Positions 1 through 64,000 of a DNA stretch of 64,000 nucleotides are shown here, piece by piece. The position numbers and the translations under genes were made by a program. Location of the stretch: contig CATOTF010000002.1 in NCBI GenBank assembly GCA_951813045.1, forward strand, positions 3,720,001 to 3,784,000, in the 5' to 3' direction. This stretch comes from an uncultured Rhizobiaceae bacterium. GTDB lineage: Bacteria > Pseudomonadota > Alphaproteobacteria > Rhizobiales > Rhizobiaceae. The notes beneath the pieces are model-generated. The model worked only from the letters and a program-made list of their open reading frames with translations. It had not been told where the DNA came from and made no database searches. Numbering within the stretch: the stretch's first letter is position 1; every line of letters starts with the position of its first letter.

Positions 1-2
1 CA

Positions 3-950
3 AGGGAAAGCCGTTCACGCTGGCTCGAACTGCAGGCGGAAACCGGCCAACACCTGATGTATGAATGCGGTGCACTCATTCTCGCCACCGATGGCCATTG
101 CGATTGGGAAGACGCAACGTCCGGTACCTTCGATAAAGTCGGCGTTCCTTATTACCGGTTTACCTCTGATGAAATCCGCACCCGCTTTCCACAATTCAAG
201 GTGGATGAAATCAAATACGCCCTGTTTGAACCGGAAGCCGGTCTACTCATGGCCCACCGCTGCGTGATCACGGCACTCGATCTTTTCAAAAAAGAAGGCG
301 GCATCGTCAAGCGCGGCATGGTGACAACCAACGCCAGCGAACGCCCCATGCTCGACGGCAAGGTTCTAGAAGCCGATGTCATCGTCATGTCAACAGGCGC
401 GTGGATGGCGGAAATGTTCCCGAGAACAATCGCGCCGATTTCCGCTATTATGGGCATCAATGTTCTTTACACATCAACACCGGATGGTTCCGACCAGTTC
501 GACATGGAAAACATGCCCTGCTGGATCGACCACGGACAGGGATCATTCGGTATTCCGTCGTCGGAAGGGTCCGGCGTAAAGGCCGCCGTTGTCATTCCCA
601 ACACCCCCATCGACATCAACAATGATGAACGGTTGATCGAGAAACAATCGCTGAACAAAACCCGCCAATACATCCGCCACCGCCTGCCCGGTCTGATCGG
701 CGAACGGGTGGTGGATTCAAAATTCAATCAGGTTATCCTGACCCCCGACACCCATTTCATCGTCGACTGGCACCCGGAACATAAAAACGTCCTCTTCGCA
801 GGCGGCTGCTCCGGCCACCTGTTCAAACACGGCCCCATGTTCGGCGATTTCGCAGCCGGCGTGGCGATGAAAGATTATGGCACCGCGGACAGATTTAAGA
901 TCGCGGGAAGACGCAAGCTAAGCCCGAAGGAAAGCCCGAGTGGGCGGTAG
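3..950 (+). CDS. FAD-dependent oxidoreductase, sarcosine oxidase/MTOX-like (5' partial)
   Basis: The reading frame is already open at the window edge, so the N-terminus with the Rossmann GxGxxG motif lies outside. Visible parts are the RESRSRWLELQAETG stretch typical of the monomeric sarcosine oxidase / N-methyltryptophan oxidase branch of the DAO family, and a C-terminal FAD-binding segment around GGCSGHLFKHGPMFGDFAA. These enzymes oxidise N-alkylated or primary amines with O2 or another acceptor, in the cytoplasm. The substrate cannot be read from the sequence. The last 28 codons (from AMKDYG to the TAG at 948-950) recur as decayed copies near 11941 and 14124, so the locus has relatives elsewhere in this window. 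An IS1182 element begins 30 bases after the stop. Confidence 0.8.
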   Translation, partial: RESRSRWLELQAETGQHLMYECGALILATDGHCDWEDATSGTFDKVGVPYYRFTSDEIRTRFPQFKVDEIKYALFEPEAGLLMAHRCVITALDLFKKEGGIVKRGMVTTNASERPMLDGKVLEADVIVMSTGAWMAEMFPRTIAPISAIMGINVLYTSTPDGSDQFDMENMPCWIDHGQGSFGIPSSEGSGVKAAVVIPNTPIDINNDERLIEKQSLNKTRQYIRHRLPGLIGERVVDSKFNQVILTPDTHFIVDWHPEHKNVLFAGGCSGHLFKHGPMFGDFAAGVAMKDYGTADRFKIAGRRKLSPKESPSGR

Positions 951-979
951 GGGTGGGACGTCTTCAATGACGGCAAAGA

Positions 980-998
980 GCTGATTTTGATGAAAAAG
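980..998 (+). repeat. IS1182 left terminal inverted repeat
   Basis: GCTGATTTTGATGAAAAAG matches the reverse complement of 2487-2505 at all 19 positions. Confidence 0.85.
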
Positions 999-1061
999 TC
1001 GGCCTTAAAGTAATCACCATTGGCTGATTCAGTTTGCCCATTGATTTGGGAGATTGATGCG

Positions 1062-2435
1062 ATGCTGGGACCACGCCAGGAATTTCAATCGGCTTTGTTT
1101 TACGAGTTCAATCTCGAAGACCACGTGCCTGATGATCATCTATTGCGGTCAATTGACCGGTTTGTTGATCTTGGCGATATGCGGTCGCACCTGCGCCCAT
1201 TTTACAGCGACATTGGCCGCCCTTCGGTTGATCCTGAACTGATGATCCGCATGTTGCTGGTCGGATACATCATGGGCATCCGATCTGAGCGACGGTTGTG
1301 CGATGAGGTCCATGTGAATCTTGCCTACAGATGGTTCTGCCGTCTTGATCTAGGCGACCCCGTGCCTGATCAATCGACCTTTTCCAAGAACCGCCATGGC
1401 CGGTTTCGAGAGAGCGATCTGTTCCGGCAATTGTTTGAGAGCGTTGTTACTCGTTGCATTGCTGAAGGTTTAGTTGGTGGAGAGGTGTTTGCGACTGATG
1501 CCAGCATTATTCGGGCAGATGCCAACAAGCAGAAATCGACACCAAAGGAGGAATGGGACGCATCATCACTCGATCCAGCAACTGTGCCTCGGGCTGTGAA
1601 GGAATATCTAGAGGTGCTGGATGACGCAGCATTCGGTGCCGCCAGTGAGGTCGAACCTAAGTTCACTTCACGTTCTGACCCTGCTTCCCAATGGACCGGT
1701 GCGCTCAAGGGCCCAGCTTTCTTCGCTTACTCAGACAATTACCTGATCGACACAGATCACGCGATTATCGTGGATGTGGAAGCCAGCCGTTCAATTAGAC
1801 AGGCCGAGGTTGGTTCTACACGCACCATGATCGTACGAACGCGGGAAACGTTTGACCTCTACCCCGAGATACTGGTCGCCGACACAGCTTATGGTTCCGC
1901 AGAAAACCTCAACTGGTTGGTCAACAAAGAAGGTATCCTGCCGCATATTCCAATCATCGATAAGTCGCGACGCAAGGACGGCACTTTTGAGAAAAGCGAG
2001 TTTGTCTACGACCACGAAAAGGACGCTTATATTTGTCCGATCGGATTACCGCTGCGTCCAACCCAACGGGCTTACCGGAATCGAAAATCTCCTGTAGCGG
2101 CGGACAATACGATCCGTTACCGCGCCAGCAAATATGATTGCCAGGAATGCCTGCTGAAGAAATATTGCTGCCCCAACCAACCCGTCCGCAATGTCGGCCG
2201 CCACATTTATGAAGGTGCTCGTGATTTGGCCCGCGAGCTCTCGCTGACCGACGCTTATGTCGATTCACAACGACGGCGAAAAAAGGTCGAAATGCTGTTT
2301 GCCCACCTCAAACGCATCATGAAACTCGACCGACTGCGCCTGCGGGGACCAAACGGAGCCAAAGATGAATTCCTTCTCGCAGCAACAGCACAAAACCTCA
2401 GAAAACTAGCCAAGTTGATCCCGCAACCGGTGTGA
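1062..2435 (+). CDS. IS1182-family transposase
   Basis: DDE-type transposase. The protein begins MLGPRQEFQSALFYEF and carries the N-terminal DUF772-type region (GRPSVDPELMIRMLLVGY, then RWFCRLDLGDPVPDQSTFSK). Next come the acidic catalytic region (FATDASIIRADANK, then ILVADTAYGS) and a C-terminal cysteine-containing segment (CQECLLKKYCCP), followed by RRRKKVEMLFAHLKRIM. The frame is also open upstream to a TTG at 1020, but family members usually start at MLGxRQ, so ATG 1062 is preferred. No frameshift or internal stop is seen, so the transposase may be functional. Confidence 0.88.
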   Translation: MLGPRQEFQSALFYEFNLEDHVPDDHLLRSIDRFVDLGDMRSHLRPFYSDIGRPSVDPELMIRMLLVGYIMGIRSERRLCDEVHVNLAYRWFCRLDLGDPVPDQSTFSKNRHGRFRESDLFRQLFESVVTRCIAEGLVGGEVFATDASIIRADANKQKSTPKEEWDASSLDPATVPRAVKEYLEVLDDAAFGAASEVEPKFTSRSDPASQWTGALKGPAFFAYSDNYLIDTDHAIIVDVEASRSIRQAEVGSTRTMIVRTRETFDLYPEILVADTAYGSAENLNWLVNKEGILPHIPIIDKSRRKDGTFEKSEFVYDHEKDAYICPIGLPLRPTQRAYRNRKSPVAADNTIRYRASKYDCQECLLKKYCCPNQPVRNVGRHIYEGARDLARELSLTDAYVDSQRRRKKVEMLFAHLKRIMKLDRLRLRGPNGAKDEFLLAATAQNLRKLAKLIPQPV

Positions 2436-2486
2436 AACCGGATCGGGAGACGCTCGATCAAACTCCAAAGCCGACTAAAACAAAGC

Positions 2487-2505
2487 CTTTTTCATCAAAA
2501 TCAGC
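2487..2505 (-). repeat. IS1182 right terminal inverted repeat
   Basis: Reverse complement of the left end at 980-998, 19 of 19 bases. Bases 2506-2724, between this end and the stop of the SIR2-STAND gene, hold no convincing gene. A short palindrome, GGTCAGTTCTGACC, lies near 2702-2715. Confidence 0.85.
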
Positions 2506-2724
2506 CCTACCTCGTCATTCGCCTCTTGTCGCAAATAGGAGCACGAAACACGGACCACCCGGAAAAGATTGGCCCAAATCGGTCATTCCAACATTGATTG
2601 GGCCCTCTTTCCGATACCCGGTAATCTTCCTCAAAGCTGTCATATATTTTGTATCTTGAAAAGCCGTGCAGATTGTTAAAGTTGACGACATCAAACTCAA
2701 AGGTCAGTTCTGACCGGATAACTG

Positions 2725-5700
2725 TTAACGCTGTTCAATTAGTGCCTCCTCGACACGATCAATTTCTAGTTGGAAGCCGAACTGCTTCACCATGTCTAGA
2801 GAAGCTCGCAATAACCTTCGACCCGTTTCATCCTGCTTACGCTGAAACATAGCCTTACCGTAAAGCGTGATGGCGGTTGCAAGACGCAAATTCATCTGAT
2901 TTCGCTTAGATTTTGCGATGACATCTTTCAATAGCTTTCCGGCAAGGCCGGTCTCTCCTTGATCTAACAGTAATGCAGCTCGAACATGGAGTGCTTCGCA
3001 CAACAATGTCGGCATATCCATAACCTCGGCATATCGCTCAATTTGGTGAAGATCACCGGTGAAACCACGCGCTACCACATCAGCATTCTTGATCTGGGCT
3101 CGAATACGGGCAAGACGCGCTTTGTGGTATAGGTCTTCATGACCGCCACGTTCAGCAGCGGCAAGCGCTTCTGCGTGATATAATGTTGCTTTCTCGGATT
3201 CAGCGGTATGTCTGAATAAATCACCCAAATGACGTGAAAAAATCGAAATACCTCTGCTGTCCTCCAGAGAGTGAAGGCGTTTGAGCGCGCGGTTGTATTG
3301 TTTTTCAGCTCGGCGAAATTGACCACGGAGGTGACTGACCAGTCCGCGATATCCATAGGCCAATGCTCTAACTGCACCGCCATCCTCACTGTTGACGATA
3401 ATGCTATCAAGCCGAGATGCTGCACTCTCCAACTTCCCGCGTTCAATTTGAACAACGGCAAGATTAATCCCTATGCGACAATGCTGGTCACCTCCGTCAC
3501 CTCGGCCTTCTATATCACGGTTGAGATGCATAGCCTGCCGCAAGAAATTGTGAGCGTCCGTTAAATTGCCCTGTACCAAACAAACAACTCCGCATTCGTT
3601 ATAGAGCCAAATTATTTCGTCGATGTAGAAAGGTTTTATGTGCCTTGGAGGTTCTTCCGGGCCCCGATTGTTGTCCTGTTCCTTATCAAGTGAGAATGCT
3701 TTTCTGAGTAACCAACGCAATTGGATACGATGTTCTTCAAAGCACCCAGCATGTTGAATACCTGCAATTCCATCAACTTTGTATTCTTCGAAACGTGAAA
3801 CTACGGCAACTGAGAACGTTGACCTTAGTATGCCGAGTGCAGCACGTAACGCCTGAATCCGAGTCGGCATCTCTGCTGTTCCAAAATGCCACGGCTCACC
3901 ATTAGTCGATAAAGCATGCCGGTCAGCGTATTCACTCAAATCAGCAACGAGTTCGCGCATAAAACGATAAGCTTCAGTACTGGGGCGTGGCAAGTCTCTC
4001 GGCATTGAACCATATAAAGTAGCCGCGTAATCATTTGCGTGAATGAATTCCGTTAAGGATCCGCCCATTTTTCGCATAACGTGGCGTTGAACGAGCCTAT
4101 GTAATGCATAACGATGTTGATTTTTTGGGTCATCCTGCAAGACTTCGCGATGATCCCCATCTTTTATTTCGTCTCCTTTCTGATACAATTTCTTTATCCG
4201 GGGGTGGGGAGATAATTTAAAAACCAGACCACATCGTTCCAAATAGTTCATCACCTGCCGCAATTCCAATGTCCTGCGATCGAGGCTTTTATCGGAGGCA
4301 AGGTCATGTGTGCGTATTGCAGAATGCCGGTCAAACCAGCGCCTAATTTCTGGTACACGGATCAACACATCGCAACTGGTCGGTTGTCCGATAACTGCGA
4401 GATGACGAATAACTGCCAAATGAAGATTAATATCTCGCATTGCGATACCTGAACGATGAAATCGTTCGTAAAGATCTAGCACGTTGGAAACTATGATCTC
4501 TTCTCGTCGCTCATCGCTGGCTGCATTAACTTGATCGATCACCGAATTCATAAATCGGTCAGCTTCACGTTTTGCATCGTCTACATCCACACAAAAGCGA
4601 GTGAGGAATTCTGTTGCTGCCAGCAGAATAGTAAAACTGAATCGATTGTACTGCAGCGCGCTTCTTAACCGAACCCAATCATTATGGGCATCCTTGTCTT
4701 TTTTTAATTTGACTTCGAAGGTGCTTTTATTTTTCCCATAATGCTGCAGGATCAGCTTTTGAAACGCTTTGTTATAAATCCCAGAAGTTTTAGCTTCATC
4801 AAAAGCAGAGTTGGGTCCCGAGATTCTCGGAATAAATTTTTCGCCAAAGGAATCTACAATTTGCTGCTTATGATGGTCAATGTCGCAACTGCGAGAAAAC
4901 TCTTCTGAATTCGGATTGAAATTATCTACTCTTTCACCTTTCATGAATTTGTGCGAACTAACTAAGGCCTTTCTCGCCTGATTCTTACTTAACGTATTCT
5001 GCTCTTGTGCAACCAACAAATGGCTTGCAAGTACGGGGAAATTGTCAGCCATGAATTGTTCTTGCTGCATGATTCTACAAATGTGAAGATACAAGCCCGG
5101 CGTAGGTTCGATTTTTGCGTTTTCTCCAATTAGCTTGCCGCCGCTTCGATAAGTGCTTCTTGCCATCAGCTTGGTATCTTTAAGTCGGCGAACCATTTGA
5201 GCAAGTCCAAATGCTTCAATTCCTGGACGCAACAGGAATTCAAAGACGGGTGCTCTTTCTCCTTTCCGTAAGAAGTCTGGGAGATTATTCTCCTCACACA
5301 CCATGATAAAATCTATGGGTAATCCGGCAAATTGAGATGAGTTAATAAGGTCGAAAGTTCGGCGGATTTGGTCGTTTTTTGATTGTCCACCATTTCCGAG
5401 CAAAGCATCAACAGGTGACAGGCAAACTAATATTCTTTTCTTATTTTTCCTGCCGTATTTCTTCCAATATTCAAGTAATTCTTTTAGGGTTTGCAACCTG
5501 GAAAGGTTTTTTACTTGTTTGCCGATTTCCGTAATTTGGGCGTCAAACTTCTCGCCCACCTCTTCCCCGCTTTCGATGCGAGCAATAGTCTCTATTATTG
5601 CTTGATTGACCATGTCCCAGGTTGATGAGGTCTCGGTTGAAAAGCTGTAATTGATAAATATAGCCGAAACATAATGGGGTTTTTGAGCCGGATACCAAGA

Positions 5701-8127
5701 CTTTTCGATGAAGGTGTGTAGTCCGGCACGGCTCTGCATGGCAGACATAAAGACCCCCTTACCCAGCCCACGATGAGCTGCAATAAAGAAAGTCCGACGG
5801 CCCTTATGAGCTTTGAGTGGCTTTCCAACTAGCGTAGAATCCAATGAAGCAAGAAAGGTGTCGACTGCGCGAACTCCTGTATAGGCAGCTTCTTCATTTT
5901 TGTCATGAGCTTTTTGTTCGAGCTCGAGAATCGATTTCTGGTCCGGCACCTTATTTGATAGAATCGTATATAGATTTTCGATGTGGTGCCGGACGTACCG
6001 GAAAGGTTCAATGCCGTATGTTTCTTCATTTTTTTGGTCATCCCTAAGAATATCGAAAGCCGGCACACGTTCCTTAGGTTTTTCCTGCCAATCGTTCCAC
6101 CAGCGCCTCCAGCGGGCGTCAAGATGACGAAGATTGGCTGAAAGAAAAATGGAATATATGGATTGTTTGATGCCATCCAAACCAGCTTGAACGGCTATGC
6201 AGTCCCGAATTAGGGCTTCAATCTGCGATTTTCTCTTATCGGGCGAAAAAAGATTTTTATAGTTCGTCTTCATGTCTTTAATAAATTGAGTAGGGTTTTC
6301 ATCCTTTGGAATAAACGGTTTAGCGGTAGACGTTTTTAAGTTCATAGCCGACCCACGATTTCGAATGATAGTCTCAAAGTTCTTCAGCAGGGCAAGTTCG
6401 AACTCTACATTTAGTTTCTCATCAGGCGTTGCTTTTCCAGTTTGCTGCTCAAACCGCAAAACCGGATCACCGTAACTCTTGAAAAATATTTCCACGATAC
6501 CGCGTTCACCAAAAAACTTCTGACCAGTTCCAAATGGCTTCAGTTGTTTATCATTAAGTCCTGCCAGAGAATTTAGAGATTGTTCAGCCACCCAGTCGTT
6601 CAATAGGGATGCCCTCATTTTTGGGGATATTCTTGTGAAACAAGTCTGCTTGAGCAGACTCCATTCACAATACATCGAACAGGCTTCGCGAAGAGCTTTC
6701 GTTGCGGAGTACTTTTTATCTTTTTCATTTCGGCGATTCATCTCAGGCTCAATCCGTCGAAGCGCTTTTAATTGCGCATTGTTTACTTCAGCCAATGTTG
6801 AAACGATATTTGAAAATAGGTGCAGCCATGAAATTTTGGTGCCGGTTGCCACTGCTTCTAACGATGCTGGTCCCTCACCAGCATTTGATTTTTCCAATTC
6901 GCAGTACGCATCTCCATAATATATAGGGAGAACCCCGAAGCGGGTGAATAAAGTGGACGCTTCGGCGCGCATTTGATCTTCGCTCTTGCTGCCGGGCAAC
7001 AATGCTATAGCAACCCTGTCCTTTCGCTTTTCCTGATCACTTACAAACTGCCTTAAAGGACGCATAACATCATCTTCAGTCATTCCGATGCCGAGAAATA
7101 GTACTGGGTTGGCTGAAAACGCCAGATCGATTGCTTCGTTGACCATATCACGTCGATCATCAGACTTCAGATAGAGGTTCATATAGTCACGCTCGGTCAG
7201 CACAATATCAGAATCTGCAGTTGCTAGACCGTGCAAATGAAATACCGAGCCGTCATTTCCTTCCAAATTCAACGTAAAGGACAGAAGATCGGCGGTGTGA
7301 TCCCTTTGAAAGGTTGTATCGGTGACCCGCCCTCCAAGGGCATCTATGCGAGGTTGTTGATCGCCAACTTCCTGGGGCGAAACACTGTGCCGGCTGATTT
7401 CATAACCACGATCATCAAGCATTCGCTCGATTTCCAGATCGTAATTGGTTGTAAGAAACTTATTAATCCCGAGATGCAAAGAAAGTTGAGACAATGGGTC
7501 CATTTTCTCGTGAATAATTGAATGACGACTGATGAAATCAATCTTTCTGATTTCATGGCGGAAATATTGCAAACTATTGGAGGCGCTTCCTTTCTTCGCG
7601 CGAATGTTTTTGAATGTGTTATTGTCCAACAAACACATAGGGTCGCTCAATTTCGATAATAACATACCCACGATAAAACGCCTCGTAGGTGTCCAGACAG
7701 ATCGAAGTCCGCCTCGTTTTTTTTCCTCATTTAGGTTACGAATGACCTTATAAGTTCCGGTCCATTGATCGTGTGCTACGTCCGTCTCAATGAGCTCACA
7801 CCAATTCAGAAGGTCAGTGACGCTTTCTTTCTTGAAGAATCCGAGTACCTGATACCGCGATGGTGTATCAGGTATCCCAGGAACGTTTCGGGTGAGACTA
7901 TCCGGATCAAGACTAGGGAAAGTTTCTTTGATTTGACCCCAGTTGTCCCGTCGGGTTGTAGATTGGCGTGTAGGTTTAGATCTCAGCTTTGGGATGCCTA
8001 AAGGTTTTAAAGAATCTGGATTGGTCAACGACTTACGCGGCCATTTGATCTCTATGATTGAACCTGGTCGACCTCCATCTGCAGCTGTTTTCCAGTCCTC
8101 ACGCCCATTCTCAGGCAAATATCGCAT
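2725..8127 (-). CDS. C-terminal fragment of SIR2-STAND-TPR protein
   Basis: A 1800-residue open frame from the first ATG beyond the IS21 end. The frame stays open into the IS on the antisense strand, but that part is not real coding sequence. Around residue 226 is TTNYD, around 298 HLHG, and around 345 LGIGMTEDD; these are the later half of a SIR2-type NAD-binding domain. Near residue 783 is AAHRGLGKG, a variant P-loop lacking the usual first Gly and final Ser/Thr. Near 901 is ILVCLSPVDALL, a Walker-B-like strand. From about 1555 to the end are helical pairs of TPR type (NECGVVCLVQGNLTDA, YRGLVSHLRGQFRRAE). It lacks its own upstream promoter and the GTGVS loop, which lies in 10617-11483. The region is richer in A and T than the flanking genes, which fits horizontal origin. 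Confidence 0.72.
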   Translation of the reverse strand: MRYLPENGREDWKTAADGGRPGSIIEIKWPRKSLTNPDSLKPLGIPKLRSKPTRQSTTRRDNWGQIKETFPSLDPDSLTRNVPGIPDTPSRYQVLGFFKKESVTDLLNWCELIETDVAHDQWTGTYKVIRNLNEEKKRGGLRSVWTPTRRFIVGMLLSKLSDPMCLLDNNTFKNIRAKKGSASNSLQYFRHEIRKIDFISRHSIIHEKMDPLSQLSLHLGINKFLTTNYDLEIERMLDDRGYEISRHSVSPQEVGDQQPRIDALGGRVTDTTFQRDHTADLLSFTLNLEGNDGSVFHLHGLATADSDIVLTERDYMNLYLKSDDRRDMVNEAIDLAFSANPVLFLGIGMTEDDVMRPLRQFVSDQEKRKDRVAIALLPGSKSEDQMRAEASTLFTRFGVLPIYYGDAYCELEKSNAGEGPASLEAVATGTKISWLHLFSNIVSTLAEVNNAQLKALRRIEPEMNRRNEKDKKYSATKALREACSMYCEWSLLKQTCFTRISPKMRASLLNDWVAEQSLNSLAGLNDKQLKPFGTGQKFFGERGIVEIFFKSYGDPVLRFEQQTGKATPDEKLNVEFELALLKNFETIIRNRGSAMNLKTSTAKPFIPKDENPTQFIKDMKTNYKNLFSPDKRKSQIEALIRDCIAVQAGLDGIKQSIYSIFLSANLRHLDARWRRWWNDWQEKPKERVPAFDILRDDQKNEETYGIEPFRYVRHHIENLYTILSNKVPDQKSILELEQKAHDKNEEAAYTGVRAVDTFLASLDSTLVGKPLKAHKGRRTFFIAAHRGLGKGVFMSAMQSRAGLHTFIEKSWYPAQKPHYVSAIFINYSFSTETSSTWDMVNQAIIETIARIESGEEVGEKFDAQITEIGKQVKNLSRLQTLKELLEYWKKYGRKNKKRILVCLSPVDALLGNGGQSKNDQIRRTFDLINSSQFAGLPIDFIMVCEENNLPDFLRKGERAPVFEFLLRPGIEAFGLAQMVRRLKDTKLMARSTYRSGGKLIGENAKIEPTPGLYLHICRIMQQEQFMADNFPVLASHLLVAQEQNTLSKNQARKALVSSHKFMKGERVDNFNPNSEEFSRSCDIDHHKQQIVDSFGEKFIPRISGPNSAFDEAKTSGIYNKAFQKLILQHYGKNKSTFEVKLKKDKDAHNDWVRLRSALQYNRFSFTILLAATEFLTRFCVDVDDAKREADRFMNSVIDQVNAASDERREEIIVSNVLDLYERFHRSGIAMRDINLHLAVIRHLAVIGQPTSCDVLIRVPEIRRWFDRHSAIRTHDLASDKSLDRRTLELRQVMNYLERCGLVFKLSPHPRIKKLYQKGDEIKDGDHREVLQDDPKNQHRYALHRLVQRHVMRKMGGSLTEFIHANDYAATLYGSMPRDLPRPSTEAYRFMRELVADLSEYADRHALSTNGEPWHFGTAEMPTRIQALRAALGILRSTFSVAVVSRFEEYKVDGIAGIQHAGCFEEHRIQLRWLLRKAFSLDKEQDNNRGPEEPPRHIKPFYIDEIIWLYNECGVVCLVQGNLTDAHNFLRQAMHLNRDIEGRGDGGDQHCRIGINLAVVQIERGKLESAASRLDSIIVNSEDGGAVRALAYGYRGLVSHLRGQFRRAEKQYNRALKRLHSLEDSRGISIFSRHLGDLFRHTAESEKATLYHAEALAAAERGGHEDLYHKARLARIRAQIKNADVVARGFTGDLHQIERYAEVMDMPTLLCEALHVRAALLLDQGETGLAGKLLKDVIAKSKRNQMNLRLATAITLYGKAMFQRKQDETGRRLLRASLDMVKQFGFQLEIDRVEEALIEQR

Positions 8128-8274
8128 TGCCGTCGTGATAATATGCTCAGCGTGGGAGCATTCGTTGTGAATCCCGGAGACAAAATGACCACAGAAATGG
8201 TTGGGTAATCTGACCGTCGCGGAGTAAAATTCCGCACTCTGACACCTTGTGCTTGTGAGTATTAGGTGGGGAAG

Positions 8275-9774
8275 ATGTATTCTGTGGATTTGTATAGTCG
8301 GGTGCGTCGAGCGTGCCATGTGGATGGGAAGAACAATAGCGAGGTGGCCCGTTTGTTCGGGATTGATCGCAAAACCGTGGCGAAGATCCTGAAGCACTCG
8401 GTTCCGCCCGGTTATCAAAGAACGACCGCGCCTGTTCGCCCGAAGTTGGATCCGTTTGTTGGGATAATTGATCAGATCCTGAAAGACGACAAAAAGGTCA
8501 TCAAAAAGCAACGGCACACAGCCAAGCGTATTCATGCGCGGTTACGGGATGAGCACGGGTTCACTGGCGGGATCACCATTGTCACTGATTATGTGCGTGA
8601 GAAGCAAAGACGAACCCAGGAGGTGTTTGTTCCTCTGGTTCACGCGCCCGGCCATGCTCAGGTCGATTTTGGTGAGACGTTCGGCGTGATCGACGGTGTC
8701 GAACGCAAGCTGCATTACATCGCTATATCGTTGCCGCATTCGGATGCGTTCTTCATGAAGGCGTATCCGGCGGAAACAACAGAAGCCTTCTGTGACGGTC
8801 ACAATGCTGCGTTTGCTTTCTTCGGCGGTGTGCCGTTGTCGATGCTCTACGACAACACCGTGATTGCAGTTGCAAAGATCCTGGGCGGTGGCAAACGGAT
8901 ACGCACGAGAACTTTCTCAGAGCTACAATCGCACTATCTGTTTGAGGATAAGTTTGGTCGCCCTGGCAAAGGCAATGATAAAGGGAATGTCGAAGGCGTC
9001 ATTGGTTACGGTCGCAGGAACTTTCTCATCCCAGCCCCACGGTTCGACAGCTTTGATGCCTTGAACGCCTGGTTGGAAGAATGCTGCCTGAAGCGTCAGG
9101 ATGATGTTGTTCGCGGACATGGTGAGAGTATTGGTGAACGATTGCTGAGAGACCTGGACGCGCTGATGGCATTGCCCCCAACGCCATACGACGCGTGTGA
9201 AAAGTTTAGCACGCGGGCAACGTCAATCTCGATGATCCGCTACCGCAATAATGATTACTCCGTTCCTGTCGCCTTTGCCCATCATGAGGTTCAGGTTCGC
9301 GGTTACATCCATGAGGTTGTGATTGGCAGTGGAACCGAGATTATTGCCCGCCATCGTCGGTCTTATGAGAAGGCAGACATGATCTTCGACCCGCTTCACT
9401 ATCTGCCCTTGCTGGAACAAAAGGTAGGTGCTCTCGATCAGGCGGCACCATTGCAAGGCTGGGGTTTACCCGATGCATTTGCGATCCTTCATCGTTTATT
9501 AGAAGCCCGCATGGGTAAGGCGGGAAAACGCGAGTATGTTCAGATCCTGCGTCTGCTGGAAACTTTTGAGCTGGAGCACGTTCACGCCGCAATCCAACAA
9601 GCTTTGGATCTGGGTGCCATTGGCTATGATGCGATCAAGCACCTTATTCTGTGCCGGATCGAGCGGCGACCGCCCAGGCTTGATCTCGACATCTACCCCT
9701 ATTTGCCCAAAGCGGTGGTCGAGACGACAAAACCTGCCAGCTATGCCGTGCTGTTGTCGGAGGCGGCAGCATGA
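8275..9774 (+). CDS. istA: IS21-family transposase IstA
   Basis: Integrase-type DDE transposase. The N-terminus has a helix-turn-helix (NNSEVARLFGIDRKTVAKIL), and the retroviral-integrase core begins at HAPGHAQVDFGETFG, with MLYDNTV carrying the second acidic residue. ATG 8275 (MYSVDLYSRVRRAC) fits other IstA proteins and has AGGTGGGG upstream; a GTG at 8266 is the alternative. The stop overlaps the istB start. The gene is intact, so the element may still move. It acts with IstB to assemble the transposition complex. Confidence 0.92.
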   Translation: MYSVDLYSRVRRACHVDGKNNSEVARLFGIDRKTVAKILKHSVPPGYQRTTAPVRPKLDPFVGIIDQILKDDKKVIKKQRHTAKRIHARLRDEHGFTGGITIVTDYVREKQRRTQEVFVPLVHAPGHAQVDFGETFGVIDGVERKLHYIAISLPHSDAFFMKAYPAETTEAFCDGHNAAFAFFGGVPLSMLYDNTVIAVAKILGGGKRIRTRTFSELQSHYLFEDKFGRPGKGNDKGNVEGVIGYGRRNFLIPAPRFDSFDALNAWLEECCLKRQDDVVRGHGESIGERLLRDLDALMALPPTPYDACEKFSTRATSISMIRYRNNDYSVPVAFAHHEVQVRGYIHEVVIGSGTEIIARHRRSYEKADMIFDPLHYLPLLEQKVGALDQAAPLQGWGLPDAFAILHRLLEARMGKAGKREYVQILRLLETFELEHVHAAIQQALDLGAIGYDAIKHLILCRIERRPPRLDLDIYPYLPKAVVETTKPASYAVLLSEAAA

Positions 9775-10547
9775 ACGACACTGTTACCGATACACCGCAA
9801 GTTCTACTCAAACATCATCTGACCAAACTTCGGCTGCCAACCTTCCAGAGTGAATATACCAAACAGGCCCAACAATGTGCCGCTGAGAATAAGGATCATG
9901 TCCAATATCTCCTGCGGTTATGTGAGTTGGAGCTGATTGAACGTGAGCGCCGAATGGTGGAGCGACGCATCAAAGCTGCGAAGTTCCCGGCAACCAAGAG
10001 CCTCGACAGCTTTGACTTCAAAACGATCCCGTCAGTGAACAAGGTGCTCGTGATGGAACTGGCCCGTTGCGAGTACGCTGCGAAACGCCAAAACATCATC
10101 GCGTTAGGACCAAGTGGAACCGGCAAAACCCATGTTGCCCTCGGCCTTGGACTGGCTGCCTGCCAAAAGGGGATGAAAGTCCGCTTCACCACGGCTGCTG
10201 CACTGGTTCATGAGATGATCGAGGCCGTTGATGAACGTCGCTTGCAACGGCATCAAAAACAACTGGCAGCTCAAGACCTGCTGATCATTGACGAACTGGG
10301 CTTCGTCCCTCTCTCCAAAACCGGGGCGGAGTTGCTGTTCGAAGTAATCAGCCAACGGTATGAACGCGGTTCCATCATCATCACATCCAATCTACCATTC
10401 GACGAATGGACAGAGGTCTTCGGATCAGAACGCCTAACGGGCGCAATACTCGACCGGCTGACACACCACGTCCACATCCTGGAGATGAATGGTGAAAGCT
10501 ACAGGTTGCACCAGAGCCGAAAACAAAAATCTGTTCAAATCAACTGA
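9771..10547 (+). CDS. istB: IS21-family helper ATPase IstB
   Basis: AAA+ ATPase related to DnaC, 258 residues, a standard length for IstB. Walker A is GPSGTGKTH near residue 114 and Walker B is LLIIDELGF near 170; ITSNLPFDEW is the sensor-1 region. IstB selects target DNA and stimulates IstA. Its start ATG overlaps the istA TGA (ATGA at 9771-9774), which suggests translational coupling. Confidence 0.93.
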   Translation: MNDTVTDTPQVLLKHHLTKLRLPTFQSEYTKQAQQCAAENKDHVQYLLRLCELELIERERRMVERRIKAAKFPATKSLDSFDFKTIPSVNKVLVMELARCEYAAKRQNIIALGPSGTGKTHVALGLGLAACQKGMKVRFTTAAALVHEMIEAVDERRLQRHQKQLAAQDLLIIDELGFVPLSKTGAELLFEVISQRYERGSIIITSNLPFDEWTEVFGSERLTGAILDRLTHHVHILEMNGESYRLHQSRKQKSVQIN

Positions 10548-10616
10548 CACTAAACCAGATCAAAAACACAAACGTCCCAAAATCTGGCCAATTTTACTCC
10601 GGGATCAAGACCCATT

Positions 10617-11483
10617 TTAGGCTGGGATTGACAATTCGTCATATACAAGATGCTTTGAGTAGTCTTTGAACTTCAGATTACTACCACGTCGACGTAGCAC
10701 GTCGTGGTAGATTTCGAAGGCTTCTTTAAACTTATCCTTTAAAGGCCCGCTATCCGCTTCATTAAAAGATTTATCGAATTCGTCCCACAACATATATTGG
10801 CCATCAGGTTCTCCATCAGCCAGATAGCCAAGCTCGCATCTTTCAAAATCACTGCGCCAATCGTATCCTAACGGACCGCCGCGAAATTTACCCTTAATCT
10901 TAGGCCGATTGATATAAAGCGCCTCGGATTCTTGCAATGCGTCCTGAAGACGTTTAGCAATCTGAAATTGGATAGGATAAGTTTCACTTCCCAATACACC
11001 TTTGGATTTTTTTAAAGATTGGAAGTTTTTGTGCAGGTGTTCAATTTCTGCCAGTCGATAAACGATTTCGTCTTTTTTGATGCGCAAATGGTTCATTAAT
11101 GTGCGATTTGGCACTGCACCGTCTTCCTGCACCAGTATCGGATCTGGTGGGCTATCAAGATGATCAATGACTTTATTGAGATAATTCTTCGACGCATTGG
11201 CTACCGAAATGAAAGCATTAGATACATCTTCCACGTCACCCAATTGTTTTTCGACAAGTTGTTGCCAACTCATCCTGCCATAGGCCGCTGATACGCCCGT
11301 ACCTACAAAAGCTACCAGACTTTGTGTATTGAGTGCTCGAAAGAGAAGTTCATGGGCTCTTCCCTGTAAAAGGTCGAGATCAAGAGTTTCCTCTATTGCG
11401 TTCAGCGCATAAGGCCATTCTTTCAGTGCGGCGTGATTCTGTTCAAATAGTTCCTTTGTGTCTTTAGAAGATTCGTCGACCAT
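10617..11483 (-). CDS. N-terminal fragment of SIR2-STAND-TPR protein
   Basis: 288-residue frame with a good start: ATG 11483 is preceded by GGGGGAACA. Residues 49-75 (LLFRALNTQSLVAFVGTGVS, then AAYGRMSWQQLV) match the first strand and glycine loop of SIR2-like NADase domains in bacterial immunity proteins. The remaining residues are an alpha-helical insertion typical of these large SIR2 domains. The frame ends PA-TAA only 8 bases before the IS21 end. The missing domain parts continue in 2725-8127 on the far side of the element, in a frame offset by one base. A truncated product without the second half of the SIR2 fold should not bind NAD+. Confidence 0.72.
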   Translation of the reverse strand: MVDESSKDTKELFEQNHAALKEWPYALNAIEETLDLDLLQGRAHELLFRALNTQSLVAFVGTGVSAAYGRMSWQQLVEKQLGDVEDVSNAFISVANASKNYLNKVIDHLDSPPDPILVQEDGAVPNRTLMNHLRIKKDEIVYRLAEIEHLHKNFQSLKKSKGVLGSETYPIQFQIAKRLQDALQESEALYINRPKIKGKFRGGPLGYDWRSDFERCELGYLADGEPDGQYMLWDEFDKSFNEADSGPLKDKFKEAFEIYHDVLRRRGSNLKFKDYSKHLVYDELSIPA

Positions 11484-11711
11484 TGTTCCCCCAGATCGGC
11501 AATAGTAAATGGAAAGAAGATCACTTCAGTGAGGAACTGTAAAGTCCAGCACAATACATTTTGAAACAAAACAGTTTCAGCCTTTGGCAATGTAATTTCG
11601 TTCTAGATTTGTAAAGCGGCGCTTTCTTCCCTAACGCACAGGTGAAGGGGCTTGAACTTGATGCCCATAAACGTCCGGTTCCAAAAGATCAAATAACCCT
11701 ACCTGCGCCCC

Positions 11712-11940
11712 TCAAACATGCGTTCAAAAAACCCGTAGCCTGTTTTAAGAATAATTCCACCTCTACCGGGCTTTTCCCAGTTGGGCCACAACGTCGTCGG
11801 CGACTTCTTCGCTCAATACATTGCCGCGGCTTCGGGTCATGAATGTTGTTAGATATTTCGGGCGGTATTCCGGGTGGAACTGGACTGACAGAGCCGGGAA
11901 ATCATAGGCGAGGCCTGCGACCAGACAATAGTCGGCACTG
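11712..11940 (-). pseudogene. Class I glutamine amidotransferase C-terminal remnant, copy 1
   Basis: Reading the minus strand from 11940 to the TGA at 11712-11714 gives FIASADYCLVAGLAYDF, then PALSVQFHPEYRPKYLTTF. This is the C-terminal end of a GATase class I domain with the catalytic-triad HxE (FHPEY). One base is missing in the A-run compared with copy 2, which shifts the frame to a premature TAG; after that shift the tail resumes as SPVEVELFLKQATGF. There is no start and no N-terminal half with the nucleophile cysteine. It is joined head-on to a flavoprotein tail at 11941. The stretch 11484-11711, upstream of the SIR2 fragment, shows nothing else recognisable. Confidence 0.72.
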
Positions 11941-12009
11941 GCGATGAAAGATTACAATAAAATCACCCAATTCCAGATTGTCGGGCGAAATCAATTCTCA
12001 ATCAGTGGA
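11941..12009 (+). pseudogene. Sarcosine-oxidase-like C-terminal tail remnant, copy 1
   Basis: Translates as AMKDYNKITQFQIVGRNQF, aligning with AMKDYGTADRFKIAGRRKL, the tail of the flavoprotein at 3-950. Only the last two dozen codons survive and the original stop is lost. It begins exactly where the oppositely oriented amidotransferase remnant ends. Confidence 0.6.
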
Positions 12010-12051
12010 TATTTTGCCTCCCAAGACCAATTGCGGTACGGGTAATAGGCG

Positions 12052-13737
12052 ATGGTAACCAGCTCAAAGCAATCACATGCATTGAAACGAAATTTGTTAG
12101 CGGTGCTTGCCGCCGACATTGTTGGATACACGCGCCTCATGGGCGCGGATGCGGAAAATACCATTTCCAACCTCCATCGGGTGAGAGGTGAAATCTTTAC
12201 TCCTATTGTTGCGGCAAAACGAGGCCGTCTGATAAAATCGATGGGTGATGGTTGGATTGTGACGTTTACCTCGGTGGCAGAAGCCGTTGAGTGCGCAATG
12301 CAAATTCAAGATCAAATAAAAACTGACGGTATCATTCAGCTGCGAATGGGTATCCATCTGGGCGACGTGTCAGAGGCCAACGAGGATGTCTTTGGTGATG
12401 GCGTTAACGTGGCTTCCAGACTACAGGCATTAGCTGAACCTGGAGCGCTGGTGATATCTGACGCCGCCAGAATATTGCTGGACGGTACGTTGCGCCTGTC
12501 ATTCGATGATGCGGGCAATCAGGTGCTGAAGAATGTCGAAGAACCTGTTCGGGTCTGGACGCGTGGCGGTGAAATTGCAGGCGCTGAAGCTTCACTAAAG
12601 CCCATGGGCTTTCCTACGCTGTCAATTAGGCCGGTCGAAGCTGGAAACCAACAGACAGAGATTCAGGAACTCGCTTCGGCGTTAACCGGCGGTTTGGCTT
12701 CCATACTAAACGCGCCTCGTTACATCCACGCTCGCATCAGCAACCAGAAGCAAACAGGTGGCTACGTGTTGACCAGTAAACTGCGCACTAGCGGTGATCG
12801 GTTCAGATTGGAAGCCAGTCTGACAAATAGCGCCAACCAGATCATCTTTCATGAAAAATACGACGGTGATTTCGACAATGTTTTTGACTGGCAGGACGAT
12901 GTGAATGTTGCACTGGCGAATTCGGTTGTTCGTAACCTGATAGTTGCAGAAAGCGAGAGTTGCCGGAAAATTCCGGAGGCCTCCAGAACAGCCGAACAAT
13001 GGCTTGTTATCAGTCACTCGATTGACGGATTGTCACTCTCGACGGCCCGCGAAATTTTGAATTGCTCGATGTGCGCGATCGAGGCAAACTCAAATTTCGG
13101 CTATGCTTACGCCCATGGCTTGGCCATGGTCGCCCTAATTTCCGCAGTATGGGGGCCTCAGCATTACAGCGATTTGGATATTCCGCTCGAGAAATGGATG
13201 GAGGCAGCCGATCGCCTTGAACCATCACACTCTCCCAGCAGATTACAAATGGCATTCTTCCAATTGACGCGAACCGGGGATGCAGAAAAAGTGAAAGCTG
13301 CTCTCAATACATCGCTACGGGTTATCCCGTTTAACCCAGAAGCACTGCAATACGCAGGCTGGCTAAACATATACCTTGGAAATGCGGAGCGAGCACTGGA
13401 CTGCTTCCATTCGATCCAAAAGGAGGTAACCAACTTCGGTTTTGAAGCAGGGACACCAGCCGGTATCGGACGGGCGCATTTACAACTCGGCAGTTTTGAG
13501 GAGGCAATAACCTACTTTGATGACGCTCTAGATCTCGCTCCCGAGTTTTTAACTCCGCTCAGAGGAAAAATTTCAGCACTTGCCCATTTAAAACACCACG
13601 CAGAAGCGAAAAAAATGTTAGAAAAGCTGCCTTTGGATGAGACATTGACTAAACTCAAGTCGCAAAACAGCTATGTGGAATCGGAAGAAATCAGTTTGTA
13701 TTTAGAAGGCTTGCGCATTGGAGGCATGCCTGAATAA
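12052..13737 (+). CDS. Class III adenylate/guanylate cyclase with TPR C-terminus
   Basis: Makes a cyclic nucleotide second messenger from ATP (likely) or GTP, in the cytoplasm. The catalytic domain spans about residues 14-175: metal-binding Asp22 in LAADIVGYT and Asp66 in KSMGDGW, the base-selecting Lys62 and Asp116 (FGDGVN), and the transition-state pair Asn119/Arg123 in NVASR. All catalytic residues are present and the Lys/Asp pair points to ATP. A middle part (about 190-300) resembles the TolB-like or adenylate-cyclase-associated region. Residues 400-530 form TPR-like helices (ALQYAGWLNIYLGNAERALDC). No membrane segment is seen. It sits alone between two copies of an amidotransferase/flavoprotein remnant, a sign of past duplication or insertion. 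Confidence 0.85.
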   Translation: MVTSSKQSHALKRNLLAVLAADIVGYTRLMGADAENTISNLHRVRGEIFTPIVAAKRGRLIKSMGDGWIVTFTSVAEAVECAMQIQDQIKTDGIIQLRMGIHLGDVSEANEDVFGDGVNVASRLQALAEPGALVISDAARILLDGTLRLSFDDAGNQVLKNVEEPVRVWTRGGEIAGAEASLKPMGFPTLSIRPVEAGNQQTEIQELASALTGGLASILNAPRYIHARISNQKQTGGYVLTSKLRTSGDRFRLEASLTNSANQIIFHEKYDGDFDNVFDWQDDVNVALANSVVRNLIVAESESCRKIPEASRTAEQWLVISHSIDGLSLSTAREILNCSMCAIEANSNFGYAYAHGLAMVALISAVWGPQHYSDLDIPLEKWMEAADRLEPSHSPSRLQMAFFQLTRTGDAEKVKAALNTSLRVIPFNPEALQYAGWLNIYLGNAERALDCFHSIQKEVTNFGFEAGTPAGIGRAHLQLGSFEEAITYFDDALDLAPEFLTPLRGKISALAHLKHHAEAKKMLEKLPLDETLTKLKSQNSYVESEEISLYLEGLRIGGMPE

Positions 13738-13891
13738 CGGCAAATTTGTCAAAGGACTGCTTTCCAATAATTATACCTTTTCGAACTGCTTTGCACGATC
13801 AGCTTCGGTCTTCAGTTTGGCTGGTAGTCGCAATATCCACAACACGGACCCTGAATTTTCAAACGGAAAGATCGAAAGCCAATTCTACACC

Positions 13892-14123
13892 TCAAACACC
13901 CGCGCGGAAAAATTTGGCCGCCTGTTTTACGAATAATTCCAATTCCACCGGGCTTTTTTCCAGTTGGGCCACGACGCCGTCGGTGACTTCTTCGCCCAAT
14001 ACTTTCTGGCGGTTTCGAGTCATGAACGTTGTCAAATATTCGGGGCGGTATTTCGGGTGGAACTGAACTGACAGGGCAGGGAAATCATAGGCAAAACCTG
14101 CGACTGGGTAGTAATCAGAACTG
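13892..14123 (-). pseudogene. Class I glutamine amidotransferase C-terminal remnant, copy 2
   Basis: The minus strand from 14123 to the TGA at 13892-13894 reads FIASSDYYPVAGFAYDF, then PALSVQFHPKYRPEYLTTF, and ends FVKQAAKFFRAGV. This is about 78 residues of a GATase class I C-terminus. In the catalytic FHPEY motif the Glu is changed to Lys (FHPKY), so it would be inactive even if complete. There is no start codon, and a TAA lies three codons upstream of the first homologous residue. The copy is unshifted, unlike copy 1. Bases 13738-13891, between the cyclase stop and this remnant, show nothing recognisable. Confidence 0.74.
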
Positions 14124-14211
14124 GCGATGAAAGATTATAGTACAATCGCCCAATTTTAAGGTTGCAGGGTGGCGCGGGTTCAGCCCAAATGAAAACTCAA
14201 ACGGGCGGTAG
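14124..14211 (+). pseudogene. Sarcosine-oxidase-like C-terminal tail remnant, copy 2
   Basis: Reads AMKDYSTIAQF, then after a one-base insertion KVAGWRGFSPNENSNGR and TAG at 14209-14211. The flavoprotein at 3-950 ends AMKDYGTADRFKIAGRRKL, then SPKESPSGR and TAG. The similarity continues about 20 bases past both stops (GGACGTCTTCAATGAC against GAGACATCCAAGACAAT). Bases 14212-14392 hold no further gene and include the upstream region of the hydrolase. Confidence 0.72.
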
Positions 14212-14392
14212 GCACGAGACATCCAAGACAATTGTACGTAACTAAGATGCCAATCAGCTGGCTTGCCGCTGACTGCATCGAACTACACTAAATTGACAAG
14301 CGTGTTGTTTTAGATTGATAATTCGGCAAAAAACCGTCGCTACACAAACCACTCCAAATTCCATCATTTCGGCCATCAAGAAAGCGTACGCC

Positions 14393-15268
14393 ATGTTCAA
14401 CGTTATTAAGTCAATCGTCGCTGCAATCCTACTTGCCATCACAAGCGCGACTGCTGCTGCCGACACCGTATCGATTAATGGCGGAGAGATTTACTTTGAA
14501 AGTGTTGGTGACGGCCCTCCCATTTTGCTCATGCATGGTGGTCTGGGTCTCAGCCATGATTATCTACGCCCCTATTTTGATCAGTTAGCCGAAACGCACA
14601 CCGTTGTTTACTATGACCATCATGGTAACGGGCGCTCCGAACGACCCGATGACTACACCAAAATGAACTTCGATCGGTTGATTTCGGACGCTGCCGGTTT
14701 AATGGACCATCTTGGACATAAGAAATTTACACTGGTTGGACATTCCTATGGCGGTTTTATTGCGCAGGAGTTTGCGGCACAAAAGTCGTCGCAATTGGAT
14801 AAATTGATCCTGATCGATACGGTCCCGGCTTTCGATTACAAACCAACTGTATCGGGTAGTGATGAACAGATGCAGGCCTTTGGCAAGTTGTTCGGTGGGC
14901 CCATGGCCGATAATGCCGATTGGAAAGCGACATGGAATCCGGTGGTCCAAATGTATTTCCACAAATGGGACGCGAAGGTTGGCGCCGATCTGGATAAGCG
15001 GACTGTATATGAACACCGCGCTTGGAACTCAGCGGGTGCGTTGCTTGCAACGTTCAACATGATAGAAAAACTACCAAAGATCGAAACACCAACACTTGTC
15101 ATTGCAGGCAGACACGATGGAATCACGCCACCAAAACCAGGGGCAGAGAGAATCGCATCATTGATGCCCAATGCAACTCTGATGGTCTTTGAAAATTCCG
15201 GCCACTACCCATTCATCGAGGAGCAAGCTTCATTCTTTGGGAAAGTGAAGAATTGGCTTAAGAAATAG
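14393..15268 (+). CDS. Secreted alpha/beta hydrolase
   Basis: Alpha/beta hydrolase fold, probably proline-iminopeptidase-like (S33) by its HGGLGLSHDY oxyanion loop. The nucleophile Ser is in GHSYGGF, the acid Asp is in AGRHDGITPP, and the catalytic His is in NSGHYPFIE. ATG 14393 gives a signal peptide (MFNVIKSIVAAILLAITSAT, cleaved near AAADT), so the protein is probably periplasmic. A TTG at 14315 would add 26 residues that bury this signal, so it is not preferred. Substrate unknown. The gene stands alone between the remnant region and the convergent mgs operon. Confidence 0.82.
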   Translation: MFNVIKSIVAAILLAITSATAAADTVSINGGEIYFESVGDGPPILLMHGGLGLSHDYLRPYFDQLAETHTVVYYDHHGNGRSERPDDYTKMNFDRLISDAAGLMDHLGHKKFTLVGHSYGGFIAQEFAAQKSSQLDKLILIDTVPAFDYKPTVSGSDEQMQAFGKLFGGPMADNADWKATWNPVVQMYFHKWDAKVGADLDKRTVYEHRAWNSAGALLATFNMIEKLPKIETPTLVIAGRHDGITPPKPGAERIASLMPNATLMVFENSGHYPFIEEQASFFGKVKNWLKK

Positions 15269-15352
15269 GCGGTGGCGGATCAGGTACCACTCCAATCACC
15301 ATGTTCGGTTTAGAGTTTTATTTCACTGCACACAGATCGAAAACCGCTATCT

Positions 15353-16783
15353 TCACCAGTCGTAAGCTCGATCGATACCAGCCATTTTGACGCCGGTGAA
15401 GGCGGAGGCTTCGAAGCTTAGCGCTCGCAGGTCTTCGACTTCAAGGTTGTGGACGGATGACTTGCCGCAGGCTTTCGCGAGCGCCGTCATCTCCATGGTC
15501 ATTGCCGTGAGATAGCGCGCCACCCGTTCGGCCCCCGCTTTCGGGTTCATGCGCTTTTCCAGTTCCGGGTCCTGTGTCGCGACACCCACAGGGCACATGC
15601 CCGTGTGGCAATGGTGGCAGGCACCCGGCGATGTGCCCAGCTTTTGATAATCTTCAAGATAGCGCGGTGAGTTACATCCCATGGCGATCATCGCGGAGTT
15701 ACCGATCATCACCGCGTCCGCACCGAGCGCGATGCATTTCGCCGCGTCCACACCGGAACGGATGCCACCGGCGGCAACAAGACTTACTTTGCCGGACATG
15801 CTACACTCATCGAGACTTTCCCGCGCCGCGCGAATGGCACTCATGGTGGGAATGCCCGTGTGATTCAACAACATTTCGGGCGACGCACCGGTGCCACCCT
15901 CGGCGCCATCAACCACGACAATATCGGCACCGGCTTTCGCCGCAATCGCGACATCGTAACGGGGGCGGGTTGCGCCCATTTTGATGGAGATTGGAACCTT
16001 GTAGTTCGTCGCGATGCGCAGCTCTTCGATTTTTACCGCAAGATCATCGGCACCGAGAAAATCCGGGTGACGAATGGTGGATCGCTGGTCAACGCCTTCC
16101 GGCAACGTCCGCATTCTGGAAACCCGTTCGCTGACTTTCATACCGAGTAGAAGGCCGCCGGTGCCGGGCTTCGCCCCTTGGCCAACAACGATTTCCAGCC
16201 CGTCGGCACGGCGCAGGTGATCGAGATCAATCCCGTAACGGGCGGGAGACATTTGATAGACAAGCCGTTGCGACGCTTCGCGCTCTTCCTCAAGCATGCC
16301 CCCTTCACCGGTGCACGTCATTGTGCCGACTTTCGACGCGCCAAAGCCGAGCGAGGCTTTAGCAGAGGCCGAAAGCGCTCCGAAAGACATGGAGGCAATG
16401 TAGATCGGGATTTTCAGTTCGAGCGGATTGGCAACAACATCGCGACCGCGACCGCCGCCTAAGATAGTGGTTGTGTCGCAGCTCTCGCGATAGCCTTCAA
16501 GCGGCAGGCGGGTCATTGTCGCCGGCACAAATGTCAGATCGTCAAACGTCGGCATTTGCTTGTTGAATGTATTATAGCCGCGCACCTGATAACGGCCCAA
16601 TTGTGCCAGCGCGTGGACCTCGGAAATCGCCTCCGGCGTCCAGCGGGTGGAGCCGCCTTCATCATAGGAAGACGGAACACCAGCAGGGCGACCGCCGATT
16701 GCGCCAGCGTCATTGAAGCGTATTTCATCTTCCCCCGGCAATTCAAATGGATATTCGTACATGTCGTTCAGATCATCAGCCAT
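15353..16783 (-). CDS. mgsC: Glutamate-synthase-like FMN/Fe-S subunit, MgsC/GlxD type
   Basis: A stand-alone version of the FMN-binding synthase domain of glutamate synthase, 476 residues. Visible features are the phosphate-binding barrel (IKMGATRPRYDVAIAAKAGA, VVDGAEGGTGASPE, LVAAGGIRSGVDAAK) and a cluster-binding stretch CHHCHTGMCPVGVATQ. As MgsC it would join methylamine to glutamate-derived carbon with MgsA and MgsB to form N-methylglutamate; an alternative is an uncharacterised glx-type glutamate synthase relative. It overlaps the upstream mgsB by 16 bases. gmaS and the N-methylglutamate dehydrogenase genes are not in the window, so the pathway assignment is tentative. The family call itself is firm. 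Confidence 0.82.
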   Translation of the reverse strand: MADDLNDMYEYPFELPGEDEIRFNDAGAIGGRPAGVPSSYDEGGSTRWTPEAISEVHALAQLGRYQVRGYNTFNKQMPTFDDLTFVPATMTRLPLEGYRESCDTTTILGGGRGRDVVANPLELKIPIYIASMSFGALSASAKASLGFGASKVGTMTCTGEGGMLEEEREASQRLVYQMSPARYGIDLDHLRRADGLEIVVGQGAKPGTGGLLLGMKVSERVSRMRTLPEGVDQRSTIRHPDFLGADDLAVKIEELRIATNYKVPISIKMGATRPRYDVAIAAKAGADIVVVDGAEGGTGASPEMLLNHTGIPTMSAIRAARESLDECSMSGKVSLVAAGGIRSGVDAAKCIALGADAVMIGNSAMIAMGCNSPRYLEDYQKLGTSPGACHHCHTGMCPVGVATQDPELEKRMNPKAGAERVARYLTAMTMEMTALAKACGKSSVHNLEVEDLRALSFEASAFTGVKMAGIDRAYDW

Positions 16784-17460
16784 GCGCTTGCATCCCTTGA
16801 TTCAAAATACCAAAGCCGTTGGCCGGAAACCATTTTTCGCCAGTTACGGCTACTGTCAACCAGACCAAGCGGGTCTAAAATCGCGTCAACCTCCGCCACT
16901 TCCTCGGCGGTGGGTTCGCTCACATTGACGTCGACACCGAGGCTGTCCACGTCACCTGCAACCCAGACCTCGCCTTCCCAAAGCGCATCTGCACAGCTTT
17001 CGCCAGCGCCGCCAAGGGCGATGATCTTACCTGAATGGGCCATGAAGCCGGATTGATATCCGATCTTGCCTTCAACGACGATATTACCGCCCTTCATGGC
17101 AACACCACAGCGTGGCCCAGCATCGCCTTTGACGTGAATTGTGCCGCCGATCATCGCCGCACCGCAGGACATGCCCGCCCTGCCGCCAACGGTGATATGG
17201 CCTTTCGACATGCCTTCACCCAGCGCCCAGCCACAGTTGCGCTCAATATCGATTACCGCGCCAACATTCAGCCCGCCGCAATAATAGCCAACGGAACCTT
17301 CGAAGCTGATATCCGTTCCATCCGGTAGGCCGACGCCGAGGTTATGGCGCGAAAGCGTATTCACCACGCGGATGGATTTTCCAGCCGCCGCCGCCTCCTG
17401 CATTTCCTCGTTCACCTCTTTGATATGGCGTTTGCCCACATCGACGACATGCTCATTCAT
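16768..17460 (-). CDS. mgsB: GXGXG-domain subunit, MgsB/GlxC type
   Basis: 230 residues of right-handed beta-helix, matching the C-terminal GXGXG domain of glutamate synthase (GYYCGGLNVGAVIDIERNCG, then GRAGMSCGAAMIGG and GYQSGFMAHSGK). In the split enzymes this subunit links the amidotransferase and synthase parts. The start at 17460 overlaps the mgsA stop as ATGA, and the stop overlaps mgsC, so the three are translationally coupled. A longer frame to 17490 exists but would run 30 bases into mgsA. Confidence 0.83.
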   Translation of the reverse strand: MNEHVVDVGKRHIKEVNEEMQEAAAAGKSIRVVNTLSRHNLGVGLPDGTDISFEGSVGYYCGGLNVGAVIDIERNCGWALGEGMSKGHITVGGRAGMSCGAAMIGGTIHVKGDAGPRCGVAMKGGNIVVEGKIGYQSGFMAHSGKIIALGGAGESCADALWEGEVWVAGDVDSLGVDVNVSEPTAEEVAEVDAILDPLGLVDSSRNWRKMVSGQRLWYFESRDASAWLMI

Positions 17461-18401
17461 GCAGCCAGCCTCCGGTTGCCCACACCCCACAGGCCGGTTA
17501 GTGACGGGCCGTCATAGTTTATGACTTCTGCTTCTTCGGTCACGATGCGGCGGACCGCTTGTTCCTCTGTGGCCATACAAATGTCGCCGCCGCGCTCAAT
17601 CGAGACGATTGGCTTCATGGCAAACCGGTCTTTCGCAAATCCGATGCCGCCGGTATTTGCAATCATATAAGTAAAGACACCATCAATTGAATTAATCGAT
17701 TTTTTCAACGCCTGTTCCAGCGTCAGGCCGGATTTAATCTGGTCGGAGACCCACACGGCGATGAGTTCAGAATCATTACCGGTGAGGAAGCGGTATCCTC
17801 GGCGTTCAAGCTTGTCACGCCAAGTGAAATAATCGGTAATCTGCCCGTTATGAACGATGGCAACATCGGAGAAGGGCCGCGCCCAGAACGGGTGCGATGC
17901 ATTCGGCAGGACGGAACTTTCGGTGGCCAGCCGTGCGTGGCCAAGGCCGTGGGTCCCTTCCATATCGCGGACGCCGTGTTTATCGGCAACCACCTGTGAC
18001 CCGCCTACATCCTTGATGATTTCAAGGCTTTTACCACAGCTTTGTATCTCGATGCGATCTGACAATTCATCGGCATCGCTCACCCATGCGCTCAGATCTT
18101 TCGGCTCGGAAATCTCCATGCGGAAACAATAGTGCTGATTGCTGTCCACCAGAATTTCAGGCTCGCTCAGGTGATCAGCCCCGTGGTCCCTCAGCACATT
18201 TTTAAAATCATCGAGGTTTGCATCAAGCTGCGCCTTGTCGAAGCCCATGCCACGCAATACATAACCCTCATCCCGCACCGGGCCGTAGATCGCAAACCCG
18301 GTACTATCAGCCCCGCGATGCTCCTGCGCATCCATAAGTTCCACCAGGTCATTTCCAACCCGTCCGGGGCTGTTTAATATCCGTCCGGCAATTCCACACA
18401 T
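17457..18401 (-). CDS. mgsA: Class II glutamine amidotransferase subunit, MgsA/GlxB type
   Basis: An N-terminal nucleophile amidotransferase that frees ammonia from glutamine. The start must be ATG 18401, giving MCGIAGRI with the catalytic Cys2 exposed. The in-frame upstream ATG at 18416 lies inside the Shine-Dalgarno (ATGGAGGT) and would mask the Cys. Other family motifs are EHRGADSTG, HNGQITDY and TGNDSELIAVW. First gene of the mgsABC operon. The 132-base gap to the divergent gntR contains TGTATAC palindromes, so GntR-type control is likely. Confidence 0.85.
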   Translation of the reverse strand: MCGIAGRILNSPGRVGNDLVELMDAQEHRGADSTGFAIYGPVRDEGYVLRGMGFDKAQLDANLDDFKNVLRDHGADHLSEPEILVDSNQHYCFRMEISEPKDLSAWVSDADELSDRIEIQSCGKSLEIIKDVGGSQVVADKHGVRDMEGTHGLGHARLATESSVLPNASHPFWARPFSDVAIVHNGQITDYFTWRDKLERRGYRFLTGNDSELIAVWVSDQIKSGLTLEQALKKSINSIDGVFTYMIANTGGIGFAKDRFAMKPIVSIERGGDICMATEEQAVRRIVTEEAEVINYDGPSLTGLWGVGNRRLAA

Positions 18402-18428
18402 GATCGATACCTCCATATTTCTGCATAC

Positions 18429-18443
18429 TGTATACAGTATACA
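18429..18443. promoter_or_regulatory. Perfect palindrome TGTATAC-A-GTATACA, likely GntR operator
   Basis: 15-base perfect palindrome TGTATACAGTATACA, 27 bases upstream of mgsA. FadR-subfamily GntR regulators bind short palindromes of this size near their own gene. The binding protein is inferred, not shown. Confidence 0.65.
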
Positions 18444-18489
18444 ATTTCCCGCAAGGGAAAACTAATCCGGACGCTTGCCACCGTATCTC

Positions 18490-18512
18490 TGTATCCTGTA
18501 TACAAAAATACA
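18490..18512. promoter_or_regulatory. Second TGTATAC-type site, proximal to gntR
   Basis: TGTATCCTGTATACAAAAATACA repeats the half-site TGTATAC from 18429 and pairs TGTAT with ATACA. It lies 21 bases upstream of the gntR start, which suggests autoregulation. Confidence 0.5.
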
Positions 18513-18533
18513 ACCGTCAACGAGCCCTTATCG

Positions 18534-19199
18534 ATGAAATTTCGCAGCATTCAACCGCAAAGAAAACGTCTGGCCGACGAAGTCTATACCCAGCTCATCG
18601 CCGCCATTATGCGCCGTGAGATTGGCCCGGACGACCGGTTGGTACAGGAAAAACTGGCGGCTGACATGCAGATCAGCCGCACGCCGGTGCGCGAAGCCCT
18701 GATGCGCATGGAGCAGGAAGGGGTGCTGGAAGTCTCCACCCGTGGCAGTTTCAAACTTTACAATATGGATGCGCAGGAGGTGCGCGAACTTTATCAATCC
18801 CGCGCGGCGGTCGAAGGGCAATGCGCACGCATTCTGGCCGTCAATCATTCGGACGACGACATCGCCTATTTACGCTCAACCGTTGAAAAAGAAGAGACGA
18901 TCAAAGAGGAGACAGCACAGGCCTATTTCGAGGCAAACCGAAATATCCACCGGGCATTTGTAGAAGTTGCGGGCAACCGGTTTCTGCTCGAAATGTTTGA
19001 TATGATCTGGGGCAAGGCCATGGCCTTTTGCCTGTTTGCGACAATCGAAAATGTCGATCTCGATAAATCGCTTGGCGCTCATATGGGCCTGGTGGACGTC
19101 ATAGCATCAGGCGATAAAACCGCCGCCCTTGAACAATTTATGGCGCACATACAGGACGGTTTTGAACTCCAGATGGAAGGGCTGGACAGCGTCAAGTAG
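18534..19199 (+). CDS. GntR-family regulator, FadR/FCD subfamily
   Basis: Residues 10-75 form the winged helix-turn-helix (LADEVYTQLIAAIMRREI, then DMQISRTPVREALMRMEQEG). Residues 85-210 form the all-helical FCD ligand domain, with metal-site-type residues in FEANRNIHRAF. Divergent from mgsABC across a 132-base region with two related palindromes, so it most likely represses that operon and itself, releasing on a pathway metabolite. The ligand is unknown. It is convergent with the FecR-domain gene; the 104-base gap holds a 9-base inverted repeat (TAGCGGTAC / GTACCGCTA) around the two stop codons. Confidence 0.87.
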   Translation: MKFRSIQPQRKRLADEVYTQLIAAIMRREIGPDDRLVQEKLAADMQISRTPVREALMRMEQEGVLEVSTRGSFKLYNMDAQEVRELYQSRAAVEGQCARILAVNHSDDDIAYLRSTVEKEETIKEETAQAYFEANRNIHRAFVEVAGNRFLLEMFDMIWGKAMAFCLFATIENVDLDKSLGAHMGLVDVIASGDKTAALEQFMAHIQDGFELQMEGLDSVK

Positions 19200-19303
19200 C
19201 GGTACCTATCTATGTAGATTCCAGTTTAACGGGGTCATCAAAAGAACAGTGAACCGGGAATTGGACGAATATAGCGCACAAAACGGTTAAATTTGAAGTA
19301 CCG

Positions 19304-22300
19304 CTAATTGTTGACGCCGCCAGGTTGCCGCCCGACAACAAATGTCCCAATGGCTGTTTTATTGTCGTTACCCAACCCAAATTCACCAATTGCGCCTTCG
19401 GCGATGTTTCCGTTACCGTTGACGAAAGCACCGGATGCAATACCCGATACCGAGTTATCATCTTTGCCAATTGCAGCCAAGGAACCTGCAAATAGAGCCT
19501 GCATTGAGTTATCAGAAGATTTCACAATGCCCTGCGCGCTCAATCCATCCAAGTCAGTAATAGACAATGTCCCGGACCGCGTACCGAAGTTGAAATCCAG
19601 ATCCACATTCCCCTTGGCAATATAGATTGCCTGCTGAGGTGGTTCCGCTCTACCTTCTTGCGGAATTATCTGGACAACATTGGCCAGCGCAGTTCCCTCA
19701 AACGTCGCATTACCGGTACTTGGAAGGTCACTCGCCTGAGTAATATCACCAGCAACCCACGTTCCAAGGTGAACGAAGTCGCGTCGACGTTCTGCCGGGG
19801 AGTTCGTAATGATAGTTTCCTCATCCCCAACAAACGTCGCTCTTGTGCCCCACCATCCCCAATCAACGAACGAGCAGGTTGTACAATGTTGGAATCCAGT
19901 TACAGGGTTTGAACGGCCAGAGACGATATACGAGCCCGCAGAAAACTGATCCTGGTGCGGCAGATTAACACCGTCATCCGTAATCAGTCGGGTCTGGCTT
20001 GAATCACTGCGACGTACGGCTGCAAATCTATTATCATCAACGAACGTATTTCCCCCATTACTCGATGCATCAGCACCGAATGCAAATATGTACTCTGCTA
20101 CAAACGGGTTCAAATCACCGACGTCGGCCGCGTTTAATACCGCGCCCAATCCATTATTCTCAGCGTTTATCGACAATTGGAAGTTTGGTTGTGCTGCAAT
20201 TAAGGATGATGATGTACCTGTCGATTCCGAATTCTCCTCATCATATGTTTCCATAATTCGAGCACCAACTAGAAAGATAGGCTCTTCTCCTGAACCCAGC
20301 CGCTCCGGTTCCGCAATTCCAACTCCGAATCCCTGAACCTGCCGGGAGGTTCTGGAAAATTCTGATTGCGGTTGGTCACTGGTCAAGTCAGCCACATGAA
20401 AACTGCCAAAGTGGCCGGTGTTTGAGTATTCACCATTGAAATCGAAATCTATACCAAACTCAGCAGGGTCAACTGCGCCGTCAAAATAAGTTTCATTTAA
20501 CTCTCCGTTGTTCTTATTACCGACAACAAAGTTCTGGGCATTGGATCCAAAAATTTGCACTCCATTTGGACCTTCAACAGTTCCAACACCTCCTCTCAAA
20601 TTAAAACTTCCCAACAAAGCGTTTGGACGCATGCTCCCGCGTCGATTTGCTCTCAAACCCACTTGGTCATTGTCGTTAACCGAAAAATTAGATGCGTGGA
20701 CGACAGCGGCGCTACGCTGCTGGACTCCTTCCCCTGATATGTCGAGGAACGTATAGTATGACTCGACCTCACCTTCCGATTCCGAAGGCTCCACAACTAT
20801 GAACTTTGAAGCATTGAAATTTGCCGGCTGGCCATAAAAATCAGTTGCAAAGAATGCCGCGGGCGAAGGCCTAACTGGGTCCTGAGTCAGGCTATATTCG
20901 CGAATACCGCCACCCACATCGGTATTGAAAAGCAGCCCAACATCTGTCGGAGTGCCAGTAATAATGTATATTGGGTCTAACGGGTTATCATTCTGCCTTA
21001 ACGTGTAGGCAACGAAGTCATCCGCGCCTGCAAAGGCAGTTCCAGGGGTCGGAACTCCCCTGACTGTTGCGTCGTCAACAACAAACGTTTCGAGGCCATT
21101 GTCGCCTTCTGCTCCTGTGTGATCGGGTAAATTAAATTCCGAACCGGCAGTTGTGCTGATAATTCTTCCGCCGGCTATATCCGCGGTTTCGGTGAAGTCG
21201 GTATCCGGCGGTGTTGAGCCAACAAGGCCGCGAGACCCGGCATTGCCAATTGGTGGGTCAAATGAACTGGCATAGGCGTCAGGTGTTGTTCGCACTCTGA
21301 CATCAGGTCTGAAAGTGGGCGTAACAGGATCAACCGGATCGATCGGGTCAACGGGGTCAATCGGATCGACTGGATCCACAGGATCCACGGGGTCAATCGG
21401 ATCAACTGGGTCCACAGGATCGACCGGGTTCGTCAGTTCCACAACTTCTACAGCCTCGTCCCGCACAATATCCTGAGCAGCCTGATCAAGTTGTGCGACT
21501 TCCCGCTCGACATCTTCAATTTCAGAAGATTGCACAGGGTTGGGTCGTGGTGTCGGCGTCGTCACACCTATCGGCGCATTAGAATTTACCTGACTAAATC
21601 CACTTTGCGACACAACATCGTTGGTAGGCTGCCTGGAAGCACCGCCCCGTTTTCCCCTGGCACCTGCCAGCGCGGTTTGAAAGGTTTTAGCGTCCGAGGC
21701 GGTGCGACGACGAACATTGGTGTCTCCACCACCCGTATCACCGCCGATTTCCAATGTGTAACCGGATTCATAAAGGCGAACGCGTTTCCCGCCATTACTC
21801 TCGTAGACAACTTCCTTACCGAAGATCATCGACACAATGGAATTTCCACCCGGTCCACCGTCGGCCACCTCAACCATGGCACCGCGTATGCCAATAGTAC
21901 CCGAGGCCATACGAACTGTTGCACCGCCTTTTTTCTTACTGGCTAAGCCGCCAACAAACCGAAACGCACCTTTCGCCAGCGTGGTGGCGACTTCAGCAGT
22001 ACCTTTATCAGGATTGTAAACAAATTTATCGATCACCAGTTGCGAGTTTGGTCCAACGGTGAATGTGGTGCCATCCAATAATAACACCTGCACAAGACCC
22101 GCTGCGTCCGTTTTAATTACCTCGTTGGAAACAACTGTTTTACCGATAGATATGACGCGTAGTTGCGCGCGGGGAGCAGCGCTTTGTGCTGCAGGGTTGA
22201 CGGCAGACACTACCCCAACTTTCGCTGAGACCGGCGTGGCAAGAAACCCAACCATTGCAGGCACGACGAGAGCGCCCATGGTCAAAGCTCGCTTCAGGTT

Positions 22301-22312
22301 AACTGGAGACAT
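19304..22312 (-). CDS. FecR-domain surface protein with VDP repeat and TbpB-like C-terminus
   Basis: About 1002 residues. The signal peptide MSPVNLKRALTMGALVVPAM ends near PVSAKV. ATG 22312 is preceded by CGGAG; an upstream ATG at 22378 lacks a ribosome site. Residues 35-150 form a FecR domain (GLVQVLLLDGTTFTVGPNS, TIGIRGAMVEVADG). Residues about 275-312 are a Pro/Asp-rich linker of 11 VDP or IDP units. The long remainder is beta-rich and repetitive; its end (NGNGNIAEGAIGEFGLGN) resembles the small beta-barrel of transferrin-binding-protein-B-like surface proteins. It is translated after the SLAM-like gene 22383-23594, a secretion partner known for TbpB-like cargo. Cell-surface location and any ligand are inferred. 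Confidence 0.7.
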   Translation of the reverse strand: MSPVNLKRALTMGALVVPAMVGFLATPVSAKVGVVSAVNPAAQSAAPRAQLRVISIGKTVVSNEVIKTDAAGLVQVLLLDGTTFTVGPNSQLVIDKFVYNPDKGTAEVATTLAKGAFRFVGGLASKKKGGATVRMASGTIGIRGAMVEVADGGPGGNSIVSMIFGKEVVYESNGGKRVRLYESGYTLEIGGDTGGGDTNVRRRTASDAKTFQTALAGARGKRGGASRQPTNDVVSQSGFSQVNSNAPIGVTTPTPRPNPVQSSEIEDVEREVAQLDQAAQDIVRDEAVEVVELTNPVDPVDPVDPIDPVDPVDPVDPIDPVDPIDPVDPVTPTFRPDVRVRTTPDAYASSFDPPIGNAGSRGLVGSTPPDTDFTETADIAGGRIISTTAGSEFNLPDHTGAEGDNGLETFVVDDATVRGVPTPGTAFAGADDFVAYTLRQNDNPLDPIYIITGTPTDVGLLFNTDVGGGIREYSLTQDPVRPSPAAFFATDFYGQPANFNASKFIVVEPSESEGEVESYYTFLDISGEGVQQRSAAVVHASNFSVNDNDQVGLRANRRGSMRPNALLGSFNLRGGVGTVEGPNGVQIFGSNAQNFVVGNKNNGELNETYFDGAVDPAEFGIDFDFNGEYSNTGHFGSFHVADLTSDQPQSEFSRTSRQVQGFGVGIAEPERLGSGEEPIFLVGARIMETYDEENSESTGTSSSLIAAQPNFQLSINAENNGLGAVLNAADVGDLNPFVAEYIFAFGADASSNGGNTFVDDNRFAAVRRSDSSQTRLITDDGVNLPHQDQFSAGSYIVSGRSNPVTGFQHCTTCSFVDWGWWGTRATFVGDEETIITNSPAERRRDFVHLGTWVAGDITQASDLPSTGNATFEGTALANVVQIIPQEGRAEPPQQAIYIAKGNVDLDFNFGTRSGTLSITDLDGLSAQGIVKSSDNSMQALFAGSLAAIGKDDNSVSGIASGAFVNGNGNIAEGAIGEFGLGNDNKTAIGTFVVGRQPGGVNN
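21326..21424 (-). repeat. Eleven tandem 9-base units encoding (V/I)DP
   Basis: 99 bases in register encode 11 consecutive Val/Ile-Asp-Pro tripeptides between TNP and VTP. Third positions vary (GTC, GTT, GTG; GAT, GAC; CCG, CCC, CCT), so the peptide is kept while the DNA has drifted. This indicates selection for a stiff acidic linker rather than a recent slippage product. Confidence 0.85.
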
Positions 22313-22382
22313 GAAATTACTCCGCTCAGACTTTGCCAGTCTGGATGGCGTTATGTTGAGTTTTCCCGTTTCGGTCATAGTA

Positions 22383-23594
22383 TCAAAACCGCTTAATGAC
22401 GGAAAATGCTGCTGAAAGATTATCGTGTTCGCGGGTATCATAATTGGAACTCACATCCCGATATTCCGCTTCAGCCAGAAATGACCAATCATATTTTAAA
22501 GGCACCTCAAGCGCGATTTTACCGAACAATTCATTATCCGACTGGTTAGCGGCTGCATTGATAACCGGATCGGGCGCATCATATTCGCGAAATGTACCGC
22601 CAAAGGTGAGCGTGGCGGCCCAAACTCCCTGTTTTTCAGAAATTGGTGAGTCAAATAACACAGTTGGGCCAAACCATACGTCCCCCTGTTCATATGCTAG
22701 GAAGTTTTGATCAGCAGATGTTATGATTCCCTGCACACCACCATTCATCTTGAGACGGGGGTTTACTACATACCCACCGTAAACCGCTGCTCGATAATCG
22801 TTCCCGTCGCGACCAGATGCATTCGGTGCGCTTGGCGAATTTTCGAAATTTCTACGCCTGTATTCACCTTTTACGAGGACGGAGGTTTGAGGGTTCAATT
22901 GAGCCGCAATACGTGTGCCCACGCCGAAGGAATAGTTGTAAAAATCATCACCCAGGAACACCCCAGAACCGATGGCGTATATACCTATATTAGCATCATC
23001 TATATTAATGCGCCCCAAATCGAACGAGGGGCCAAATGTAATTTCGCCCTGCACCAGATCCAATTCATCGCGCGAGAATTGTTTTGCGCCGTAACCAATC
23101 AGGTCTACTTCAAACTTGTCACCTTGAGACTCAAGATCTTTTGCAAAATGGGCCTTACCGGCCAGGTAAACATTGAAATCTTCTTCCCCAGTCGCATTAT
23201 TAGCCAATAGAAAGCCAACACCGTTCAACGTTATATTTCGTTGTTCAGGGGAGCGATTTGCATTGGTTTGAAATCGGATACCAGTTCTGATTTCCGCGCT
23301 AAACTGATCATGATTCTCAGCAGTCGAGATCGCCGCCAACAATGTTTCAACACGCAGCCGCACTGGCTCTGGAACATTATCTCCAGAAATTGCGGACTGA
23401 AGATAAGTCTGCGCGGTGGAATAGGCTCGAACCCTATAATAGAGCAGACCAAGCTCCAGTTGAAGACGTGGAAGTCCCGGTGCAAAAATCAGCATCCGCT
23501 CCAAAGTGCTTACTGCTGCTTCCAAATCCCCGGCGCGTACGGACAGTTCTGCATATTTAAAAGCCGCATCAAGATCATCAGGTTGCTGCAACAT
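22383..23594 (-). CDS. SLAM-like TPR and beta-barrel outer-membrane protein, body
   Basis: Residues 1-90 are TPR-like (DDLDAAFKYAELSVRAGDLE, LQLELGLLYYRVRAYSTAQ). From about 100 to the end are amphipathic strands of an outer-membrane barrel, finishing VIKRF with the terminal aromatic residue used by the Bam machinery. This is the layout of surface lipoprotein assembly modulators (DUF560). The frame lacks a signal peptide, because in-frame codon 59 of the longer gene (start ATG 23774) is TAA at 23598-23600. A restart at ATG 23594 would give a protein without export signal. So the gene is either a fresh nonsense pseudogene (CAA to TAA fits LFQRML) or a sequence error. The FecR/TbpB-like gene follows 70 bases on. 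Confidence 0.68.
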   Translation of the reverse strand: MLQQPDDLDAAFKYAELSVRAGDLEAAVSTLERMLIFAPGLPRLQLELGLLYYRVRAYSTAQTYLQSAISGDNVPEPVRLRVETLLAAISTAENHDQFSAEIRTGIRFQTNANRSPEQRNITLNGVGFLLANNATGEEDFNVYLAGKAHFAKDLESQGDKFEVDLIGYGAKQFSRDELDLVQGEITFGPSFDLGRINIDDANIGIYAIGSGVFLGDDFYNYSFGVGTRIAAQLNPQTSVLVKGEYRRRNFENSPSAPNASGRDGNDYRAAVYGGYVVNPRLKMNGGVQGIITSADQNFLAYEQGDVWFGPTVLFDSPISEKQGVWAATLTFGGTFREYDAPDPVINAAANQSDNELFGKIALEVPLKYDWSFLAEAEYRDVSSNYDTREHDNLSAAFSVIKRF

Positions 23595-23597
23595 GCG

Positions 23598-23774
23598 TTA
23601 AAACAAAATATCTCTTTGCGCCTGAATATCCTGCAGGGACTGCCCGCCCGTTTGTCCAACGACCGTTTGTTTCCTGCCGGTATCACCAGCTCCCTGAGCC
23701 AGTGCATATTCTCCCTGCGCAAGAAAAAGCGAAGCAAGGAATAACAGACCGCGAGAGAATAATCTTGATGGCAT
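23598..23774 (-). other. Severed signal peptide of the SLAM-like gene (ends at in-frame TAA)
   Basis: ATG 23774 opens 58 codons: a signal peptide (MPSRLFSRGLLFLASLFLAQ, then GEYALAQG) and a linker ending AQRDILF-TAA. The next codons, CGC ATG TTG, continue in the same frame into 22383-23594. The leader supplies exactly the export signal the body lacks. Bases 23775-24054, up to the amidase, are AT-rich and hold no recognisable gene; they presumably carry the two divergent promoters. Confidence 0.7.
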
Positions 23775-24060
23775 AACAGTTCAATACTTTGGGCCGGCTT
23801 GCCCAGGCACGGCGCATTCCAGATTTAAGAATTTATTAACCTATTCATAAATGCAGGATAGAGCAATGGAAAGTTTATTTATAAACCGAAATTACTGGGA
23901 TTCAAATACATGTCGGAAGAAGCAAGTAAGACCTAGTTATACAACAGTAATTTCGCAAAATCATCTGAAGGTGGGGACATACGTCATTTACCATCATTTT
24001 AAATCATGGTTAATTTCACTTTGTACAAATCAATCGCTTTCCGAATTGCAGGAAATGAAC

Positions 24061-25509
24061 ATGGATAACAACTTACCAAAGGTAACTGCATTGCAGATGG
24101 CAAAGGCTATCGAGAAAAAGGAACTATCGGCGGTTGAACTGCTGGAAGCGCATTTCAAACAGGTCGATGAGATAAACCCACAAATTAACGCAATTATCTG
24201 GCAGGATCGGCAAGCCGCAGTTGAGGAAGCTCGCAAATGCGATACTGAAACCGCAAAAGGCCATTCGCGCGGGCATTTGCACGGTGTTCCAGTTACCGTG
24301 AAAGAGAGTTTTGACCTCAAGGGCAGCCCGACAACCTGGGGCTATCTGCCGTGGAAAGACAATATCATCGACACGGATTCCGACGCGGTGGCGCGTTACA
24401 GAAACGCCGGTGCAATCGTCTACGGTAAAACCAATGTGCCTTTGAAACTGGTGGAATGGCAGAGTTTTAACGAAATCTACGGCACCACGTCCAACCCCTG
24501 GGATACAAGCCGCACCCCGGGCGGCTCATCCGGCGGGTCAGCAGCGGCAATGGCAAGTGGCATGAGCGCACTTGATGTGGGTAGCGATATTGGGTCATCA
24601 ATCAGAAACCCGGCCCACTATTGCGGCGTCTTCGGGTTAAAACCCACATGGAACGTTGTCTCCATGCAAGGCCACCTGCCAACGGGCTGGTATGGAGACA
24701 TCGACATTGGAGCGGGTGGTCCACTGGCGAGAAGTGCCGAAGATTTGGCACTGGCATTTGACACACTTGTCGGCCCATCCCGGTTCGATGCATCCTGCTG
24801 GCGGCTCGGGCTCGAAAAAGATACACGCAACAAATTGGCGGACTTTAAAGTGGCCGTCATGATGGGCGACCCGGCAAGCCCGGTCGATAGCGCCTACTTA
24901 TCAGCACTCGAAAAATTCGCCGCCAAAATTGAAAAAGCGGGTGCGATTGTTGTTTGGGATCAATTACCCGAAATCGACAGTGAAGACCATTTCACCACCT
25001 ATTTGAAACTTCTCGGTGCTGCCTTGTCTTTAGGGGCAACCGACGAAGAGGTGGCCGATATCATAAAATCACTGGAAGGCCTTGCACCTGAAATCCAGCG
25101 CGTTGCGGGAAATCGATACGCAGGCATGGATATCAATCACCGGGAATGGTTAGCCCTCGACAATAAACGCCGGATTGCACGATTGGCATTTGACCGTTTC
25201 TTTGAAGAGTTCGACGTTATTCTCGCCCCCGTGTGCGCCTCAGCTGCCTTCATAAAAGATGAAGTCGGACCCCGTTACACCCGTTACATAGAGGTAAATG
25301 GCGCACCCCAGCTGGAAGTTATGCAACTGTTCTGGTCTGGTTATTCAGGTGTTGTCGGCCTGCCCAGCGTGGTGGGGCCGATGGATAAGATTGGCCACCT
25401 GCCGGTCGGTTATCAGGCGATCACCGGCCACGGAAAAGATTATACAGCTCTGACCTTTGCACAATGTGTTGAGCGGGAAATCGTTGGATTCACCCCGCCA
25501 CCAGTGTGA
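24061..25509 (+). CDS. Amidase signature family hydrolase
   Basis: Ser-cisSer-Lys amidase. The catalytic Lys is in VTVKESFDL, and the signature region runs TPGGSSGGSAAAMASG to GSDIGSSIRNPAHYCG with both serines present. It hydrolyses a carboxamide, often an aliphatic or aryl amide; the substrate is not predictable. The frame is open upstream to 23851, but that part (MQDRAMESLFINRN) is unlike the family. ATG 24061 (MDNNLPKVTALQMA) is preceded by CAGGA, with ATG 24055 two codons earlier as an alternative. About 482 residues, standard length. It stands alone and converges on boxR. Confidence 0.85.
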   Translation: MDNNLPKVTALQMAKAIEKKELSAVELLEAHFKQVDEINPQINAIIWQDRQAAVEEARKCDTETAKGHSRGHLHGVPVTVKESFDLKGSPTTWGYLPWKDNIIDTDSDAVARYRNAGAIVYGKTNVPLKLVEWQSFNEIYGTTSNPWDTSRTPGGSSGGSAAAMASGMSALDVGSDIGSSIRNPAHYCGVFGLKPTWNVVSMQGHLPTGWYGDIDIGAGGPLARSAEDLALAFDTLVGPSRFDASCWRLGLEKDTRNKLADFKVAVMMGDPASPVDSAYLSALEKFAAKIEKAGAIVVWDQLPEIDSEDHFTTYLKLLGAALSLGATDEEVADIIKSLEGLAPEIQRVAGNRYAGMDINHREWLALDNKRRIARLAFDRFFEEFDVILAPVCASAAFIKDEVGPRYTRYIEVNGAPQLEVMQLFWSGYSGVVGLPSVVGPMDKIGHLPVGYQAITGHGKDYTALTFAQCVEREIVGFTPPPV

Positions 25510-25518
25510 GAGCATTGC

Positions 25519-26403
25519 CTAAAAAGCACCAATTAGAGTAATTGTTTCGACAAGTTCTTCTTTCGATTGGTCCAGACTGCGATTACTCGTATCAACCATC
25601 CTGTCAGCACGGGAATAAAGCTCCTCGCGGCTTGTTAAGATAGAGCGCAATTCATCCATGGCTTTTGGGTTACCCGCCATGGGCCTGTTGTCCCCCTGTT
25701 GTCGAACACGTTCCATATGTTCTTCCGGTGATGCTTTGAGCCAGATCGTGTGGAACGTTCGCAACAACTGGCTATAAGTTTCCGGCTCCGAAACAATGCC
25801 ACCGCCAACTGCGAGCACAAGATTATCCCGTTCCTCAAAGATCGTATCGAGAGCCTGACGCTCCAGCCGTCGATACCCTTCCTGACCGTATAGCGCCATG
25901 ACTTCTCCAACCGGCATGCCGCAGTGTTCTTCAATCACCCGGTTCAGTTCCAGAAAATCAATCTTTTTCTCCGCCGCTAGAAATCTGCCAAGGGTTGATT
26001 TTCCCGCACCCCGCAATCCTATCAAACAAACTCTGCGCCCTTTATTTGCAGAACCAACTCTAGGCTGTAGTTCTTCCAGCGCGCGCTTTTTTTGCGCGTC
26101 ATCTGCCCGCCGAAACAAGTGTGTAAATTGATGAATGTCGGAGTCCCACGGGTCATCTTCCCCCAGGAACCAGTCCGGCGTGTGCCCCAATGCGGTCGCA
26201 ACGCGAAATAAAAGCGCGACAGAAATGTTGCCACTGCCGCTTTCCAATTGTGCCAGATAACGTTGTGACACACCCGATTGCTCAGACAACACGCGGCGGG
26301 AAATCGCCTTTTGTCGCCTTGCGTGCCGGACACGCTCTCCGACTTTGGCAACAAAAGCCAAGGCTCGATCATCGTCCCCCGTGTTGATCTGGTCGAGGCT
26401 CAA
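25519..26403 (-). CDS. boxR: BoxR-type regulator: XRE helix-turn-helix fused to shikimate-kinase-like domain
   Basis: Repressor of the benzoyl-CoA pathway, cytoplasmic. Residues 15-80 form an XRE/Cro-type helix-turn-helix (ISRRVLSEQSGVSQRYLAQL). Residues 120-285 are a shikimate-kinase fold with Walker A GLRGAGKST and VGGGIV. In BzdR/BoxR this domain has lost its enzymatic role and senses benzoyl-CoA. It starts with TTG 26403, immediately after the boxA TGA, with GTGGAG upstream, and is the last gene of the box operon, so it is co-expressed with its targets. A likely operator is the pair of TGCA boxes upstream of boxC (31146-31170). Confidence 0.88.
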   Translation of the reverse strand: MSLDQINTGDDDRALAFVAKVGERVRHARRQKAISRRVLSEQSGVSQRYLAQLESGSGNISVALLFRVATALGHTPDWFLGEDDPWDSDIHQFTHLFRRADDAQKKRALEELQPRVGSANKGRRVCLIGLRGAGKSTLGRFLAAEKKIDFLELNRVIEEHCGMPVGEVMALYGQEGYRRLERQALDTIFEERDNLVLAVGGGIVSEPETYSQLLRTFHTIWLKASPEEHMERVRQQGDNRPMAGNPKAMDELRSILTSREELYSRADRMVDTSNRSLDQSKEELVETITLIGAF

Positions 26404-27597
26404 TCAATAGGTCTCCACGTGGTAGCGGCCATCTTCGCGCATCACATCTCGAACGGCATGCCATTGCTCACCGAAACTTTCAGCAATGCTTGTCATGGCA
26501 GCCTCGACCCCTTCTTCCATGGCGCGGAGACCGCAGATATAGATGTAGCCGTTTGGGTCATGAAGAAGCTCCGCCACCTCATCTTCCATTTCGCGCAACT
26601 CGTCTTGTACATAGCGTTTCGGCTCGCCTTCAAGGCGGCTGAACACCATGTGTTTTGAAAGCTGCTCATCGGGAATTTTGTTCAAAGGCCCAAAATAAGG
26701 AAGTGATTGAGGCGTCCGCGCCCCGAATACCAGCGTCATTGCGTTTTTAGCATCCGGGTCGGAACGCTGCCGTCGCATCGTGAAAGCGCGAAAAGGGGCG
26801 GACCCGGTTCCTGTGCAAATCATCAGGAGTTTGGCGTCCGAATCATTCGGCATCAGGAAAGTGGAACCAAACGGTCCGGTCACCTGAACTTTATCCCCTT
26901 TTGCAAGGCCGCAGACATAATTGGAGCAGATGCCCTTGTCTTCCCGTTTAACGGTCAGCGACAGGTTGTTGAAGTTGGGGCGCTCCCCATCCCGCGGGCT
27001 GGAGATTGAATAAAGTCTCGGTAAATGGGGCTTTCCCGCATCATCGGTCCCTGGCGCGATAATGCCGATGCTCTGCCCTTCAAGAACGGGGAATGGCAGG
27101 CTCCCGGCATCCAGTATAATGTGGCGCACATCATGGGTCGGGTCGTCCGTCAGCCGATAATTTCCCTGCACGACCATTTCGGCCGGTTTTCCCAAGTTAT
27201 AAAGGCCAATGCTGGCTTTGCTGGCGGAAGCAGGTGCCTTCGCTTTACCCCCTGCACCCGCATGGGCCTCTGCCAACAGCTTTGACATCTCATCGTCCAG
27301 CGCTTCCAACCCAACGGATTCTTCGCTGGCCCCCGCAGCAAATTCCTCTTGCTCTGGAAGTTCTTCAAATCCGAACTGATCATCCAGACTATAGGGCGTC
27401 TTCACCACCCGCCATTCGTCAATCGAGCCGGTTGGGCACACGGGAATGCAATCCATGCAGTAGTTACACTTATCGAAATCCACCACGACATTGTCGTCGT
27501 TATGGGTGATCGCCTCTATGGGACAAGTGTTTTCGCACGTGTAACAACGGATGCAGATTTCCGGGTCGATGAGATGTTGTTTTGCCGGAGCCGTCAT
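26404..27597 (-). CDS. boxA: Benzoyl-CoA 2,3-epoxidase reductase subunit BoxA
   Basis: Passes electrons from NADPH to the di-iron oxygenase BoxB. The N-terminal 65 residues hold two [4Fe-4S] ferredoxin motifs (CIRCYTCENTCP and CNYCMDCIPVCP). An acidic linker follows, then a ferredoxin-NADP reductase module from about 150: FAD motif RLYSIS and nucleotide-binding segments ICTGTGSAPF and YICGLRAMEEG. ATG 27597 overlaps the stop of the upstream VOC gene (ATGA); five extra codons to 27612 are possible but unlikely. The C-terminal residue is Tyr (HVETY), as is usual for this reductase fold. Confidence 0.93.
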   Translation of the reverse strand: MTAPAKQHLIDPEICIRCYTCENTCPIEAITHNDDNVVVDFDKCNYCMDCIPVCPTGSIDEWRVVKTPYSLDDQFGFEELPEQEEFAAGASEESVGLEALDDEMSKLLAEAHAGAGGKAKAPASASKASIGLYNLGKPAEMVVQGNYRLTDDPTHDVRHIILDAGSLPFPVLEGQSIGIIAPGTDDAGKPHLPRLYSISSPRDGERPNFNNLSLTVKREDKGICSNYVCGLAKGDKVQVTGPFGSTFLMPNDSDAKLLMICTGTGSAPFRAFTMRRQRSDPDAKNAMTLVFGARTPQSLPYFGPLNKIPDEQLSKHMVFSRLEGEPKRYVQDELREMEDEVAELLHDPNGYIYICGLRAMEEGVEAAMTSIAESFGEQWHAVRDVMREDGRYHVETY

Positions 27598-27959
27598 GAT
27601 GTTGGTTCCCACAGTTCAATTGGATTACCTTCAGGATCATGAACGCGGGCAAAACGTCCAACCTCAGAATCCCACTCCGCGCGCGTCTCAACTTTGATAT
27701 CGGCGGCTTTCAGTTGTGCAATCATCGCGTCGAGGTCCTTAACGCGAAAATTTATCATCCATGCTTGGGTTAAAGGGCCAAAATAATCTGTATCGGCTTT
27801 GAACGGCGCATGGACGGTTGGCCCTTCTTCCTGAATCCACGGAACACCATCACGAAAGCCAACGCCTAGATGTTCGAGATACCATTTCGCCAGACCTTCC
27901 GGGTCTTCTGCACGAAAGAAGAATCCACCAATTCCGTTCACTTTTTCCATCGTTCCCAT
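27594..27959 (-). CDS. VOC (glyoxalase/bleomycin-resistance) family protein
   Basis: A single vicinal-oxygen-chelate domain of 121 residues, with both beta-alpha-beta modules (GGFFFRAEDPEGLAKWYLEH and WMINFRVKDLDAMIAQLKAA) and the final PEGNPIELWEP. It is embedded between boxB and boxA with start and stop overlaps on both sides (TGATG with boxB, ATGA with boxA), so it is made with the box enzymes. Known box clusters do not need it for the core reactions; a role in handling an epoxide or aldehyde intermediate is a guess. Confidence 0.82.
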   Translation of the reverse strand: MGTMEKVNGIGGFFFRAEDPEGLAKWYLEHLGVGFRDGVPWIQEEGPTVHAPFKADTDYFGPLTQAWMINFRVKDLDAMIAQLKAADIKVETRAEWDSEVGRFARVHDPEGNPIELWEPTS

Positions 27960-29410
27960 CACGCCATATGGAGTTTTACATATTCAAATTCACCCGGTTT
28001 GTTATCGATGCCCACTTTTGGCGGTGCGATCCATCCAGCATATTCCCCTGGCGTTGTGACGGGAACCATCAGGGACTGGATGAAATCGCCATCAGCCGTA
28101 TCCGGCAACCAATCGAATTTCTTCTCATTGTAATCCGTTTCGCCAAGCAAATTACCGTCCGGATTAAACGGTTTTTTGGCAAAGACACCAATCTCACGAT
28201 TAAAAGCTTCATGGGGGAGCTTCATCTCAAACTCGATTCCCATTTTCGCAATCAGTTTGTTCCAGCGCCCAACGCCACCGGCGGCGTCACGGCGGTAATC
28301 ATCCCGCAGGCGCATGTTAACCGCGGTCAGTGCGGGCATGTCCTTCAAGACAATCTGCCCGTCTTCAAACTGGGTAACGGGATAAGTCGCGTCGTTTAAT
28401 TTATGGTCATCATCGAGCCGGTGTTCCATGAACCGCCCTTTGATACCGGAGTTGAACGCGTTAGCCGCATTGGTCGATACCTCCTGGCCAAACAGATCAA
28501 GCGACAGCGTGTAATGCATGTTGAGCTTCTTCTGGATCGTTGGAAGGTCTATAACGCCAAGGCCGCGAATTTTGGCGATGTCATAAGGGTTATCAATGCC
28601 GTTTTCTTTCATCACCTGACAGGTGCGCTCAATCACCCGGCTGACACCTGTTTCACCGACAAACATGTGGTGAGCTTCTTCCGTCAGCATAAACCGGCAG
28701 GTGCGGGACATGGGGTCAAAGCCGGATTGTGCAAGCGACTCCAACTGCATTTTCCCGTCCCGGTCGGTAAAATAGGTGAACATGAAGAACGACAACCAAT
28801 CCGGCGTCTCTTCATTGAACGCACCCAACATGCGCGGCGCTTCGTCAGAACCGGAAGACCGGCGAAGCAGATCATCCGCTTCCTCGCGACCGTTGCGACC
28901 AAAGTATTTTTGCAGCAGATAGACCATTGCCCAAAGATGACGGCCTTCTTCGACGTTCACCTGAAACAGGTTGCGCATGTCGTAAAGTGACGGTGCGGTT
29001 TTGCCGAGAAAGCGCTGCTGTTCCACGGAGCCCGGTTCCGTATCCCCCTGAATGACGATCAGCCGTTGCAGCATAGAGCGGTATTCGCCGGGCACTTCCT
29101 GCCAGGCCGGTTCACCCATATGTTCACCACAGGGAATTTTCCGGTCTTCGACTTCCGGCGCCAGTAGAATACCCCAGCGATATTCCGGCATTTTGACGTA
29201 ATCAAATTTTGCCCAGCCTTTTGGGTCAACACTTACGGCGGTTCGCAGATACACGAGACTGTTTTGAAACTCCTGCGGGATAAGATCATTCCACCAGTTG
29301 ATATAACCGGGATGCCATTTCTCCAGCGCCTTTTGAACGCGCTTGTCTTTCGACAGTTTCACATTGTTGGGGATCAATGTGTCATATTCAACATTCACAA
29401 GATCAAGCAT
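27959..29410 (-). CDS. boxB: Benzoyl-CoA 2,3-epoxidase oxygenase subunit BoxB
   Basis: Di-iron monooxygenase that converts benzoyl-CoA to 2,3-epoxybenzoyl-CoA with O2 and electrons from BoxA. The 483-residue length is typical. Iron ligands are visible in VEEGRHLWAMVYLL and LTEEAHHMFVGETG, each an E-x-x-H arrangement in a helix. ATG 29410 (MLDLVNVEYDTLIPN) has GGAAAG upstream; five further codons to 29425 are in frame but less likely. It is 36 bases downstream of boxC and overlaps the VOC gene by one base (TGATG). Confidence 0.94.
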   Translation of the reverse strand: MLDLVNVEYDTLIPNNVKLSKDKRVQKALEKWHPGYINWWNDLIPQEFQNSLVYLRTAVSVDPKGWAKFDYVKMPEYRWGILLAPEVEDRKIPCGEHMGEPAWQEVPGEYRSMLQRLIVIQGDTEPGSVEQQRFLGKTAPSLYDMRNLFQVNVEEGRHLWAMVYLLQKYFGRNGREEADDLLRRSSGSDEAPRMLGAFNEETPDWLSFFMFTYFTDRDGKMQLESLAQSGFDPMSRTCRFMLTEEAHHMFVGETGVSRVIERTCQVMKENGIDNPYDIAKIRGLGVIDLPTIQKKLNMHYTLSLDLFGQEVSTNAANAFNSGIKGRFMEHRLDDDHKLNDATYPVTQFEDGQIVLKDMPALTAVNMRLRDDYRRDAAGGVGRWNKLIAKMGIEFEMKLPHEAFNREIGVFAKKPFNPDGNLLGETDYNEKKFDWLPDTADGDFIQSLMVPVTTPGEYAGWIAPPKVGIDNKPGEFEYVKLHMA

Positions 29411-29446
29411 CGGTCTTTCCTTCAAAAAGCCGCACGATGGTGCGCG

Positions 29447-31111
29447 CTACACTCTGTTTTTATCGTATTCGCCACGTTTACCGGTACCGTACCGTTGCAG
29501 GGCACCGTTTTCACCCACCGCGTTGGGGCGCTGGAACACCCAGTTTTGCCAGGCGGTTAGTCTTCCGAAAATGCGGGTTTCCATTGTTTCCGGCCCGGCA
29601 AATCGCAGGTTCGCTTCCATCGCGGTCAATGCATCTGGAGAGAAGCTCGCGCGTTCTTCCAAAAAAATGCGCACCTCATCTTCCCAGTCGAGATCATCAT
29701 AAGCAAAGGTCACGAGCCCAAGACGTTCCGCATCATACGCTTCCAGTTCCCCGCCAATTTCCTGTTGGGCTTCATCGACCTTTTCCGGCGTGCCCAAAAA
29801 TCGCGTGGTAAGACGGGTCAGATCATTCGACATGAGGAAAGGGCCAAAATTCGCATGGGTCAATTTGATCGACGCCACGGGTCTGTTGTCTTCCTCAAAG
29901 TCACCTTCCATCATGTAAGACCGATCCACACTGAACAGCAGTTCAGCAAGTATGCCGGTAAAACAGGACCCGTTTTCCACCAGCGCCACGAGAGAGCGGG
30001 ACGTCATATCGATACGTTTCAACACCCGTTTCCAATAGAGACAGATTTCATTGCTGAACCAGTCATCCGCGCGACTGTTCAACATCAGCGCTTCATGGGC
30101 AGCGACCCGTTTTGGGTCGCCTTGGGTTTTAAAAACCAGCACACCTATTTCAAGTTCATTAAACCGCAGGTGTAAAATTACGTCGTCGAGCTCGCGGGCG
30201 AGCCGTAAAATCCACGCCTGATCGCTGAGTTCTCGCTGCACTTCAACCGACGCTGGCGCTTCCTCATCCGGCCCGTTTAACGTGATTGTCGCAACACCAT
30301 TGCCTCGGTCAATATCCACCTCAACGGCGGAATAGGAGATGGAACCATCATCGTGAAACCGCCGGTAAATTGGATTCAATTTAATCCCCGCAACGTCTTT
30401 ACGCGTCTTTGCCTCATCGGCAATGGATTGCGCCCGTTCGCTGACAAAATCATCAAACTTTGAGTTGGCGATAACTTCGTCCACCAATTGCCAATCCTTG
30501 GCGCGGTTACCTTTTATGCCTTCTTCGACCGAGCAGAATACATCGGCCAGATCACGCCGCACTTTGCGTTTGTCCGTCACCCGCGTGAGGCCACCTGTTC
30601 CCGGCAGAACCGCGAGCAACGGCACTTCAGGCAGGGCCACCGATGTGGTCCCGTCATCGGTCATGTAGATTTCATCGCACGCCAGTGCCAGTTCATAGCC
30701 CCCCCCGGCACATGCGCCTTTAACGGCTGCTAAATAATGCTGGCCCGATTCCGCGCCAGCGGCTTCAAATGTATTGCGGGTTTCATTCGTGAATTTACAG
30801 AAATTCACCTTGTGCGCGTGCGCCGCGCCCCCAAGCATCTTGATATTCGCCCCGGCACAAAACACTTTTTCCTTGCCGGACTGCATGACAATCGCGCCAA
30901 CTTCGGGGTGTTCAAAACGCATCCGTTGGACGATATCTGCCAGTTCAATATCAACACCAAGATCATATGAATTGAGCTTCAATTCATACCCATCAAACAG
31001 GCCGCCGTTTTCGTCGACATCCATGATGAGTCGGGCAACCGCCCCATCATACTCAACACGCCAGTGCCTGTATTTTGTCGGGTCGACCTGAAAATTGATT
31101 GCCTTTGTCAT
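29447..31111 (-). CDS. boxC: 2,3-epoxybenzoyl-CoA dihydrolase BoxC
   Basis: Opens the epoxide ring hydrolytically to 3,4-dehydroadipyl-CoA semialdehyde and formate. 554 residues, made of two enoyl-CoA-hydratase-like halves. The first half has oxyanion-hole segments FCAGANIKMLGG and AAVKGACAGGGYELALACDE; the second ends with LVALVENGSCFTGILAELLF. First gene after the internal promoter at 31139-31170. Start ATG 31111; the leader is about 20 bases if the TATAAT box is used. Confidence 0.94.
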   Translation of the reverse strand: MTKAINFQVDPTKYRHWRVEYDGAVARLIMDVDENGGLFDGYELKLNSYDLGVDIELADIVQRMRFEHPEVGAIVMQSGKEKVFCAGANIKMLGGAAHAHKVNFCKFTNETRNTFEAAGAESGQHYLAAVKGACAGGGYELALACDEIYMTDDGTTSVALPEVPLLAVLPGTGGLTRVTDKRKVRRDLADVFCSVEEGIKGNRAKDWQLVDEVIANSKFDDFVSERAQSIADEAKTRKDVAGIKLNPIYRRFHDDGSISYSAVEVDIDRGNGVATITLNGPDEEAPASVEVQRELSDQAWILRLARELDDVILHLRFNELEIGVLVFKTQGDPKRVAAHEALMLNSRADDWFSNEICLYWKRVLKRIDMTSRSLVALVENGSCFTGILAELLFSVDRSYMMEGDFEEDNRPVASIKLTHANFGPFLMSNDLTRLTTRFLGTPEKVDEAQQEIGGELEAYDAERLGLVTFAYDDLDWEDEVRIFLEERASFSPDALTAMEANLRFAGPETMETRIFGRLTAWQNWVFQRPNAVGENGALQRYGTGKRGEYDKNRV

Positions 31112-31138
31112 CTAAACATCTCTGATTTAGTATTATGT

Positions 31139-31170
31139 ATTATAATGCATATATCGTCTCATTTAATGCA
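31139..31170 (-). promoter_or_regulatory. boxC promoter: perfect -10 with two TGCA boxes (likely BoxR operator)
   Basis: On the minus strand a TATAAT (31144-31139) lies 28 bases before the boxC ATG. Directly upstream are two TGCA boxes at 31146-31149 and 31167-31170, with centres 21 bases apart (two helix turns on the same face). They cover the -10/-35 region. No good -35 hexamer is seen. BzdR, the relative of BoxR, binds TGCA repeats; assigning BoxR here is inference. Confidence 0.6.
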
Positions 31171-31202
31171 CAATACCACACAATAACGAATTTCGCAATT
31201 CT

Positions 31203-31673
31203 TTACGGAATATGGATTTCCGGGAAGGCTTCGCATGACCGTGCCGCGACAACGCGGTCCAATTCAGATTTACGCAGCAACATGAGAGGGCCATCTGCCC
31301 ACCCGGTATAGGCCTCTTTGAAACAAACCTCCGCCAATTGAAAAAGACGTTCCGCAGCGCCCTTACGCTCCATCACATCTTTCAAACCGGCATTCGTAAG
31401 GTGAATCACACCCTGAACCAATTGCCGTTCACGGCCATTGGGTTTTGCCCGCAACCAGACGGTTTCCAGAACCTCGTGGGCTTCCCAAAAATACCCGGCT
31501 CTGATGAGCCGAAGCCCGTACAACCAACCGGCATTCTTGCTCGCGGTTTGGTCTTGCGTCACATCTGGGGTGACCTGTTTGACGTGGTCGAGAAACCCCT
31601 CGTCATGCCGGAGTGTAAGACCCGGAATGTAGATATGTTCGGGAAATGGGAATTGTTCATCGGTCAAGATCAA
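31203..31673 (-). CDS. DUF309 family protein
   Basis: 156 residues with the DUF309 core GYFWEAHEVLETVW and RQLVQGVIHLTNAGLKD, an all-helical fold. Function unproven; relatives are often found beside box genes. Start TTG 31673 follows AGGACC, 15 bases after the upstream hydrolase stop. Its 3' end is followed by the boxC promoter. Confidence 0.78.
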   Translation of the reverse strand: MILTDEQFPFPEHIYIPGLTLRHDEGFLDHVKQVTPDVTQDQTASKNAGWLYGLRLIRAGYFWEAHEVLETVWLRAKPNGRERQLVQGVIHLTNAGLKDVMERKGAAERLFQLAEVCFKEAYTGWADGPLMLLRKSELDRVVAARSCEAFPEIHIP

Positions 31674-31688
31674 CAGGTCCTAAAGACA

Positions 31689-32531
31689 TTATTCGACCGC
31701 AGTCCGTGCCGTCTCAACTTTCTCAGATTCGATACGTTGCAACCGCGTTACAAACTCAACGATTGCGGCGCGTGTTTCCACTGGCTTTTCCGTCTGGGGC
31801 GCATGGCCACAATCATCAAAAATCTCCACATCAACCGGGGCGTAACTGCGGGATTCGATCTCTTCAATCTGCGCAAGAGTTCCATATGGATCATCACCGC
31901 CTTGAATCGCCAGAACGGGAACACGCAGATAATCAATCGTCTCCGCCACGTTCCAGTCCTTCATCGCGGGACTAAGCCAGGCATTATTCCAACCGTAAAA
32001 CGCACAATCCACATCAGCGTGATATTTCTCAAGTCTTGCACGCAGGTCACCGGTTTCAAAATCATTCTTAGCGACCAAAATCGCCTCCAGCCCCGTCTCT
32101 TCTCCGAAGAAATGCGGTGCCATGAGCACAGCACCCCGCACCCTTCGATCTCCACTCATACCCGCATGAATAGCTGCAATCGTCGCCCCGTCACTATGGC
32201 CAAACAATATGCCCTCACGAAATCCAATGGCATCAAGAACAGAGGGCAGGACATCCATTGCTTCACGGGTCATATAGTCCGGTGGTCGCGGTAATTCACA
32301 CGGTAAAGATTGACCGTATCCGGCGCGCGAATAGACAAAGACACCATGCCCGGTTTCTTTTGAAAGTATTTGCGGCAGATCACGCCAAAGCGCCACACAT
32401 CCCAGTCCTTCGTGAAGCATGACAATCGTTGGTGCATCCTGGGGGCGTGGCCCAAAACACATGGCCTCCAACTTCACATCGTCAAGTTCAACAAAACCCG
32501 CCACACCGGTTTTCCATTCATAGGGTACCAT
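31689..32531 (-). CDS. Alpha/beta hydrolase in the box operon
   Basis: 280 residues. Oxyanion motif HEGLGCVALW, nucleophile Ser in FGHSDGATIA, acid Asp in IQGGDDPYG, and catalytic His in DDCGHAPQTEKP. No signal peptide, so cytoplasmic. Encoded 5 bases after the benzoate-CoA ligase stop. In this setting it may release benzoate from an ester or recycle a dead-end CoA thioester; the sequence does not decide. Confidence 0.82.
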   Translation of the reverse strand: MVPYEWKTGVAGFVELDDVKLEAMCFGPRPQDAPTIVMLHEGLGCVALWRDLPQILSKETGHGVFVYSRAGYGQSLPCELPRPPDYMTREAMDVLPSVLDAIGFREGILFGHSDGATIAAIHAGMSGDRRVRGAVLMAPHFFGEETGLEAILVAKNDFETGDLRARLEKYHADVDCAFYGWNNAWLSPAMKDWNVAETIDYLRVPVLAIQGGDDPYGTLAQIEEIESRSYAPVDVEIFDDCGHAPQTEKPVETRAAIVEFVTRLQRIESEKVETARTAVE

Positions 32532-32536
32532 GGGCT

Positions 32537-34081
32537 TTAACTGTCTCTCAATTTGAAGCGTTGAATTTTTCCGGTTGCTGTTTTCGGCAGGTCATCGACG
32601 ACCTCCACCCAGCGCGGGTATTTCCATTTCCCAATACGTTGCTGCACATGTTCTTTCAATTCCTGCCCGATATCCGCCGCATCCGCCCCTTCTTTCAGCA
32701 CAACAAAAGCCTTTGGCTTTTCAAGTTCATCGTCATCACGCATGGGAACAACCGCGGCTTCGAGAACCGATTTATGGGCAGATAAAGCCTGTTCCACCTC
32801 AAACGGCGAAACCCAGATGCCGCTGACTTTGAACATATCATCGGTGCGCCCGCAGTAGACCAGCCGACCATCCTCGCGCTTTTCGTATTTATCACCGGTG
32901 CGCGTCCAAAGACCTTCGAACGTTTCCCGGCTCTTTGTTCTTTGGTTCCAGTAATCGGTCGCCGAGGAGTTACCATTGACCAGCAATTCACCGATTTCCC
33001 CGACGTCAACATCCTGCCCCGATTCGTCAACAAGACGAATATCATAACCGGGAACCGCCGTTCCCGACGTCCCGTAAACAACATCCCCGGGCTGGTTCGA
33101 CAGAAAAATATGCAGCATTTCGGTGGACCCGACACCGTCGAGAATTTCAGCGCCACAAATCGCCTGCCAGTTTTTTCCGACCTCCTCGGGAAGCGCCTCA
33201 CCTGCGGAAATACATTTTGTAAGCTTTGTATCAAGAACCCCATTGCCGGTTTCCACATGAGCAACCATAGCCGCATAGAGCGTTGGTACGCCGCAAAATA
33301 TGTTCGGCTTATGAGTGTTGAGAATATCGAAAACGACGTCCGGCGTGGGCCGCCCGCTAAGAAGAATGACCGTCGCACCAACCGACATGGGGAATGTCAG
33401 GGCATTGCCCAAACCATAGGCGAAAAAGAATTTGGCTGCGGAATAGACAACATCATCGGCCTCAATACCCAATACCTGCGCGCCATAGGTGTCGGCCGTA
33501 AATTTCAGACTGCCGTGGACGTGGCGTACCCCTTTGGGCTGACCGGTGGAGCCTGACGAATAAAGCCAAAACGCACTTTCATCCGCTGACACTTCGATAC
33601 CGGGACGCGTCTCGCAAGTCTTGAGCTCATCAGCAAAATTCAAATGATCTTCGGACTCTCCAATCACAAAAACAGATTTCAGATCGGGCAAGTCGGACAG
33701 GATCGATTCCACAACGGGCAGCAAAGCTTGCGATACGAACAGCACCTGCGCGCGACTGTCCCTCAAAATAGTTTTATACACATCCGTCGCTAAAAGCGTG
33801 TTGAGCGCGATGGGAACGACGCCGCATTTCAAACTGCCCCAAAAGATAATCGGAAATTCAATCTGATCAAGAACCAGCACGGCGGCACGGCCTTCGCGGG
33901 GCATTCCGTGTTTTTCATAAAGCGCCGCAATGCGCCCGGATTGTTCGGCCAAATCACCATAGGTCAAGGTGCGCTGCTCACCATCCCCTTCGATGAAGGC
34001 CGGTTTTTGGGAGATCGGGCCATCGGCATGACGGTCGACAAAATAGGCAGCCGCATTTTCGTTCAATTTTTCCTGCGCCAT
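32537..34081 (-). CDS. bclA: Benzoate-CoA ligase
   Basis: AMP-forming acyl-CoA synthetase that activates benzoate to benzoyl-CoA, the substrate of BoxAB. Motifs: P-loop-like YSSGSTGQPKGVRHVHG near residue 175, GVGSTEMLHIFLSN (A5), TGDKYEKREDGRLVYCGR (A7/A8), and the catalytic Lys in PKTATGKIQR at the C-terminus. 514 residues, normal for the benzoate branch. It lies between the TRAP transporter and the hydrolase in the same operon. A 2-aminobenzoate or hydroxybenzoate preference cannot be excluded. Confidence 0.9.
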   Translation of the reverse strand: MAQEKLNENAAAYFVDRHADGPISQKPAFIEGDGEQRTLTYGDLAEQSGRIAALYEKHGMPREGRAAVLVLDQIEFPIIFWGSLKCGVVPIALNTLLATDVYKTILRDSRAQVLFVSQALLPVVESILSDLPDLKSVFVIGESEDHLNFADELKTCETRPGIEVSADESAFWLYSSGSTGQPKGVRHVHGSLKFTADTYGAQVLGIEADDVVYSAAKFFFAYGLGNALTFPMSVGATVILLSGRPTPDVVFDILNTHKPNIFCGVPTLYAAMVAHVETGNGVLDTKLTKCISAGEALPEEVGKNWQAICGAEILDGVGSTEMLHIFLSNQPGDVVYGTSGTAVPGYDIRLVDESGQDVDVGEIGELLVNGNSSATDYWNQRTKSRETFEGLWTRTGDKYEKREDGRLVYCGRTDDMFKVSGIWVSPFEVEQALSAHKSVLEAAVVPMRDDDELEKPKAFVVLKEGADAADIGQELKEHVQQRIGKWKYPRWVEVVDDLPKTATGKIQRFKLRDS

Positions 34082-34101
34082 TATCTTTTAAAACTCCCTG
34101 T

Positions 34102-35424
34102 TCAGTGGAACCACCGTAGCAGCCACAATGTAATCCCTGGAAATGCCACAAGGATGCCCGTTCGGATAATATCAGATGCGACGAAGGGCAGCACAGCCTT
34201 ATAGGTATCAATAATTCTTGTACTGCGGTCCATCGCATTGATGACAAACAGGTTCATCCCGACCGGCGGGGTTATCAACCCGACTTCCACAACGATGAGG
34301 ACCAGAATTCCAAACCAGATCGCCGTTTCCTCACTGGTCAAGCCAAAATCAAGCGCGGAAATAATCGGGAAGAAAATCGGAATGGTCAGCAGGATCATTG
34401 ACAGACTGTCCATGACACAACCGAACACCAGATAAAGCGCCAATATGATGAGCAGAATTACCCACGGACTGAACCCTTGCGAAGTAACGAAAGAGGAAAC
34501 CTCCTGCGGCACCTGGGTCAGCGCCAGAAAGGCGTTAAAGAACCCGGCCCCCAGCACGATGATAAAGATCATGGCCGTATTGCTGGCGGTCGACAGGATG
34601 GAACTGGTAAACGTTTCCCGCGTGAGGCCTTTGTTGGCAAAGGCGATAATGCCCGTCCCGGCAGCGCCAATTGCAGCAGCCTCAGTTGGTGTAAACCAGC
34701 CCAGATAAATGCCGCCTACCACAAGGAAAAACACCAAAAGAACCGGCCAAACATCAAGCAGGGCGATAAACCGTTCTCCATAGGGCACACGTTCGCGCAC
34801 TTGCGCATTACCGGGGCTGAGCCGCATGTAAATCGAGATTGTGATCATATATCCAATGGCCGCAAGGAAGCCGGGAATAAAGGCGGCCAGAAACAGTTTA
34901 GCGATATTCTGTTCCGTCAGGATCGCATAAATTACCAATACGACAGATGGTGGAATCAAGATGCCCAGGGTTCCACCAGCGGCCAATGTTGCTGTCGAAA
35001 GGCCACCGGAATAGCCGTAGCGTTTCAATTCCGGCATCGCCACCTGTCCCATGGTGGCAGCTGTTGCCAAAGACGAGCCGCAGATGGAACCAAACCCGGC
35101 GCAGGCTCCAATCGCTGCCATCGCAACACCGCCCTTGCGGTGTCCAAGCCAGCTTTCCGCCGCTTTGAAAAGGGATGTCGACATGCCGCCAAGGGTCGCG
35201 AACTGCCCCATCAATAAAAACAGAGGCACGATCGAAAGGGAGTAACTTGAGAAAGTTGTAAACGTCTCGGATTTCAGCTTTGCGAGAACAACCAGCGACC
35301 CGCCGGTGACCCAGGCCGTGCCCCCCAGTCCAACCGCCAGCATAGCCAGACCAATGGGCATCCTCAAAAAGATCAGGATCAAAAGAATGGGTAGGGAAAT
35401 GATCCCAAACTGCAGGTCGCTCAA
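34102..35424 (-). CDS. TRAP transporter large permease (DctM)
   Basis: 440 residues, strongly hydrophobic with about 12 membrane segments; family motifs LRMPIGLAMLAVG, GSSLATAATMGQVAMPE and LITPPVGMNLFVINA. It carries the sodium-coupled transport path. Starts at TTG 35424, overlapping the dctQ stop (TTGA). Given its place directly ahead of the benzoate-CoA ligase, the cargo is probably benzoate or a related aromatic acid. Confidence 0.9.
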   Translation of the reverse strand: MSDLQFGIISLPILLILIFLRMPIGLAMLAVGLGGTAWVTGGSLVVLAKLKSETFTTFSSYSLSIVPLFLLMGQFATLGGMSTSLFKAAESWLGHRKGGVAMAAIGACAGFGSICGSSLATAATMGQVAMPELKRYGYSGGLSTATLAAGGTLGILIPPSVVLVIYAILTEQNIAKLFLAAFIPGFLAAIGYMITISIYMRLSPGNAQVRERVPYGERFIALLDVWPVLLVFFLVVGGIYLGWFTPTEAAAIGAAGTGIIAFANKGLTRETFTSSILSTASNTAMIFIIVLGAGFFNAFLALTQVPQEVSSFVTSQGFSPWVILLIILALYLVFGCVMDSLSMILLTIPIFFPIISALDFGLTSEETAIWFGILVLIVVEVGLITPPVGMNLFVINAMDRSTRIIDTYKAVLPFVASDIIRTGILVAFPGITLWLLRWFH

Positions 35425-36032
35425 GGCTCCACCTCACCCTTAATCTGGGTTATTGGTGCACTCGCCATCGCGTCGCGGGCGTGAAGCCAGACGGAATAAA
35501 GCGCGATGATTGAGGCAAATACGGCAGCGATCGAACACACCGCATAAGCCCACCAGACAGGCATTTGCAGCAGGAAAGTCGTTTCCTCATAACGCATTTT
35601 ATCGCTCATTCCAACAGACAGACGCCAGGTAATGAGGATGATAACAAAGGCGAAAAGAGCTTCCCAAAATAGTGCCAAAAATCGATTCATACCTTGAGGA
35701 AAATAAGACGTGAACAGTTCCACCGTCGCATGACCGCGATTAAGCTGGCACCAGGGAAGAAACAAAAAAATAGCGAGTGCGATACCGGCTTCCACCAATT
35801 CATAGTCACCATTAATTGGGCCAAAAGCGCGAAAAAACCCGCCGGCAAACGCAAGGTAATTTGCGATAAAATCCGAATGGCCAATCGAATTGGCAATACG
35901 GCCCAACACGCTCAAACAAGTGATCGCGATAAGGGTGATCAACACAAGACCACCCAGTATAGCAAGCAGTCTTGCCAATCCGGTCATGACACGATTCAAA
36001 GTCGCCCCTCCCAAATACGTCAGAAAACTCAT
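35421..36032 (-). CDS. TRAP transporter small permease (DctQ)
   Basis: 203 residues with four membrane helices and the conserved LPWCQLNRGHATVELF. ATG 36032 has no Shine-Dalgarno sequence. A TTG at 35999 (LNRVMTGLARLL) is preceded by GGGAGGGG at good spacing and may be the true start. It follows the terminator-like hairpin after dctP, so it is probably made at a lower level than the binding protein. Confidence 0.85.
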   Translation of the reverse strand: MSFLTYLGGATLNRVMTGLARLLAILGGLVLITLIAITCLSVLGRIANSIGHSDFIANYLAFAGGFFRAFGPINGDYELVEAGIALAIFLFLPWCQLNRGHATVELFTSYFPQGMNRFLALFWEALFAFVIILITWRLSVGMSDKMRYEETTFLLQMPVWWAYAVCSIAAVFASIIALYSVWLHARDAMASAPITQIKGEVEP

Positions 36033-36060
36033 CAAAAGACGTGGGAAAAATCAGGAAAAA

Positions 36061-36097
36061 CCCCGCAAAATTCGGAAAAAATCCGAAAAAAGCGGGG
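36061..36097 (-). terminator. Hairpin with T-run between dctP and dctQ
   Basis: On the minus strand CCCCGC pairs with GCGGGG, with an inner TTCGG/CCGAA stem, followed at once by TTTTT. It lies 10 bases after the dctP stop and within the operon. It would act as a partial terminator or 3' stabiliser, giving more periplasmic binding protein than permease. Confidence 0.75.
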
Positions 36098-36106
36098 TAA
36101 ATTCTA

Positions 36107-37141
36107 TTATTTCGAGTATTTTTTGATCAATCCCTGCGCTTCTGAGATCAATGCAGCACCATCAATTCCCCGGCCTTTCATGTCCTCAACCCATTCTTGA
36201 TAGATGGGCTGGGAAGCTTCACGCCACTTGGCGACCTCTTCATCGCTAAGGGTAATAATATTGTTTCCTGAAGCAACCGCCTTTTCACGGGCGGGTCCGT
36301 CTGCACCCGCCATGGTTGTTCCCGCAAATACTGAAAACTCTTCCCCGGAATTTTCATCAACCGCTTTTTTAAGATCATCCGGGAGGCTGTCATATTTTGC
36401 TTTGTTCATCGCCAGAACAAACGTCAGCGTATAAAGCGCTTTATTCGAAAACTCCGTATGGTTCTTAACAAGTTCCGGTACTTTTAGAGCGGTTGTTACT
36501 TCCCACGGAATGGTTGTTGCAGAAATCACGCCTTTGGACAGACCTTCAGGAACGGCAGGAACCGGCATTCCAACGGGAGTAGCCCCAAGCTTGGTCAAAA
36601 GCTTGTTCACCATGCGCGAACCGCCGCGAATTTTCACACCAGCAAGATCGGCCATGGACGCAACCGGCTCTTGCGAATGCACGAGACCGGGACCGTGAAC
36701 CCAGGTTCCAAGTATTTTCAGGTCTTTGAATTCCGTATCTTTCATGTGCTTATTGAACATCTGCCAATAGGCACGGGAGACCGCACCGGCATCCGTCATC
36801 ATGAAGGGAAGCTCAAAAACTTCCGTACGAGGAAAGCGGCCCGGCGTGTAACCAACAACCGTCCAGATGACATCGGCAACCCCATCAATAGCCTGATCCA
36901 TCAATTCCGGAGGCTTACCGCCCAATTGCATGGAAGGAAAATGGTTGACCTTGATGCGACCGCTGGAAGACTTCTCAACCTTGTCCGCCCAAACATCGAG
37001 AATCAGTTTTGGAACATTTGCCTGTGGTGGCAGGAATTGATGCATTTTCAACGTTACTTCTTGCGCAAACGCTCCAAAAGCAACAGTTGATGAGATAAGT
37101 GTTGCGGCCCCCAGGCCCAAAATTCTTCTCGTGAGTCTCAT
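36107..37141 (-). CDS. TRAP transporter solute-binding protein (DctP)
   Basis: 344 residues with a signal peptide (MRLTRRILGLGAATLISST, cleaved after AFAQE), so periplasmic. DctP/TAXI-type fold with the conserved MADLAGVKIRGGSRM and carboxylate-binding Arg in KIRGG, then VISATTIPWEV. First transport gene of the box operon, 42 bases after the broken thioesterase gene. The ligand is presumably benzoate by context. Confidence 0.9.
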   Translation of the reverse strand: MRLTRRILGLGAATLISSTVAFGAFAQEVTLKMHQFLPPQANVPKLILDVWADKVEKSSSGRIKVNHFPSMQLGGKPPELMDQAIDGVADVIWTVVGYTPGRFPRTEVFELPFMMTDAGAVSRAYWQMFNKHMKDTEFKDLKILGTWVHGPGLVHSQEPVASMADLAGVKIRGGSRMVNKLLTKLGATPVGMPVPAVPEGLSKGVISATTIPWEVTTALKVPELVKNHTEFSNKALYTLTFVLAMNKAKYDSLPDDLKKAVDENSGEEFSVFAGTTMAGADGPAREKAVASGNNIITLSDEEVAKWREASQPIYQEWVEDMKGRGIDGAALISEAQGLIKKYSK

Positions 37142-37183
37142 GGATAATTCCTTTAGTTTGAGATTCTTATGTCCAGATTGTCT

Positions 37184-37606
37184 TCATTCTATATAGGCGT
37201 AGCCGCAGGTTGAAGCCGACGCCAGTTTTTCTGACCCCATTTGTCGCGCTTCCACCATCACTGTGGCCATGCGCCGACCGTTTGACAATATGCTGGCGTC
37301 AATTTGCAATCCACCCCCAAACAAAGGGCGCATGAAGTGGGTGGTCATATCAATTGTTGTCATGAATCTTTGTGGGGAATTGTGGGCAAACAGGGTCAGA
37401 ACTCCAACGGTATCAGCAATACTGGCAAGCGCCTGACCACAAACGATATCACCGCTTCGCATCATGAACCGGTTTTCAGGCACGATAAATTGAACACCAT
37501 TATCAACAATGGATTGGGGTTGAATATCAAGCGATTAAATCATCGGGGCGAATACCTCCTTCAGCAACGCGTTCAACCCGTCAATATCCGATCCTTTGTT
37601 CGTCAT
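37184..37606 (-). pseudogene. PaaI-like hotdog thioesterase with in-frame TAA
   Basis: From ATG 37606 the frame reads MTNKGSDIDGLNALLKEVF, then APMI, then TAA at 37535-37537, and continues in frame SLDIQPQSIVDNGVQF and VPENRFMMRSGDIVCGQALA to a TAG. The second part has hotdog thioesterase features (SGDIVCGQALASIADTVG) and the total of 140 codons is the normal family length. Without the leader only a GTG at 37483 could restart, giving 99 residues and losing the first strand. CAA to TAA would explain the stop. In box operons such enzymes probably rescue CoA from stalled thioesters. Confidence 0.72.
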
Positions 37607-37704
37607 CACCGATCCCATTCACCCATTGTCTTTTGCCTTACCTTAGGGTTTCAATTGCCTCAAGCCAAACGGTCTTTGTCATGAATAATCGGAAAATCCC
37701 ATAA

Positions 37705-38916
37705 ATGCCGCTTCCCCAATCAGTTTGCGATTTCGATCTAAATGAATTGGACAGCGCGTTCCTGGAAGACCCCTATCCGTCACTGAAGCTGCTCCTAGAA
37801 AATGACCCGATTCATTGGAACAAGGATGGCACCGTCTATCTCACACGATATGACGACGTTAAGAAGGTCTATCAGGATCGTTCCATGGCATCGGATAAAT
37901 CCGAGGCCTTCTCGGAGAAATTCGGCGACGGGCCGCTTTATACCCACCACACAACGAGTCTCGTCTTTAACGACCCGCCTTACCACACGACTGTTCGCAA
38001 GCTTCTTGCGAGCGCCTTCACCCCTCGCAAACTAGCGGAACTCGAGCCGTTGATTGGCAAGACGGTGGATCATCTGCTGGATAATCTTGAAGGGGTTGGG
38101 GACGTGGATTTCGTATCGGCTTTTGCCATGCGCCTGCCGACCGAAGTTATCTCCTTCATGCTCGGTATTCCCGATGAATACCGGTCAAAACTACGGGGGT
38201 TCTCGCTCGCCATTTTGGGCGCGCTGGACCCGGCCATATCGAATGAACGTCGTGAGTCAGGTAATGCGGCGGTTACCGAGTTCGGTGCCCTGCTCAATGA
38301 TCTGATCAACCACAGGCGGGAGAACCCGGAAGGGGCGGGTCAGGGCGAAGTCCTTGAAGCGCTGATCTTTGGTGAGTTCGAAGGGCGCAGACTGACACAG
38401 GAAGAACTCATTCAAAACTGTATTTTCCTGCTCAACGCCGGGCATGAAACGACAACAAGCCTGATGGCCAATGGGGTCGGGATGTTATTGGACGCGCCAG
38501 ACCAGTTCCGGCTTCTGGTAGAAAACCCCGATTTGATTCCAAACGCCGTTGAAGAGATTTTGCGTTACGAAAGCCCGTTGCAGATCGGCAACCGGCTGGC
38601 GACGAAAGATATCGAATTAAGCACCGGCACAATTCCCGCTGGCACTTATATTCACACGTCCATTGCCGGGGCCAATCGCGACCCAACGATTTTTGAGAAC
38701 CCGCAACAAGTCGATATAACCCGCTCTCCCAACCCCCATATCGCATTCATTACCGGAACCCACGTGTGTCTGGGGGCGACCCTGTCCCGTTATGAAGGCC
38801 GTATTGCATTTGGCCGACTGGTCAAACGGTTTCCAAACATGCAACCTGCCGGTGCGCCCGAACGCATGCCCCTGGCACGGTTTCGCGGCTATAACCGCCT
38901 TCCCGTGCGCCTTTAA
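37705..38916 (+). CDS. Cytochrome P450
   Basis: Soluble bacterial P450, 403 residues. The I-helix is NAGHETTTSL with the O2-activating Thr; the ExxR motif is in EEILRYES; the haem-binding loop is FITGTHVCLG with the Cys ligand. No ferredoxin or reductase gene adjoins it, so it must borrow electrons. It diverges from the box operon across about 100 bases, which may hold both promoters. Substrate unknown; an aromatic or fatty acid is plausible from context. Confidence 0.92.
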   Translation: MPLPQSVCDFDLNELDSAFLEDPYPSLKLLLENDPIHWNKDGTVYLTRYDDVKKVYQDRSMASDKSEAFSEKFGDGPLYTHHTTSLVFNDPPYHTTVRKLLASAFTPRKLAELEPLIGKTVDHLLDNLEGVGDVDFVSAFAMRLPTEVISFMLGIPDEYRSKLRGFSLAILGALDPAISNERRESGNAAVTEFGALLNDLINHRRENPEGAGQGEVLEALIFGEFEGRRLTQEELIQNCIFLLNAGHETTTSLMANGVGMLLDAPDQFRLLVENPDLIPNAVEEILRYESPLQIGNRLATKDIELSTGTIPAGTYIHTSIAGANRDPTIFENPQQVDITRSPNPHIAFITGTHVCLGATLSRYEGRIAFGRLVKRFPNMQPAGAPERMPLARFRGYNRLPVRL

Positions 38917-38931
38917 ACAAGAAAGAAATTT

Positions 38932-39558
38932 ATGACCAAAATTGAACATATCGTCTTTGATGTCGGCCAGGTGCTGCTGCATTGGGATGCTGATCTGATT
39001 TACACAGACCTGATACCGGATACGGTTGAACGGTCCGATTTTCTAACCAATGTGTGCAGCAGCGCGTGGAATGTGGAACAGGATCGTGGGCGCGACTGGA
39101 CGGTTGCGGAAGATGAACTTATCGCAGAGTTTCCCGATAAAGCTGAACTCATTAGAGCATTCCGCCCAAACTGGCACCGCAGCGTGCCTTATGCCCACAC
39201 GGAAGTCGCCGCGATCATGGATGGCCTGATCGAGAGCGGCTATGATGTCACAATTCTTTCCAACTTCAATCAACACACATATGTAGAAGCGATGGGGAAA
39301 TATCCCTTTCTTGATCACCCAAGAGGGGCAACGGTCTCCGGTGATATAGGGTTGATCAAACCCGATCAGGCGATCTACAGTCATCACACTCGCGAATTCG
39401 ACCTTGCCCCGGAAAAAACCCTGTTTCTGGATGATTCAGCTGCCAATATTGAAGGGGCCCGTGCCTTTGGCTGGCATGCAGTTCAGTTTTTTGGAAAAGA
39501 CGGCCGGTCGAGATTATCACAAATATTGTCGGAAGCGGGAATAACGTTGGACAATTGA
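38932..39558 (+). CDS. HAD-superfamily phosphatase, YihX-like
   Basis: 208 residues. HAD motif I is VFDVGQVLLHWD, where the usual second Asp is Gly, as in the YihX/FDxGxV group. Motif II is TILSNFN, motif III Lys is in LIKPDQAIY, and motif IV is LFLDDSAANIEGA. It starts 15 bases after the P450 stop, so they are probably co-transcribed. Likely dephosphorylates a small sugar or metabolite phosphate. Confidence 0.85.
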   Translation: MTKIEHIVFDVGQVLLHWDADLIYTDLIPDTVERSDFLTNVCSSAWNVEQDRGRDWTVAEDELIAEFPDKAELIRAFRPNWHRSVPYAHTEVAAIMDGLIESGYDVTILSNFNQHTYVEAMGKYPFLDHPRGATVSGDIGLIKPDQAIYSHHTREFDLAPEKTLFLDDSAANIEGARAFGWHAVQFFGKDGRSRLSQILSEAGITLDN

Positions 39559-39634
39559 CAAATTTAGGGTTTGATATTCTCCCTGTAGGGAAAATTAATA
39601 TCGACCGCGAGTTTTAAATCAGGACGAAAATTGT

Positions 39635-40495
39635 ATGAAATATCACAGCCCCAAAAGTTTTGAGGACGCCGCTGCAATTGCGCAAAATGCGGATGGAATT
39701 ACCCGCTATTTAGCCGGCGGGACAGACGTTCTGGTACAGTTACGCGCCGATGTTGTCACCCCTGACGACCTTATCGACATCAAGAAGATTGACGGTGTTC
39801 ACGATATTACCGAGACCGGCGACGGCTGGACAATTGGTGTCGCTGTATCAGGTGCTGAAATGTCTGAACATCCAGCCCTTGGTATGGAATGGCCCGGCAT
39901 TGTTGAAGCAATGGATCTCATAGGCTCTCAGCAAATTCAGGGTCGCGCGACCCTGGTGGGTAACCTGTGCAACGGCTCCCCGGCGGCGGACAGTGTACCG
40001 GCGCTGGTTGCCGCTGGCGCAAGCGTAACACTCACGAGAACAGGTGGCACGCGAACAGTCGCGGTCGAAGATGTTCCAACAGGCCCCGGACGTACCAGCC
40101 TTGAAAAAGACGAGGTGGTGAGCGCGGTCAATATTCCAAAACAGGTGGAAAATGGCGGTGACGCCTATCTGCGGTTTATCCCACGCACTGAAATGGATAT
40201 CGCTGTGGTGGGCTGCGGTGTAAATCTACGGCTGGATGGAGATACAATAACCGAAGCACGGGTTTCGCTCGGTGCGGTTGCACCCACGGTTCTGCTTGTT
40301 GAAGAAGCGGCAAAGGCGATCATCGGAACAACATTGGACGGTGGTGCCCTTGAAGCACTGGCAAGTGCTGCGTCTACCGCCTGCAACCCGATTGATGACA
40401 AACGGGGCACGATAAAATTCCGCACCCATGTTGCCGGTGTACTGGCAAAACGCGCGGCAAAAATAGCCTATGACCGAGCAAAGGGCGTAAAATGA
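39635..40495 (+). CDS. Molybdenum hydroxylase FAD subunit (CoxM/CutM type)
   Basis: 286 residues. FAD-binding motifs AGGTDVLVQLR near residue 27 and TLVGNLCNGSPAAD near 105 are present. At this length it lacks the extra Fe-S insert found in the beta subunit of 4-hydroxybenzoyl-CoA reductase. It carries electrons from the 2Fe-2S subunit to an acceptor. Its stop overlaps the next start (ATGA), so the three subunits are translated together. Confidence 0.9.
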   Translation: MKYHSPKSFEDAAAIAQNADGITRYLAGGTDVLVQLRADVVTPDDLIDIKKIDGVHDITETGDGWTIGVAVSGAEMSEHPALGMEWPGIVEAMDLIGSQQIQGRATLVGNLCNGSPAADSVPALVAAGASVTLTRTGGTRTVAVEDVPTGPGRTSLEKDEVVSAVNIPKQVENGGDAYLRFIPRTEMDIAVVGCGVNLRLDGDTITEARVSLGAVAPTVLLVEEAAKAIIGTTLDGGALEALASAASTACNPIDDKRGTIKFRTHVAGVLAKRAAKIAYDRAKGVK

Positions 40496-40971
40496 GCAAG
40501 ATACATGTAACAACAACCGTCAACGGGGACGAAACAGAGTTTCTGTGTGACCCGCGCGAAACACTGCTGGACGTCCTGCGGGACCGTCTCTCACTCACCG
40601 GGGCAAAAGAGGGCTGCGGCACCGGCGACTGTGGTGCATGCTCTGTCACTTTGGACGGTCGTCTCGTCTGTTCCTGTCTGGTTCTGGGGGCGGAAGCCGA
40701 GGGAAAATCCATCGGCACCGTTGAGGGTATCGCGCAAGGGGAGGAGCTTGATCCTCTCCAGGAAAAATTCATTGAATATGCGGCCTTGCAATGTGGGATT
40801 TGTACGCCGGGAATTCTGGTGGCGACAAAATCACTGCTCGAAAAAAATCCGGACCCGAGCGAAACGGAAATCCGTTACTGGCTGGCGGGCAACCTTTGCC
40901 GCTGCACCGGTTATGACAAGATCATCCGTGCTGTCATGGATACAGCCGCCGATTTGAGAAAGGCCTCCTGA
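40492..40971 (+). CDS. Molybdenum hydroxylase 2Fe-2S subunit (CoxS type)
   Basis: 159 residues with two [2Fe-2S] clusters. The plant-type cluster is GCGTGDCGACSVTLDG plus CSC, and the second is QCGICTPGILVAT with CRCTGYDKI. It links the molybdenum site to FAD. The stop TGA shares its last base with the next ATG (TGATG). Confidence 0.93.
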   Translation: MSKIHVTTTVNGDETEFLCDPRETLLDVLRDRLSLTGAKEGCGTGDCGACSVTLDGRLVCSCLVLGAEAEGKSIGTVEGIAQGEELDPLQEKFIEYAALQCGICTPGILVATKSLLEKNPDPSETEIRYWLAGNLCRCTGYDKIIRAVMDTAADLRKAS

Positions 40972-43220
40972 TGTCTGAAAACGATGTGAAAACAAACGGA
41001 TTTAAAGTTGTCGGAACACGGCCAAACCGTCCCGATGGGACCGACAAAGTTACGGGCCGCGCAAAGTTTGGGGCCGATATGGCAGCCCCCGGCATGCTCC
41101 ACGCTGCCATCGTCCGCTCACCACACGCCCATGCCAAAATAATCAAAATCGATACGTCAAAAGCCGAAGCGCTCGCCGATGTGAAAGCCGTTATGACGCG
41201 CGCGGATTTCGCCGACGGATTGACCGGTGGCGATTGGGATGTGCTTGAAAATATTATGGCCGGGGAAAAAACCCTTTATGATGGCCATGCCGTTGCAGCG
41301 GTTGCGGCAACATCACCCTTAGCTGCGCGTGATGCCGCCAAACTCATCGACGTGACCTATGAAGTTCTCCCCCACGTCACCGACGTCGATAAGGCGATGG
41401 TAACAGACGCACCCATTATCCGCGCCGGTACGGCTGACGCATCCGTTCCAGAAGGGCTTCATCCAAATGTCGTGCGCTATCACGAAAGCGGCCACGGGGA
41501 TGTTGAACAGGGCTTTGCGGACGCAGATCTGATTATCGAGGATAGTTTTAAAACCGAGGCGACCCATCAGGGTTACATCGAGCCTCACGCCTGTCTTGCC
41601 CAAATGGGAAATGATGGCCGTGCTGAACTCTGGTGCTGCACACAAGGGCATTTCAATGTTCAGAAAATCTGCGCCAAGGTAACCGGGACGGACGCCAGCC
41701 AGATTCGCGTCACAGCGTCCGAAATCGGCGGCGGTTTTGGCGGTAAAACAGCCGTCTTTATCGAACCGGTCGCTCTTATTTTGTCGCGCAAATCCAACCG
41801 CCCGGTCAAACTGGTGATGAGCCGTGCGGAAGTATTCCGCGCCACCGGCCCTACAGCATCGACATCGATGGACATCAAAATCGGCATGACCAAGACCGGT
41901 AAAATTACCGCCGGTCAAGGCGTATTCCGCCTGCAAGGGGGTGCATTTCCCGGCGCGCCGTCTGACCTGACCGCCATGTGCGCCTTTGCGCCCTATGCTC
42001 TCGAAAACGTTCATCAGGTTGGATATGACGTCATGTCGAACCGACCAAAACAAGCGGCCTATCGTGCGCCGGGTTCCCCCATGGCGGCATTTGCGGTTGA
42101 ATCCGTTATCGATGAACTGTGCAATAAATTAGGCCTCGACCCGATCGAAGTGCGGCTGATGAATGCATCAAAGCAAGGCACCAAAGCTTCCTTTGGACCG
42201 AAGTTTGACCGCATCGGCCTGGTCGAAACTCTGGAAGCCGCTAAATCCCACGCCCATTACGCAGCACCTCTTGGGGAAGGCGAAGGGCGGGGCATTTCCT
42301 GCGGCTTCTGGTTTAATCACGGGGGCGAAACGGCCGTTTCCCTTGCTTTGTCGGAAGACGGTACAGCCGCCCTTTCCGTTGGTACGCCGGACATCGGCGG
42401 TAGCCGCGCATCCATGTGCCAAATGGCAGCCGAAGAACTTGGAATCCCTTACGATAAAATCCGCACCACCATCGCCGATACGGCAACACTGGGTTACAAT
42501 GAAGTCAGCCACGGCTCTCGCGTAACCTACGCCAGCGGACTCGCGACCATCAAGGCTGCCCGTGATGCGGTCGATAAATTATGTGGCCGTGCTGCCGCCA
42601 AATGGGGCATCGACCGGGACGCCGTTTTCTGGGAAGACGGTTGTGCCAAACCATCCGGCCCCAATGCCGGTGATTTTGACCCTATTCCGCTGGCGCAACT
42701 GACCGCCAGAATGGGAGCCACCGGCGGGCCGATTGTCGGCCATTTTGAAGCCACTCCGGAGGGGGCCGGCGTCAGTTTCGCCACTCATATTGTTGACGCA
42801 AAAGTCGATAAGGAAACCGGCCAAACTAGTGTTGTGCGCTATACGGTTGTGCAGGACGCGGGCAAGGCCATCCACCCGTCCTATGTGGAAGGGCAGTTCC
42901 AGGGCGGGGCCGCGCAAGGTATCGGCTGGGCCCTGAATGAAGAATATATCTACGGGGAAGACGGACGTCTGCAGAATTCAAACTTCCTGGATTACCGCAT
43001 CCCGGTCGCGTCGGACCTGCCGATGATCGATACCGTCATCGTGGAAGTTCCCAATCCCGGCCATCCTTATGGTGTGCGCGGGGTTGGCGAAACGTCGATC
43101 TGCCCACCGCTCGCGGCAATCGCCAATGCTGTATCGGGCGCAGCCGGTGTTCGCCTCACGCAACTGCCCATGTCACCGCCGCGCATTCTCGAAGCGCTGG
43201 ATCAGCAGGCAAGTGGGTAA
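40971..43220 (+). CDS. Molybdenum hydroxylase catalytic subunit (CoxL/XdhB type)
   Basis: 749 residues of the xanthine-dehydrogenase/aldehyde-oxidase family. Molybdopterin motifs include EIGGGFGGKTAVFIEP, the active-site loop AAYRAPGSPMAAFAVES, and the catalytic Glu in GVRGVGETSICPP. The loop is not the CSFR type of true CO dehydrogenase, so CO is not the substrate; a heterocycle, aldehyde or aryl-CoA is likelier. 4-hydroxybenzoyl-CoA would suit the neighbouring box genes but the FAD subunit argues against it. Confidence 0.9.
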   Translation: MSENDVKTNGFKVVGTRPNRPDGTDKVTGRAKFGADMAAPGMLHAAIVRSPHAHAKIIKIDTSKAEALADVKAVMTRADFADGLTGGDWDVLENIMAGEKTLYDGHAVAAVAATSPLAARDAAKLIDVTYEVLPHVTDVDKAMVTDAPIIRAGTADASVPEGLHPNVVRYHESGHGDVEQGFADADLIIEDSFKTEATHQGYIEPHACLAQMGNDGRAELWCCTQGHFNVQKICAKVTGTDASQIRVTASEIGGGFGGKTAVFIEPVALILSRKSNRPVKLVMSRAEVFRATGPTASTSMDIKIGMTKTGKITAGQGVFRLQGGAFPGAPSDLTAMCAFAPYALENVHQVGYDVMSNRPKQAAYRAPGSPMAAFAVESVIDELCNKLGLDPIEVRLMNASKQGTKASFGPKFDRIGLVETLEAAKSHAHYAAPLGEGEGRGISCGFWFNHGGETAVSLALSEDGTAALSVGTPDIGGSRASMCQMAAEELGIPYDKIRTTIADTATLGYNEVSHGSRVTYASGLATIKAARDAVDKLCGRAAAKWGIDRDAVFWEDGCAKPSGPNAGDFDPIPLAQLTARMGATGGPIVGHFEATPEGAGVSFATHIVDAKVDKETGQTSVVRYTVVQDAGKAIHPSYVEGQFQGGAAQGIGWALNEEYIYGEDGRLQNSNFLDYRIPVASDLPMIDTVIVEVPNPGHPYGVRGVGETSICPPLAAIANAVSGAAGVRLTQLPMSPPRILEALDQQASG

Positions 43221-43225
43221 CATAA

Positions 43226-43471
43226 GTGGTTGAGGTCAATCTCTGGCTGGGCCTGCGCACATTCACGGGCGGTAAGGACAAGGTTGAGATCGATGCTAAA
43301 AACATCGGCGAGCTTTTAAAAGGCCTCGCCGATGCCTACCCTGCCTTAAGTCCCATTATTGAGGCGGGCGTATCCGTCGCGGTAGACGGCAGGCTGATCT
43401 TCAATGATCTGACCGAACCGATCTATCCAGAGAGTGAAATATACCTGTTGCAACAGCTTAAGGGCGGTTAG
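43226..43471 (+). CDS. MoaD/ThiS-like ubiquitin-fold protein
   Basis: 81 residues, GTG start 5 bases after the Mo-hydroxylase stop. Beta-grasp fold pattern (VEVNLWLGLRTFTG, VSVAVDGRLIFND, YLLQQLKGG) ending in the Gly-Gly used as a thiocarboxylate sulfur carrier. A dedicated MoaD-type protein in the operon suggests supply of sulfur for molybdopterin or for the terminal sulfido ligand of this enzyme. It converges on the antiporter gene 8 bases away. Confidence 0.75.
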   Translation: MVEVNLWLGLRTFTGGKDKVEIDAKNIGELLKGLADAYPALSPIIEAGVSVAVDGRLIFNDLTEPIYPESEIYLLQQLKGG

Positions 43472-43479
43472 TTATCCGC

Positions 43480-44688
43480 TCAATCGCGTCCGATACGATT
43501 GGCCAAAGGTGTCGCCGAGAACCCGTGCAGCAGAATTGACAGAAACACCGTCATGGAGACGCAGGCCAGGAGTTCCGCCTCCCCCGGCAAGTCGAATTCA
43601 TCAACGACAATCAATGTAAACAGGATGGACGCGAGGCCTCTTGGGCCGAACCAACCCAAAAAAAGTTTTTCTTTGAGCTTCAATCCGGTTCCCGCCAGCG
43701 ACAGATAGATCGGTACAATCCGAATCACTGTAAGAAACGCAACCGCGACCAGAACAGGGATAAACGAAACATGTTCCAGCCCGGCTGGCAGCAGCAGGGC
43801 ACCAAACATGAAGAACGCAGCCATCGTTAAAAGCTGGCCGTTTCCTTCCATAAATTCACTGATAAAATGAAGGTCGTGTTTATAGCTGTTGCCGAAAACC
43901 GCGCCGGCAACAAACGCCGCAATAAAGCCATTCCCCCCGATAATCTCCGCCCCCAGAAAAGCGGCAAACGCGGTGGTGAGAAAGACAACGCCCTGAGCGC
44001 TTTCCAAAATCCAGTCACGATCCTGCACCAGGTCCAGCGCTTTTGCGATACTCCAGCCGATGGTGATACCAACTAACGGCCCAAGAACAATCTGCAGAAC
44101 CGCTTTCATCGGCAGGCCCATAATTCCCTGATCATCGATGGCCTGTGTGGATAATATCGCGCCGAGCAAAACAAACGGGAGAACAAGACCATCGTTCAAC
44201 CCGCTTTCAACATTGATGGTTTGGGAAAGTTTTGCCGGGACATTGGGGCTGGAAACCACCGTCTGCCCGAGCGCCGCATCCGTTGGCGTCAGCAATGCCG
44301 TTGTCAGCAATGGCATGGCAAAACCAATTGAAGAATTCAGCCAGTAAACGACAAATGTTCCAAAGGCGATCGAAAGGGGCATGCCGATGATCAGCATGCG
44401 CAGCGGCAGTTGAAAATTCTGCCTAAGGCGCGAAAACCGCACGTGGCTTGCATCTGCAAACAGAATTATAATCAGCGTGATTTCAGCAATTAAACGGCTT
44501 GACCCGCTTAATAGTTCTGCTGGAGCAAGCGTCCGCAAGGGTTCTGACGCGGCAAACCCAAGCCCGGTAAAAATAATTGGCAATGTCAAGATGGTCCGAC
44601 CAACCGCTTTGGTCAGCAGCGAATAGACGATGACGCAGGCAATCAGGCCAAACAGGATAACTTCAAAATATAGGGCGTGATCTTCCAA
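43480..44688 (-). CDS. Cation/proton antiporter, CPA1 (NhaP-like) family
   Basis: 402 residues with about 12 membrane helices. Family segments are LLTPTDAALGQTVVSS, VESGLNDGLVLPFVLLGA (the ND pair of the ion site) and LGWFGPRGLASILFTLIV. Exchanges Na+ or K+ for H+ across the inner membrane. It has no cytosolic regulatory domain and stands alone between convergent and divergent neighbours. Confidence 0.9.
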   Translation of the reverse strand: MEDHALYFEVILFGLIACVIVYSLLTKAVGRTILTLPIIFTGLGFAASEPLRTLAPAELLSGSSRLIAEITLIIILFADASHVRFSRLRQNFQLPLRMLIIGMPLSIAFGTFVVYWLNSSIGFAMPLLTTALLTPTDAALGQTVVSSPNVPAKLSQTINVESGLNDGLVLPFVLLGAILSTQAIDDQGIMGLPMKAVLQIVLGPLVGITIGWSIAKALDLVQDRDWILESAQGVVFLTTAFAAFLGAEIIGGNGFIAAFVAGAVFGNSYKHDLHFISEFMEGNGQLLTMAAFFMFGALLLPAGLEHVSFIPVLVAVAFLTVIRIVPIYLSLAGTGLKLKEKLFLGWFGPRGLASILFTLIVVDEFDLPGEAELLACVSMTVFLSILLHGFSATPLANRIGRD

Positions 44689-44843
44689 ACGTTCTTCCCG
44701 TCCCTTTATCCATGCTCATGGTGCCAGAAACTTCAATCTCACGAACCAGAATACCGGGCTGATGTATCTGAACCGGTAAACTGTTACACATCATCGCACA
44801 GGGGGCGGTAAACTGGTATGAATAAAACGGGAGGGCGTTCAAA

Positions 44844-46070
44844 ATGGCGATAGAGTTTAAATCACCAGCGCAAAAAACATATGATGTCATCATCGTCGGT
44901 GGCGCAATGTATGGCTCATCCGTTGCGTGGTTTACGGCCAATAACCCGGATTTCGACGGCTCAATTCTGGTAGTCGAGCGCGACCCCACTTATGAGTTCA
45001 CATCCACCGCCCACACAAATTCCTGCATGCGGCAGCAGTTTTCCCGCGAGCTCAACGTCAGGATTTCCCAGTTTGCTGCCGACTTTGTAAAAAATTTCCG
45101 CGAGTATTTCGGCGGTGACGATCGCGTGCCGAATATTCCCATTCAAAGCTATGGTTATATGTATCTGGCGGACAATAAAGGTTTCGACGAGGTTCTGATT
45201 GAAAGCCAAAAACTTCAAGCTGAATGCGGTGCGGGCACCAAACATATGACGGTGGAAGAAATCGCCCGCGATTACCCGTTTTATAATCTCGACGACATTG
45301 TAGGCGCTAACCACAATCTTATCGACGAAGGATATTTCGACGGCGGAACGGTGTTTGACTGGTGGAAAAGGAGCGCCCGCGAAAAGGGCGTGGAATATTG
45401 CACCAATGAAGTTGTCGCGATGACGAAAAACACAGCGGGTAGTCGCGTTGAAAGTGTCACGCTGAAAACCGGTGATGTGATAAATTGTGGCACGGTGATC
45501 AACACATCCGGCCCGCGCGCGGTGGAAACGTCGCGCATGGCGGGTATTGAAATCCCGGTGGAGCCACGCAAACGCTATACGTTTATTTTCGACGCGGCCA
45601 AGCCACTTGATCGTGACTTACCACTCACGATTGACCCATCCGGCGTTCACATGCGCACGGACGGCACTTATTATCTGGCCGGCGGACCGCCCACCATTGG
45701 CGGTGGTGACGACCCCGCCGTCGCTTATGATGATTTCGAGCAGGACCATTCCCTTTGGGAAAATCATTTCTGGCCGATTATCGCAACAAGGATACCCCAG
45801 TTTGAATCAATCAAACTTGTCAACTCCTGGGCAGGCCATTACGCGTTTAATACATTTGACCAGAATGCGATTTTAGGCCCCGACACAAAGGTTGAGAATT
45901 TCATCTTCGTGAACGGATTCTCCGGCCATGGATTCCAGCAATCCCCCGCCATGGGACGCGGCACATCCGAACTCATCACCTACGGTGAATACAGATCCCT
46001 CGATCTGTCGCCTTTCAACTATGAGCGCATCGAAAAAGGCGAGCCTTTTGTCGAAAAAGCGGTCATTTAA
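44844..46070 (+). CDS. DAO-family FAD-dependent oxidoreductase (sarcosine oxidase/dehydrogenase-like)
   Basis: 408 residues. The N-terminal FAD Rossmann motif is DVIIVGGAMYGSSVAW; the C-terminal FAD/substrate part is FVNGFSGHGFQQSPAMGRG. Start ATG 44844 is preceded by GGGAGGG. It is not a close copy of the flavoprotein at 3-950, although both are of the same superfamily. Followed 64 bases later by an NAD-dependent epimerase-fold protein. Oxidises a secondary amine or amino-acid-like substrate, identity unknown. Confidence 0.83.
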   Translation: MAIEFKSPAQKTYDVIIVGGAMYGSSVAWFTANNPDFDGSILVVERDPTYEFTSTAHTNSCMRQQFSRELNVRISQFAADFVKNFREYFGGDDRVPNIPIQSYGYMYLADNKGFDEVLIESQKLQAECGAGTKHMTVEEIARDYPFYNLDDIVGANHNLIDEGYFDGGTVFDWWKRSAREKGVEYCTNEVVAMTKNTAGSRVESVTLKTGDVINCGTVINTSGPRAVETSRMAGIEIPVEPRKRYTFIFDAAKPLDRDLPLTIDPSGVHMRTDGTYYLAGGPPTIGGGDDPAVAYDDFEQDHSLWENHFWPIIATRIPQFESIKLVNSWAGHYAFNTFDQNAILGPDTKVENFIFVNGFSGHGFQQSPAMGRGTSELITYGEYRSLDLSPFNYERIEKGEPFVEKAVI

Positions 46071-46133
46071 GGGTAAAAACCGTATAAAATCACAAAAACA
46101 GGGCATTTTCGCGAAAACCATAAGGCAAATTAG

Positions 46134-46970
46134 ATGAAAAAACTGGTATTAACGGGCGCTGCAGGACGTTTGGGTTCGCATCTGCGCGAACCTCTAACCA
46201 AATTAAGTGATGAGCTGGTCTCAACCGATATTGCCGACAATGTCGGCAAGCTCTACGAAGGTGAAGCATTTGTAAAAGCTGACCTAGCGAAGCTTGATGA
46301 AATGGTGGACGTCCTAAAAGGCGCAGATATGGTGGTCCATTTCGGCGCTATCGGAGACGAAGCGCCGTGGGATGATATTCTCCAGTCCAACATCATCGGC
46401 GCTTATAATGTCTGGGAAGCGGCGCGGATAAACGGCTTGCGCCGTGTGGTCTATGCAAGCTCGATTCACGCGGTGGGCATGCATCCCCGTAATGTTGCGA
46501 TTGACACGGATGTCGCGCACAGGCCGGATACATTTTATGGACTGGCCAAATGTTTTGCAGAAGATCTTGGCTCGCTCTATTGGGATAAATTCACCCTGGA
46601 AAGCGTTCACTTGCGCATCCTATCAGCAGCGCAGGTGACGAACGCCCGCGCGCTCGGCTCATGGCTTTCCTATGATGATCTCATTCAACTCGTGACCCGT
46701 TCCATCGACACGCCGACAGTTGCCCACACAATTATCTACGGCGTATCCAATAACGACCGTTCCCCAGTTAATAACGAAAACGCTGCGTTTCTCGGCTATC
46801 GCCCTAAAGACAATGCAGAACAATTTGCCACGCAAATTCTGGCGGAAGAAGCACCACAGGATTTGAACGATCCGACCTATCTCTATCACGGTGGCCCGTT
46901 CGCTGCCGTTGTGCCGGGTAATAGCGGCCTCGCGACGATGAATATCGTCGACGATAAGAAGATTACCTGA
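46134..46970 (+). CDS. NAD-dependent epimerase/dehydratase-fold protein, uronate-dehydrogenase-like
   Basis: 278 residues of extended short-chain dehydrogenase. NAD motif TGAAGRLGSHLR, then VVHFGAIGDEAPW, and the YxxxK pair in FYGLAKCFAED with SSIHAVG upstream. This pattern and length match uronate dehydrogenases (hexuronate to aldarolactone). It converges on the liv operon. Confidence 0.78.
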   Translation: MKKLVLTGAAGRLGSHLREPLTKLSDELVSTDIADNVGKLYEGEAFVKADLAKLDEMVDVLKGADMVVHFGAIGDEAPWDDILQSNIIGAYNVWEAARINGLRRVVYASSIHAVGMHPRNVAIDTDVAHRPDTFYGLAKCFAEDLGSLYWDKFTLESVHLRILSAAQVTNARALGSWLSYDDLIQLVTRSIDTPTVAHTIIYGVSNNDRSPVNNENAAFLGYRPKDNAEQFATQILAEEAPQDLNDPTYLYHGGPFAAVVPGNSGLATMNIVDDKKIT

Positions 46971-47036
46971 CGGTATCGCGTTCAATCGCGGTGAACTTTT
47001 CCAGACAATAGAACGGGTTTTCTCGCCGGATTTTGG

Positions 47037-48353
47037 TTACTGTGATCTGCTTTCCGGCAGCATGCCTTGTGGTCGGAAACGCAGCACAAGCAATAAAATA
47101 ACACCCATCATGATCAATCGAATGTGGGACGCACTTTCAACGAGTTGTGCCTTGATTGCGCTCCCGTCCGCCATATTGGATGTAATCAGGTTCATGACCT
47201 GTTGACCAATCGGTTCAGCTTCAATCCAGATAAACCAGACGACAAAGCCGCCAAGAATTGAGCCAAGATTATTTCCTGAACCGCCAACAATCACCATAAT
47301 CCAAATCAGAAATGTAAAGCGCAGTGGTTGATAGGACCCCGGCGTAAACTGGCCGTCAAGTGTGGTGAGCATAGCTCCAGCAATACCGATAACCGCCGAA
47401 CCCAACACAAATACCTGCAGATGCCGGGCGGTGATATTTTTACCCATCGCACTTGATGAGACTTCATTATCGCGAATAGCCCGCATCATGCGGCCCCAGG
47501 GCGAGCGCACAGCACGTTCCGCCAGGAGAAAAACGATCACAAGCACAATGAGAAACAGACAAGTATAGCTCAGTTTCACAATAATGGAGGATAGATCCAC
47601 AATCGGTATGCCAATGGATGTTGCAATATCGCGATAAAATTCCGACTCTTGGATATCAATTTCATAAGGAACAGGCCGCGGAAGACCGTTTACGTTTTTA
47701 ACGCCACGTGTCAGCCAGTCTTCGTTTTTGAGAACAGAGACGATAATCTCGGAAATACCAAGAGTTGCGATCGCCAGATAATCAGACCGAAGGCCGAGAG
47801 CAATTTTACCGATTATCCAGGCAACTCCGGCGGCTACAAATGCCGCCACCCCCCAGGACAAGACTATCGGCAATCCAAAACCGCCCAGGAAACCGGTCTT
47901 TGCCGGTTCAACCGCCTCGATTGCTTCAACAGCCGGGTCTAGGACCATTCTGTATATGATAAACGCAAACAGAAGGAAGGCAGTCGTGATGAGCAATCTT
48001 GAACGGGACTGATCGTGAAAATACCGCTGCACCATAATGACACCGGCAACCGCTGCCAGCACTACAAAAAATGCGCCCACAATTCCAAATCCACCCGCGC
48101 TCCATGCCGCTCCAACTGGAGAAACGGAAAGGATAACCGCTGTCACGCCGCCTAGCGCGGCAAATCCCATAATCCCCGCATTAAAGAGGCCGGCAAATCC
48201 CCATTGGATATTCACCCCCAGCGACATGACGGCGGAGATGATGCACAGGTTGAGAATCGTTAAGGAGAGCGACCAGCTTTGAATAACACCGACGGCAACA
48301 AGCAACAGCGCCATGATACCGAACGCCAAAACGGAACGCATCGAATCGCTCAT
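47037..48353 (-). CDS. livM: Branched-chain amino-acid-type ABC permease LivM
   Basis: 438 residues, about 10 membrane segments, with the family signatures GFAGLFNAGIMGFAALGG and SAVIGIAGAMLTTLDGQFTP. Pairs with LivH to form the import channel. Its ATG overlaps the livH stop (ATGA). It is longer than most LivM proteins because of an extra loop (residues 105-175) with a hydrophobic segment. Last gene of the operon. Confidence 0.9.
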   Translation of the reverse strand: MSDSMRSVLAFGIMALLLVAVGVIQSWSLSLTILNLCIISAVMSLGVNIQWGFAGLFNAGIMGFAALGGVTAVILSVSPVGAAWSAGGFGIVGAFFVVLAAVAGVIMVQRYFHDQSRSRLLITTAFLLFAFIIYRMVLDPAVEAIEAVEPAKTGFLGGFGLPIVLSWGVAAFVAAGVAWIIGKIALGLRSDYLAIATLGISEIIVSVLKNEDWLTRGVKNVNGLPRPVPYEIDIQESEFYRDIATSIGIPIVDLSSIIVKLSYTCLFLIVLVIVFLLAERAVRSPWGRMMRAIRDNEVSSSAMGKNITARHLQVFVLGSAVIGIAGAMLTTLDGQFTPGSYQPLRFTFLIWIMVIVGGSGNNLGSILGGFVVWFIWIEAEPIGQQVMNLITSNMADGSAIKAQLVESASHIRLIMMGVILLLVLRFRPQGMLPESRSQ

Positions 48354-49360
48354 AACGTTCTCCCTTTGAAAATTCCGGTCGGCATGATGATGAGAACAAT
48401 CACAAGAATGGCAAAGGAAACCGCAAACTTATAATCGGTTGATAAAAGTTGCACCAAACCCTCCGGTGCAAAATCATCGGGAACAAGCCGGGTGAAAAAC
48501 CCTTTAAAGGCAAATGTGATCAGGATTTCTGAAAACGCCACGATAAAACCGCCTACAATAGCGCCAAGCGGGCTGCCTATCCCGCCGATAATTGCGGAAG
48601 CGAATATCGGCAACAGCAATTGGAGGAAGGTGAACGGCTTATAGCTCTTGTCGAGGCCATAAAGCGTGCCTGCAACGGTTGCCAGAACGGCAACCAATAG
48701 CCAGGTGATCCTGACAACTTTTTCAGGGTCAATACCAGACAAAAGCGCCAGGTTCTCGTTATCCGCATAGGCCCGCATTGATTTCCCGGTCTTAGTTTTT
48801 TCCAAAAACCAAAACAAGGCCACGACAAGAACAACCGCAGTGATAACGGTGATCACCTGCGACGTTTTAATCGCGATACCTACATCAAGCCCGGTCCAGT
48901 TCTTGAATTCTCGTGCCTTCATAACAAATCGAGCGCCATCGCCGATACTTCTGTCATCCGGACCGATTACAAACCGAATTAGCCCGTTGGTAACAAACAT
49001 GATTCCGGTGGAAACGACGACAAGAATTGTCGGAACGGCTTTTTGTATGCGGTAAAATCGGTAAACAACCCGGTCGGTTATCAAAATATACACCGCCGCA
49101 CAGATGATAGCTGGAACGAGTGCAAGGAGCACTGTTGGCAAGGGCGCAATCGATACGCCCATGCTTTTAAACAGCCACAGGAAGAGAATAGCAAACATTG
49201 CGCCCATAGACATGGTTTCACCGTGGGCGAAATTTGAAAAGCGCAATACGCCGTAAACCAGCGTGACGCCCAATGCGCCAAGGGCGAGCTGGCTGCCGTA
49301 TGCAAGGCCTGGAACAATCACATAATTGGCGAGGATCGCCATCGCATTTAGAAATTCCAT
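48350..49360 (-). CDS. livH: Branched-chain amino-acid-type ABC permease LivH
   Basis: 336 residues, about 8 membrane helices. Conserved GLAYGSQLALGALGVTLVYG, RFSNFAHGETMSMGA and ASAIIGGIGSPLGAIVGGF. ATG 49360 (MEFLNAMAILAN) directly follows the livF stop; a longer frame to 49390 would run into livF and is not used. Confidence 0.92.
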   Translation of the reverse strand: MEFLNAMAILANYVIVPGLAYGSQLALGALGVTLVYGVLRFSNFAHGETMSMGAMFAILFLWLFKSMGVSIAPLPTVLLALVPAIICAAVYILITDRVVYRFYRIQKAVPTILVVVSTGIMFVTNGLIRFVIGPDDRSIGDGARFVMKAREFKNWTGLDVGIAIKTSQVITVITAVVLVVALFWFLEKTKTGKSMRAYADNENLALLSGIDPEKVVRITWLLVAVLATVAGTLYGLDKSYKPFTFLQLLLPIFASAIIGGIGSPLGAIVGGFIVAFSEILITFAFKGFFTRLVPDDFAPEGLVQLLSTDYKFAVSFAILVIVLIIMPTGIFKGRTL

Positions 49361-49361
49361 A

Positions 49362-50069
49362 TCAGCCTCCCAAAAACGCCTTGCGAACATCGGGGTTCGC
49401 CATCAGCGCCTCCCCCGTGTCCGTATAGCGATTGGCGCCCTGCACCAGAACAAATCCTTTGTCGGCTATGTTCAGTGCCTGTTTGGCGTTTTGCTCAACC
49501 ATCAGAATTGCAATCCCAGAGCGGGCAATCTCGATGATCCGGTCAAACAATTCATCCATCACGATGGGGGAAACACCAGCTGTTGGTTCATCCAGCATGA
49601 GTAGAGTGGGGTTAGTCATCAGCGCGCGCCCGACGGCAACCTGCTGGCGTTGGCCACCGGATAATTCACCGGCCGGTTGTTTTTGCTTTTCCGCAAGAAT
49701 GGGAAACAGTTCGAACACTTTTTCAAGTGTTTGGGAATAGTCGTCATCACGAACAAACGCACCCATTATAAGATTATCGAGAACGCTCATCGACGTGAAC
49801 ACATTTTCCGTTTGTGGCACAAACGCCATGCCTTCGCGTACGCGGGCGGGTGGTGACAACTTAGTGATATCTTTTCCATCGATTGATACGGAACCTTCAC
49901 GCAAGTTCAGCATGCCGAATATCGCCTTCATGGCGGTGGATTTACCCGCACCATTTGGGCCGACAACAACAGCTATTTCACCAAGGTCGACTTCAATTGA
50001 GCAATCTTTGATAATGTCTGAACCGGTGGTATATCCCCCGGTCATATTTGCCCCAGTCAAATAGGTCAT
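49362..50069 (-). CDS. livF: ABC transporter ATP-binding protein LivF
   Basis: 235 residues. Walker A is GPNGAGKSTAM, the signature is LSGGQRQQVAVGRALM, Walker B is LLMLDEPTAG, and the H-loop is replaced by MVEQN, as is usual in LivF. Start overlaps the livG stop (ATGA); an internal ATG eight codons on (MTGGYTTG) is an alternative. Confidence 0.93.
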   Translation of the reverse strand: MTYLTGANMTGGYTTGSDIIKDCSIEVDLGEIAVVVGPNGAGKSTAMKAIFGMLNLREGSVSIDGKDITKLSPPARVREGMAFVPQTENVFTSMSVLDNLIMGAFVRDDDYSQTLEKVFELFPILAEKQKQPAGELSGGQRQQVAVGRALMTNPTLLMLDEPTAGVSPIVMDELFDRIIEIARSGIAILMVEQNAKQALNIADKGFVLVQGANRYTDTGEALMANPDVRKAFLGG

Positions 50070-50872
50070 GCCTGACCCCCTGCGACAGCTACCGGTTTCG
50101 GGGTATCTTTGTTTTTCAACCCTGTTCCCAAATAGGCCTCGATAACCTCTTCGTTGGCCTTCACCTCGTCGGCTGTCCCTTCAGCCAACACACTACCCTC
50201 CGCCATCACGATGACCGGGTCGCACATGCGGGAGATGAACTCCATATCGTGTTCGATAAGACAGAACGTGTAGCCACGTTCTTTGTTCAGTTTGATGATC
50301 GAATCGCCGATGGTCTTGAGAAGCGTTCTGTTCACCCCGGCGCCGACTTCATCGAGAAAGACGACCTTTGCGTCGACCATCATGGTGCGACCAAGTTCCA
50401 GAAGCTTTTTCTGTCCCCCGGACAAATTACCGGCCAACTCGTCTGCAACGTGGGATATTTCTAAAAATTCTATAACTTCGTCGGCTTTTTTTCGAACGTC
50501 CATCTCAGCGTTGCGAACCGCTTCCGGTTTCAGCCACACGTTAATCAGGCTCTCTCCCGGTTGATCGGCGGGAACCATCATCAGGTTTTCGCGAACGGTC
50601 AGCGTGGAAAATTCATGGGCAATCTGGAATGTTCTCAACAGGCCTTTTGCGAATAATTCGTGCGGTGGCAGGCCGGTAATGTCTTCTCCATCGAGATAAA
50701 CGCTCCCACTGGTGGGCGCGTGCGCACCGGCGATAACGTTAAACAGCGTAGTTTTACCGGCGCCATTAGGTCCAATCAGCCCGGTAATGGACCCTGTTTC
50801 AATTTTAAGAGAAGCCCCCGCAACAGCATGGATACCTCCAAAGCTTTTATGGAGGTTTTCTACGACGATCAT
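50066..50872 (-). CDS. livG: ABC transporter ATP-binding protein LivG
   Basis: 268 residues. Walker A GPNGAGKTTLFN, signature NLSGGQKKLLELGRTM, Walker B VVFLDEVGAGV (Glu then Val in place of the usual Pro), and H-loop LIEHDMEF. Partner of LivF in driving import. First gene after the terminator-like hairpin that follows livK. Confidence 0.93.
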   Translation of the reverse strand: MIVVENLHKSFGGIHAVAGASLKIETGSITGLIGPNGAGKTTLFNVIAGAHAPTSGSVYLDGEDITGLPPHELFAKGLLRTFQIAHEFSTLTVRENLMMVPADQPGESLINVWLKPEAVRNAEMDVRKKADEVIEFLEISHVADELAGNLSGGQKKLLELGRTMMVDAKVVFLDEVGAGVNRTLLKTIGDSIIKLNKERGYTFCLIEHDMEFISRMCDPVIVMAEGSVLAEGTADEVKANEEVIEAYLGTGLKNKDTPKPVAVAGGQA

Positions 50873-50905
50873 ATCAGATCCAACATTCGGCTCGAAATCT
50901 AAAAG

Positions 50906-50935
50906 AAGGCCCGAGCGAACAAACGCCCGGGCCTT
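50906..50935 (-). terminator. Hairpin between livK and livG
   Basis: AAGGCCCG pairs with CGGGCCTT around a 14-base loop. On the minus strand it is followed by CTTTT. It lies 21 bases after the livK stop and 33 bases before livG, consistent with partial termination that keeps the binding protein in excess. Confidence 0.72.
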
Positions 50936-50956
50936 CCCGTTGGGATTTAGCTTTGA

Positions 50957-52147
50957 CTAGCGGTATTTAACCGTTGTCACCGCTTTGTCTTTGATTTCGA
51001 TTTCGCGGTAGTTACCTGCACTTTCGCCAGCACCAATCAGTTCAACCGCAGATGCGCCAACATAGTCGATCTCACCACCGTCTTTAAGAATTTTAAGCGC
51101 TTTTGCCAATTCGCCCGGGAAGATTTTTTCACCAGGTGCATTGGCTACGTCGAATACTTTATCCTTGAGCTTTGCACTGTCGGAAGAACCGGCAGCCTGC
51201 ATGGCAAGAAGAATAAGGGCAGCGGAATCATAAGCTTCACCGGCAAATGGACCAGCTTTAAAGCCATTGGCTTTTGCCATATCAGCAAAAGTCGCTGCAC
51301 CCGCGCTATCCGTACCCGGGTGAGCACCATAAGAACCGTTCAGATCTTCACCAATCGCCAATGGCAGCGGGTCACCAACCATACCATCAGGCAGGTAGAA
51401 GGTTTCAAACGCACCGGCGTCCAGTGAACCCTGAATAACAGCTTTACCGCCCTGGTCGATATAACCGGCGACAACCAGAACATCACCACCAGCAGATGCA
51501 AGTGCACCAACTTCAGCGCTGTAGTCACCTTTGCCATCTTCGTGTGCAGCAACAATTGTCACCTTGCCACCAGCGGCTTCATAGTTGGTCTTGATGCTGT
51601 CTGACAGGCCCTTGCCGTAATCATTGTTTGTGTAAGTCAGGGCGATGGATTTCACGCCTCTTTCCATCAAAATGTCGGTAACGATCTTACCCTGACGAGC
51701 ATCGGATGGTGCTGTTCTAAAAAACAGGCCGTTATCTTCAACCGTAGAAAGCGCAGGCGATGTTGCAGATGGTGAAACCATAACAATGCCGTTTGGCACA
51801 GCAACGTTTTGCAACGCAGCGGTTGTCACACCGGAACAGTCACCACCAACAATAGCGTTGACATTGTCAGATGTAATCAAACGTTCAGCAGCAGCAACGG
51901 CAACGGCAGCATCTGTACAGGTTGTATCACCACGGACGCCAACAACAGTTGAACCGTCGAGGAACGCACCGCTTTCACTAACTTCTTTAATGGCGAGTTC
52001 AGCCGCGGGGCCCATATCGGCTACGATAGATTCAATCGCGCCGGTAAACCCGAGAAATACGCCCAGTTTGACTTCTTCAGCAAATGATGTGGACGCGACT
52101 GATGTCAGCAGCGTTGTCGCCATGGCCATTTTAATAATTGATTTCAT
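50957..52147 (-). CDS. livK: Periplasmic binding protein of Liv-type ABC importer
   Basis: 396 residues. The signal peptide MKSIIKMAMATTLLTSVAS is cleaved near SFAEEV. Type I periplasmic-binding fold with GFTGAIESIVADMGPAAELA, ECSGV-like segment GGDCSGVTTAAL, and TYTNNDYGKGLSDSIK. The cargo may be an amino acid, amide or aromatic acid; the sequence alone does not say. Bases 52148-52317 upstream hold no gene and should contain the operon promoter. Confidence 0.9.
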   Translation of the reverse strand: MKSIIKMAMATTLLTSVASTSFAEEVKLGVFLGFTGAIESIVADMGPAAELAIKEVSESGAFLDGSTVVGVRGDTTCTDAAVAVAAAERLITSDNVNAIVGGDCSGVTTAALQNVAVPNGIVMVSPSATSPALSTVEDNGLFFRTAPSDARQGKIVTDILMERGVKSIALTYTNNDYGKGLSDSIKTNYEAAGGKVTIVAAHEDGKGDYSAEVGALASAGGDVLVVAGYIDQGGKAVIQGSLDAGAFETFYLPDGMVGDPLPLAIGEDLNGSYGAHPGTDSAGAATFADMAKANGFKAGPFAGEAYDSAALILLAMQAAGSSDSAKLKDKVFDVANAPGEKIFPGELAKALKILKDGGEIDYVGASAVELIGAGESAGNYREIEIKDKAVTTVKYR

Positions 52148-52317
52148 GATTTTCTCCCAGTTTTAGCTTAAATTTCGAGTAGACTAGTTCTGGTGCCCCG
52201 CAACCTGCAAAGGCGCCAATTGAAAAATGTTATGACGTAAAGGTAAAGGCTTGGCGAGTCTAATTTTAACATGCGGGATTGAAGTATTCCGAGTGGAATG
52301 AGGGCAATCAGAAATCG

Positions 52318-53727
52318 TCATAAACTAGGTTCCAGGTCCAAGAGGCCGAAGGTGGTCGCATCCGTACACAGACCAATCAGATCGCCCGTTGAATTAACGC
52401 CACCAGCAGCATATCCGTCTGGCCTGATGAGGGCTGCATTAAAGCCGATCTCATCAAGCTTATCCCAATGACCTTTGATAACGGGAAGGGTTGATGCCGA
52501 GCGATAGTTTTCCGGATCTTTTGCCAGCAAATAAAACCGGTTTTCAGCGTAGTCATCGGCCAATTGACCATCGGGTGTTCTCACTTGCGGAGCAAGCTCG
52601 CCGCCGACACCATCGCGCCTGCCAAAGCCATCCCCAAGGGAGGGCCAGATTGATTTCATCGTTCCTGTGGGCGCATTCCCGGCTGCTGTTTGATTGATGA
52701 GCTTTCCAAGTCGAACCGTTAGTTCAATAAATTGACGGACATTTTTTTCGCGCTCTTCCCCATAAGTATCAAGCAGTTGCCTATCGTTTCCCTTCAACAC
52801 AGCATCCAGTTTCCAGGCAAGATTGGCAACGTCTCTAATGCCCGCGCACATGCCCTGCCCCATGAACGGTGGCATCTGGTGAGCCGCGTCCCCGGCGATA
52901 AGGCATCTACCCTTGCGCCAATCCTGGGCGACACAGGATCGAAACGTATAGACCGCGCTGCGCTCCAGATCAGCTTCATGCGGTTCGATCCAACGGCTGA
53001 GTTTTTCCCAAACCACTTCATCAGATACAACATCCGGCTCGGAGGGTTTTAACCTCATTTCCCAGCGGCGGCGGTCCCCAATACCCCGAACGTAAGTGGC
53101 GGGATTTTCCTCGTCACAAAACTGAATGGAATAATCGCCAAGATCTTCACGAGGAGCCTTGAGCATAAGATCAACAACGAGCCAGCGCTCTTTATACCCA
53201 AGATCATCAACTCCGACACCCATCGCATCGCGCAACATGGATGTCGCACCATCACAACCAACTATATATTCGCAGGTATGCGTTTCACCGCCTTCCAGTT
53301 GTAGTGTGACCTTATCTTGGTCTTGCGACATTCCGGTTACAGCGTTCCCACGCTTCAGTTGGACATCGTCAAACCGCGACAGTCCATCAACAAGCGCCTT
53401 TTCTAGTCCCGGCTGATGGACACGGTAGCTCTCATACCAGCCCATGGGGCCGATACTCTGTTCCCGCGACCAGTCGATGAGAACGTTGTCAGCGCTATCT
53501 TTAAACAACATGCCCCGCCCAACCATGGTCGAAGGCAGAACCTGCTCAGCCAGACCGGCAGCCTGAAACACCCGCATGGCCTCACCGTCAAAGTGAATTG
53601 CGCGTGGAAGGCCAAATGGCTTCGGCTGTTTTTCTACAACGATTGTCGAAATTCCCCGTCGCCCTAACAGATTTCCCAACAGTGCACCGATGGGCCCGCA
53701 CCCAATTATTCCAACCTGCGCATCCAT
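52318..53727 (-). CDS. FAD-dependent aromatic hydroxylase, MhpA-like
   Basis: 469 residues of class A flavin monooxygenase. GIIGCGPIGALLGNLLGRRG binds ADP, the middle DG motif is YIVGCDGATSMLRDAMG, and GDAAHQMPPFMGQGMCAGIR binds FAD ribityl. The last stretch is characteristic of 3-(3-hydroxyphenyl)propionate hydroxylase relatives, but the protein is shorter than MhpA (about 550) and lacks its C-terminal thioredoxin-like domain. Next to homogentisate genes, it could hydroxylate 3-hydroxyphenylacetate to homogentisate; this is inference. Confidence 0.82.
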   Translation of the reverse strand: MDAQVGIIGCGPIGALLGNLLGRRGISTIVVEKQPKPFGLPRAIHFDGEAMRVFQAAGLAEQVLPSTMVGRGMLFKDSADNVLIDWSREQSIGPMGWYESYRVHQPGLEKALVDGLSRFDDVQLKRGNAVTGMSQDQDKVTLQLEGGETHTCEYIVGCDGATSMLRDAMGVGVDDLGYKERWLVVDLMLKAPREDLGDYSIQFCDEENPATYVRGIGDRRRWEMRLKPSEPDVVSDEVVWEKLSRWIEPHEADLERSAVYTFRSCVAQDWRKGRCLIAGDAAHQMPPFMGQGMCAGIRDVANLAWKLDAVLKGNDRQLLDTYGEEREKNVRQFIELTVRLGKLINQTAAGNAPTGTMKSIWPSLGDGFGRRDGVGGELAPQVRTPDGQLADDYAENRFYLLAKDPENYRSASTLPVIKGHWDKLDEIGFNAALIRPDGYAAGGVNSTGDLIGLCTDATTFGLLDLEPSL

Positions 53728-53729
53728 AA

Positions 53730-54275
53730 TTACAATTCTTCCGTTTTGGTACCTTCCATACGCACCCCTTCAAAATTGACATGGGTACCATCGGTATCGA
53801 TGGTCGACAGATTGCAAAATATTTCGATCCTGTGGTTATCCGGGTCGAGAAGATAAAACGCTTCATTTTCCCCCCAGGAGCCATCTCCACGCGGGTCAAC
53901 AAAACTGTGCAACACTGGTCCGCGTACGATCTCCACCTTCTTTTCTTCAACTTTTTCAAGCACCGTTTCCCAATCCTCCTTGCTGTCGCATTCAAACGCG
54001 AAGTGATGGAAGGCCGGGATTCCTTCCAGATCATCTTCGGGACGTTTTGGCCGGGGCACATAAGTCTTTTTCGGATTATTCACGAGTACGAGTTCATGGT
54101 GCTTGTTACCCAAGCGCATGAACGTCAGTTCGACCGGAATATTGGGATTTTCATTTGCGGGATGGCGTTCGGTCAATTTAAAGCCCAGTACATCACGATA
54201 AAATGCGATGGACCGGTCGGTGTCTGACACTTCAACCGCCATATGTTGCATCCGCGCCAACTTACCTTTTTCCAT
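53730..54275 (-). CDS. VOC-family protein (extradiol-dioxygenase/glyoxalase-like)
   Basis: 181 residues with one complete VOC module pair. Metal-site residues appear as His in MQHMAVEV, His in FHHFAFECD and Glu in HRIEIFCN. The length and GDGSWGENEAFYLLDPDNH resemble short extradiol dioxygenase relatives. It is 2 bases upstream of the flavin hydroxylase in the same operon, so the pair probably acts on the same aromatic ring. It is much too short for 4-hydroxyphenylpyruvate dioxygenase. Confidence 0.8.
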   Translation of the reverse strand: MEKGKLARMQHMAVEVSDTDRSIAFYRDVLGFKLTERHPANENPNIPVELTFMRLGNKHHELVLVNNPKKTYVPRPKRPEDDLEGIPAFHHFAFECDSKEDWETVLEKVEEKKVEIVRGPVLHSFVDPRGDGSWGENEAFYLLDPDNHRIEIFCNLSTIDTDGTHVNFEGVRMEGTKTEEL

Positions 54276-54438
54276 TACACGTCCCTTGGGTTTTCCAATC
54301 TAGTTCTCGACGAAATCAAGCCGATTTTTCAACAGGACGCAATTCACCAGGAACATAAATACCGTCGTCTTCAACATCCATTGAAGGTGGCGCGCAAATT
54401 TGGGATAAACCAGTTTGACCTAAACCGGACAAACTGAC

Positions 54439-55551
54439 GTGCACGACATTGAAACTATTATCGTTGGTGCCGGAGCTGTTGGGCTGGCAATTGCCCGTTC
54501 ATTGTCTTTGGCCGGTCATGAAGTCATTGTTCTGGAGCGACATGGAATAATCGGAAGCGAAACCAGCGCCCGCAACAGTGAAGTCATTCACGCCGGCATC
54601 TATTATCCAAAAGGCAGTTTAAAAGCCAGTACCTGTATTGAAGGAAAAAAGCTGCTTTATGATTTTTGCCACACCCATGGAGTACCCCACAAAAAAATCG
54701 GCAAGATCATTGTTGCAACAAACGAAAACCAGATGAAGGCGCTTAACGACATTCATGACCACGCAAGACGAAATGGTGTTTCCGACCTTCAACCCCTAGA
54801 TGAGACTGGCCTTGCTGCACTGGAACCGAACCTTAATGGCATGGCTGGCTTGTTGTCCCCTTCAACGGGCATCATTGATAGCCATGCTTATATGCTCGCC
54901 CTACAAGGTGATGCTGAAAGCCTCGGGTGTCAGTTTGCGTTCAACACTTCATTAGAAAGCTGGAGGAAACTGACTTCAGGCGGGTTTGAACTCACAACCG
55001 GCGAGGGAACGATAATTACTGCACGAAACCTCATTATCAGTTCGGGGCTACAGGCTTCCAGCACCATCAACTCCAATACGGTAGACTCATGGGCCGATAC
55101 ACCACATCTTAAATACGCAAAGGGGAATTATTTCCGTCTTGTGGGTAAAGCGCCGTTCTCGAAACTGATTTATCCCGTGCCAGAACCCGGAGGTCTTGGT
55201 GTTCACCTCACATTAGATATGGGCGGACAGGCACGATTTGGACCGGACGTCGAATGGGTTGAACAACTGGATTATGAGGTTGATCCAACTCGCGGAGATA
55301 ATTTCTACGCCGCTATTCGTGATTATTGGCCTGATCTTGCCTACGGCGCCCTTGAGGCAGATTATTGCGGCATCCGTCCCAAATTATCTGGTGCTGGAGA
55401 ACCCAATGTAGACTTTAAAATTTGGGGGCCAAAAGATCATGGTCGAGCGGGCTTTGTCGCTTTACTAGGCATCGAGTCCCCTGGACTTACCGCAAGCCTG
55501 GCGCTCGCAGAACATGTTAAACGAACCCTGTCGCCACAGTCCTCTGGGTAA
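54439..55551 (+). CDS. L-2-hydroxyglutarate oxidase-like flavoprotein (LhgO family)
   Basis: 370 residues, GTG start. FAD motif TIIVGAGAVGLAIARSLSL near the N-terminus, then SARNSEVIHAGIYYPKGSLK, the LhgO family hallmark, and CGIRPKLSGAGEP and GIESPGLTASLALAEHV near the C-terminus. It oxidises a 2-hydroxy acid and passes electrons to the quinone pool. It faces the fahA-hmgA pair, with 3 bases between the stops. Confidence 0.83.
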   Translation: MHDIETIIVGAGAVGLAIARSLSLAGHEVIVLERHGIIGSETSARNSEVIHAGIYYPKGSLKASTCIEGKKLLYDFCHTHGVPHKKIGKIIVATNENQMKALNDIHDHARRNGVSDLQPLDETGLAALEPNLNGMAGLLSPSTGIIDSHAYMLALQGDAESLGCQFAFNTSLESWRKLTSGGFELTTGEGTIITARNLIISSGLQASSTINSNTVDSWADTPHLKYAKGNYFRLVGKAPFSKLIYPVPEPGGLGVHLTLDMGGQARFGPDVEWVEQLDYEVDPTRGDNFYAAIRDYWPDLAYGALEADYCGIRPKLSGAGEPNVDFKIWGPKDHGRAGFVALLGIESPGLTASLALAEHVKRTLSPQSSG

Positions 55552-55554
55552 ATA

Positions 55555-56826
55555 TCAATGTTTATCTCGTGCCGGTAATATCTCGCCGGAACATTCCCCA
55601 AATCCAATGCGATACCCTGCTCCTTGGCAATGCCCACGTAAAGTCAGGCGATCTCCATCTTCGATGAAAGTGCGGGATATTCCTTCACCCAGGTCAATCG
55701 AATTTTCGCCACCCCAGCACATCTCAAGCATCGATCCATAACTGTCAGGGCTTGCCCCAGAGATTGTTCCGGATCCTAAAAGGTCCCCGACATTCATCGC
55801 GCAACCCGAGCTTGAATGATGAGCCAATTGCTGGGCGGACGAATAATACATTTCACAGTAATTGGTACGACTGATCACAGTCTCTTTCGTCTCACCATCG
55901 GGGGTTAGCGCAACCTCAAGATCAATATCGTATAACATCGGCCCCGCATCCCGCAGGTGTGGCAGCAGATCAATCTCCCGTTCGGGCGTGGAGATTCTGA
56001 ACGGCTCCAACGCTGCTTTGGTAACGACCCATGGGCTGATGGATGTCGCAAAAGCTTTCGCCTGAAATGGGCCTAATGGCTGATATTCCCAGGCCTGAAT
56101 ATCCCGCGCCGACCAGTCATTGAGCAACACATAACCAAAGATCATGCTGTCTGCCTGCTCTACGGTTACCGGCGATCCCATCTTCGAACCGGTTCCAACG
56201 ACCGCTCCCATCTCAAGCTCAATGTCCAATCGTTTACACGGGCCGAATTCCGGTGAGCGGTCATCAGGCTTTTTTAACTGCCCGTTCGGGCGGTGAATAT
56301 CGGTCCCACTTACAACGACAGTTGATGCCCTTCCGTTGTAACCGATGGGTATATGCAACCAGTTCGGAGGTAGGGCATTTTCCTTACCCCTAAACATCGT
56401 ACCGACATTTGTTGCATGATTCCGTCCGGCATAAAAATCCGTAAATTCAGCTACTCTAAACGGCATATGCATGGAAACATCTGCCTGCTGGAGCACCGCT
56501 CTTTTCATCAAACTGTCATTAGTGCGAAGCCAGTCATTTCCCCCTTCCTTGAGAAGGTCAGTAAGTTGAGCGCGCACTTGCGCCCAAACATCCGTGCCCA
56601 GAGCCATGAAATCATTAAGCGCGTCTAAAGCGAAAGTACCAGACGAATTGAGCAGCTCCGCTTCTTCCAGTGTGGCAAGGTCGATAATACGGTCACCGAT
56701 GGCAACACAACATTTTTTGACGCCGTCATCTGCCGAAAACACACCGTATGGCAGATTGTTGAGCGGAAAATTGCAATCATCAGCATTGGCGCTATCAATC
56801 CAGCTGCGTATCAGACCATCTGTCAT
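55555..56826 (-). CDS. fahA: Fumarylacetoacetase
   Basis: Hydrolyses fumarylacetoacetate to fumarate and acetoacetate, the last step of tyrosine/homogentisate breakdown. 423 residues, normal length. N-terminal SH3-like part with NLPYGVFSADDG, then the catalytic and metal region (VAEFTDFYAGRNHATNVGTM, DIELEMGAVVGTGS, NDWSARDIQAWEYQPLGPF). Downstream of hmgA by 54 bases, so probably one operon. Maleylacetoacetate isomerase is not in the window. Confidence 0.94.
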   Translation of the reverse strand: MTDGLIRSWIDSANADDCNFPLNNLPYGVFSADDGVKKCCVAIGDRIIDLATLEEAELLNSSGTFALDALNDFMALGTDVWAQVRAQLTDLLKEGGNDWLRTNDSLMKRAVLQQADVSMHMPFRVAEFTDFYAGRNHATNVGTMFRGKENALPPNWLHIPIGYNGRASTVVVSGTDIHRPNGQLKKPDDRSPEFGPCKRLDIELEMGAVVGTGSKMGSPVTVEQADSMIFGYVLLNDWSARDIQAWEYQPLGPFQAKAFATSISPWVVTKAALEPFRISTPEREIDLLPHLRDAGPMLYDIDLEVALTPDGETKETVISRTNYCEMYYSSAQQLAHHSSSGCAMNVGDLLGSGTISGASPDSYGSMLEMCWGGENSIDLGEGISRTFIEDGDRLTLRGHCQGAGYRIGFGECSGEILPARDKH

Positions 56827-56880
56827 TATTGGAATTCCTTACCCGTGAACTATGTGGTTCGTCTTCTATTATGTTTTGCT

Positions 56881-58212
56881 CTATTTCTCGCCCGGCGTGC
56901 CATCGAACTTTCGCTCTAAACCCTGCCAGCACTCCACGTAGCCATCCTGTAAGCCTTCAAGATTTGCCGCATAGGGTGACACCATCTGGGGAAAACGGGT
57001 TTCAAACATAAATGCCATGGTGCCATCGAGTTTTTGTGGAGACAGATCGCTGTTACTGGCCTTATCGAAACCTGATGCATCTGGCCCATGGGGTAACATG
57101 AGATTGTGCAAGCTCATACCACCCGGCACGAAACCCTCCTCTTTTGCATCATACTGCCCGTGAATTAAGCCCATGAATTCACTCATGATATTACGATGAT
57201 ACCACGGCGGGCGAAACGTATGTTCGGCCACCAACCATCGAGGTGGAAAAATAACAAAATCAATATTCGCGGTCCCCTCTTCGCCCGATGGTGCGGTTAA
57301 TACGGTGAATATTGATGGATCAGGATGATCAAACAGAATAGCACCGACAGGGGAATAGGTCCGCAAATCATATTTATATGGTGCATAATTACCGTGCCAC
57401 GCAATCACATCCAACGGTGAATGGCCGATCTGTGTCCGGTGAAATCCACCGCACCATTTCACGGTCAACTGGCAGGGTGTCTCCTTATCTTCATAGGCTG
57501 CAACGGGCGTTTTAAAATCCCTGGAGTTAGCCAGACAATTCGCACCAATCGGGCCCCGATCCGGCAAGGTGAGTTTAGCTCCGTAATTCTCACAAATATA
57601 ACCTCGCGCTTCCCCATCCAGACACAGAGCCTTGAACATCATGCCGCGCGGAATAACGCAGATTTCGAGCGGATCCACATCCATTATGCCCATTTCGGTA
57701 AAGAAACGCATACGGCCGATTTGTGGTACAACCAGCAATTCCGCATCGGCGTTGAAGAAATAATCATCCTGCATATCAGCGTTGCAGATATAGACATGGC
57801 TCGCCATTCCCGATTGACCGAGCGCATCGCCTGCTGTTGTGATGGTTCGTACTCCAGCGATGAAATCGGTTCGCTCGCTCGGTATGGGAATAGGGTCCCA
57901 GCGGTATTGACCCAAGGCCAAGTTTTCATCCTGTTCCTGTGGTGCCGTCAGCCAAAGGGGAAAATTGCACCGCGCAAAACGTGTCGCGTGTTTAACGCTC
58001 GGTCGCATCCGATAAAGCCAGGAACGTTCATTCGTTCCACGCGGCGCTGTAAACGGTGAGCCAGACAATTGTTCGGCATAAAGCCCGTAGTTACATTTTT
58101 GCGGGCTGTTTTGCCCTTGCGGGAGGGCACCCGGCAGGGATTCTGTTTCAAAATCATTGCCAAAACCCGGCATATACGAAGGCGTATTTCTACTCACAAA
58201 ATGGCTCCACAT
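56881..58212 (-). CDS. hmgA: Homogentisate 1,2-dioxygenase
   Basis: Opens the homogentisate ring to maleylacetoacetate. 443 residues; iron-binding region with [17 protein letters not shown] and [10 protein letters not shown], and [18 protein letters not shown] at the N-terminus. ATG 58212 has a weak ribosome site. GTG 58197 ([12 protein letters not shown]) is preceded by TGGAG at 7 bases and gives the usual 438 residues, so it may be the real start. Confidence 0.94.
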
Positions 58213-58293
58213 CGCTCACAATTCACGGTCAAGAGTGGCCTGCTGCGCAGTTTCAATCAAGGCATGTCAGAACGTCTGGAGCGTTTAACCGGA

Positions 58294-59316
58294 TTAATCC
58301 TGATCCAATTTCTCATATCCATTCGGGTTTTCGGACTGCCAGCGCCAACAATCAGCACACATCATCTCGAGATCACGTTTTGCTTCCCAGTCCAGGAGTG
58401 TTTTTGCGTGAACCGGTACGGTCCAACTTTCCGCAATATCTCCCTTACGGCGGGCAATAATTGTATAGGGAATTTTGCGACCCGATACCTTTTCAAATGC
58501 GTTGATCAGTTCAAGAACCGAGACTTTTTTACCTGTCCCAAGATTAATCGCTTCGCAGCCAGAACTATTGGTCAAAGCCAATGCTGCTTGATGGCCTGCC
58601 GCTAAATCGCACACATGAATGTAGTCACGAACGCCTGTTCCGTCAGGCGTATTGTAATCACCCCCATAGATGTTCAGCTTTTCAATCCGACCGATTGCAA
58701 CCTGGCTAACGATCGCCATCAAATTAGTCGGGTCACCTGTTGGGTCCTCTCCAATTTTGCCGGACGGGTGGGCACCAACCGCATTAAAATAGCGCAAGAT
58801 AGTGATAGCCCAGCGGGGGTCGACAGAATGAAGGTTACGCAATTTTTCTTCTATAATTACTTTGGTCTCGCCATAAGTGTTCGTCGCCTGCAAAGGATAA
58901 TCCTCGCTGACCGGCAAAATGTCAGGATTACCGTATACAGCTGCGGTGGATGAAAAGATCAACTTGCGTATATCACAGTGATCCATTGCATCCAGTAAGG
59001 TCTGCGTTCCGGTCACATTGATATCGAAATACTTTGCCGGGTTTTTTACACTTTCATCGACGGCCTTCGCACCGGCAAAGTGAATAACCGCTTCCGGTTG
59101 ATGCTTCTTGAAAGCGGCAATCATTGCTTGCCTGTCACGAATATCCGCAACTTCATAGATAACCTGAGACTGAACCAGCTTCTCCAAACGGGAAATCACA
59201 TTCCTGTTGGCGTTAGCAAAATTGTCCAGAATTACTGGCTCATGCCCCGCTTCTTTAAGCGCAACGAAAGTATGGGAGCCGATATAACCAGCGCCACCTG
59301 TTAACAGGGCTTTCAT
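58294..59316 (-). CDS. galE: UDP-glucose 4-epimerase
   Basis: Interconverts UDP-glucose and UDP-galactose for polysaccharide synthesis. 340 residues from ATG 59316 (MKALLTGGAGYIGSH), which is preceded by TGGAGA; 14 more codons upstream are in frame but not family-like. NAD motif TGGAGYIGSH, catalytic SSTAAVYG and YGETK, then RYFNAVGAHPSG and DGTGVRDYIHVCDLA. Bases 59317-59525, upstream, contain no gene. Confidence 0.93.
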   Translation of the reverse strand: MKALLTGGAGYIGSHTFVALKEAGHEPVILDNFANANRNVISRLEKLVQSQVIYEVADIRDRQAMIAAFKKHQPEAVIHFAGAKAVDESVKNPAKYFDINVTGTQTLLDAMDHCDIRKLIFSSTAAVYGNPDILPVSEDYPLQATNTYGETKVIIEEKLRNLHSVDPRWAITILRYFNAVGAHPSGKIGEDPTGDPTNLMAIVSQVAIGRIEKLNIYGGDYNTPDGTGVRDYIHVCDLAAGHQAALALTNSSGCEAINLGTGKKVSVLELINAFEKVSGRKIPYTIIARRKGDIAESWTVPVHAKTLLDWEAKRDLEMMCADCWRWQSENPNGYEKLDQD

Positions 59317-59525
59317 AGACGTCTCCAGAAATTGATCACCGTACAGTTGACCAACCATTCTCTCGCCAGGGCAACCTGTCGAATTATGGATTTGGAAGAG
59401 GAATTACTCCAGAAATGATTCCGACATTTGTCATTGCAAATATGCAGATAGCTTTGAGTAAATTTTATAACAATCTAACCATGCCAACTCACACATACCA
59501 TGCCCATCAACAACGTTTTTATGAT

Positions 59526-60410
59526 TCAATCAGCCTGGCTTAATAAATTATGTCGTGAAATCTTCCAGCCGGGACTTAAATGCAACTTGAGCCTCGGTTT
59601 ATAATAAAAAGATTTAATCAAATGATAGGCTGATCTAATTCTGCGGTTCTCTCTGAAGTTTATCGCGGCAATTTCTAAATTCAAATAAGCGCAAAGCGCA
59701 CACCAGACAGTTGAATTGCTTCGTGCCAGGTCATTGTATTTTGTCAGCATATACTGTGCACTTCGCACGACCTCGACAGAATCTGTCATATTTCCGCGCT
59801 CAATTTTTGCGCCCGCCATATCAAACACAATTAAACTACCACCACTCAGGCCAAAGCGAATTCCCAAATCCAAATCTTCCAACCGTCTCAGATCTTCATC
59901 GAACGGATGATGCATGAACAAATCACGGCGCCCAATAATGCAGGAACCGGGACAATACCAACAACCGCTTGCAAATTCCTCTGGCATTGATGCATCAAGT
60001 GGAGTTCGCGTAACGTAGCCGTCTTGGTCTGCCACTAATTGCAGCCATCCACTCCCGTAAAGGGTTAACTCGAAGTCCCCGCTTTCAAAGTGTTTTTTCG
60101 CCAACCCAAAACGATCGTCCAAGGAGTTTTCGACCAGTACATCATCGGAATCCAGAAAGCTGATCCAGTCAGACTTCGCCGCAAAAATACCAGTATTTCT
60201 CGCAGCTGATGCACCCCGGTTTTTGTCATGTCTCAAAAGCGTCACATTGGCCAATTCAGCCAAATTATGAGGAAGTTGCAAAGCGGGTACGGAGCCGTCA
60301 TCCACCACAATTATTTCCAATTCCAACTTATTGCATAATACGCTTTCGACCGCCTTGATGGCACCGTTCCGCATATTGTAACTTGGAATTATAACCGTTA
60401 GTTCACTCAT
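59526..60410 (-). CDS. Family 2 glycosyltransferase
   Basis: 294 residues, GT-A fold. MSELTVIIPSYN at the start, IIVVDDGS, then WISFLDSDD with the metal-binding D-x-D type residues. ATG 60410 is chosen because family members begin directly before the first beta strand; the frame extends 12 codons further to 60446. It diverges from the GT4 gene over 60 bases. Probably adds a sugar in exopolysaccharide or O-antigen assembly. Confidence 0.87.
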   Translation of the reverse strand: MSELTVIIPSYNMRNGAIKAVESVLCNKLELEIIVVDDGSVPALQLPHNLAELANVTLLRHDKNRGASAARNTGIFAAKSDWISFLDSDDVLVENSLDDRFGLAKKHFESGDFELTLYGSGWLQLVADQDGYVTRTPLDASMPEEFASGCWYCPGSCIIGRRDLFMHHPFDEDLRRLEDLDLGIRFGLSGGSLIVFDMAGAKIERGNMTDSVEVVRSAQYMLTKYNDLARSNSTVWCALCAYLNLEIAAINFRENRRIRSAYHLIKSFYYKPRLKLHLSPGWKISRHNLLSQAD

Positions 60411-60470
60411 CTCGCCGAGCGTCAATTGGTATTGAAAGCCGCACATTAGTCCCGGCAGAAGAGAAGCACA

Positions 60471-61622
60471 ATGCGAATACTATTTGTGATCAATGATCTT
60501 GCTTATTTTCGGGCTCACCGGGAGCGCCTTGCCATTGACGCAAGTGCCGATGGTCATGAAGTGATCATTGCGGCCGGCGAGTGTAACAACCAGTCAAAGC
60601 AGAATTGGAATCAGGCTTTAAAACTGATCGAACTCAAGCTCAAGAGGCACCGTACTCATCCGCTTAGCGACGCTATACTAGTAATGACATTGTTGAAGGT
60701 AATCCGAAAAACCAAACCCGATATCGTACATTGCTTCACAATTAAGCCAATACTGTTTGGCGGTATCGCAACGATGTTTGCCAGGATGGCCGGATATTCC
60801 AGTAAACTTGTTTGGACATTTGCGGGCTTGGGAAAGGTCTACGAAAGCAATCAAAGCATTAGGGGTAAGATACGGCAACAGTTTGTGACACATGTGCTTC
60901 GTCTGGTTTCCAAAACTGCAACGGCATACGCAACTTTTGAGAATTCAGCCGACCAACAATTCCTAATTTCAAAAAAGCTGGTGCCCATCAACCGGTCGAC
61001 AACAGTTATGGGGACGGGAATTGACCTCAGCATTTTTACCGCGGAAAATAGACATGAAACTAACTGCAATGCACCGCTGAGATTCCTGTTGGCCTCAAGG
61101 CTCATCAAGGGAAAGGGTATTTTGGACTACTTGAATGCCGCTCAGGAAATGAAACAAAAAGGGTATGAAGCAAATTTTCTGCTGGCAGGGACGATAGACG
61201 AGACAAATCCAGATACTGTTGACCCAAACGACATCGAGCTCGCCCACGACGCGCAGATTGTTCAATTTTTGGGCGCAATTACCCAAGAGGACATGCCCGA
61301 TCTTCTACAGAACACGGATGTAATATGCCTTCCTACAAAACTAAGAGAAGGCCTTCCACGTTCACTTCTGGAAGCAGCAGCCTGTGGTGCGGCTATGATC
61401 GCAAGCAACCAACCCGCGATGAAGAAAATAGTTGTTCCGCAGGAAACAGGATGGCTTTTAAATCCAGCCGACGACCACAGCCTGAAACAAGCAATGGAAG
61501 AAGCCATAAGCAATCCTCAAACAACCCTGGAATACGGAAAAAACGCCCGGCAGAACCTGGAAAAATTACCTGTCAGTTCCGATGATATCTGGGCGGAATT
61601 CAAGCACATATATTCAAGTTAA
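60471..61622 (+). CDS. Family 4 glycosyltransferase
   Basis: 383 residues, GT-B fold. N-terminal MRILFVINDLAYFRAHRERL, linker WTFAGLGKVYES, C-terminal nucleotide-sugar part FLLASRLIKGKGI and the EGLPRSLLEAAACG motif with the paired Glu residues. Probably WbpL/PglA-like in lipid-linked oligosaccharide synthesis. First of three co-directed polysaccharide genes. Confidence 0.88.
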   Translation: MRILFVINDLAYFRAHRERLAIDASADGHEVIIAAGECNNQSKQNWNQALKLIELKLKRHRTHPLSDAILVMTLLKVIRKTKPDIVHCFTIKPILFGGIATMFARMAGYSSKLVWTFAGLGKVYESNQSIRGKIRQQFVTHVLRLVSKTATAYATFENSADQQFLISKKLVPINRSTTVMGTGIDLSIFTAENRHETNCNAPLRFLLASRLIKGKGILDYLNAAQEMKQKGYEANFLLAGTIDETNPDTVDPNDIELAHDAQIVQFLGAITQEDMPDLLQNTDVICLPTKLREGLPRSLLEAAACGAAMIASNQPAMKKIVVPQETGWLLNPADDHSLKQAMEEAISNPQTTLEYGKNARQNLEKLPVSSDDIWAEFKHIYSS

Positions 61623-61745
61623 ACGGGTCGAGACAACATGCCATTCTAATGTTGCGGAGGTTTCAATAAAGGAAACCACACTTTATTGTGTTTAACGATC
61701 GAAACAAAAATACCACGCTTTAAACAGCCCCAAAGAGTAAACGGC

Positions 61746-62969
61746 ATGAGAATACAATCCATAGTCGATCATACGCGAGGAACTTCTGCCGTATTTGCTT
61801 TGATGATCGTACCGTTAGTACAAATATTTTCGATACGCTATTCTCCTGTGATATTGGGCGTTGCCATTATCGTCAGTGTTACCGCATCGTTTACCAGCTA
61901 TTATTACAAACTTGAGGCTGCATCCTTCCCGCGGGTCGACAAAACACTGTTGGCAGTAATTCTTTGTGTCCTGATTTGGGCAATATTATCCCTGTCATGG
62001 GGATTAGATCCCGGCCGTGGGATTCTCAAAATTTTTGCCGCCGTAGTCTGCAGTATCGGTGGGTGGTATTTAGGTTATCAATTTTCAAAAATCCCTTTCG
62101 AGCGCCTGCCAATTGTGTATCTTTTGGGAATTGTTTCCACAATTTTCGCAATAAATGCGGGACTGAATTATACAGTAGATATTGCCACACTGACAGGCGC
62201 AGAATTCCACAAATACGATTACAATAGAATTGCTGTGGGCTTAAGTTTACTGGTTTGGCCCCTGGCATTAATTTTATCTCGAAATATTACCTATTTGGCA
62301 TTATCCATGTTACTGTTTGCAGGTGCAGTAGTGACTATTTTTGTCAGTGAAAGCGAAACTGCCAAATTCAGCTTAATCTGTGGACTTTGTGCTGCGACGG
62401 TGGGCTGTGTGGTGCCAGTACTACGCAAGCCTATATACTGGGTGATGGGGGTATTTGTTTTAACAATGCCAATTCTCCCCCCTGTTATTGAAAGGACATT
62501 GGGGTTTTTACCCGCTTCGTTTACAAGCGCAGCACATTCAAATCATCGACTACAAATCTGGAAAGGGGCTTCCGATATTATCATTGAAAATTGGTTATTT
62601 GGTTGGGGAATGATGTCCGACAGGGTATTGGGCAACTCCGGAGCAATGGGAAAATACGCCCAAAATTCAGGCTTTAGCGCCATCATACTTTCACCCCACA
62701 ATTTGGCTTTGGAGCTTTGGATCAATATCGGGCTGGTTGGAATGCTACCAATATCAGCAATTTTCATATTCTTGAGCTTCCGAAAAGTTAGATCAAACTA
62801 TCATTCATTTGCATCTCTTGGTCTGCTGGTCACCGCAGTAACTGCACTGCTGGTAGGTGCCGGCTCATCGGGCTTTCAAGGTTGGTTATTAGCCATTTTA
62901 ACGATCTCGGCTGCAACCTATACATCATTAGCCACGAAAACCGAACATCTGCATCAAGGTGATCAATAG
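61746..62969 (+). CDS. O-antigen ligase/polymerase-like membrane protein
   Basis: About 407 residues and 11-12 hydrophobic segments, with the periplasmic loop and the LQIWKGASDIIIENWLFGWG motif typical of the Wzy_C/WaaL family (H-x-R/L-W). ATG 61746 (MRIQSIVDHTRG) is preferred over a TTG at 61686. It would polymerise or ligate polysaccharide repeats in the periplasm. The sugar transferase begins 4 bases later. Confidence 0.8.
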   Translation: MRIQSIVDHTRGTSAVFALMIVPLVQIFSIRYSPVILGVAIIVSVTASFTSYYYKLEAASFPRVDKTLLAVILCVLIWAILSLSWGLDPGRGILKIFAAVVCSIGGWYLGYQFSKIPFERLPIVYLLGIVSTIFAINAGLNYTVDIATLTGAEFHKYDYNRIAVGLSLLVWPLALILSRNITYLALSMLLFAGAVVTIFVSESETAKFSLICGLCAATVGCVVPVLRKPIYWVMGVFVLTMPILPPVIERTLGFLPASFTSAAHSNHRLQIWKGASDIIIENWLFGWGMMSDRVLGNSGAMGKYAQNSGFSAIILSPHNLALELWINIGLVGMLPISAIFIFLSFRKVRSNYHSFASLGLLVTAVTALLVGAGSSGFQGWLLAILTISAATYTSLATKTEHLHQGDQ

Positions 62970-62973
62970 AATC

Positions 62974-64000
62974 GTGCCTGATAATATGAACCTAACGTTT
63001 TTAACGTCTGACGCGATATATCTACCGATCATCCTTGGTACATGGGCGATATTTTGTATCTATAAGTTTTCAAATATCCCGACGATTAAGCTTTGGGAAG
63101 TCAACGTACTGACACTTGTGGCCAGTTTCCCATTTTACTTTCTTCCCTATGTTTACCGTCGAGATGTATTGTGGGTGATCGTTGTTATCGGAATCATTGT
63201 CGTTTCAAAGATAATGCAACGCAATTCAGCCAACATTGCGGGAACCGTTGGAAGAGCGGGCTACTTACGACTTGTCCATTTCACGAGAACGACAACAAAG
63301 GTTGTGCGCAACAAGAATGACCTTAAAAATGTTGATGTTCTTATCCTGTCCAAACATCAACTCGAGCAATTATCAAAGCGGAGTTCTAAACAACACAACT
63401 ATCTTGTTGAATTGGTCAATCAAGCGATACAGCAAAACATTTCCGTACTGTCATTACTGGATTTTTTGGAACAAAAATATGGTTACATCGATATCCATGA
63501 AGAAACCATGATTAACCCTTCCGACCTAAGGAGTTCAAAAACATATCGATTTGCCAAACGCATTACCGATTCGGTTTTGGCAATAATTTTGGCAATCTTG
63601 TCATTACCGATCACTCTAGTCACAGCTATAGCAATCCTGACGGTTGACCACTGGCCAATTTTCTACACGCAGGAACGTATCGGGAAAAGCAAGCGGCATT
63701 TTGATGTCATCAAATTTCGAACGATGATCTCGCATCCCAATAACACAGTTACTTCTACTTCTTTGGGAAAAGTGCTGAGGATCTTGCACATTGATGAATT
63801 GCCGCAACTGATCAATGTATTACGGGGAGAAATGGCGCTGGTGGGGCCACGACCGGAATGGGTCCTGTTGACGTCTGAGAAAAGTGCCCCAAAAAACTAC
63901 TGGTTGAGGCAGGCCGTACGTCCAGGCTTAACGGGATGGGCGCAGGTTAATTATCACCCCTCAAGAAACAAGACCATGCGCCGTCGAAAACTCGGATATG
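62974..64000 (+). CDS. Undecaprenyl-phosphate sugar transferase (WcaJ/EpsL-type), 3' partial
   Basis: Starts with GTG 62974 (AAGGTGAT upstream) or ATG 62986 and remains open at the window end. Two or three N-terminal membrane helices (LGTWAIFCIY, VNVLTLVASFPFYFLPY, VIVVIGIIVVSK), then a cytosolic linker. From about residue 192 is the bacterial sugar transferase domain: RITDSVLAIILAILSLPIT, YTQERIGKSKRHFDVIKFRT, LHIDELPQLINVLRGEMALV, GPRPEW and RPGLTGWAQVNY. It loads the first sugar-1-phosphate on the lipid carrier, initiating the polysaccharide. The C-terminal tail lies outside the window. Confidence 0.9.
   Translation, partial: MPDNMNLTFLTSDAIYLPIILGTWAIFCIYKFSNIPTIKLWEVNVLTLVASFPFYFLPYVYRRDVLWVIVVIGIIVVSKIMQRNSANIAGTVGRAGYLRLVHFTRTTTKVVRNKNDLKNVDVLILSKHQLEQLSKRSSKQHNYLVELVNQAIQQNISVLSLLDFLEQKYGYIDIHEETMINPSDLRSSKTYRFAKRITDSVLAIILAILSLPITLVTAIAILTVDHWPIFYTQERIGKSKRHFDVIKFRTMISHPNNTVTSTSLGKVLRILHIDELPQLINVLRGEMALVGPRPEWVLLTSEKSAPKNYWLRQAVRPGLTGWAQVNYHPSRNKTMRRRKLGY

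Follow-up and report, generated by a model that had tools for sequence, protein, structure and literature searches.

A giant SIR2-NTPase-TPR gene of a nameless, putatively antiphage family split by an IS21-family insertion in a Rhizobiaceae genome

In the genome of an uncultured Rhizobiaceae bacterium, a single giant gene coding for a SIR2 domain, an NTPase-like module and C-terminal TPRs has been cut in two by an IS21-family element, which duplicated 6 bp of its target and left the reading frame of the gene unshifted. The gene lies in a stretch of 64,000 nucleotides (hereafter the window), corresponding to positions 3720001-3784000 on the second contig of a 4.84-Mb, two-contig genome. We consider it likely that the broken gene was of an antiphage NADase type, that it belonged to a SIR2-NTPase-TPR family as yet nameless, and that its disruption is recent. 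The break itself is ordinary, being one insertion among 31 identical copies of a single element, so that the damage to the gene is tied to the burst of one IS. The family is more interesting than this presumably inactive copy, being intact elsewhere, nameless in the model libraries tested, and marked by an odd P-loop and an optional AAA partner.

Alignment to an intact relative of 2026 aa (locus L085) delimits the two pieces, both on the minus strand and each including one copy of the target duplication. The N-terminal piece (10634-11483) aligns to L085 residues 7-277 with 159 of 278 columns identical, and the C-terminal piece (2725-8165) to residues 281-2025 with 965 of 1831 columns identical; neither contains an internal stop. 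The two pieces are thus collinear with one protein, as a sequence-only reading of this DNA had proposed, and its estimate of roughly 2100 codons for the rejoined gene is likewise supported. The SIR2 NAD-binding loop, FVGTGVSAAYG, is encoded at 11277-11309 in the N-terminal piece. The C-terminal piece has a match to SIR2_2 (PF13289; 6964-7461, E=2e-17, above the cut-off) that encompasses the motifs TTNYD (7438-7452), HLHG (7228-7239) and GIGMTED (7072-7092), all on the minus strand. Hence, the insertion point falls within the SIR2 domain, with the GxGxS loop on one side and the TTNYD/HLHG/GxGM elements on the other. The same strand further encodes the P-loop-like AAHRGLGKG of the NTPase-like module (5755-5781) and a TPR region (2899-3456), where TPR_MalT matches the window protein under its cut-off (E=4.4e-5); a TPR_12 match in the C-terminal piece (E=3.4e-6, 27.6 bits) also stays under the Pfam cut-off of 30.1. 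Inside the gene, GC content by window is about 0.43-0.47, against 0.48-0.58 for most of the flanking windows.

The element spans 2468 bp (8166-10633, plus strand) and carries overlapping reading frames for an istA-type transposase (8266-9774; Mu-transpos_C_2 E=3.8e-20, rve E=3.2e-5) and an istB-type ATPase (9771-10547; IstB_IS21 E=1.5e-77), both on the plus strand. These two genes, termini that form imperfect inverted repeats, and the short target duplication of 6 bp place it in the IS21 family. Its ends are fixed at 8166 and 10633 because the genome holds 31 full-length, 100% identical copies, the window's included, that end there; a genome search gave in addition one partial and one distant match, and all 30 copies examined as loci are exact over this interval. 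The duplicated target is a perfect ATTCGT on the plus strand (ACGAAT on the minus strand), at 8160-8165 and again at 10634-10639. Among the flanks of the 30 copies, a perfect 6-bp duplication was found in 13 (that of the window among them), one of 1 bp in a single case and none in 16. The identity of the copies suggests that the insertion is a recent event.

These boundaries correct the account of the break given earlier, which combined the insertion with a frameshift and proposed a single-base repair. That account drew the ends of the element inwards by tens of bases and assumed a 4-bp GACC duplication, in disagreement with the 31 identical copies. That the gene was broken by a frameshift as well as by an insertion with a 4-bp duplication is a reading to which we now give almost no credence: it drew on the fact that the ORF at 10617-11483 terminates at a stop just ahead of the junction then assumed, and that stop sits inside the element. 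The residues taken as linkers ('PALKW', 'VRLPNHFCGHF' and 'VSGIH') are likewise encoded by the ends of the element and not by the gene. Both they and the apparent frameshift stop are IS DNA because this terminus is common to other copies of the element: in six other genomic copies the sequence is shared up to ...GGGATTCACA and diverges immediately beyond, and in a first search the initial 18-42 residues following the assumed junction had matched further sites in the same genome. Outside the element, both flanks are in one frame. When the empty site is rebuilt from 60 bases of each flank with the duplication counted once, one of the three frames stays open, and the resulting ...RRGSNLKFKDYSKHLVYDECSHAEHII... 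matches ...RRGSNLKFKDYSKQLVYDECAHAEHIL... of the intact relative. The frameshift was therefore an artefact of misplaced element ends, and the insertion alone broke the gene. It is also very improbable that the split copy still functions, for instance through two separate polypeptides or once the element has been lost. Its stop-free pieces would fit such a reading, but the SIR2 motifs are distributed over separate pieces and the C-terminal piece lacks any evident start, apart from a frame borne by the element; the identical element copies suggest that the insertion is simply recent.

A search for intact homologues spanning the junction recovered both halves in a single ORF in four of 60 related genomes, with lengths of 2031 (G001), about 2371 (G012), 1785 (G057) and 1593 aa (G046); when the genome of the window was searched along with these 60 (61 in total), the N-terminal and the C-terminal piece each matched the same four others. 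The G012 ORF occupies 3738-10829 of a contig of 32,515 bases (C1) and codes for about 2363-2371 aa. The possibility that the pieces correspond to two naturally separate proteins is ruled out by these single ORFs. Within the genus, two of 14 other genomes carry the family. Part of the flank in the window (about 15.3-19.2 kb) is found in G001 on contig C16, whereas the SIR2 gene of that genome is on C14, and the same part is present in G003, a genome without any family match. Accordingly, the presence of the family differs among genomes of the genus and the location of the gene probably does so too, the latter being clouded by contig breaks. In a class-wide profile search with E<=1e-5 as the limit, 11 genomes out of 385 matched, the window's own included, several of the matches being partial and short. 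A scan of GTDB contigs gave 32 loci, mostly from Alphaproteobacteria going by their titles, in 27 of which one ORF runs to 1300 aa or more. The counts over 27 homologues given below rest on these; they omit L104, L110, L111, L112 and L116, which have no called ORF of that length, and comprise 26 different sequences since L103 and L106 are the same. Among the five omitted loci, a GxGKG loop is nevertheless present in L104 and L111. Two of 72,556 plasmid records also carry a copy. None of 141 pattern stretches in viral contigs could be confirmed as the giant gene, and a collection of phage records gave no match. We have thus identified intact natural relatives for a family that none of the PADLOC or NCBIfam models tested names.

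The SIR2 catalytic residues are conserved. SIR2_2 was detected with Pfam in all 27 homologues, and T472, N474, D476, H545 and E597 (L085 numbering) are invariant in the alignment of the same proteins; in the glycine loop, the first G is present in 27 and the second in 24. Loop and N lie 388-494 aa apart in the 18 members that reach 2026 aa or more, and 148-309 aa apart in the remaining nine. In the structure predicted for residues 1-700 of L085 (mean pLDDT 76.9), a long helical insert separates SIR2 elements. In a comparison of this model with the PDB, ThsA ranked best (E=2.2e-3) and KomC lower, at probabilities of 0.96-1.00, with no match under E=0.001 and TM-scores by query of 0.15-0.19; designed helix bundles also rank among the matches, owing to the insert. 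Over the loop, chains of KomC and of the ThsA type were also retrieved from the PDB by sequence profile (best E=2e-11). The PADLOC models matching the SIR2 part are ThsA, LmuA, Dsr1, PDC-S25, PDC-S65 and two named SIR2, with no Avs-named model among them.

The unusual P-loop seen in the window copy proved to be a signature of the whole family: all 27 homologues have GxG[K/R]G (Lys in 24, Arg in three), always with Gly standing in for the Walker A Ser/Thr. The residue that follows this Gly is Ser in nine, Thr in seven and another in 11, and with Ser or Thr there in 16 of the 27 sequences, the hydroxyl residue often stands one place later than in Walker A. Adenylate kinases have a GKGT sequence. 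Since most P-loop ATPases have Ser or Thr at the site of this invariant Gly, the family raises the question of how an NLR-like switch might run without standard nucleotide chemistry. At E<=0.01, Pfam found neither nSTAND3 (PF20720) nor any other STAND model in the 27 homologues and AAA_22 in two of them; the nSTAND3 model matches strongly elsewhere (best E=6.6e-47). C-terminal repeats were recovered as TPR_12 in 23 of 27. The predicted structure of L085 residues 880-2026 (pLDDT 81.2) shows an alpha/beta core followed by a long helical repeat array, and in the PDB it is best matched by 6mfv, a STAND-TPR protein (E=3.7e-8), after which TPR and other helical-repeat proteins appear among the best 50 matches listed. 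The match to 6mfv may be driven by the TPRs. When the NTPase slice was compared by hhalign with proteins bearing nSTAND3, the probability was 0.9%; the comparison is a weak one, as only 11-13% was reached by nSTAND3 against IstB or against the AAA part of the partner. The module is likely 'STAND-like', and in view of the low hhalign probability and the possible contribution of the TPRs to the 6mfv match it would be a putative STAND.

A second gene of about 700 aa adjoins the giant in eight of the 32 genomic loci (L086, L090, L091, L092, L093, L098, L101 and L102), a lower bound as the upstream flank is incomplete at some loci, and in one plasmid. It lies upstream on the same strand in seven (overlapping or within 301 bp) and is divergent in one. 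In the seven sequences aligned, its AAA part has a Walker A of the form GxPG[A/S]GKS together with a DEFDS box that does not vary. Pfam AAA matches it with a best E=1.6e-4, one of the six partners scanned (L091, which has a long spurious N-terminus) giving no Pfam match. By inspection of the sequence, the N-terminus looks PfkB-like, although no model matched it. The member on a plasmid of Methylobacterium sp. FF17 is accompanied by a divergent partner homologue whose C-terminus carries an RyR domain (E=1.1e-14) and whose annotation reads 'RyR domain-containing protein'; we found no literature on an RyR domain with SIR2 and AAA. The partner profile was detected in three of three positive-control genomes and in none of the 385 genomes of the class, among them the giant carriers G440, G282 and G307. 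In the window's genome its sole match is a 30-residue Walker-type piece, and the window's gene, like L085, belongs to the solo kind without partner. A Streptomyces plasmid encodes a partner homologue with no SIR2-annotated gene within 10 kb, and none of 93 pattern stretches in viral contigs was confirmed as a partner. On a quick tree of the family, in which long branches were flagged, the partner label needs five changes, and about 30 of 500 shuffles did as well; the partner's clustering is therefore only suggestive. It is possible, and we propose it tentatively, that these proteins constitute a distinct immune NADase family with a GxG[K/R]G switch that in some hosts forms a two-gene system with the PfkB-like/AAA partner (RyR-bearing in one plasmid copy). 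If so, the partner would supply an active ATPase or sense the ADP-ribose produced, and it offers a testable answer to the puzzle of the non-standard P-loop.

We infer an antiphage function for the family, with putative NADase activity, phage sensing and abortive infection. In the intact relatives, the TPR part would bind a phage component, upon which the NTPase-like module may change conformation or assemble, probably binding nucleotide without the standard Walker A Ser/Thr; the SIR2 domain would then hydrolyse NAD+ and halt the infected cell. For one copy, the genomic neighbourhood points to defence. PtuA of the Septu system is encoded 2 kb from the copy in Ahrensia R2A130 (PADLOC E=2.8e-263) and a REase_II-like protein lies beside L098 (E=2.3e-27); a neighbour of L088 matches many ATPase models at the domain level (best E=2e-20) and one of L085 has a single weak match (E=8.1e-5). 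These come from a PADLOC scan of ten hand-picked proteins, four of them partner genes, rather than from a systematic survey, and six of the ten, including all four partner proteins, had no match. A SIR2 giant with a regulatory or stress role would be in keeping with several neighbourhoods that resemble housekeeping genes, with the lack of copies in the viral contigs and phage records searched, and with the putative status of the antiphage role in every member. However, we hold such a role to be improbable, as the SIR2 matches point to defence NADases, the spread of the family is patchy, copies are found on two plasmids and PtuA adjoins one copy.

As for known systems, NCBIfam gave no match over its cut-off for the four proteins scanned, and the titles and abstract openings examined in the literature offered no description of this SIR2-NTPase-TPR family. 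KomC, a SIR2 NADase, resembles the family in fold and in profile over the loop, and differs as a stand-alone chain of 264 aa. DSR1 and DSR2 likewise have a SIR2 within a large protein, and 25 of the 27 homologues have a PADLOC Dsr1 match in their SIR2 part; in L085, however, this match is confined to SIR2 residues 538-615, and the layout of the DSR proteins apart from SIR2 is different. Thoeris ThsA (SIR2-SLOG) provides the best fold match and its PADLOC model hits the SIR2 part of every one of the 27 homologues, but in place of a SLOG the window family has the NTPase-like module and TPRs: SLOG was absent from Pfam scans of L085 residues 1-700 and 880-2026 and the matching slices of the 26 other homologues, and, over the equivalent of residues 701-879, from the C-terminal piece in the window.

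The closest likeness in overall layout is to Avs5 (AVAST type 5), described in excerpts of PMC12931631 as SIR2-nSTAND3-repeat: a SIR2 effector, a central NTPase and a C-terminal repeat sensor in one large protein, with the same SIR2 motifs as in the window family. In those excerpts, PaAvs5-1 has GAGXS at 24-28, TTNXD at 108-112, a Walker A GPAGSGKT at 357-364 in which G362 and K363 are required, as well as a motif resembling Walker B that has a single acidic residue (PMC12931631). The label 'Avs5-like' given to the window gene by the sequence-only reading thus holds for layout. It does not extend to membership, and direct filing as Avs5 was rejected: nSTAND3 is missing from all 27 homologues, and the Gly that all of them share departs from the Walker A consensus GxxxxGK[ST]. 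The family also has a larger SIR2 insert (loop-to-N distance of 148-494 aa versus about 85 in PaAvs5-1, going by the same excerpts of PMC12931631) and the optional AAA partner gene. A divergent, working branch of Avs5 whose nSTAND3 has drifted past profile detection would account for the shared domain order and SIR2 motifs (PMC12931631, as excerpted) and for the 6mfv match of the C-terminal part; given the above differences and the lack of an Avs name among the PADLOC matches, we consider such a branch unlikely. Membership in Avs5 is not supported; in its mode of action, the family is most likely similar to Avs5.

Across the genome that holds the window, 16 of the 30 IS copies checked lack a target duplication and one further copy has a duplication of only 1 bp, a pattern that would be expected from recombination between copies. 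Five copies (L024-L028) lie near the contig end, outside the window (G000:C2:4398684-4449794). The flanks of these five copies are common to one another in a shuffled fashion, with two pairs having identical flanks, and this sharing suggests that the segment is repeated or rearranged, or else reflects an assembly effect.

Among the 32 loci recovered for the SIR2 giant, an AAA partner gene, whose N-terminal part reads from its sequence as PfkB-like, adjoins the giant in eight (L086, L090-L093, L098, L101 and L102), and a version with a RyR domain is found on a Methylobacterium plasmid (L141:1567-4299). The giant and its partner may possibly constitute a two-gene system. The giants of loci L103 and L106 are identical proteins from contigs labelled Binataceae and Xanthobacteraceae, probably the result of a binning error; the isolates behind these contigs have similar names.

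In the window, the SIR2 gene has beyond its 3' end a second transposase (1020-2435), identified by its DUF772 and DDE_Tnp_1_6 domain matches, which ends about 290 bp away. The 5' end is adjoined by a gene on the opposite strand (12052-13737) coding for a 561-aa adenylate/guanylate cyclase-TPR protein, which shows only weak matches to the Pycsar cyclase (best E=0.0028).
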